The notes beneath the pieces were generated by a model. The model worked only from the letters and a program-made list of their open reading frames with translations, searched no databases and had not been told where the DNA came from. Below are positions 1 through 32,157 of a stretch of DNA of 32,157 nucleotides, in pieces (position 1 is the first letter of the stretch; each line of letters begins with the position of its first letter). The DNA is taken from positions 1 through 32,157 of the forward strand of contig WFWG01000412.1 in assembly GCA_015491235.1 (NCBI GenBank), given 5' to 3'. Source of the DNA: Ardenticatenaceae bacterium. Its GTDB lineage: Bacteria > Chloroflexota > Anaerolineae > Ardenticatenales > Ardenticatenaceae. The translations under genes were made by a program, and so were the position numbers.

Positions 1-151
1 CCCGCCCACCCAACAAGGAAAAATTGTGGAGAACTGGGGCAGCGGAGCCGCCCCAGTTCTCCACAATTTCTTCATCTTACGGCGGCGCCGAGCCATATCT
101 CTGCTCACGCCGCTGGAATGGCACGCCGTCGTCCCACGTTTTCAGTTGGTA
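1..151 (-). mobile_element. MITE-like repeat, copy C, truncated by window edge
   Basis: Read on the minus strand, this stretch starts with TACCAACTG (plus 143-151), one mismatch from the TACCAATTG end of the copies at 16492, 18229 and 25506. It continues with a block closely matching the interior of copy A (around 16536-16675): a GACGGCGTGCCATTC segment, a CGGCGCCGCCG palindrome, a GATGAAG segment, the long hairpin and a TTGGGTGGGC segment. The other end lies outside the window, so the second inverted repeat and target duplication cannot be seen. The base triplet outside the visible end, in element orientation, is TCA, which fits the TNA target seen at the other copies. It lies 43 bp past the stop codon of the diguanylate cyclase gene and points the same way as that gene. 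Confidence 0.75.
21..69 (-). terminator. Hairpin terminator inside MITE copy C
   Basis: Arms 21-40 and 50-69 pair perfectly over 20 bp (AAATTGTGGAGAACTGGGGC and its complement). Inside, two further pairs form after an A-C mismatch, leaving a 3-base loop. On the minus strand the hairpin is followed by five T residues and CC, the form of an intrinsic terminator for the diguanylate cyclase gene ending at 195. The stem is much longer than a normal terminator and belongs to the repeat. Confidence 0.65.
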
Positions 152-194
152 TGACATTATGGTCGGACTTTGGACAAAGCGCGCAAACGCCAAA

Positions 195-3100
195 TTATGG
201 GTCGACGGAGCAGTATTTCTCCGAGTCCCAGATAACGGTAGTGTCACGTCCGGCTTGTTTGGCTTGGTAGAGGGCCTCGTCGGCGCGTGCGATGAGACTT
301 TCGAGGTTGGTGCACGTCTCGTCCAGCATGGCGATGCCCAGGCTAATGGTGATTTCGATGGGCCCCACGTCGGTCTCGAAGGGCGCACTGCGCACCACTC
401 GACGGATCCGCTCGGCGAGGATGTAGGCTTTCTCCCGTGGGGTTTCGGGCACGAGGATGACGAATTCCTCACCACCGTAGCGACCCAGCAGATCAGTGTT
501 GCGCAGCACCGTTTGGACACGGCGTGCCAGGCCGACAAGCACCTGATCCCCCACGGCGTGGCCATACGTGTCGTTCACTTGCTTGAAGTGGTCCAGGTCG
601 AACATGATAGCGGCCAGTGGCCGGCCGAACCGTCTGGCCCGTGCCACTTCGCGGTATCCGAACTCGAACAGCCCTCGCCGGTTGTACACCTCGGTGAGTG
701 GGTCCACGATGGCCAGCCAACGAACCTCCTCGTGGCGCTGGGCGTTGCGAATGGCGGCCGTGGCCGTGAGGGCAAAGGTCTCAAGGAGTTCGAGGTCTTC
801 GGACGTAAAGGCGGCCACGCGGGTAGAATCGAGCGAAATGGCCCCCAGCACCTCGCCGTGGAGCATCAGCGGGGCCACAATGGCCGAGCGAATATCACGC
901 ACCTCTGGAATGTCGCCAGTGTAAAGGGTTTCAGGGTCGGCGTGGGCGTCCACAATAAGCAGAGGTCTTTTCTCGCGAATCGCCTTGGCCGAATAGCCGC
1001 CAGTGGCAGCAAAGCGCAGGGTGAAGACCCGTGGGTCGGTGTACCCGTAGAGGGCACGAATGGCAGCAACGCCTGTCTTTCGGTCCACCAGGAGCAAGGC
1101 CCCCTTCTCGGCAGCCGGAATCGCCTCGATAGCCGCCTCCAGGACGCGCTGCAAGAGCGTGTCCAACTCCAGGGTGGAAAGCAACGTTTGAGCCGCGCGA
1201 TAGAGTGCGCGCAACTGGTTGGCGTGGTGTTGCGTGCGGGCAAAGAGACGGGCGTTCTGAATGGCGACGGCCGCCTGAGCCGCCAGCGCCTCGGCGATGT
1301 GGCGATGTTCTTCGGTGAAAAAGTGGGGTTCTGCCTTGTCCAGGGAAAGAATGCCGATGATCTCGCCCATTACAGTTAGCGGAACGCCCAACCAACTCCG
1401 CACAAAAGTGGTGCCGGGCGGGTCATCAGGCACCCAGCCCTCGTAACGGGACGTGTCGGCAATGATAAGGCTGCACCCTTCCTCCAGAATGCGTTGCAGG
1501 TGGGGGTGGTTCGCCAGCAGAAGCGTGTGCCCTTCAAGCTGAGTCACGTCTGTCCACCGCTCGTAGCCGTGCAGTGTGTGAAGGCGTACACGGTCGGGCC
1601 CTTCGCGCAGCAGCACGTTGGCGGTGTCACAGGGAATCAGGCGTGTCGCGTGTTCGAGGAGAACGTGGAGCACGGCGTCCAACTCCAGGTGTTGGGAGAG
1701 CATCAAGTTCACGTGGCGCAGCGTTTCAGCCACGTAGTGGGCGTGGCGCTCGGCCGCGTAGAGGTGAGCGTTCTCGAGCACACTGGCCGCATGTTGAGCC
1801 AACGTCTCGACCAGCCGTTTTTCGGCTTCCGTAAACGAGCGGCCTGCGGAAGTCTGCCAGATTTCGGCCACGCCGTACACTGCCCCTCGTGAAACGAGGG
1901 GCACGTAGAGCACACGGTGCACGCCGTGTTGCTTCAGAATGGCGCGCATTTGCGCTCCGATGGCCGGATCATCAATGTGATACTCGCCCACGACGTGGTT
2001 GACAGCCGTCTGGAGAGCCGCCGGACACTCACTGAGAGAAATGGTGCCCTGCAAGTTGTCGGGCTCTTGGCCCGCGCGGTGGTAAGTTGCCACAACGGTT
2101 GCGGTCTGCTGGCCCCATCCAACTTCCCGAATAACACACGCCGTCGCTTCCACAATTTCGGCAAAGTGGCGGGCCAGCTTGAACAAGACAGCGCGGGGTT
2201 CGGGGCTTTCAGCCAGCTCCCGAGCGGCCGTATAGATGCGTTCCAGTTCTCCCACCCGCTTCTGGACGGACTCGTAAAGCCGGGCATTTTCGATCGCAAT
2301 AGCCACTTGGTCGGCAAAAGCAGACATGAGGCGGACGTGTTCCTGAGTGAAGTGGCCCGGTGTCGTGCTGTCAATGGCCAACATTCCAATGACCTCGTCC
2401 CGGGCGATGAGCGGTACACCGAGCCAGGAACGGATGTGGTCGTGAGGCGGATGACGAAAGGCCGAGTAGGCTTGAGGGGCGTCGTCGAGCACCACGGGCG
2501 TGCGTTCCATGATCACACGGGTGTTGGGATTGTCGTCAGGGATGGGAAAACGAATGCCCAGAACCTGCGAAGGGTCGTCCCATCCCCAGCCGCCGACAAT
2601 TTCCAGGTAAAGGGTACCGTCCTGCTCTCGCCGCAGCAGTTGCACCGACGCGCTGTCGTGAGGAATCACGCGGGCCAACTGTGCCAAGATGCGGTTGATC
2701 GCCTCCTCGAAATCCAAGGTGGAGGCCACAATCGTGCCGGCCTGACGCAACGTTTCCGTCTCCTCCGCGCGCCGACGAGCGGTTTCGACCGCCTCCACCT
2801 TGGCAATGGCCAGTGCAACCTGTGCGCCTACCTGCTCGGCCATCTCGACTTCGCGGGGGTGAATGGGACGGGGTTTTTCAAATCCTACGATGATGGCACC
2901 AAGCTGACGTGAACCCGCGCGGAGGGGAACAGCCAGCAACAGCCGGTCGGGAAATTGTGCGGCAATGCTGGGGTCAATGTAAGGGGAATTGAACACGTCG
3001 TCCACGAGCAGCGCGTGACCCGCGCGCAGCACAGAGGCAGTGAGAGTGCGCGTATTGGGCTTCAACTCGAGCACCTCAGGCACACGGCGGTAGAACGATG

Positions 3101-5381
3101 GATCTACCCTTCCGTTCACCGCCACAGGCACAGGCAACTGACGTGCTTCGTCCCACAGAGCAAGGTAGCAATTGTCGGCCCCGAAAAAGTCCCGCATGTG
3201 AGTGGTGACCATGTGGGCCACTTCGTCAAGAGATTGGGCTTCCAGCGCCACGCGCGTAATCTCGTTGAGAAACTGGGCCTCGCGTATTCTTTGCCGGCGT
3301 TCCTCGTCGAGTTGTTGACGCTGAACAGCGGCCCCAATGAGCGTTGCAGCGCTCTTCAGGGCGTCCACTTCAGCGGTTGACCAGCGTTGCAACCGCGTGC
3401 ACGTGTCGAACGCCAGGAATCCCCACCACGTCTCTTTCAACAAGATGGGAATGAGAATGATGGAGACAACACCGTGCTGATGCAGGAAGGTCTGTTCTGC
3501 CTCCGGCACGTCGCGGACGTGAACGTGAACGGGCGCTCCGCTTCGCAATTCATCAGCCCAGCGCTGCAAGCCTTGCTCCTCGAAGACAAAACGGCTCCAC
3601 GAGGGGCCAGGCGGCTGGACGTTGGGGGCAGTCCACATGTGCCGCGCGTGAGCTATTGTTTGCTCTTGGAGTCCTGTGGAGACGGTGAAAAGATATGCGC
3701 GTTCGGCCTCGACAGCCCTTCCCAGGTGAGCCAGAACGTGATGGATGCTTTCTTCTCCCTCGCCTGCACGCAGGAGCCTTTCGGCTGCGAACGTCACGGC
3801 TTGTAGCACCGCCTCGCGCCGCTCGACGACCTGACGGTTGTGTTCACGTTCCACGGCCAGGCTGACCAAAGAGCTGGCACGTTCTACCACTTCGAGTTCA
3901 TCCTGTGTGGGCGCGCGTGGTTCCCGGTAATACGTGGCGAACGTGCCCAGCGCGCGCCCTTCTGCGTCCAGAACGGGAACGGACCAGCACGCCCGAAAGC
4001 CGTGAGTTAGGGCTGTATCGCGGTAGTCGTGCCACAGGGGATCACTGGCAATGTCCTTCACGATGACCGGCTTGCGGTGGTAGGCCGCTGCGCCACACGT
4101 CCCGGCGTCAGGTGCGATGGGGACGCCGTCCACTGCTCGAACGTAGTCTTCGGGCAGATGGGGCGCAGCGACGTGATAGAGCCGCTTCTCGTTTTCGTCC
4201 ACGAGCAAAATTGACCCCACGGCGCCAGGAACGAGGGCTTCGATGGCTTTCACAATTTCTTCCAGGGTGCGGTAGAGGGGAGCATCCGCCGCGATGTGCG
4301 CCAGAATTTCAGTTTGGACAGCCAACAGGCGTTCCAAGCGCTTGCGCGCCGTAATGTCGCGCAGGACGAAGAGCCGACCGACAACCGTTCGAGCAGCGCT
4401 GTCGAGCAGGGGCGTATAGGCGACTTCCAACAGCCGATTTCCCCCCAACGGGGCTTCGCATTGGCTGGCAGCAGACGATGACACGGCTGCCAGGAGGCCG
4501 GCCAGTTCAGGATTCACATCTTCCAGGTGCTGGCCGACCAGCGTATGATAATCCGCTTGGAGCAAAGTGGCTGCTTGGTGGTTGGCGTCTGCAATGCGGG
4601 AGTGGGCGTCCAACACCAGAATACCATCGCTCATTTGTTCGATGATGGCGTCCCGCGCCAGTGGCACCACGTCGAGAAAATGAAAACGTTTTATCCCCCA
4701 CAACAAGGTCACGCCAGTGACGGTGAACGCATAGGGCGTGAGGTCCAACCCCGGGACCGGCGACATTTTCAGGAGATAAAGCGCGTTCGCGATCCAAGGC
4801 GTAAAAATGCCAATTGCAAGGACGACAGCGCGCCAGCGGTAAAGGGTAAAAGCGGAATAGCGCCACAGGCTCTGAAACAAGAAAATGGTTCCCACAGCCA
4901 ACAGCGCGTAGGAATAGAAGGCAAAGATGGCAAACAGGGGACCGTAAGTCGGGCTCAACACGGTGAGGTTCCCCACTTGTCGCAGGCGTGCCGACGACCA
5001 GATCAGGCCGTGGACTTCGTTGGTCCAGACAGCCAACAGGGTGAGGAGAGGGAGAACGAACAAGGCCCCAACGATGCGCAGCCACTTCAACTTGAGCCTG
5101 TGGTCGTAGCCGGCATACGAAAGCGCGAAGACCAGCCAGACAACCGGAACTGGGACGATGCCCACGTATTCGGCCTTTGCCCAGAAGAGCTTGGCCTCCA
5201 GGGAAGGGGCAGCCAGTTCAAAGCCGTATGTCCCCGCCCACCAGCCGAAGCAGACCATCAGTAGGCTCAACGGCTTGGCACTCCGAGTGCTTTCAAGTCG
5301 CCAGGCATAAACGGCGACAGCCAGGGATATGAGGCTAACAACGTACAGGCAGACGGAATAGTAGACGTTCATGCGCCCCAT
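195..5381 (-). CDS. Membrane diguanylate cyclase: 7TM-PAS-7xGAF-GGDEF
   Basis: This 1729-residue sensor should make c-di-GMP from two GTP. Residues about 1-230 form seven or so membrane helices like the N-terminal 7TM region of some histidine kinases. A PAS domain follows (about 240-350), then seven GAF-like repeats, most ending in an Ala-Ile-x-Asn-Ala-(Arg/His) helix (about 355-1555), then a GGDEF domain. The catalytic loop reads RYGGEEF, and RNTD five residues before GGEEF forms the allosteric I-site, so the cyclase looks active and product-inhibited. There is no EAL domain. The start is uncertain: ATG 5381, ATG 5372 just before the first helix, or GTG 5423; none has a strong ribosome site. 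It lies downstream of the HD-GYP gene on the same strand, with a 288-bp spacer. GAF ligands are unknown. Confidence 0.9.
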   Translation of the reverse strand: MGRMNVYYSVCLYVVSLISLAVAVYAWRLESTRSAKPLSLLMVCFGWWAGTYGFELAAPSLEAKLFWAKAEYVGIVPVPVVWLVFALSYAGYDHRLKLKWLRIVGALFVLPLLTLLAVWTNEVHGLIWSSARLRQVGNLTVLSPTYGPLFAIFAFYSYALLAVGTIFLFQSLWRYSAFTLYRWRAVVLAIGIFTPWIANALYLLKMSPVPGLDLTPYAFTVTGVTLLWGIKRFHFLDVVPLARDAIIEQMSDGILVLDAHSRIADANHQAATLLQADYHTLVGQHLEDVNPELAGLLAAVSSSAASQCEAPLGGNRLLEVAYTPLLDSAARTVVGRLFVLRDITARKRLERLLAVQTEILAHIAADAPLYRTLEEIVKAIEALVPGAVGSILLVDENEKRLYHVAAPHLPEDYVRAVDGVPIAPDAGTCGAAAYHRKPVIVKDIASDPLWHDYRDTALTHGFRACWSVPVLDAEGRALGTFATYYREPRAPTQDELEVVERASSLVSLAVEREHNRQVVERREAVLQAVTFAAERLLRAGEGEESIHHVLAHLGRAVEAERAYLFTVSTGLQEQTIAHARHMWTAPNVQPPGPSWSRFVFEEQGLQRWADELRSGAPVHVHVRDVPEAEQTFLHQHGVVSIILIPILLKETWWGFLAFDTCTRLQRWSTAEVDALKSAATLIGAAVQRQQLDEERRQRIREAQFLNEITRVALEAQSLDEVAHMVTTHMRDFFGADNCYLALWDEARQLPVPVAVNGRVDPSFYRRVPEVLELKPNTRTLTASVLRAGHALLVDDVFNSPYIDPSIAAQFPDRLLLAVPLRAGSRQLGAIIVGFEKPRPIHPREVEMAEQVGAQVALAIAKVEAVETARRRAEETETLRQAGTIVASTLDFEEAINRILAQLARVIPHDSASVQLLRREQDGTLYLEIVGGWGWDDPSQVLGIRFPIPDDNPNTRVIMERTPVVLDDAPQAYSAFRHPPHDHIRSWLGVPLIARDEVIGMLAIDSTTPGHFTQEHVRLMSAFADQVAIAIENARLYESVQKRVGELERIYTAARELAESPEPRAVLFKLARHFAEIVEATACVIREVGWGQQTATVVATYHRAGQEPDNLQGTISLSECPAALQTAVNHVVGEYHIDDPAIGAQMRAILKQHGVHRVLYVPLVSRGAVYGVAEIWQTSAGRSFTEAEKRLVETLAQHAASVLENAHLYAAERHAHYVAETLRHVNLMLSQHLELDAVLHVLLEHATRLIPCDTANVLLREGPDRVRLHTLHGYERWTDVTQLEGHTLLLANHPHLQRILEEGCSLIIADTSRYEGWVPDDPPGTTFVRSWLGVPLTVMGEIIGILSLDKAEPHFFTEEHRHIAEALAAQAAVAIQNARLFARTQHHANQLRALYRAAQTLLSTLELDTLLQRVLEAAIEAIPAAEKGALLLVDRKTGVAAIRALYGYTDPRVFTLRFAATGGYSAKAIREKRPLLIVDAHADPETLYTGDIPEVRDIRSAIVAPLMLHGEVLGAISLDSTRVAAFTSEDLELLETFALTATAAIRNAQRHEEVRWLAIVDPLTEVYNRRGLFEFGYREVARARRFGRPLAAIMFDLDHFKQVNDTYGHAVGDQVLVGLARRVQTVLRNTDLLGRYGGEEFVILVPETPREKAYILAERIRRVVRSAPFETDVGPIEITISLGIAMLDETCTNLESLIARADEALYQAKQAGRDTTVIWDSEKYCSVDP

Positions 5382-5566
5382 CGAGTTCAGCCAACGTGTT
5401 CGACCTGTTTCTCTGGAGGCCACAGTCAGGTGCGTGGGGGAGAGATGTGTCTACCCTCCAGCCGGTGAGGGATGACCTCCCCCCTTGCGCCCAAGAACCT
5501 GCAACCAGCCTCGCCAGAACATCGGTATCTCACATGAGTTACCAGCCAAATGATTCTTGTTCCTTA

Positions 5567-5595
5567 TTTACAACTTTCTCTTGAAAAGCGAACAA
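5567..5595 (-). promoter_or_regulatory. Possible promoter for the diguanylate cyclase gene
   Basis: On the minus strand TTGTTC (5590-5595) and TGTAAA (5567-5572) are 17 bp apart in an AT-rich patch of the 5382-5669 spacer. Each matches the consensus at only four positions, and the leader would be about 180 nt. Read-through from the HD-GYP gene is an equally good explanation. Nothing else was recognised in this spacer. Confidence 0.25.
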
Positions 5596-5669
5596 AATCC
5601 TGGCACAAATTTTCATGACAATCTTGTAATGCGCCCTGCCGTGTGCCCCCGGGCAGAAGGCCCCGTGCG

Positions 5670-8600
5670 TTACGTGTCCCCTTCTTCTGTCTGTGAAGGG
5701 TCCTTCTTTGGTTTGGTTGGTTTGGTAAGGTCCGAAGCCTCCTCGAGGACGTGTAGCAACACTTCGACGATTTGGGGGTCGAAATGGGTTCCAGCACACC
5801 GTTTGAGTTCCGCGATAGCCTCTTCGGGCGACATGGCCTTTCGGTAAACGCGGTCCTCGGTCATGGCGCTGTAAGCGTCCACGACAGCCAGAATACGAGC
5901 CCCCAACGGGATTTCCGTTCCTTTCAAGCCGCGCGGATAGCCGCTGCCGTCGTACCGCTCCTGGTGAGCCAAAATGATTTCGGCTACGGGCCGCAGCTTG
6001 CGGATGGGAGCCACAATCTCAGCGCCAATTTCAGGATGCTTCTTCATGATGACCCACTCCTCACCAATGAGCGGGCCGGGTTTGTGCAAGATGGTGTCTG
6101 GCACACCGATTTTGCCGATGTCGTGCAGGAGGGCGGCCAGCCGAATGTGGTGTATGGCTTCTTCGTCGAGCCCTATTCGTCGTGCCACGGCCACGGCCAA
6201 GTCGGCCATGCGCTCGCTGTGGTCACTGGTGTACGTGTCCCGCACGTCCACTGCCCGCGCAAGGGCTAACGTGATTTCGAGGTAAGCGGCTTCCAGTTCG
6301 GCGTGCGACAGGGCACGTTGCAGCGCGTTGGCGGCCATTTCGGCCAGCGTCGTCAACAAGGCTTCTTCGTTGGCCGTGAACGGGGGTGACGACTGCTTAC
6401 GAGCAACAGTCAGGATGCCAACGATGTGTCCGTTGGTAGTGCGCAGGGGAAGGCTCAAGCCCGGGCCTATGCCGGCGCTCTGCCAAAAATGCTGACAGCG
6501 AGAATGCACGTCGCGGACGAGGTCGTCGGTGCGATAGGGGCGCTGTGTGCGAATCACCTGGCCGACGATGCCCTCGTTCAGGGGAATGGGTTCGGGCGAA
6601 AGAAGCCCCTTACTGCCAATGGGGAGAGCCTGCTGTCGGTCCTCGTCCACCAGGTGAACCAGAACGACATCCGCTGCCACAAGCTGAAGCGCGTGCTCCA
6701 TCGCGTCGGCGGCTACCTCTTTCACGTCGGCAGCGCCTCGCAGCGCCGTGCTGGCCCTGGCAATGACCGACAACTGGTTGATGCGCTCCTGCAAGGATCG
6801 AACGAGCCGCGCATTCTGGATAGCGATGGCGGCCTGGCGAGCAAAGGTGTACAACATCTGGACTTCGTCTTCCTCCCAAATGTGGGGCTGCTCGAAATAA
6901 CAGGACACCGCCCCGATGACCTGCCCTTCGTAGATCAGCGGCAGAATGCCAATGGCCCGGTAGTGAAATCGCTGGGCCAGCCTCTGGAGGAAGGGGAAAT
7001 TTGTCGCTTGTTTTATGTCTGGGATCATGAACGGCAGTCCCTGGGTTCTCGTGAGAAAGCCTGGCAACTTCTCCAGGTTTTTCATGACAACCTCAGGGTA
7101 TTCGGGGGGCAAGTTGTGGACCCAAGCACAGTACGGCGTGCCCTCGTCTCCGATCAGAAAAATGGCCGCTCGGTCGGCACCTGTGAGCTCGAGAATCCCC
7201 TGTCCCACTGCCGAGACCACCTCTTCTTTGTTTAAGGGGCGGTTCAGTTGCTCACCCAATAGGGCCAGCCTCGTCAACTGCTGCGTTCGTCGCTTCATGT
7301 TGTTCAGCAAGTTCAGGCGCTCCAAGGTCTGACCAATTTGAGCGGCCACGTGCTGGGCCAGAGTGAGATCTTCTTGGGTAAAGGCGTAACGGGTCACCAT
7401 ATCAATGCCCAACGTGCCCACAACTCGCTGTCCGACGGTGATGGGAATCAGGAGCAACGACACCGTGCCCCGCCGTCGCATCAAGTCGTGCACCGGTTCG
7501 AGGAGCGGGTCGTGCTGAGCGTCGGGGATGGCGAGTGGCTGCCGGTGCTCGATCAGACAGGCCATGCTTGGGTTTCCTTCGACGGGAATGGTCTCGTTCA
7601 GGGCGCTTGGCCGGCCTGGCTGACGATATTCGGCAATCACTTCGGCAACCGTTCCCTGGGGGTTGAGCAGAGCGAAAGCAGCCTGGGGAGCCCCAAAGAA
7701 GTGGGCCAGTTCGGCGCAAACGCGTTCCATCGCCTCCTGCAAATTGTCGGCCAGGGCCGTTGCGGAGATGATTTTGCCGAGCAGCGTGACCTCACGAACA
7801 CGGCGCTCGTTTTCGGCGTACAGGAAGGCTTGTCCAACGAGGTCGGACAGGTGGTTGACGAAGTGAATCTCCTCCGGCAGCCAATCACGAGGAGCCCCCC
7901 GATGTTCGCAGCACAACACGCCCACAATGCGGCCTCGCACGCGAATGGGCGCGTCAATGGAAGCCCGAATGCCGAGCACGTTCCAATAGGTGGCGCTCAA
8001 CTCCGCTGTGCGAGGGTCCCGCGACACGTCCTGAGCGGCCACCACGCGGCTCGTTTCGAGGGCCTCCCGGTAACGGGGGTAAGCTTGCAAATCCAAACGG
8101 GATCGCGGGGGCGGAATCTGGTCACGATCGAACGCCCACAGGCTTTCCAACGTCCGGCCATCTTCCAGCAGGCGCCAGACAGAGACGCGGGCAACGCCTA
8201 GCAAGTCAGCCCCCAGGCGAGTAATAGTGGACAAGGCTTCGTCCAGATTTCCTCTGGCAAAAATCGGGCTTGTTATCAACCGGAAGAGCGCTTGGCTCTG
8301 GCGGACGAAGAAGTCGGAAGAGGCGTCTTCCTGAGTTCGTGAAGGGGATTGTTCAACCAGCGTAGCCACGCGCGCATACAGGCGCTCTGGTGGGTCGTCT
8401 GGGTAGATGATGTCATACGCGATGTCAACAGGGAAGGGGGCATCCGGCACGTCTTCCGCAAAGCACAAGATGATGGGTACCGCATGGGCTTCAGTAGAGG
8501 AGAGCCGACGGAGCCACGTCAGGTCCGTTTTGCGGGCGGTTAAGACAGCCACGAGCAAGCTGACGGGAAGGCGCTCCAGTGCCCACTGCGCCTGCTCTGG

Positions 8601-8735
8601 CCCCTGAACGGTCGTAATCACGATGAAAGGAAACCGGTGCTGGAGTTTCTCCAGTGAGCGGCGCAGCGAAGCCGTCTCGTTCCCGACGAGCAAAATGTGA
8701 AACGTGCGTTCTCGAAACTGAACGGCTTGCAACAT
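5670..8735 (-). CDS. c-di-GMP phosphodiesterase: REC-like, 4xGAF, HD-GYP
   Basis: This 1021-residue protein has no membrane segment. Residues about 10-130 resemble a degenerate response-regulator receiver (ILLVGN start; the usual Asp pocket is not clear). Four GAF-like domains follow (about 150-315, 316-485, 486-655, 656-825), then an HD-GYP domain (about 825-1010). Visible HD-GYP motifs are HSERM, LLHDIGKIG, KKHPEIG and HQERYDGSGYPRG; the usual HHE of the last motif is HQE. HD-GYP enzymes hydrolyse c-di-GMP to pGpG or GMP, so this gene is the natural opposite of the GGDEF gene downstream. ATG 8735 has GAGG 8 bases before it and a strong promoter about 75 bp upstream. Confidence 0.9.
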   Translation of the reverse strand: MLQAVQFRERTFHILLVGNETASLRRSLEKLQHRFPFIVITTVQGPEQAQWALERLPVSLLVAVLTARKTDLTWLRRLSSTEAHAVPIILCFAEDVPDAPFPVDIAYDIIYPDDPPERLYARVATLVEQSPSRTQEDASSDFFVRQSQALFRLITSPIFARGNLDEALSTITRLGADLLGVARVSVWRLLEDGRTLESLWAFDRDQIPPPRSRLDLQAYPRYREALETSRVVAAQDVSRDPRTAELSATYWNVLGIRASIDAPIRVRGRIVGVLCCEHRGAPRDWLPEEIHFVNHLSDLVGQAFLYAENERRVREVTLLGKIISATALADNLQEAMERVCAELAHFFGAPQAAFALLNPQGTVAEVIAEYRQPGRPSALNETIPVEGNPSMACLIEHRQPLAIPDAQHDPLLEPVHDLMRRRGTVSLLLIPITVGQRVVGTLGIDMVTRYAFTQEDLTLAQHVAAQIGQTLERLNLLNNMKRRTQQLTRLALLGEQLNRPLNKEEVVSAVGQGILELTGADRAAIFLIGDEGTPYCAWVHNLPPEYPEVVMKNLEKLPGFLTRTQGLPFMIPDIKQATNFPFLQRLAQRFHYRAIGILPLIYEGQVIGAVSCYFEQPHIWEEDEVQMLYTFARQAAIAIQNARLVRSLQERINQLSVIARASTALRGAADVKEVAADAMEHALQLVAADVVLVHLVDEDRQQALPIGSKGLLSPEPIPLNEGIVGQVIRTQRPYRTDDLVRDVHSRCQHFWQSAGIGPGLSLPLRTTNGHIVGILTVARKQSSPPFTANEEALLTTLAEMAANALQRALSHAELEAAYLEITLALARAVDVRDTYTSDHSERMADLAVAVARRIGLDEEAIHHIRLAALLHDIGKIGVPDTILHKPGPLIGEEWVIMKKHPEIGAEIVAPIRKLRPVAEIILAHQERYDGSGYPRGLKGTEIPLGARILAVVDAYSAMTEDRVYRKAMSPEEAIAELKRCAGTHFDPQIVEVLLHVLEEASDLTKPTKPKKDPSQTEEGDT

Positions 8736-8809
8736 TTGGAATCCTCACTCTCAAAATGCCCGTGCGGCCCCAAATCGCCCGCGGCTTCTTGGGGCACTTT
8801 CCACCTGGG

Positions 8810-8838
8810 ATGGTAGGAAACTTTTATCTTATTGTCAA
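8810..8838 (-). promoter_or_regulatory. Sigma70-type promoter of the HD-GYP gene
   Basis: On the minus strand a perfect -35 TTGACA (8833-8838) is 17 bp from TACCAT (8810-8815), which matches four of six -10 positions. The predicted start is near 8803, giving a leader of about 65-70 nt before ATG 8735. This is one of the clearest promoters in the window. Confidence 0.7.
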
Positions 8839-8839
8839 T

Positions 8840-8861
8840 AGGCTTCTAAGGGGATAAGCCT
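8840..8861. promoter_or_regulatory. Inverted repeat next to the HD-GYP promoter
   Basis: AGGCTT (8840-8845) and AAGCCT (8856-8861) form 6-bp arms around a 10-bp spacer. The repeat lies directly upstream of the -35 box at 8833-8838, the position of a class I/II activator site. It could be chance; no regulator gene lies nearby. Confidence 0.3.
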
Positions 8862-9118
8862 GTGCGGGGTGCAGGCGGGGTTCCCCGACAGAGTTCCAGC
8901 ATCAGCGAGAGTCCAGAACGCGGAGCCACACAGACATCACCTTGAACAGACGAAAACACCTTCTGCCACGGCAGGGTCAAAGAGCGTGCCTGCCTGGCCA
9001 CGAAGGTTGCCGTTTACCTCCTCCCTCAAAACGAACAAAACCAACCTGCCCAGCCCTCCCTTTGCGAGCTGGCCCGTTCTTTTCCTGTTGTGTTTGGTTG
9101 TTCCGTGGCGTAATCCGG

Positions 9119-9544
9119 CTATGCAGGTTCGGCCACCAACTCCAGGTGCACTTCCCACAGAAGGGGCACCTCTTGACACCCCTCTTCTTCGACCGGAGAA
9201 TCGGGGGCAGCATTCTGGCGCACAAACGTGTGTGCCAACCGATCCTCCACAGGTTGGGTCACGGAATCAGCCCTCACGCCTGCGGTAGCAGGCAAGCTTG
9301 TGTGGCCTTCGGCCATGCCATGAACGAGCTGGCTGGCAAAATCGTCCAGCGCCGTGGCCCGAATGGAGCACACAAGGGCCTGTTCCTCCGCGGAAAGGTT
9401 AAACGGTTTTCCCATGTAGCCACTTTCCAAAGCGGCCGCCGGATTCTGCAAGAGCAGGCGGCAAAAGGAGGGACTCACGACAGCCGCACTAATCAACCGA
9501 CTGAGTTCCGGTGTGCACGTGATGTGTTTGGGTTGTTTTGTCAT
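9119..9544 (-). CDS. Small protein of unknown function coupled to DUF5317
   Basis: This 141-residue soluble protein was not recognised with certainty. Residues about 10-70 look helical, with an AAVVSPSFCRLLLQNPAAAL segment, a Gly-Tyr turn, and LSAEEQALV, then an IRA..LDDFASQL helix. That layout (a last-residues-of-NPxxAL helix, then an L-S/T-x-E-E helix) resembles the small LigA/Nif11-like helical domains found in some leader peptides and cofactor-binding subunits. The tail (about 75-141) is acidic and low in motifs and does not look like a modified-peptide core. ATG 9544 overlaps the DUF5317 stop as ATGA, which fixes the start and implies translational coupling. A longer frame up to 9754 lies inside the DUF5317 gene and was not used. 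Confidence 0.7.
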   Translation of the reverse strand: MTKQPKHITCTPELSRLISAAVVSPSFCRLLLQNPAAALESGYMGKPFNLSAEEQALVCSIRATALDDFASQLVHGMAEGHTSLPATAGVRADSVTQPVEDRLAHTFVRQNAAPDSPVEEEGCQEVPLLWEVHLELVAEPA

Positions 9545-10128
9545 CGTTCGTGCTCCTTTTTTGAATTTCCTCCTCCGAGGCTCCACATCAGCCAGAAAAC
9601 CCCACAGGCGATCAGGACATCGCCAGGGCTGAAAGCGGTACGATACGGCATCCAATCCGGTGTGACGAGCCAATCTGAAAGGGGCCAGAGGCGCGTTTGC
9701 TGCCTGGGCAAAACGACATCTTTCGTCGTCCCCAAGCGCTGGCCTGGCTCCCACTGCTCGACAGGAACTTCAGGAAACAAAGTGGTAGCCGTCTCCGGCG
9801 CAATGGGCATCAAGCCGCCGTTCAACACAATCACGATCAGGTTGAGGCTCAACCCGAGCCCCAGGAGCCAGAATCCCGGCAACCGGCGGTTAACCCACGC
9901 AAAGAGCAACAGCAGCACCTGCGACACCACAAACCCGGCAGCAACAGCCGTGGTGCTCCAGGCGCTGCGGGTTGCTGGGAAAAAGAAGGCCAAGAACTGG
10001 GGCAAAAAGGCGACTGGCACAATCCAGACCCACCGTAATGCCGGAACCCTGTAGGGGCGCCCTTTTATGTGAGCCCGCACCCAACCGGCCACGAATCCAA
10101 CAGCTATGGCTAAGAGTAAAAAAATCAT
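9541..10128 (-). CDS. DUF5317 family membrane protein
   Basis: The 195-residue product has about four to five hydrophobic helices (near 1-18, 32-50, 57-77, 85-105, 170-187). It has the features I associate with DUF5317: LNGGLMPI after a central helix, a TKDVVLP segment, and SPGDVLI before the last helix. The family has no established function. ATG 10128 has AGG four to five bases upstream and starts directly with the first helix; a GTG at 10173 would add a charged 15-residue leader. Its stop overlaps the start of the next small gene by four bases, so the two products are probably made together and may work as a pair. Confidence 0.8.
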   Translation of the reverse strand: MIFLLLAIAVGFVAGWVRAHIKGRPYRVPALRWVWIVPVAFLPQFLAFFFPATRSAWSTTAVAAGFVVSQVLLLLFAWVNRRLPGFWLLGLGLSLNLIVIVLNGGLMPIAPETATTLFPEVPVEQWEPGQRLGTTKDVVLPRQQTRLWPLSDWLVTPDWMPYRTAFSPGDVLIACGVFWLMWSLGGGNSKKEHER

Positions 10129-10192
10129 ACAACCTGCCGATCTGGTCTGCTCCCTCTCTTGCGGGGCGCACACGGGGGGACAGGTTGGGACA

Positions 10193-10198
10193 ATTGTA
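10193..10198 (-). promoter_or_regulatory. Possible -10 element for DUF5317 gene
   Basis: TACAAT on the minus strand matches five of six -10 positions and lies about 65 bp upstream of ATG 10128. No good -35 box is seen at 16-18 bp. It is the best promoter candidate in the 10129-10306 spacer. Confidence 0.25.
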
Positions 10199-10306
10199 CA
10201 AAGAACGCTGCTTCACGACAGGCTTCAAATTCGTCTCACCCCGCGCTATTTCACGCGTTGAATTCCACCACGTTCACCAGTGTGTCAACGCAGCGGCGCC
10301 ACGCCC

Positions 10307-10867
10307 CTACTTGGCTTTTTCGGGGAACGTCTTGAGGAACTTGGCAATTTTGGGCGCAATCACGAGACGACAGTAGGGCTGTTCGGAGTGGCGGCGGAAG
10401 TAGTCGTGGTGGTAGGGTTCAGCTTCGTAGAAGGCTTCCAGGGGCACGATTTCGGTGACGAAGGGGCCAGGCCAGATGCCGGCCGCCTCGGCGGCGGCCT
10501 TCGAGGCTTCCGCAACGCGCCGCTGCTCTTCGTCGTGGTAGAGGATGATGGAGCGATACTGGGGGCCCACGTCGTTGCCCTGCCGGTTGGGCGTGGTGGG
10601 ATCGTGAATGTGCCAGAAAATTTCCAGGAGGTCGGCATACGAAACGACACGGGGGTCAAAGGTGATCTGCACCACTTCGGCGTGCCCGGTCGTCCCCGTA
10701 CAGACCTGCTCGTAAGTGGGGTTGGGCACGTGGCCGCCAGCGTACCCCGGCACCACGCGCACCACGCCCTTCACGCGCTGGTAGACGGCTTCCAGGCACC
10801 AGAAACACCCACCCCCCAGCGTGGCCTGCTGATACGGCTCCCGCGTCGCTCCTCTGCCTGGCCACAT
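10307..10867 (-). CDS. msrA: Peptide methionine-(S)-S-oxide reductase MsrA
   Basis: MsrA reduces methionine-S-sulfoxide in proteins, normally with thioredoxin. The catalytic GCFWC motif is at residues 20-24 (Cys21), followed by the typical [37 protein letters not shown] and QPYC segments. At 186 residues it is a full-length single-domain enzyme with no MsrB fusion. ATG 10867 follows a GAGGGGGG ribosome site; an upstream frame to 10966 lacks MsrA features. It is transcribed away from the VWA gene at 10972; a TATACT box in the shared palindrome at 10904-10924 could serve as -10. It looks cytoplasmic: no signal peptide is seen. Confidence 0.95.
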
Positions 10868-10903
10868 TGGTCCCCCCTCGGCTCCTGTTTCGCGTTTTTG
10901 CAC

Positions 10904-10924
10904 GGGGTTAAGTATACTTACCCC
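10904..10924. promoter_or_regulatory. Near-perfect palindrome between divergent msrA and VWA genes
   Basis: TAAGTATACTTA (10909-10920) is a perfect 12-bp palindrome, flanked by GGGGT on the left and CCCC on the right, so the dyad extends to nearly 21 bp with one extra base. It contains TATACT, a five-of-six -10 match, on both strands. It lies 37 bp from the msrA start and 47 bp from the VWA start. A shared promoter or operator is the likely role; no clear -35 boxes were found. Confidence 0.4.
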
Positions 10925-10971
10925 GACAGGGAACAAAAAACAGACGCTCGGCCGAGGAGAAGCCACTGCTC

Positions 10972-12843
10972 ATGGGCTTTCTGGCACCAGCCGCGCTGGC
11001 GCTGCTCGCGCTGGCTATTCCCATCATTGCCCTCTACCTGCTCAAGCGACGCCGCGAGGAGGTCACGGTCTCCAGCACGCTGCTCTGGCAGCGCCTCCTG
11101 CGGGACGTGGAGGCCAACGCCCCCTGGCAGCGGCTGCGCGCACACCTGCTCCTCCTGCTCCAGCTCCTGGCCTTGCTGGCCCTAGTGTTGGCCGCCGCGC
11201 GCCCCTTTGTCGAAGCGCCTGTGGTGAGTGGCCGCCACGTGATCCTCCTGGTGGACACTTCCATCAGCATGGGCGCGCAGGACGAGGGCGGACAGTCGCG
11301 CCTGGACGAGGCCCGCCAGCGCGCCCTGGCCCTCTTCGATGCCCTGCCAGAGGGCGGGCGGGCCACGGTGGTGCGCGCCGGCGGCGGCGCCGACCTGCTG
11401 GTGGCCCAGGCCCAGAGCCGCCAAGCGGTCGAGGCGGCGCTCCAGAGCCTTTTCCCGCTGGCCCCCGACAGCGACTTGACCACTGCCGTCCAATTGGCCG
11501 CTGCCCTGGCAGTCCGTGACCGCGATGCCCAAATCGTGCTTCTCAGCGACGGGGCCATCCGCGCGGCCCCCTCGGCCCAAAGGGCCCTGGTGCCCTTGCC
11601 CTTCTCCTTCGTGCCGTTGGGAACTTCTGGGGAGAATCAAGCCATCAGTGCCATCACCGTGCGCCCCCAGGGTCAGGGATTCGCCCTCTTCGTGCAGGTG
11701 ACTCACTATGGCCGGGAGCCAGCCAACCGGCGCCTGGTGGTGGAATTAGACGGTCGTCCCTTCACGGCCCTCGACCTGACACTGGAGCCGGACGAGCACG
11801 CCGAACACCTCTTCGACCTGCCGGCCGATGCCCGCCTGGTGCGCGTGCGCCTCGACCCACCTGACCTCCTGCCAGCCGACGACGTGGCGTGGGCCGTCGC
11901 CACCACGCCCGCACCCCGCTCCGTGCGCCTCGTCACGACGGGCAATCGCTTCCTCCAGGTGGCCCTGGGCCTCCTGCCCGAAACCACCCTGACCATCGCC
12001 GATCCTTCTGCGCCGCCCCCACCTGCGCCGCCAGACCTGACCGTGCTCGACGCGGGCTGGACCGGCGAGGCGCTGCCGGAGGGCAACGTGTTGCTCATCG
12101 CGCCGGGGAAGTCGCTGGAGGAGATTCAGGTGACGGGCACCATCTCGCTGCCCGTGCCCATCCCCGCGGCCGCCGACGACCCCCTGTTGCGCTTCGTGGA
12201 CCTGAGCGACGTGGCCGTCCTGGAAGCCGTCGAGACTACGCTGCCCGACTGGGCCCGGCCCGTCATCGTGGACGCCAACACCGGAGCGCCCCTCCTCTGG
12301 ACCGGCGAACGGGACGGGCAGCGCGTGGCTCTCCTGGCCTTCGACCTGCACAAGAGCGACCTGCCGCTGCGGACCGCCTTCCCCATCCTGGTGGCCAACC
12401 TGGTGGACGAGCTGACCCGCCAGCCAGAGGGCGCGGGCCAGATGGCTCGCCTGGGCGAGGCCGTGGAGCTTACGCCCCCCGGTCCGGCCGGCCGGGCAGC
12501 CATCACGGCGCCGGACGGCTCACGCTTCGAGTTGGCCCCCGAACGGGGCGCCTTCTCCTTCGTGCCCAACCAGGTGGGCGTCTACGAGGTGCGCTGGGAA
12601 GGCGTCGAGCGCCCCACCCTGGTGGCCGTCAACGTGCTCAACCCGGCCGAGAGCAACGTCGCTCCCAACCGGTCCATACCACTGACGGGCCGCGAAGCGG
12701 GGACCGGCGCCGGACGCATCACGGGGCAGAGGGAGTTGTGGCGGTGGGCGGCGGGAATCGCGCTGGTGGTGCTGTTGCTCGAGTGGCTGGTGGCCTACCG
12801 GCCTCACTTGTACGCCACCACGCCGAAAGCACGGGGCCGCTGA
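10972..12843 (+). CDS. BatA-like VWA-domain membrane protein
   Basis: The 623-residue protein starts with the BatA-type N-terminal region: one helix at about 4-24 ending in LLKRRRE, and a second at about 56-80. A von Willebrand A domain follows (about 88-210). Its metal site is visible as DTSIS (95-99), with a later Thr in SDLTTA and an LLSDG strand. The middle (about 215-590) is probably beta-rich extracytoplasmic sequence, and the last helix is near 590-612. Such proteins usually act with MoxR ATPases and DUF58 proteins in envelope functions; those partners are about 16 kb away here, at 28792-31052. GAGGAG lies 12 bases before ATG, a wide spacing. The 3' end overlaps the next gene tail to tail by 40 bp. 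Confidence 0.85.
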
Positions 12844-13664
12844 ACCACCCGACGGAACCCCGCCTCCCGCAGGCGGCGCAAGACGCCCCGTGTCACCGTG
12901 CGCCCCGACTTGCTCTCCGGGTCCCCCACGTAGTGGAAGAGCCGGCCACCGGGCTTCAACACGCGGTGGAGCTGGCGGTAGAAGGCGCTCCCGTAAAGCT
13001 CACCGGCCAGGCTGAAGGCCGGCGGGTCGTGGACGATGCGGTCGAAGGTCTGGTCCTCAAAGGTCTCGATGACCTCGGCCACATCGCCCACCACCTGTTT
13101 GATGCGGGGCGCCTCGAAGAGGGCCTGGGACCAGGGGTTGAGGCGGGCGATCTCCAGCACAGCCGGGTCCAGTTCGACCGTGATCACCTCATCCGCCGTC
13201 TTCGCCGCTTCGATGGCCGTGTAGCCCAAGCCGGTGGCCGTGTCCAGCACCCGCCCCCGCACGGGCGCGATGGTCTTGATTTTGAGCAGCGTGTCGCGCA
13301 GCGGGTCAATGCCCTTGATGCGGTGCATGGGAATGCCCGAGACCAGCATGGTGGGGGCCGTGCGGGTGGGCATGAGGGTGTAGAGGCGGTTGGTGTACTC
13401 GGAGAAGCGCTGGATGCGGTGGATGCGCCCTTCCTCGTCCACCCAGAAGCAACCGTTTTCGTCGGCGGCAATGGCCTCCATGTCCTCCCAGCGCACCAGC
13501 ACGCCGTTGGGAAAGCGCACCCCCTCTTTCTCCAGCGCCACTTCCACGGTGCTCATCCCCAGGTCGGGCGAGCAGGTGGCCGTGGGTTGATCAGCCTGGC
13601 GGGCGGCCAGCAGCGGACGCACCTGAACGTGGGAGAGCACGAGCAGGGGGCGAGCGGCGGCCAT
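12804..13664 (-). CDS. Predicted SAM-dependent methyltransferase, COG2521-like
   Basis: The 286-residue protein has a C-terminal Rossmann methyltransferase fold: motif [16 protein letters not shown] (about 139-153), an acidic strand end VELD, and motif IV HDPPAF (about 212-217). The fold is closed by [13 protein letters not shown] and RRLREAGF. The first 130 residues form a domain shared with the archaeal and chloroflexal COG2521 group, whose substrate is unknown. DPPAF in place of NPPY argues against a standard N6-adenine or rRNA enzyme but does not settle the substrate. ATG 13664 shares one base with the stop of the DUF3048 gene (TGATG), which fixes the start and implies coupling. The last 40 bp overlap the convergent VWA gene. 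Confidence 0.8.
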
Positions 13665-14998
13665 CACTTCCACGTCACCTGCATGTCCGAGGGCACGATT
13701 TCGACCCAAACCTGGCCCGGCTTGAAGGGCACAATGCGCCCCTGGGCGTCAACGGGGCGAATCATCACGTTCTCGCCCTCGCGCCGCCACCGCACCCGGT
13801 AGACGAAGCCGTCCCGCACCACCAGGGCCGGCCCCTCGCCGTAGACCTTGAAGTGCAGTGACTTGGAGCCCAGGCTGTCCTCCACGATCTTCGTGACTGT
13901 CATCTCGGCAAAGACCACGAAAACAGTGGAAGCCCTCAGTTGTTTGCCGGTGAGCTTGTCCACGTGGGGCTGGTTCCCCTGGAAGCGCAGGTAGGTGCCG
14001 CTGGCCTCGTCGTAGCGGAAGCGCACCACGGAGCTGGTGCCCGGCGAGAAGGGAATTTCGACCTCGGTGGCCGGTTCTCGGTCGCCCGGCGGCGGCTCCT
14101 CGCTGAAAAGCCAGCCGCGCAACGTGCGGGCGGGGCGCTGCTCGCCGATGGCCTCCACGGCGGCCCACAGCCGCTCCGTGTTGGTGTAGGTGCGCAGCCA
14201 GCTCGCCGGGGCCCGCGAGATGCGGTAGAAGCCCGGGTGGCCCAGGTACTCGTCCAAGTTGGCGTTGGCCCACGGCGAGGAGAGAATCATGTCCATGACA
14301 GGCTGGCTGGCGCCCACGTGGACCAGCACGGCGTCCAGCATGGGCCAGAGTTGCAGGTCAATCAGGCGGGCGCTGCGCACCGGCCCGATGGCGTTGGCCT
14401 CCTGGCACAGGTAGGTGGCCGTGAAGCGCGTGATGCCCCCCTCGGCCAGCGCTTCCCACACCACGTCGGCAAAGGCCAGGCCCGACTGGGGCCGCCCCTG
14501 GGCCGAGTTGTCCACGCGCACGTTCAGGGGGCGGCGCTGGAGCACGGCCGGGTCCTTCACCGGCCGGCCGGTCAGGGGGCAGACGCCCTCCGGCACGGCC
14601 GGCAGGCTCTGCACGAACTCGTCGGGCACGCGGGGCGGCGGTGGCGGCACGTCAAACTGGGTGTGAATGAACTCAAAGGCGCCCGGCGGGTAGGTGCGCC
14701 CTCCCCTCGTGCGGCCCGGGCTGGGTGGACGGGTAGGAGGAGTAGTGATCGGATACGGTGTTGACGTGGCCGTAGAGGTGGCCGTGGGGCGCGGTGTGGC
14801 TGTGGGGCGCGGCGTAGCCGTCGGAGGCGGCGTGGCCGTAGCCGTCCGCTCTCCCGGGGCAGGTGTGGTTTGAGGCGCGGCGGCAAGAGAAGTCCGTATA
14901 GCCTGGCGCACGGCGCTTTTCTCCTCCGCCTGAGAAGAGGCACAGGCCACGAGCGTGGCAACCAACACAGCCAACGCGATCAGGCGAGTGACGCTCAT
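13664..14998 (-). CDS. DUF3048 (YerB-like) lipoprotein
   Basis: The 444-residue product begins with a lipoprotein signal peptide, lipobox LVAC at residues 16-19, so it should be anchored outside the membrane. A Thr/Pro linker with repeated TPRPTA units follows (about 45-95). The DUF3048 N-terminal domain spans about 125-290 ([29 protein letters not shown]). The C-terminal domain lies at about 320-444 with a [12 protein letters not shown] strand and [11 protein letters not shown] near the end. The role of YerB-like proteins is not established; a peptidoglycan or envelope link is often suggested. ATG 14998 is preceded by CGGAG nine bases away, better than TTG 15007. It forms a two-gene unit with the methyltransferase. 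Confidence 0.9.
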
Positions 14999-15030
14999 AG
15001 TGGACAACTCCGTTGAGAACTGAAGAATGC

Positions 15031-15055
15031 CAGCTCAAGTGAGCTGTGATATAAT
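15031..15055 (+). promoter_or_regulatory. Extended -10 promoter abutting a 7-2-7 palindrome
   Basis: CAGCTCA-AG-TGAGCTG (15031-15046) is a perfect inverted repeat. It is followed at once by TG-A-TATAAT (15047-15055), a perfect extended -10 element. Transcription should start near 15062, giving a leader of about 72 nt to ATG 15134. The palindrome covers the -35/-10 spacer, the position of a repressor or MerR-type site. No good -35 box is present. The DUF3048 gene runs the other way, so the site may affect both genes. Confidence 0.6.
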
Positions 15056-15133
15056 TGTGCCTGCAAACCGGCGTGACACCAAACCAAACGCCGCTTCCGT
15101 GCGGATTAGCATGTTGACAGGAGGAAAGCCACC

Positions 15134-15865
15134 ATGAAGTTCAGCGTATGCCCCCACGACATCGTCAAACAGATGAAGACCTGGCTTGCCTTCGGCGCTT
15201 ACTTGCAGCGTGCCCTCGATCACCCCATCACCCTGGAACCGGTAACCGACTTCGCCGTCTTCTATCAAGAATCGCTGCCCCACGCCGAGTTGGCCTTCGT
15301 CAACCCCATGGACGCCTGGCACTTGGTTAACGAGCGCGGGTTTCGCCCCATGTTCCGCACGGAACTTTACGACGAAGTGGTCTTCATTACTCACCCCGAA
15401 AACCTCAACGCCTCGCTGGAGGATTTCCACGGGCAGGTTGTTGCCGCTGTGGACCGGCAGTTCGCCACCTACTTGGGACTTTATATCTTGCAGGAGAAAG
15501 GTATTCGCGTTGCTGGCATGGCCTGGCAACCTTCTTGGTTGCAGGTGATTCGCACGATTATGACGGGCCAAGTGAAGTACGGTGTGCTGTACCGGGACTT
15601 CTACACTGGCCTTACGCACCTCTCCCGCCAACAGATTCGCGTTGTTTACGAAAGCAACTCGCGCTATGCCACCCACATGATGCTCCTCCACCCGGAGCGG
15701 GAGGCGTGGCGCGAGCGGCTCCACAGGGTGCTCGCTTCCATGCACGAAGATGCCGAGGGCGCTTCCCTGCTGGAGACGCTGCGGCTGAAACGCTGGGTGC
15801 CCATCAGTGATTTGGGGCACATCGAGCACATTGTAACCTTACAGGTTCCCGGCGAAGCCATCTGA
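15134..15865 (+). CDS. PhnD-like phosphate/phosphonate-binding family protein, no signal peptide
   Basis: The 243-residue protein resembles the PhnD family of periplasmic binding proteins: FSVCPHD start, a Glu-x-x-HAELAFVNPMDAW segment (about 50-64), VVFITHPE, a DFHGQVVAAVDRQFATYLG region (about 97-113) and GVLYRDFYTGL. There is no signal peptide or lipobox, and an in-frame TAG at 15107-15109 leaves no room for one upstream. It should therefore stay in the cytoplasm, perhaps as a ligand-sensing or binding domain rather than a transporter part; no permease or ATPase gene is adjacent. A strong AGGAGG lies nine bases before ATG. The ligand is not predictable from sequence. dcd follows 68 bp downstream on the same strand. 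Confidence 0.75.
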   Translation: MKFSVCPHDIVKQMKTWLAFGAYLQRALDHPITLEPVTDFAVFYQESLPHAELAFVNPMDAWHLVNERGFRPMFRTELYDEVVFITHPENLNASLEDFHGQVVAAVDRQFATYLGLYILQEKGIRVAGMAWQPSWLQVIRTIMTGQVKYGVLYRDFYTGLTHLSRQQIRVVYESNSRYATHMMLLHPEREAWRERLHRVLASMHEDAEGASLLETLRLKRWVPISDLGHIEHIVTLQVPGEAI

Positions 15866-15933
15866 CAGGCTTCCCTTGTTCAGGAGAGTGAGTCGCATCA
15901 CACAAGCCCGAAAACACAGAGGAGCGAAGCGCC

Positions 15934-16491
15934 ATGATGTCCATCAAGCCGGACCACTGGATTCGCAAGATGGCACTGGAGGAGGGCATGATCGAACCCT
16001 TCGTGGACCGACAGGTGCGCGAGGGGGTCATCAGCTACGGCCTGAGTTCCTTCGGCTACGACATCCGCATTGCGGACGAGTTTTTGATTTTCACCCCGAA
16101 TCCCTACAATACCGTCGTGGACCCTAAGGCCATTGACAAGCGGGCCTTCACCCGCTTTCAGGGGGATGTGTGTATCATTCCGCCCAACTCGTATGCCTTG
16201 GGGCGCTCGGTGGAGTACTTCCGCATCCCGCGCAACGTGATCTGCGTGGTCGTGGGCAAGAGCACCTACGCCCGCTCGGGCATCATCGTCAACGTGACGC
16301 CCGGCGAGCCAGGCTGGGAGGGCCACTGGACCATCGAAATCAGCAACGCCACGCCCCTTCCGGCCAAAATTTACGCCAACGAGGGCATCGCCCAGGTGCT
16401 CTTCTTCGAGGGCGAGGAGCCCGAAGTTTCGTACGCGGACAAGCAGGGCAAGTACCAGGCCCAGCGTGGCATCACACTGCCGAAACTGTAA
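15934..16491 (+). CDS. dcd: dCTP deaminase
   Basis: Dcd deaminates dCTP to dUTP, feeding dTMP synthesis. The 185-residue length is normal. The family motifs are clear: GKSTYARSG (108-116), the [11 protein letters not shown] loop, and catalytic Glu135 in TIEISN, then [13 protein letters not shown] and the C-terminal [13 protein letters not shown] segment that closes over the nucleotide. The last feature also occurs in bifunctional dCTP deaminase/dUTPases, so extra dUTPase activity cannot be excluded. ATG 15934 (or 15937) follows GAGGAG. The stop codon TAA (16489-16491) is the left target duplication of MITE copy A, so the element sits directly against the coding sequence. Confidence 0.95.
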
Positions 16492-16732
16492 TACCAATTG
16501 CTTTCTCGAACACCATGTTTCAATCCTGGTGTTCCCCTGAAAATGTGGAGCGACGGCGTGCCATTCTAGCGGCTTGAGCAGAGGTGCGGCTCGGCGCCGC
16601 CGTGAGATGAAGAAATTGTGGAGAAGTGGGGCGGCAAAGCCGCCCCACTTCTCCACAATTTTTCCTTATTGGGTGGGCTGGCGGCGCCGGGCCATTCCGG
16701 TGAATACATGGCACTTGTAGACCCAATTGGTA
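16492..16732 (+). mobile_element. MITE-like element A, 241 bp, complete
   Basis: Inverted ends TACCAATTG (16492-16500) and CAATTGGTA (16724-16732) are flanked by TAA on both sides (16489-16491, 16733-16735), a 3-bp target duplication. The left TAA is the dcd stop codon. No protein is encoded. The outer 25 and 17 bp equal the 42-bp relic at 25427-25468; the 199 bp between (16517-16715) hold the long hairpin and CGGCGCCG blocks shared with copy C. A 3-bp TNA duplication fits elements moved by an IS5-type transposase, but none is in the window. The right end stops 20 bp before the next start codon. Confidence 0.8.
16613..16661 (+). terminator. Perfect 23-bp hairpin terminator inside MITE A
   Basis: Arms 16613-16635 and 16639-16661 pair over 23 bp without mismatch around an AAA loop. 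Five T residues (16659-16663) end the structure on the plus strand. It lies about 120 nt past the dcd stop and should terminate dcd transcription, separating it from the sugar dehydrogenase gene. Confidence 0.7.
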
Positions 16733-16752
16733 TAACGTTGGAGGAAAACACG

Positions 16753-18213
16753 ATGGCTACACACCTTTATCGTCCGGGCCGCTTTCTGTGGCTTTCCGTG
16801 CTGTTCGTCGTGCTTTTCGCGGGATGTCAGGCCACCCCGCCAACCGCCGAGGCCCCCACGGCCACGCCCGTGACACCGGCGGCCCAACGTTCCACGCCCT
16901 CGCCTGCGGCTGCCTCACCCTCTCCGGCGCCTTCGCCTCCGGCGGCACCTTCGCCCGCTCAGACCCGCTCGCCCCAGACCACGCCGCCAGCGCCGACTTC
17001 CACGCCCGCGCCAACGCCCACGCCGTCGCCAGCGCCGCGCTCCCTGCCGCCCGTCACCGACCCCGACCAAGTGGCCCGGCCCGGTTCGGCCACCTTTCCC
17101 TTCACCATCTCCCTCGAACCCCTTGTTACCCTCTCGGAGCCGCCCACCTACGTCACCCACGCCGGTGACGGAAGCGGGCGCCTCTTCGTGGTCACCAAGC
17201 CGGGGCGCATCTGGATTGTGCAGGACGGGACATTGCTTCCCCAACCCTTCCTGGACATTTCCAACCTGGTGAAGTCAGACCAGTACGAACAGGGCCTCTT
17301 CAGCGTGGCCTTCGCGCCGGATTATGCCCAAAGCGGGTACTTTTATGTCAATTATACCTCGCGAGCCGGCAACGGCGACACCGTGGTGGCCCGCTACCGG
17401 GTTTCCTCGGACCCCAATGTGGCCGACCCCAACTCGGCGCAAACCATTTTGACCATAGACCAGCCGGCGGCCAACCACAACGGCGGCCAACTCCAGTTCG
17501 GGCCAGACGGCTACCTCTACATTGGCACAGGTGACGGCGGCCGGGCGGGCGACCCGTGGGACAACGCCGAAAATTTGGGCGTGCTCCTGGGCAAGATGTT
17601 GCGCCTGGACGTAAGCGGGGGGACACCCTACGCCGTTCCGCCCGACAACCCCTTCGTGGGCCGCGCCGACGCCCGCCCCGAAATCTGGGCCTACGGGCTG
17701 CGCAATCCCTGGCGCTTCTCCTTCGACCGCGCCACTGGCGATCTCTACATCGCGGACGTGGGACAGAACGCCTGGGAGGAGATACACGTGCAACCGGCAG
17801 ACAGCCAAGGGGGTGAACATTACGGGTGGGACACGATGGAAGGGGCCCACTGCTTCGAGCCCCCACAGGGGTGCGACATGTCGGGCAAGGTGTTGCCCGT
17901 GGCCGAGTACGACCACTCGTGGGGGTGCTCCATCACGGGCGGGTACGTCTACCGGGGCACGCGCTACCCGCACCTGGTGGGCACCTACCTCTTCGCCGAC
18001 TTCTGCTCGGGCCGCATCTGGGGGTTGCGGGTGGAAGAGGGCCGGTGGCGGGTGGCCGAGTTGTTGGACACGGACTACAACATCGCCTCCTTCGGCGAGG
18101 ACGAGGCCGGCGAGTTGTACGTGGTGGACCTCAACGGGGCGATTCTGCGGGTTGTCTCCAGCCCGACGAGTGCCCGGGTATACCTGCCAATGGTCTTCCA
18201 AACGTCCGGCTAA
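16753..18213 (+). CDS. PQQ-dependent sugar dehydrogenase lipoprotein (GSDH family)
   Basis: The 486-residue protein has a lipoprotein-type signal (LFAGC, Cys25), a Pro/Ala/Thr-rich linker (about 28-100), and a beta-propeller of the soluble glucose/aldose sugar dehydrogenase family. Visible motifs are VTHAGDGSGRLFVV, QGLFSVAFAPDY, NHNGGQLQFGPDGYLYIGTGDGG with the presumed catalytic His, GLRNPWRFSFD, IADVGQ, and ITGGYVYRG. It would oxidise sugars outside the membrane using PQQ and calcium; the exact sugar is unknown, and no PQQ biosynthesis gene is nearby. ATG 16753 follows TTGGAGG by eight bases, while an in-frame upstream start at 16618 lies in MITE A. Six Cys in the C-terminal third may form disulfides. 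A second in-frame TAA, 15 bases past the stop, is the target of MITE B. Confidence 0.9.
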   Translation: MATHLYRPGRFLWLSVLFVVLFAGCQATPPTAEAPTATPVTPAAQRSTPSPAAASPSPAPSPPAAPSPAQTRSPQTTPPAPTSTPAPTPTPSPAPRSLPPVTDPDQVARPGSATFPFTISLEPLVTLSEPPTYVTHAGDGSGRLFVVTKPGRIWIVQDGTLLPQPFLDISNLVKSDQYEQGLFSVAFAPDYAQSGYFYVNYTSRAGNGDTVVARYRVSSDPNVADPNSAQTILTIDQPAANHNGGQLQFGPDGYLYIGTGDGGRAGDPWDNAENLGVLLGKMLRLDVSGGTPYAVPPDNPFVGRADARPEIWAYGLRNPWRFSFDRATGDLYIADVGQNAWEEIHVQPADSQGGEHYGWDTMEGAHCFEPPQGCDMSGKVLPVAEYDHSWGCSITGGYVYRGTRYPHLVGTYLFADFCSGRIWGLRVEEGRWRVAELLDTDYNIASFGEDEAGELYVVDLNGAILRVVSSPTSARVYLPMVFQTSG

Positions 18214-18228
18214 TCCCCTTCCCTCTAA

Positions 18229-18464
18229 TACCAATTGGACGTGGAAATGGCATGAGGTCACGTACTCCTTCGGAGACTCTGAGGCGAGCACATGAACATG
18301 TGCGGCGCCGCACCACCTCATTCCGGGGGGCGTGGGGGGTGTCCCCCCCAGCAGGGCGCAGCGTGCTGCTGCGCCCCTACATCTTTCCCCTTTTGGATGG
18401 GTGGGCGGGATGGCGGCGCCGCACCCATTCTGTGAGCAGGTGACGTTACCAAACGCAATTGGTA
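18229..18464 (+). mobile_element. MITE-like element B, 236 bp, complete
   Basis: Ends TACCAATTG (18229-18237) and CAATTGGTA (18456-18464) are flanked by TAA on both sides (18226-18228, 18465-18467). The left TAA is in frame with the sugar dehydrogenase stop at 18211. Inside are a TGCGGCGCCGCA palindrome (18301-18312), a six-G/six-C hairpin (18334-18348), a 9-bp GGGCGCAGC hairpin with a GTGCT loop (18354-18376), a TTTCCCCTTTT stretch and a second GGCGGCGCCGC block. The outer parts match B' (25506-25639) closely, but B' lacks the central hairpin module. The element fills most of the 388-bp gap before the mutase gene. Confidence 0.8.
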
Positions 18465-18468
18465 TAAG

Positions 18469-18516
18469 GACGCACGTTGAACGTGCGTCGCACCTTCCAC
18501 CAACATGCGCTATAAT
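18469..18516 (+). promoter_or_regulatory. 21-bp palindrome and -10 box upstream of the mutase gene
   Basis: GACGCACGTT and its exact complement AACGTGCGTC surround a central G (18469-18489). A perfect -10 TATAAT lies at 18511-18516, so transcription would start near 18523, with a leader of about 80 nt. No good -35 box is present; the palindrome ends where it should be, as expected for an activator site. It lies five bases outside MITE B, so it could also be a separate repeat. Confidence 0.5.
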
Positions 18517-18601
18517 ACCCCAGGCCGCGCGCTGAGATCTCCCCGGCGCGCTGGCCCCATTGGCGGGGTGTGGCGTTGGAAGAACATGAACGGAGGGAGG
18601 C

Positions 18602-20278
18602 ATGAGCGGCGACCTCGAGGTCATTCAGCAGGAACGGGCACGCTGGGACGAACAGGTGGTCGGCCCCTTTGTTCGGAAGGCCCCCGAACGGCGGCCCTCT
18701 TTCGAGACCTCATCCCACATTCCGGTGGAGCGGCTCTACACGCCGGTTGACGTGGCCGACCTGGACTACGTACGCGACCTGGGCTTTCCGGGCGAGTACC
18801 CCTACACGCGGGGCATCTACCCCACCATGTACCGGGGACGCCTCTGGACCATGCGGCAGTACGCCGGCTACGCCACGGCCGAGGAGTCCAACCGGCGCTA
18901 CAAGTACCTGTTGGCCCAGGGGCAGATGGGCCTTTCGGTGGCCTTCGACCTGCCCACCCAGCTCGGGCTGGACGCCGACGACCCGCTGGCCGAGGGCGAG
19001 GTGGGCAAGGTGGGCGTCTCCATTTCCTCCTTGCGGGACATGGAAATCCTCTTCGACGGCATCCCGCTGGAAAAGGTGAGCACCTCCATGACCATCAACG
19101 CCCCGGCGGCCATCCTGTGGGCCATGTACATCGTCGTGGCCAGGAAGCAGGGAGCCGACATTCGCAAGCTGCGCGGAACGATTCAGAACGACATCCTCAA
19201 GGAGTACCTGGCCCGTGGCACCTATATTTTCCCGCCCAAGCCCTCCATCCGGCTGATTACGGACACCTTCGCCTTTGCGCGGGACCACGTGCCCAAGTGG
19301 AACCCCATTTCCATCTCGGGTTACCACATCCGCGAGGCCGGCTCCACAGCCGTGCAGGAGGTGGCCTTCACCTTCGCCAACGCCATCGCCTACGTGCAAG
19401 CGGCCCTGAACGTGGGGCTGGACATTGACGACTTTGCCCCCCGCCTGACCTTCTTCTTCAACGCCCACAACAACCTCCTGGAGGAAGTGGCCAAGTTCCG
19501 GGCCGCCCGCCGCCTGTGGGCGCGCATCGTGCGGGAGCGCTTCGGCGCCAAGAATCCCCGCTCGTGGATGCTGCGCTTCCACACCCAGACGGCCGGCTCC
19601 ACTCTCACGGCCCAGCAGCCGGAAAACAACATCGTGCGCGTGGCCATCCAGGCGCTGGCGGCCGTGCTGGGGGGCACGCAGAGCCTGCACACCAACGCCA
19701 TGGACGAGGCCCTGGCCCTGCCCACCGAGAAGTCGGCCCGCATCGCCCTGCGCACCCAGCAAATCATCGCCTACGAGAGCGGCGTGGCCGACACGGTGGA
19801 CCCGCTGGCGGGCAGCTATTACGTGGAACACCTGACGAACGAGGTCGAGAGGCGGGCCGCCGAATACATCGAGCGCATTGACGCCCTGGGCGGCGCCCTG
19901 CCAGCCATCGAGAGCGGGTACATGCAGGCCGAAATCCAGCAGGCCGCCTACGAGGCCCAACTGGCCGTGGAGCGCGGGGAGCAGGTCGTGGTGGGCGTCA
20001 ACGCCTTCACCAGCGACGAACCCCTTGACATCGAATTGCTCCAGGTGGACGAGCGCGTGCGCGAGGCCCAAATCCGCCGCCTCCAGGAGGTGCGCGCGTC
20101 GCGGGACAACCGGGCCGTTCAGCAGGCCCTGGGGGCCATCCGCGAGGCCGCGCGCCGCGACAACGTGAACCTGATGCCCCTCTTCATCGAGGCCGTGGAA
20201 GCTTACGCCACGGTGGGCGAAATCTGTCGCGTGTTGCGCGAGGTGTGGGGCGAGTATCGTCCCCAGGTGGTGGTGTAG
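18602..20278 (+). CDS. Methylmalonyl-CoA mutase large subunit-like (catalytic domain only)
   Basis: These enzymes use adenosylcobalamin to rearrange acyl-CoA carbon skeletons, typically (R)-methylmalonyl-CoA and succinyl-CoA. The 558 residues cover the TIM-barrel: [100 protein letters not shown] and [20 protein letters not shown]. The Tyr in YPTMY and the Arg in KPSIRL occupy positions I associate with CoA-carboxylate recognition, favouring methylmalonyl-CoA over isobutyryl-CoA-type substrates; this is tentative. There is no C-terminal B12 domain (no DxHxxG), so a separate small subunit must exist elsewhere. A GGAGGGAGG site precedes ATG. tsaE follows after 18 bp. Confidence 0.9.
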
Positions 20279-20296
20279 GAGGGCAGCAGAGGCGTC

Positions 20297-20797
20297 ATGG
20301 CCACCTTTCGCGGGAACACACTCGACTTCTTCAGCCACAGTCCCGAACAGACGCGCCGCCTGGGCGCCCGGCTGGGCCAACTCCTGCAACCAGGCGACCT
20401 CATCCTCATCAGCGGACCGCTGGGCGCCGGCAAGACGCTCTTCGTCCAGGGAATTGCCGAGGGGTTGGGGGTGCGGGAACACGTGCGCAGCCCCACCTTC
20501 ACGCTGGTGAACGAATACCACAGTGGCCGCATTCCGCTCTACCACGTGGACCTCTACCGCCTGAACGGCCACGCCGACCTCGCCACCGTGGGCGTGGAGG
20601 AGTACCTGGAGCGGGCGGACGGCGTGGTCGTGGTGGAGTGGCCTGAGCGGGCGCCCGCGTGGTTTCCGCTGGCCGCGCTGCACGTGCGCCTGGAACACGT
20701 GGACGACCAGAAGCGGCGCGTCGTCATGGAGGGCAAGGGCGAGCGCTTTGTAGCGCTCGTGCGGGCCTTCAAGCGAAGTGCTTTTGGAGCGGCGTAG
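20297..20797 (+). CDS. tsaE: tRNA threonylcarbamoyladenosine ATPase TsaE
   Basis: TsaE is the P-loop ATPase that drives the TsaB-TsaD complex in t6A37 tRNA modification. Walker A reads GPLGAGKT (40-47), followed by the family features SPTFTLVNEY, YHVDLYRL and VVVEWPERAP. The 166-residue length is typical. ATG 20297 has AGAGG nine bases before it. The stop directly abuts the tsaB start (TAG-ATG), so the two are surely co-translated. It is cytoplasmic. The third partner, TsaD, is not in the window. Confidence 0.95.
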   Translation: MATFRGNTLDFFSHSPEQTRRLGARLGQLLQPGDLILISGPLGAGKTLFVQGIAEGLGVREHVRSPTFTLVNEYHSGRIPLYHVDLYRLNGHADLATVGVEEYLERADGVVVVEWPERAPAWFPLAALHVRLEHVDDQKRRVVMEGKGERFVALVRAFKRSAFGAA

Positions 20798-21463
20798 ATG
20801 CTGCTGGCCATTGACACGGCAACCCAATACGCGGGCATCGCCCTCTACACGGGGGAGGAAGTGCTCCTGGAGATGACGTGGCGGGCTGGCCGCCACCACA
20901 CCCGCCAGGTGCCCCCGGCCATTGAGGAGGCCTTTCGGCGCACCGGCACGGCCCCCACCGACCTCACCGGCGTGGCCGTCGCGCTGGGGCCGGGGTCGTT
21001 CACCGGCCTGCGCATCGGACTGAGCTTAGCGAAAGGGTTTGCCGTGGCCTGCGACATTCCCATCGTCGGCGTGCCCACCCTTGACGTTACGGCCCGGCCC
21101 CACTTCCACGGCTCGACGCCGCTGTGCGCCGTGCTCCAGGCCGGTCGTGGCCGGCTGGCGTTCGCCTTCTACGCGCCGGACGAGTCGGGCACGTGGCAAC
21201 GCCAGGGCGATTACCGCCTCGGCTCGCCGGAAGACGTGGCCGCTCTCGTGGCGGAGCCCACCCGCTTCGTGGGGGAGGTGACCGCCCGTGAGCGGGAGCG
21301 GTGGCGCGCGCGCTTGGCCGACTTGGCCCGGTTCCTCACGCCAGCCCTCAACGTGCGCCGGCCGGGCGTGCTGGCCGAATTGGCTTGGGAACGCCTACAA
21401 GCGGGTGACACTGATGACCCGGCCACGCTGGCGCCCATTTACCTGCACGTGCCCGGGAGTTAA
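20798..21463 (+). CDS. tsaB: tRNA threonylcarbamoyladenosine protein TsaB
   Basis: TsaB is the non-catalytic ASKHA-fold partner of TsaD in t6A synthesis. The N-terminus LLAIDTATQYAGIAL and the LGPGSFTGLRIGLSLAKG segment (about 66-84) are diagnostic; VPTLDVTA follows. At 221 residues the length is normal. The gene starts at the base after the tsaE stop and is followed after 13 bp by rimI, a common bacterial order (tsaE-tsaB-rimI). Nothing in the sequence suggests loss of function. Confidence 0.95.
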   Translation: MLLAIDTATQYAGIALYTGEEVLLEMTWRAGRHHTRQVPPAIEEAFRRTGTAPTDLTGVAVALGPGSFTGLRIGLSLAKGFAVACDIPIVGVPTLDVTARPHFHGSTPLCAVLQAGRGRLAFAFYAPDESGTWQRQGDYRLGSPEDVAALVAEPTRFVGEVTARERERWRARLADLARFLTPALNVRRPGVLAELAWERLQAGDTDDPATLAPIYLHVPGS

Positions 21464-21476
21464 AGGGGAAACGCTC

Positions 21477-22124
21477 ATGACCGAACAGAGGACGGTTCAC
21501 AATCCGCCGTCCACCTCCTCCCCACCCCGGCTGGCCGTGGAGCCAATGCGCGTGGCCGACATCCCCGAGGTGCTGCGCATCGAGCGCGCCTCCTTTCCCA
21601 CGCCGTGGTCGGAGGTGGGGTATCGGCGGGAGTTGACGCGCAATGAGTTCGCCCACTACTTTGTCCTGCGCCTCTACCCGAAGCGCTCCCGCAAACGCCG
21701 AGGGTGGCCACCTCTGTTGACCAGGCAGCCGGGGGAGATCATCGGCTACACGGGCTACTGGCTCATCGCCGACGAAGCTCACATTACGACCTTAGCCGTG
21801 GCGCCGGCGTGGCGACGCCACGGGCTGGGTGAGTGGCTCTTAGTCCACTTGCTGCGGGACGCCATCCGGCGGGGGGCCAGCGTCGCCACCTTGGAAGTGC
21901 GCGTGAGCAACAGGGCTGCTCAGCGGCTGTACTGGAAGTACCACTTCGAGCGGGTGGGAATGCGGCGCCGGTACTACGCCGACGGGGAAGACGCCATCCT
22001 GATGACGCTGACCGGCCTGAACAGCCCCGAATACCGGGCGTTCCTGGCCGAACGGCGCCGGGCGCTGGCCGAGCAGTTGGGACAAGTCTTCCGCCTAGAT
22101 GAACCCCAAAACGAAGGCCAATAA
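21477..22124 (+). CDS. rimI: Ribosomal protein-alanine N-acetyltransferase RimI-like
   Basis: This GNAT acetyltransferase is predicted to modify protein N-termini (S18 in the classical case). The acetyl-CoA loop reads RRHGLG (113-118) after the ITTLAVAP strand, and VSNRAAQRLYWKYHFERVGMRRRYY is typical of RimI. At 215 residues it is longer than the usual 150-160: it has a 20-residue N-terminal extension, a basic insert (PKRSRKRRG, about 68-76) and a 35-residue helical tail. ATG 21477 is preceded by GGGG; a longer frame from 21288 lies in tsaB. Its last 30 bp overlap the convergent DUF92 gene. Confidence 0.88.
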   Translation: MTEQRTVHNPPSTSSPPRLAVEPMRVADIPEVLRIERASFPTPWSEVGYRRELTRNEFAHYFVLRLYPKRSRKRRGWPPLLTRQPGEIIGYTGYWLIADEAHITTLAVAPAWRRHGLGEWLLVHLLRDAIRRGASVATLEVRVSNRAAQRLYWKYHFERVGMRRRYYADGEDAILMTLTGLNSPEYRAFLAERRRALAEQLGQVFRLDEPQNEGQ

Positions 22125-22952
22125 CACGGCCATCAGGCTACCGGTCACGGAGGTCAGCGCGTTGACCGTGTCGTTGTCCAGCCAGGGCCAGCCACGGTGC
22201 GCGTGGGTGGCCGTGCCACACGTGTGAATGTCCCGTTCCGTCTCCTCGTCACACAGGGGGCACCAGCGCGTGTGCTGAACCGTCGCGCCCAACAGGCTGT
22301 CCACCAGCGCACCGACGAAGCCGCTCACGCCCGCCACGAACGAGAGCCGGCCGGGGGATAGTACCATGTACGTGCCCCCCAGCAGAACCAGCACCCCCGC
22401 CACGAAGCCGATCAAAAAAGCCCCCGTGGCGGCGGCCAGCAACCCCAGCGTTGTCACCCCGCCGTTGGTGCCCGGCGGCACGGGCTCACCTGTGGTGATC
22501 AGGCGTGGCGGCGTCGGGCTAAGGAGGCCCAGCTCCGTGGCCCACGTGTCGGCCGTCACGGCAGCCAGCGCGCCCACGGCCGCCAGAAACATCCAATCGG
22601 CCGGCTGCCAACCTTGCCAGAGGGCCAAGAGCGCCATCCACCCGCCGTTGGCCAGCACCTGCCGGGCATCACGCTGGCTTCCCTTCGCCATGCGGCCTGT
22701 GGCCATCTCCTTGCGCCCCGCCCCGTAGCGGGAAAGGGCCGACGAGGTCACGAAAAAGAGCACCAGCAGCACAGCCCACGCCCAGCCACCAAAGGCGAAC
22801 ACCACCGTGCCCACCAGAGCCGCGGCCACGGCACCGCCCCGGCTCAGCAGCCGGCGCCATGTGGCCAAGCCACCAATGCCCGCGCCGAGGATCGCTCCCA
22901 CCAGCAGGCGCGCGATGAGCGATTCGGGGTAAAGGGGAGGCAACGGCATCAT
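22095..22952 (-). CDS. DUF92 family membrane protein
   Basis: The 286-residue protein has about seven hydrophobic helices and the DUF92 features SALSRYGAGRK (about 70-80), ANGGWMALLAL, VTADTWATELG, GTNGGVTTLG and a GFVGALVDSLLGATVQ segment. After it comes a small Cys cluster, CPLCDEETERDIHTCG, then LDNDTVNALTSVTGS. In plants and archaea some relatives act on phytol or isoprenoid phosphates, but the bacterial role is not known. ATG 22952 overlaps the upstream gene stop (ATGATG with TGA inside) and has GGAG eight bases before it, so the two are translationally coupled. The 3' end overlaps rimI by 30 bp. Confidence 0.85.
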   Translation of the reverse strand: MMPLPPLYPESLIARLLVGAILGAGIGGLATWRRLLSRGGAVAAALVGTVVFAFGGWAWAVLLVLFFVTSSALSRYGAGRKEMATGRMAKGSQRDARQVLANGGWMALLALWQGWQPADWMFLAAVGALAAVTADTWATELGLLSPTPPRLITTGEPVPPGTNGGVTTLGLLAAATGAFLIGFVAGVLVLLGGTYMVLSPGRLSFVAGVSGFVGALVDSLLGATVQHTRWCPLCDEETERDIHTCGTATHAHRGWPWLDNDTVNALTSVTGSLMAVLLAFVLGFI

Positions 22953-23335
22953 TGCTGGGACTCCCTCAACAGCACGAACACCTCGGCTGCCACGACAATG
23001 GCAAACAGCACCACAGCCGTCAGGGGTGAAAAGACATCCAGCAAGGAGAGCCAGGCGTAGAGGACGGCCAGCAGCCCCAGCCACATGCCCTGGCGCACGA
23101 AGCGCAACAGGTTCCCGGATGAGCGTCGCAGGCGCGCGTGAGCCGCCCAACTTCCCACGGCTCCGGTGGACGTGGTGGCCAGGAAGAGCAACACCAGCGC
23201 CAGCACCACGTTGACGGTGGTGGGCGGCGTGCGGGTGACCAGGCGGTAGAGCTGCCACCAGAAGAAGAGGCCCGCCCCACTCAGGGCGACGAGGTAGATT
23301 GTGGGTTGAGAAACGGGTTTGTGTTTGCGGGCCAT
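22949..23335 (-). CDS. Small integral membrane protein, unknown function
   Basis: I do not recognise this 128-residue protein. It has four predicted membrane helices: about 12-32, 41-65, 84-102 and 104-122. A basic loop (RLRRSSGNLLRFVRQG) lies between the second and third. Both ends are polar and no Cys or catalytic motif is seen. AAGGG lies about nine bases before ATG 23335. The gene sits 25 bp after the solute-binding protein gene and overlaps DUF92, so it belongs to the secG-initiated run of minus-strand genes. Confidence 0.7.
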   Translation of the reverse strand: MARKHKPVSQPTIYLVALSGAGLFFWWQLYRLVTRTPPTTVNVVLALVLLFLATTSTGAVGSWAAHARLRRSSGNLLRFVRQGMWLGLLAVLYAWLSLLDVFSPLTAVVLFAIVVAAEVFVLLRESQQ

Positions 23336-23360
23336 GTCGTCGCCCTTCTGCCTGACGGTT

Positions 23361-25016
23361 CTACGGCGACGGCGTGCGCGTGGCCACCACGCGCCGCACG
23401 TTCATGTACCACGCCGGCAGCGTGCGGAACCGATCGGACGGGTTGAACATTGGGCCAAGCTGGACATTTCGCACCTGCTGGTCAACAGCGTAGGTGTACA
23501 CGGGATGGTAGAGGAGCAGAGAGGGCACCTCTTCGGAGAAAAGTTCCTGAAAGGCGGCGTAAATCTCCTTGCGGGTGTTGTGGTCCAGCACACGGCGGCC
23601 CTCCGCCAGCAACTCGTCGGCGTCGGGGTGTTTCCAGCCAGCCCAGTTCTGCCCCTCGTCCACAGCCTGGGTGGAGTGCCAGAGGGAATACAGGTCCGGG
23701 TCCGGACCCTCTGAGGTGACCATCAGCAACACAGCGTCGAACTGGCGGGGGCGCAGGAAGTCCTGGGTCAAGCTGGAAAATTCCACCGCCTGGGGTTCCA
23801 CCTTTATCCCGATTCGTCTCCACTGGCGGGCGACTTCGTTGATGACCTCGAGTTGAAGGGGGTCTTCTTTGTTGGTAAGCAACACAAAGCGCAAGGGCAC
23901 GCCTTCCTTTTCCCGCACGCCATCGCGGTTTTGGTCAACCCAGCCAGCCTTGGTGAGCAACTTCTGAGCTTTGTCAGGATCGTAGGGGTAAACTCGCACG
24001 TTCGGATCATACGCCCAGTGAGAGGGGAGGAAGAAGGTGTTGGCCACGATGCCTTGGCTGTTGAGCACGTTGGCGATGATTCTTTCGCGGTCCAGACCGT
24101 AGAGTAACGCTTGGCGCACGGCCTTCTCGGCGAAGGCTGGGCGGTTCAGGTTGAGAACAATCATGGCGTAAGAGGCAACAGGAGCACTGTAGAAGTTCAG
24201 CGACTCCACGTCGGCCACTTCGGACAGGTCGTCGGGGGGCACCGAGGCGATGCCCAACACCTCGCCGCGCCGGTACGCGCGGTAAACGGCCTTGGCCGAG
24301 GAGTACACTAAAAAGGAAACCTGGTCGAGCATGGGACGTTGTCCCCCGTATCCCTCAAAGGGCACCAGTGAGATTTCTCCCCCCTCGTTCCTCACCACTT
24401 GCCACGGGCCGGTTCCCACTGGCTTGCGGTTGAAGGGCGCATCAGCCAAGCGCTCGACGGGCACGTCCTGCAGCACGTGGGCCGGCAGGATGCCCAAGCG
24501 GGTAAAGCTGAGGAAGGGGGCAAAAGGTTGGGGCAGCGTGAAGCGGACCGTCACATCGTCAACGACTTCCACCTTGACATCGCGCCACAGGCCCACCAAC
24601 TCCGGGTCGCCATTGAAGGCCGGGTCCTGAATGAGGCGCACGGTAAAGGCCACATCTTGGGCGGTGAACGGTTGGCCGTCGTGCCAGCGCACGTCGTCGC
24701 GCAACTCGAAGGTGTAGGTTAGGTCGTCCGGGCTGATGTCCCACGACCGGGCCAAGTCGGGAACGATCACGCCGCTCTCCGAAATCCGCGTGAGGCCACG
24801 GAAGACCAGCGAACCGACGTCGCGGTCAGACTGGTTCCGGTAGAGGAGCGGGTTGATGGCACCCGGTGTGCCGACGATGCCCTCAATGTACGTGCCGCCT
24901 GGTTCGGGCACGAACGTGACTTGGAGGGAAGCGGAAACCGTGTACAGGGTGAGAAAAAGAAACACAACACCCACTATAGCGACAACAACTTGCCAGCGAA
25001 TGTGTTGGAAAACCAT
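23361..25016 (-). CDS. Oligopeptide/dipeptide-type ABC solute-binding protein (SBP family 5)
   Basis: Family 5 binding proteins deliver peptides, or sometimes nickel or sugars, to ABC importers. The 551-residue protein shows an N-terminal hydrophobic helix (about 8-30) without a lipobox Cys, so it is either secreted or membrane-anchored. Family features follow: GAINPLLYRNQSDRDVGSLVFRGLTR, DLARSWDISPDDLTYTFELRDDVRWHDGQPFTAQDV, PVGTGPWQV, RQALLYGLDRERI and PYDPDKAQKLLTKAGW. No permease or ATPase genes are adjacent, so it is an orphan. ATG 25016 is preferred to TTG 25037, although neither has a clear ribosome site. secG ends 60 bp upstream. Confidence 0.88.
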   Translation of the reverse strand: MVFQHIRWQVVVAIVGVVFLFLTLYTVSASLQVTFVPEPGGTYIEGIVGTPGAINPLLYRNQSDRDVGSLVFRGLTRISESGVIVPDLARSWDISPDDLTYTFELRDDVRWHDGQPFTAQDVAFTVRLIQDPAFNGDPELVGLWRDVKVEVVDDVTVRFTLPQPFAPFLSFTRLGILPAHVLQDVPVERLADAPFNRKPVGTGPWQVVRNEGGEISLVPFEGYGGQRPMLDQVSFLVYSSAKAVYRAYRRGEVLGIASVPPDDLSEVADVESLNFYSAPVASYAMIVLNLNRPAFAEKAVRQALLYGLDRERIIANVLNSQGIVANTFFLPSHWAYDPNVRVYPYDPDKAQKLLTKAGWVDQNRDGVREKEGVPLRFVLLTNKEDPLQLEVINEVARQWRRIGIKVEPQAVEFSSLTQDFLRPRQFDAVLLMVTSEGPDPDLYSLWHSTQAVDEGQNWAGWKHPDADELLAEGRRVLDHNTRKEIYAAFQELFSEEVPSLLLYHPVYTYAVDQQVRNVQLGPMFNPSDRFRTLPAWYMNVRRVVATRTPSP

Positions 25017-25076
25017 GATCGGGGGGCATTTGAGCAAATTAACGAATATCGGACCAATGGTACCGGTCTACCACGG

Positions 25077-25298
25077 CTACCTGGCTGCCAGCACGGCAAT
25101 CATGTCCAGTATGAGGAAGAGGACAGCCAGCACAATGGTCAATTGGAAGATCGTTTTTTCGACCCCCCGGCGCGTTCGGGGCACACCAGCTTCACCGCCA
25201 AAGGCGCTGCCAAGGCCGCTTCCCCTTCCCTGGAGCAAAACGACAGCAATCAGGCCGATGGAGACCAGAATGAGTGCGACATAAAGAGCGACAAGCAT
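25077..25298 (-). CDS. secG: Preprotein translocase subunit SecG
   Basis: SecG is the small two-helix subunit of the SecYEG channel. The 73 residues show helix 1 (about 3-22), the conserved LLQGRGSGLGSAFGG loop, a basic stretch TRRGVEKTIFQLT, and helix 2 (about 52-70). ATG 25298 has AGAGG eight to nine bases upstream. The promoter at 25395-25422 gives a leader of roughly 90 nt. It is the first gene of a minus-strand run with the solute-binding protein, the small membrane protein and DUF92. Confidence 0.95.
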   Translation of the reverse strand: MLVALYVALILVSIGLIAVVLLQGRGSGLGSAFGGEAGVPRTRRGVEKTIFQLTIVLAVLFLILDMIAVLAAR

Positions 25299-25394
25299 GT
25301 GACTTTCCTCTCACTGTGTATTGTTTTCGGCGTGCGGCCAAGCGTTTTGCTTTCGCCGCACCGGACCAAGTGCTCGACACGACAACCGTTCCGG

Positions 25395-25422
25395 ATTATA
25401 GGCACAATCCGCCAACTGGCAA
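25395..25422 (-). promoter_or_regulatory. Promoter of secG
   Basis: On the minus strand TTGCCA (25417-25422) is 16 bp from a perfect TATAAT (25395-25400). Transcription should start near 25388. The -35 box ends only four bases from the MITE relic A' at 25427, so the relic lies just upstream of the promoter. Confidence 0.75.
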
Positions 25423-25426
25423 TTAT

Positions 25427-25468
25427 CACCAATTGCTTTCTCGAACACCATTGTAGACCCAATTGGTA
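25427..25468 (+). mobile_element. MITE relic A', 42 bp
   Basis: CACCAATTG at the left (one change from TACCAATTG) and CAATTGGTA at the right enclose sequence equal to the first 25 and last 17 bp of element A joined directly. The flanking triplets are TAT and ATC, so no clear target duplication remains. It is either the empty form of A or an internal deletion of it. Unlike the longer copies, it does not follow a gene in its own orientation. Confidence 0.65.
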
Positions 25469-25505
25469 ATCACCGGTGCTTGGGGTTGGAGACGTCCACA
25501 ACTCA

Positions 25506-25639
25506 TACCAATTGCGTTTGGTAACGTCTCCTGCTCACAGAAGGGGTGCGGCGCCGCCATCCCGCCCATGTTCATGTGCTCGCCTCCCAGGTCTCCGAAG
25601 GAGTATGTGACTTCATGCCATTTTCACGCCCAATTGGTA
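25506..25639 (-). mobile_element. MITE-like element B', 134 bp, complete
   Basis: Ends TACCAATTG (25506-25514) and CAATTGGTA (25631-25639) are flanked by TCA on the plus strand at 25503-25505 and 25640-25642. On the minus strand the latter is TGA, the stop codon of the wzz-like gene. On the minus strand B' matches B: the same GGCATGA, TCCTTCGGAGA, GGCGAGCACATGAACATG, GGCGGGATGGCGGCGCCGCA and GTGAGCAGG blocks in the same order. The hairpin module between AACATG and GGCGGGATGG in B is missing. No protein is encoded. Confidence 0.8.
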
Positions 25640-26356
25640 TCACCTCCGGAAGGGCAGGCGCCAGCGCCGCTCCCGGGGAATTTCGGCCAGCACTGGCGCC
25701 CCCAGCAGGTGACGGGCCTCGTCGCGGGAGCGCACGCTGTCGTCCAGGTAATCCCAGGTGAAGGCGATGACGAGGGCGGCCACCAGCGCAATCAGCAGGC
25801 GCAGCGGCAGGTCCAGCTTCTGTCGCAGGCTTGGCCCCACGGGAAACGGGCCATAGTACCCAATCAGGTCCACCCGAACCCGTTGTCCGCCCCCGAAGGG
25901 CAGAAAACGGTCGGCCTCCTCGCGCAGCGTCTGGACCACGGCTGTACCAATGGCACCGAGTTGGTCGGGGTTTCCCCAGGTAATCCTCACTGTGAGAATG
26001 CGGTGCTGCCGGTCAGCGGAGATGGCGCCAGCCAGCGCGGCAGGGGGGACGCGCGCCCCTTCTGGCAGGCGGGCGTTCACCGCCTCGGCAAAGGCCACTT
26101 CGCTCACAATGATGGTGAGGTCGTCCGCGATGTACTCGCTGGCCTGGGCGGCTGCCAGGCTGGGATCCGTCTCAAGGGGCTGCTCGCTGTCCAGGAATGG
26201 TTCCACGTTGACGATCAGCCGCACCACGAACTGGTACGCCGGCGCTGGCGGTGAGGAAGTCAGCAAGCTCAGGAAGAGGACCAGCACCGGCAATCCCACC
26301 AGAACCCACCAGCGACGGCGTAGAACGCCCAAATACGCGCGCAACTCCATAATCAT
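25640..26356 (-). CDS. Wzz-type polysaccharide chain-length determinant protein
   Basis: The 238-residue protein has the Wzz layout: a short cytoplasmic start (MELRAYLGVLRRRWWVL), helix 1 (about 17-35), an extracytoplasmic domain of about 150 residues, a Pro-containing region before helix 2 (about 186-204), and a basic cytoplasmic tail. The tail has no Walker motifs or Tyr cluster, so it is not a fused BY-kinase. It probably controls chain length or export of a surface polysaccharide together with the glycosyltransferase upstream, whose stop overlaps ATG 26356 as ATGA. A second ATG at 26350 has better ribosome-site spacing. Its TGA stop is the target duplication of MITE B'. Confidence 0.8.
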   Translation of the reverse strand: MIMELRAYLGVLRRRWWVLVGLPVLVLFLSLLTSSPPAPAYQFVVRLIVNVEPFLDSEQPLETDPSLAAAQASEYIADDLTIIVSEVAFAEAVNARLPEGARVPPAALAGAISADRQHRILTVRITWGNPDQLGAIGTAVVQTLREEADRFLPFGGGQRVRVDLIGYYGPFPVGPSLRQKLDLPLRLLIALVAALVIAFTWDYLDDSVRSRDEARHLLGAPVLAEIPRERRWRLPFRR

Positions 26357-27468
26357 CCCCCTGCTGCCACCGTCACCGCCGGCCCGCCAGCGGTGACCTG
26401 GTGCACAAAGCGTTGGAAGTTCTCCTTGAAGACGGTCACGTCGAACTGGCGAGCGTGTTCCCGGATAACGGCGGGGTCAAACTGTATGGTCTCCAGGCGG
26501 TGGACGGCTTCGGCCAGGGCCTCGGCGGAAGGCTCGTGGAAGAAAAGGCCCGTAACGCCGTCAATCACCGTGTCCAGGGCGCCACCAGCCGCATACGCAA
26601 TGACCGGGCGGCCAGCCGCCTGGGCCTCAATGGGAGCAATGCCGAAGTCCTCCTCGCCGGGAAAGACGAAAGCGCGACACCCCTGCACCCAGCGGCGCAC
26701 CTCCTCGTCGGACACGCGCCCCACGAAGCGCACGTTGGGGCCGGCGATGGCCTCCAAGGCCGGGCGGTCGCGCCCCTCTCCCACGATGACAAGGGGGCGC
26801 CCCAGACGGGTATAGGCTTCCACCGCCAAGTCAATGCGCTTGTAGGGAACCAGCCGAGAAACAATCAGGTCGTAGTCGCCGGGCGGCGCGTCCGTCTCGA
26901 ATCGCCGCGTGTCCACGGGCGGGTAGATGATGGTGGAATCCCGGCGGTAGAACTTAGCCACCCGCTGCGCCACGGCGCGGGAAATGCTCACGAAGTGGTC
27001 GGGGCGTTGGGCGGCCACTTGGTCCCACAGGCGCAGCCAACTCAACATGGGCTTGAGCACGCGCCGCGCGGGCCCGCCCACCTGCTCGCGCGCCAGGTAC
27101 TGGCTGGTGTTCCAGAGGAAGCGGGTAGGCGTCAGACAGTAGCAGATGTGCACGGTGGAGGGAGGCGTGATGACACCGTGGCAGAACCCACTCTTGTTGC
27201 TGATGACCACGTCGTACTCCGAGAAGTCGAACTGCTCGAAGGCCAGGGGGTAGAGGGGCAGATAGAGCTGGTGGCGGCGGTAAATGCCCGGCAGGCGATC
27301 CATGAACGAGGTGTGGACCGTCCAGCGGGCCATCAAGGTCGGCATCGCCTTCCTGTCGTAGATGGAAGTATAGACGGGAGCCTCCGGAAAGAGCGCTTTC
27401 AGCGCAATGAGCACGTTTTCGGCGCCCCCCATTTGGTTGAGCCAGTCGTGAACGATGGCAACTCGCAT
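26353..27468 (-). CDS. GT4 family glycosyltransferase
   Basis: A retaining sugar-nucleotide glycosyltransferase of the GT-B fold, 371 residues. The N-terminal domain starts MRVAIVHDWLNQMGGAENV, and later has CYCLTPTRFLWN. The C-terminal domain has the donor-site features: SRLVPYKRIDLAVEAY, VGEGRDR, VRFVGRVSDEEV and EEDFGIAPIEAQAAGRPVIAYAAGG, which holds the E-x7-E pair. Mannosyltransferases in exopolysaccharide clusters look like this, but the sugar cannot be read. ATG 27468 follows GGGGAAG; the extension to 27522 is not conserved-looking. It is coupled to the Wzz-like gene, and both are probably transcribed from the promoter at 27501-27529. Confidence 0.9.
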   Translation of the reverse strand: MRVAIVHDWLNQMGGAENVLIALKALFPEAPVYTSIYDRKAMPTLMARWTVHTSFMDRLPGIYRRHQLYLPLYPLAFEQFDFSEYDVVISNKSGFCHGVITPPSTVHICYCLTPTRFLWNTSQYLAREQVGGPARRVLKPMLSWLRLWDQVAAQRPDHFVSISRAVAQRVAKFYRRDSTIIYPPVDTRRFETDAPPGDYDLIVSRLVPYKRIDLAVEAYTRLGRPLVIVGEGRDRPALEAIAGPNVRFVGRVSDEEVRRWVQGCRAFVFPGEEDFGIAPIEAQAAGRPVIAYAAGGALDTVIDGVTGLFFHEPSAEALAEAVHRLETIQFDPAVIREHARQFDVTVFKENFQRFVHQVTAGGPAVTVAAGG

Positions 27469-27500
27469 TCTTCCCCTGCCTGTCGGTTCAGGTAGCCGGA

Positions 27501-27529
27501 ATTCTAACACGAGCAGCACCAAGAGACAA
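27501..27529 (-). promoter_or_regulatory. Promoter of the glycosyltransferase-wzz unit
   Basis: On the minus strand TTGTCT (27524-27529) is 17 bp from TAGAAT (27501-27506), four and five matches to consensus. Transcription would begin near 27494, about 26 nt before ATG 27468. For the divergent ABC gene only a loose TAAAAT was seen, with no -35 box. Confidence 0.55.
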
Positions 27530-27619
27530 GCTTTTCGACCACCTTTGGGACTTAAGGGCTATACCTTTCCGCTCGAAAACCGAGTAAAATGTGAACAAAT
27601 ACCCTCATTCCTCACCGCC

Positions 27620-28846
27620 ATGGCCGAAGTTCACCTGAAGCGCATCTGGAAAATCTATCCGGGAAACGTCGTTGCCGTGCGCGACCTTTCGCTACAGATT
27701 GCGCCGAAGGAGTTCTTCGTGCTCCTCGGCCCCTCCGGGTGTGGCAAGACTACACTTCTGCGCATCATTGCGGGCCTGGAAGAGCCAACCGCCGGAGAGG
27801 TGTGGATTGACAACCGCAACGTTACCTCGCTGGCTCCTCGTGAGCGTAACGTTGCTATGGCGTTCGAGTCTTACGCCCTCTATCCACACATGACCGCTTT
27901 CCAGAACATCGCCTTCCCGCTCACAATCCACAACACACCTGCTGAGAAGATCCAGGCGGCCGTGACCCGCGTGGCACGTCTCCTCAAGCTCGAGCACCTG
28001 CTCACCCGTCGCCCCCGCGAACTCTCCGCCGGCGAGCAACAGCGGGTGGGTGTTGGCCGGGCCATCGTGCGCAACCCGAGCGTTTTTCTGATGGACGAGC
28101 CCCTTTCCAACCTGGACGCCAAGCTGCGCGTCCAGGTGCGGCGCGAGTTGCGCGTCCTTCACCGACACTTGGAAACGACCTTTGTGTACGTAACCCACGA
28201 CCAAATCGAAGCGATGGCCCTTGCCGATCGGATCGCTGTAATGAACGAGGGTGAGATCCAGCAGGTGGGCACTCCTCATGATCTCTACCACTATCCGGCC
28301 AACCTTTTCGTGGCCGCGTTCATCGGCAGCCCGCCGATGAACTTGTTCGACGTAGAAGTCGAGAAGCAGGACGGTGAAATTTTGCTCAACACGGGCGAAT
28401 TTCGCATCCTCCTTCCACCGCAGGCCGTCGGTTATCTGGAACCCTACATCAACCGGGAAATTGTGCTGGGCATTCGGCCGGAACACATCTACCACGCGGA
28501 TTATGTTCCACCTCACGTTCGTGGCCACTCCATTCGCGCTCTCCTCGAAGTTGTCGAGTGGCTGGGGAACGAAAAGGTCTACTACTTGAAGGGGTTGCGG
28601 TTGTCCAAAGTGCGCACAAAAGTCTACAGTGCCATTCTCGGCGAGGAGCTGGAATACTACGAGTTTACGACGGGCTCCACCTTCCTCGCCCGTGTGGACC
28701 GCCACGCGGCCGACAAGGTGGGGGAGCACGTCGAACTGGTCATTGACCTTGATCACGTCAAACTCTTCGACGCCGACAGTGGCCAAGCAATTTACCCTCT
28801 GCTTACCGAAAAGGCCGCCTCACCCCTTGCGCCCTCGAGTGTGTAG
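27620..28846 (+). CDS. ABC transporter ATPase, MalK/UgpC-like (CUT1)
   Basis: This 408-residue nucleotide-binding subunit probably powers a sugar or glycerol-phosphate importer. Walker A is GPSGCGKT (37-44), Walker B VFLMDEP with Glu160, D-loop SNLDA, and switch His193 in YVTHDQ. C-terminal regulatory TOBE-like strands follow from about 240. Two motifs are unusual: the Q-loop reads AFESYALYPHM with Glu83 where Gln is usual, and the signature reads LSAGEQQRV (135-143), not LSGGQxQRV. The TOBE part is longer than in MalK. No permease or binding-protein genes are adjacent, so it may serve several importers, as MsmK-type ATPases do. ATG 27620 was chosen because homology begins there. The 3' end overlaps the DUF58 gene by 55 bp. 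Confidence 0.88.
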   Translation: MAEVHLKRIWKIYPGNVVAVRDLSLQIAPKEFFVLLGPSGCGKTTLLRIIAGLEEPTAGEVWIDNRNVTSLAPRERNVAMAFESYALYPHMTAFQNIAFPLTIHNTPAEKIQAAVTRVARLLKLEHLLTRRPRELSAGEQQRVGVGRAIVRNPSVFLMDEPLSNLDAKLRVQVRRELRVLHRHLETTFVYVTHDQIEAMALADRIAVMNEGEIQQVGTPHDLYHYPANLFVAAFIGSPPMNLFDVEVEKQDGEILLNTGEFRILLPPQAVGYLEPYINREIVLGIRPEHIYHADYVPPHVRGHSIRALLEVVEWLGNEKVYYLKGLRLSKVRTKVYSAILGEELEYYEFTTGSTFLARVDRHAADKVGEHVELVIDLDHVKLFDADSGQAIYPLLTEKAASPLAPSSV

Positions 28847-30084
28847 ACCTCAATCCGGGAGCGAAGGGCTTCATCCGGCTGCCATTGCTCGTCCAAGCTC
28901 ACCAAGACAACCCGGCGACCTGCTTGTTGGAGCCGCAACAGCGTGGTCACCACGGGTTGCGTCACGACAGCCGTCACGAGGATCAACGTGCATCCCCACG
29001 GCAGGCGCGGCGCTTCCTGCGCCAGCAGGCGCTCGATGGGCGTGGTGGCGAAGCCGGTGACAGCCGCCAGAGCCTCCAGAATGCGGCGCATGTGGTCTGG
29101 CCGGCGGCCGGCCGGCACGTGGACGGGCTGATCGCTGCGCGGCACCGAGGCGTTCGCGATCAGCCCCACGGGGTGCCCGGCTTCCCACACGTGCATGGCA
29201 ATGCTCGCGGCCACGCTGATGGCCCGCTCGAGTTGCTCGGGATTGATGCCCTCCCAGTAGCGGGCAAAGGTGGCCGTGTTGAGGAAGAGCGCCACCTGGT
29301 GCGTTTCCGTGGGCTCCCACACGCGGACGTGTAACGCCTGGGTGCGGGCCGTCGCTTTCCAGTGGACGCGCCTGAGGGGATCCTCCGGGTGATAGGGGCG
29401 CACGCCCGCAGGGCGGGTGGGGTCCTCGAAGAGGGAGCGGGGTGCCCGGCGCAAGCCAAAGGGGTCTTTGGTGGGAAAGCCCAGCGCTTCCAGCGGCTCG
29501 ACGCGGGGGTACACGATGAGGCGGGTCTGTTCGGAGACAGTTCCGTGACGCTCGAAGAGGCCGAACACATCGCCAGCCACCAGGAAAGCCGGGCCGAAGA
29601 AGTAGTAGCCCCGCTGGTGGCAGGGAAGGGTGAAGGACCACCGCACGGTCTCGAAGGGGCCCAGTGCCGTCACCCGCGTCAGCGTGGCCCGGCCGGGCTG
29701 AGAAGCAGGCGAGAGGGCCACACCCGTGGGCTTCATGGCCTCCGGAAAGGAGTCCTCCAGGCGCAGCCACGCCACAGGGATCCACTTGCGGTTGGTGAGC
29801 GCCAGGGTTAAAGTGACCGTCTCGCCCACGAAGGCGCGCGTCTCGCTCAACGTGCGCCGGTACTCCACGCCGCGCAGGATAACGCCGTTCCACGCCCAGG
29901 CCACCACGCCCACCGTGCCCAGGAAGGCGCCCAACGCCATCATGGCCGGCTGGCGCAAGAGGGCGCCCACCCCCAAGATGAGCAGGGCCATCCACGCCCA
30001 CGCTTCGCTGTAAAGGGAGAAGAGGGACCGGGCAGACGGCCGACTGTGTTCGGGCGATGGTCGAACGGAAAACGGCGGCCACAT
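28792..30084 (-). CDS. DUF58 domain protein
   Basis: The 430-residue protein has two N-terminal membrane helices (about 31-43 and 47-66), a beta-rich region (about 75-200), and the DUF58 signature VRPYHPEDPLRRVHWKATART (about 229-249), then a VWA-like C-terminal fold (VALFLNTATF onward). DUF58 proteins normally work with MoxR ATPases; the moxR gene ends five bp upstream. Function is thought to be in assembly or maturation of envelope or metal-dependent complexes, but the target here is unknown. The start at ATG 30084 is close to the moxR stop. The last 55 bp overlap the convergent ABC gene. Confidence 0.9.
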   Translation of the reverse strand: MWPPFSVRPSPEHSRPSARSLFSLYSEAWAWMALLILGVGALLRQPAMMALGAFLGTVGVVAWAWNGVILRGVEYRRTLSETRAFVGETVTLTLALTNRKWIPVAWLRLEDSFPEAMKPTGVALSPASQPGRATLTRVTALGPFETVRWSFTLPCHQRGYYFFGPAFLVAGDVFGLFERHGTVSEQTRLIVYPRVEPLEALGFPTKDPFGLRRAPRSLFEDPTRPAGVRPYHPEDPLRRVHWKATARTQALHVRVWEPTETHQVALFLNTATFARYWEGINPEQLERAISVAASIAMHVWEAGHPVGLIANASVPRSDQPVHVPAGRRPDHMRRILEALAAVTGFATTPIERLLAQEAPRLPWGCTLILVTAVVTQPVVTTLLRLQQAGRRVVLVSLDEQWQPDEALRSRIEVYTLEGARGEAAFSVSRG

Positions 30085-30089
30085 GCTTC

Positions 30090-31052
30090 CTACGCCGATT
30101 CCACCGGCACCGGCACCCGGTCAACGACTTCAGCGATGATCTCCTGCGGCGTGCGCCCGCGAAGCTGCACCTGGGGGCTGATGATAACCCGGTGGGTCAG
30201 AACGGGCGGACACAGGGTCTTCACGTCGTCAGGGATCACGTAGGCGCGCCCCCGAATGGCTGCCAGCGCTTGGGCAGCCCGGTAAAGGGCCAACGTGGCG
30301 CGCGGGCTGCCGCCCACCTCGAGCAGCGGGTGTGTCCGCGTGGCACGCACGACTTCCACCACGTAGCGCCGCACGTCTGGCTCCACGTGAACTCGGCGCA
30401 CCGCCGCCTGGGCGGCCAGCACCTCCTCGGCCGAGGCCACCGGTTGGAGATTCTCCAGCGGGTCTTCCTGCTCGAAGCGCAACAACATGGCTTCCTCCTC
30501 GTCCGGCTCTGGATAGCCGACGGCCAGCCGCATGAGGAAGCGGTCGAGTTGGGCCTCGGGGAGCGGAAATGTGCCCTCCAGTTCGATGGGGTTTTGGGTG
30601 GCCAGCACCAGGAAAGGACGGGGGAGCGCGTAGGTCTCCCCCTCCACCGTCACTTGCCGCTCCTGCATGGCCTCCAGCAGGGCCGACTGAGTGCGGGGCG
30701 TGGCGCGGTTGATCTCGTCGGCCAGCAAGATATGGGTGAAGATGGGACCAGACCGAAAGGTGAACTCCTGTGTCCGCTGGTTGTAGACGTAGAGGCCAGT
30801 TACGTCACTGGGCAGCAGGTCGGGCGTGAACTGGAGCCGCCGGAAGGTCAGGTCCAGCGAGCGGGCCAGAGCGCGGGCCAAGGTGGTCTTGCCCGTCCCC
30901 GGCACATCCTCCAGGAGCACGTGGCCCCCCGTGAAGAGGGCCACCAGCACCAACTCGGTCACGCGGCGCTTCCCGACGATCACGCGCCCCACGTTCTCGG
31001 TTATCCTGGCGGCCAATTCCTGCACCGGGCGCACATCAATCACCGACACCAC
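30090..31052 (-). CDS. MoxR family AAA+ ATPase
   Basis: MoxR ATPases act as chaperone-like remodelers with DUF58 and VWA proteins. The 320 residues contain the full AAA_3 core: Walker A VPGTGKTT (50-57), Walker B HILLADE (107-113) followed by INRATPRTQSALLEAM, sensor-1 LATQNP, PEAQLDRFL, and the lid motif GGSPRATLALYRAAQA. The start is GTG at 31052 or one of the following GTG codons; GGGGAAACGAG upstream supplies the ribosome site. glpX ends 20 bp upstream and DUF58 begins five bp downstream, so the three genes look like one transcript. A BatA-like partner is encoded at 10972. Confidence 0.95.
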   Translation of the reverse strand: MVSVIDVRPVQELAARITENVGRVIVGKRRVTELVLVALFTGGHVLLEDVPGTGKTTLARALARSLDLTFRRLQFTPDLLPSDVTGLYVYNQRTQEFTFRSGPIFTHILLADEINRATPRTQSALLEAMQERQVTVEGETYALPRPFLVLATQNPIELEGTFPLPEAQLDRFLMRLAVGYPEPDEEEAMLLRFEQEDPLENLQPVASAEEVLAAQAAVRRVHVEPDVRRYVVEVVRATRTHPLLEVGGSPRATLALYRAAQALAAIRGRAYVIPDDVKTLCPPVLTHRVIISPQVQLRGRTPQEIIAEVVDRVPVPVESA

Positions 31053-31072
31053 CTCGTTTCCCCGCCGAGCGC

Positions 31073-32077
31073 TCAGGTCGGCGGCGCGTAGGCTATCTGG
31101 CTAATGCGGCTCAGCTTGTCCCAGCGGTGGGTAGCTTCAACGTACCGGATGGTGCCGCTGCGGGCCCGCATGACCAGGGAGTGGGTCTTCGCGCCGCCAC
31201 TGAAGTAATGGACGCCCCGCAGCAGCTCGCCGTCGGTAATGCCAGTGGCGGCGAAGAAAACGTTGTCCCCCTGCACCAGGTCATCAATGCTCAGCACCCG
31301 GTTGATGTCCAGGCCGTGGTCGGCGGCCCAGCGGGCTTCCTCCTCGTTGCGGGGCCACAGCTTGCCCTGGATCTCGCCCTCCAGACACTTCAGCGCGCAG
31401 GCAGCAATGACGCCTTCTGGCGTGCCCCCGATGCCCATGAGCACGTCCACGCCCGTGCCGTCCATGGCAGCCATGACGGCGCCGGCCACGTCGCCGTCCG
31501 TGATGAGGCGAATGCGGGCGCCGGCCTCCCGTATCTCCTGCACGAGTTGCTGGTGGCGGGGACGGTCTAGCACCACCACCGTGAGATCGGAGACGTGCAT
31601 CCCCTTCGCCTTGGCGATGCGGCGCAGGTTCTCCGCCACGGGCGCCTCGATGTCAATGGCACCCCTGGCCGCCGGCCCCACGGCGATTTTCTGCATGTAG
31701 ACGATTTTGCCGGGGTCGAACATGGTGCCGCGCTCGCTGATGGCCACCACGCTGAGGGCGTTGGAGCGCCCCAGGCTCAACAGGCGGGTGCCGTCAATGG
31801 GGTCCACGGCCACGTCCACCTGGGGTGGCCGGCCGGTTCCCACCCGCTCGCCGTTGTAGAGCATGGGGGCCTCGTCCTTCTCGCCCTCGCCGATGACGAC
31901 AACGCCGTCCATCTCCACCGTGCTCAACATGAAGCGCATGGCGTCAACGGCGGCCTGGTCGGCCCCTTCCTTGTTGCCCCGGCCCATCCAGCGGGCCGCC
32001 GTCATGGCGGCCGCCTCGGTGACGCGCACCAGCTCCAGGGCCAGGTTTCGGTCCGGCTTGCGCGTGTCGTCGTGCAT
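31073..32077 (-). CDS. glpX: Fructose-1,6-bisphosphatase class II (GlpX)
   Basis: GlpX dephosphorylates fructose-1,6-bisphosphate in gluconeogenesis, and in some bacteria also sedoheptulose-1,7-bisphosphate. The 334-residue protein has the metal-site motifs [11 protein letters not shown] (63-73) and DPIDGT (92-97), and the substrate region DGDVAG followed by GIGGTPEGV and a GNxxFxATG-like [19 protein letters not shown] 32077 is preceded by GGGAG with seven-base spacing; an upstream GTG at 32104 is less likely. It is the first gene visible in the glpX-moxR-DUF58 run. No promoter was recognised in the short stretch before the hairpin at 32119. Confidence 0.95.
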
Positions 32078-32118
32078 CGTGTGCTCCCTTCTTCTTTCGT
32101 TCACAGGTCTCGAAAGAA

Positions 32119-32157
32119 AAATTGTGTAGGACTGGGGCGGCTTCGCCGCCCCAGTCC
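32119..32157 (-). terminator. Third long hairpin of the repeat family, cut by the window edge
   Basis: AAATTGTGTAGGACTGGGGC plus GGC (32119-32141), a TTC loop, and the first 13 bases of the returning arm (32145-32157) form a perfect stem as far as visible. On the minus strand the complete structure would be followed by five T residues (complement of 32117-32121). It should therefore end transcription of a minus-strand gene to the right of the window, before glpX. The flanking MITE blocks seen in copies A and C are absent on the visible side. Confidence 0.6.

Follow-up and report, generated by a model that had tools for sequence, protein, structure and literature searches.

Template switching between hairpin arms as a probable source of RNA-like covariation in a dispersed bacterial repeat

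Covariation between the two sides of a stem is the usual proof of selection on RNA structure. Template switching, however, has been proposed to create and maintain RNA hairpins (Monttinen and Loytynoja 2022, PMC8794818). When a polymerase switches template within a pair of short inverted repeats, the arms are homogenised and the spacer is inverted, and flips of a GAA spacer to TTC are among the reported cases (Abraham and Hazkani-Covo 2021, PMC8604942). In E. coli quasipalindrome reporters, a 4-bp asymmetry is removed via template switching (Klaric, Perr and Lovett 2020, PMC7202029). We regard the hairpin family described here, which is carried by a dispersed repeat of an Ardenticatenaceae bacterium, as a good natural example of this known process and not as evidence for an RNA.

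The window, that is, the whole stretch of 32,157 nucleotides analysed, is the complete contig C412 of an assembly of 414 contigs and 3.8 Mb. Many contigs of this assembly terminate inside the hairpin family, and the assembly breaks at such repeats. The best hits of one protein point to a probable origin in Chloroflexota. The features of the window are collected in Table 1. The central hairpin is carried by an element with the traits of IS630/Tc1-type MITEs, namely TACCAATTG terminal inverted repeats, TA at the ends, many copies and the lack of a gene. This element has a TIR-like motif at its ends, is 82-90% identical to other copies in the genome, and is flanked by a dCTP-deaminase-like gene and a glucose/sorbosone-dehydrogenase-like gene. 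The single DDE_3 transposase gene found, on contig C357, was rejected as its partner, being without TACCAATTG ends. The genome is filled by a large MITE-like family, and the mosaic siblings of the window (18228-18468, 25427-25470 and 25504-25641) mix four kinds of ends with different interiors.

Table 1. Hairpins, MITE-like element and related elements in the window
Feature	Coordinates	Strand	Remarks
Whole MITE-like element	16491..16735	+	~245 bp; ends TACCAATTGC... and ...CAATTGGTA; hairpin central; gene-less
Hairpin, 5' arm	16613..16635	+	position 14 = G
Triloop AAA	16636..16638	+	GAA or TTC in most copies
Hairpin, 3' arm	16639..16661	+	100% complementary to 5' arm
Second hairpin	21..69	-	22/23 pairs; A41/C49 mismatch; loop GGA (TCC in element orientation)
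Third hairpin, truncated by contig end	32119..32157	+	5' arm and 13 nt of 3' arm; position 9 T, position 12 G
Remains of same-kind MITE, truncated by contig start	1..151	-	88% complementary to 16537-16681
Sibling mosaic element	18228..18468	+	same end type, different interior, without member of hairpin family
Internal-deletion derivative	25427..25470	+	~43 bp; left end of one type fused to right end of another
Sibling mosaic element without hairpin	25504..25641	+	

A preliminary description of the window had reported a 23-bp stem at 16613-16661, and this stem is indeed perfect and closed by a 3-nt AAA loop. Folded as single-stranded DNA, the hairpin has a z score of -12.9. The base changes described among the three copies are confirmed as well: stem position 14 is G-C at 16613-16661 and C-G in the other two copies; position 12 is A-T in the first two copies and G-C at the right edge, where the pairing was verified; and position 9 of the right-edge copy, read on the 5' arm, has changed from G to T. 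The 3' arm of the right-edge copy is readable for positions 23 to 11 only, and the continuation predicted after 32157, TACACAATTT, lies beyond the contig end. The matching partner is carried in 4/4 of the position 9 variants L008, L014, L041 and L058. The statement that all three stems stay paired is true of the perfect stem at 16613-16661, but the stem at 21-69 contains an A·C mismatch at 41/49 (position 21). Similarly, the term MITE hairpin suits the first two copies but not the right-edge copy, which has no recognisable MITE body on its readable side. The hairpin at 21-69, inside its partial element, follows the 3' end of a gene for a GAF/GGDEF protein; a gene for a glpX-like fructose-bisphosphatase has the hairpin at 32119-32157 on its upstream side.

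Four kinds of query, namely the element, single arms, the core by itself and a covariance model, were run against the genome and yielded several dozen hairpins together with truncated ones. The mid-stem sequence divides them into two subfamilies, A (GGAGAACT) and B (GGCGTGCA). The analysed set, which leaves out palindromes at contig starts, a single chimera and hairpins of deviating length, consists of 47 complete hairpins (31 A and 16 B). Position at a contig start makes an assembly artefact possible for the A/B chimera L021 and for two fold-back palindromes, L019 and L042, and these were set aside on that ground. Hairpins read at the edge of a contig may be incorrect; a stricter subset keeps the 39 copies that lie 60 bp or more from any contig end. 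A search with the outer arm only, which was used to check whether the core-based search had missed symmetric inner changes, found among copies with 0-1 mismatch no intact hairpin with such a change and truncated ones only. The hairpin had no exact match when GTDB contigs were scanned for it.

Several irregular copies were also seen. L019 (C355:1-210) is a perfect inverted repeat with ~104 nt per arm around the hairpin that extends past the element into the flanks, and stems either from an extensive fold-back or from faulty assembly. L021 (C154:4-52), which lies at a contig start, joins a 5' arm of type B to a 3' arm of type A, and is either a recombinant or a misassembly. Eight copies (L049, L050, L051, L055, L057, L060, L065 and L083) are one-armed, the second arm having been lost with a junction at GGCGG-type repeats, which is the pattern expected of slippage at hairpins.

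The two arms of the hairpin agree more closely than would be expected from adjacent DNA of equal age. At positions 4-15 of the 47 copies, 27 of 524 cells are symmetric departures from the subfamily consensus and only 3 are mismatches, whereas the left-hand element DNA of nine A copies, the half on which body divergence was measured, is 9.6% off consensus. A body divergence of ~10% would predict roughly 90 mismatches at these positions. In the stricter subset of 39 copies, 3 unpaired cells were found at positions 4-15 as against ~78 expected, and 22 symmetric ones as against 1.3 expected. Because many changes are shared by descent among related copies, cells are not independent events and the independent events are far fewer; the 17 distinct symmetric base states, A/B subfamily differences included, are the fairer count. 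At positions 8-15, 247 of 248 cells are paired in subfamily A and 128 of 128 in subfamily B. When the letters of the 3' arm are exchanged at random between copies, the paired cells number 215 +/- 2.5 and 120.6 +/- 1.6, respectively, and hence this pairing is not due to chance. In 30 copies aligned gap-free, positions 5-15 contain 59 two-sided changes and 0 one-sided ones, and the covariation score of this alignment is 0.268 compared with 0.076 +/- 0.010 in shuffles, a value never reached in 500 shuffles. The loop-proximal positions 16-23 behave differently, with 17 mismatches and 0 symmetric changes in 376 cells of the 47 copies. The mismatches thus cluster near the loop (17 inner versus 3 outer; p = 4e-10 if copies were independent). 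By type, A·C mismatches (16) are more frequent overall than G·U ones (7). Unpaired drift in other copies, which the preliminary description had named as counting against its view, does exist in part, both in these 17 of 376 cells and in the one-armed or truncated copies.

The centre of the hairpin varies in orientation. Relative to the element flanks, the loop is GAA in 14 and TTC in 15 of the confidently oriented copies, and the counts are 13 and 13 once oriented copies nearer than 60 bp to a contig end are set aside. These near-equal numbers against fixed flanks indicate that the centre turns over while the flanks stay. Arm length also changes on both sides at once: both arms are 27 nt long in C103:7740-7796, lengthened by the same GGAG repeat, and both are 21 nt long in C209:709-753. 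It is very unlikely that such matched indels arose independently in the two arms. The core often contains GCGAAGC. The GC-GAA-GC centre of the present hairpin is the d(GCGAAGC) motif of unusually stable DNA mini-hairpins, and this centre may help the single strand to fold.

The covariance model also detected similar multi-copy hairpins with unrelated outer arms in other genomes of the same class, although their shared core is partly a search effect, since this model is biased towards paired hairpins centred on GGCGGC. The hairpins L245-L284 (G035, G068, G017, G080 and G104) have GGCGGC-centred stems and GAA/TTC-type loops and often lie next to a second hairpin. The unrelated family in G035 was searched with a single arm, pairing not being demanded. 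Of the 666 cells in its 37 arm pairs, 18 are mismatches; the pairs display five distinct symmetric states, and the loops of 20 sampled copies are gaa in 9 and ttc in 11. These symmetric states and both loop orientations indicate that symmetrisation and loop flips are not unique to the present element. However, the G035 mismatches are divided into 10 outer and 8 inner ones, and so the loop-proximal clustering is not repeated. For this reason our case does not rest on that clustering. Mismatches near the loop fit fold-back priming but are confounded by the CpG-rich core; with related copies and the even distribution in G035 also in mind, they were demoted from strong support for such priming.

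We consider it probable, at about two chances in three, that the arms are complementary through replication template switching at the DNA level and that transposition spreads the resulting versions. A palindrome that becomes single-stranded during replication would fold back, and the nascent strand would be templated by the opposite arm before returning to its proper template. By an intramolecular switch one arm would be overwritten to suit its partner, so that a lone mutation or a small indel becomes a paired one, and an intermolecular switch would flip the loop. Transposition would then spread each symmetrised version as a subfamily. The copies carry many different paired arm sequences, flipped loops and symmetric length changes, and intermediates are missing; as the cause, we infer replication template switching rather than another route of arm copying. 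It counts against this reading that no switch event was seen and that neither a parent-child pair nor an orthologous locus was found, the MITE body being absent, with no orthologous insertion, from 59/59 relatives searched.

The preliminary description had left the choice between selection on RNA structure and arm correction at the DNA level, the latter by cruciform-linked gene conversion. Arm correction at the DNA level is supported in outline, RNA selection is not. A cruciform or hairpin could be extruded in resting DNA, its arms equalised by mismatch repair or arm-to-arm gene conversion, with no template switch by a polymerase, and its loop flipped by cruciform resolution. This process accounts for paired arms, symmetric indels and loop flips alike, would be aided by the frequent GCGAAGC core, and could give much the same picture as template switching, so that the data do not separate the two. 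However, it offers no obvious reason for mismatches to survive mainly near the loop, and the literature usually attributes short arms to replication switching (PMC8604942, PMC7202029). We therefore regard cruciform repair as unlikely and replication template switching as the better fit.

Still less probable is an RNA hairpin selected as a bidirectional terminator or as a guard of mRNA 3' ends, with compensatory mutations fixed in it. A consensus scan finds 16616-16658 to be terminator-like, with a GC-rich stem and a T-run on both strands, which is possibly a side effect of the hairpin. Separate hairpins of this genome, at L144:480-500 and L145:489-510, have the same GGGGCGGC core as the present family, are followed by T-rich runs and look like ordinary intrinsic terminators, as the RNA explanation would favour. 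However, an Rfam scan of the window gave no family match, and in a rough ORF survey the copies were faced by 41 gene 3' ends and 29 gene 5' ends, 5 copies being placed between divergent genes. These counts show no clear preference for gene 3' ends and give no clear sign of a general terminator role. DNA copying is favoured over RNA selection because loop orientation is random at about 50:50, arm lengths change symmetrically, the 30 aligned copies show no one-sided intermediate at positions 5-15, and wobble is not in excess, A·C mismatches outnumbering G·U ones. Selection of a single-stranded DNA hairpin needed for element mobility, as proposed for REPINs, is the most doubtful of these explanations. 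REPIN stems commonly show compensatory changes (PMC3116915), but the short terminal repeats adjoining TA suggest that a transposase acting on double strands moves the element, the hairpin is missing from sibling elements that have the same ends, and the search of the DDE_3 family gave no partner transposase, its one gene having no matching ends.

If template switching is responsible, a freely evolving bacterial repeat can acquire strong RNA-like covariation that is mainly mutational in origin, with loop flips and missing one-sided intermediates as practical tests that separate mutational from selected covariation in bacterial repeats; we hold the odds on this wider view to be about even. The paired 'compensatory' changes of this hairpin family should not be taken as proof of a working RNA, and caution is needed in RNA discovery where genomes are repeat-rich. 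With its many copies, the present family is a natural test set for the idea that RNA conservation can be imitated by template switching.

Like IS630/Tc1-type bacterial MITEs, the element is short (~245 bp), gene-less and multi-copy, with TA-flanked terminal repeats; unlike them, it has mosaic ends and no autonomous partner was found among DDE_3 genes. We call it MITE-like. It resembles REPINs and REP elements (PMC3116915) in being a short dispersed bacterial palindrome with compensatory stem changes, but here the hairpin lies within a ~245-bp element with terminal repeats. As in the hairpins of PMC8794818, compensatory changes would arise in one step and loop inversion is the strongest footprint. 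However, rRNA loops are conserved and their inversions rare, whereas the loop orientations here are close to 50:50. The changes also resemble those in the systems of PMC8604942 and PMC7202029, in which arms are made identical, the loop is inverted and small asymmetric indels are symmetrised or removed. In contrast to those systems, the same changes are displayed here, without strain pairs, by dozens of copies of one repeat within one bacterial genome.
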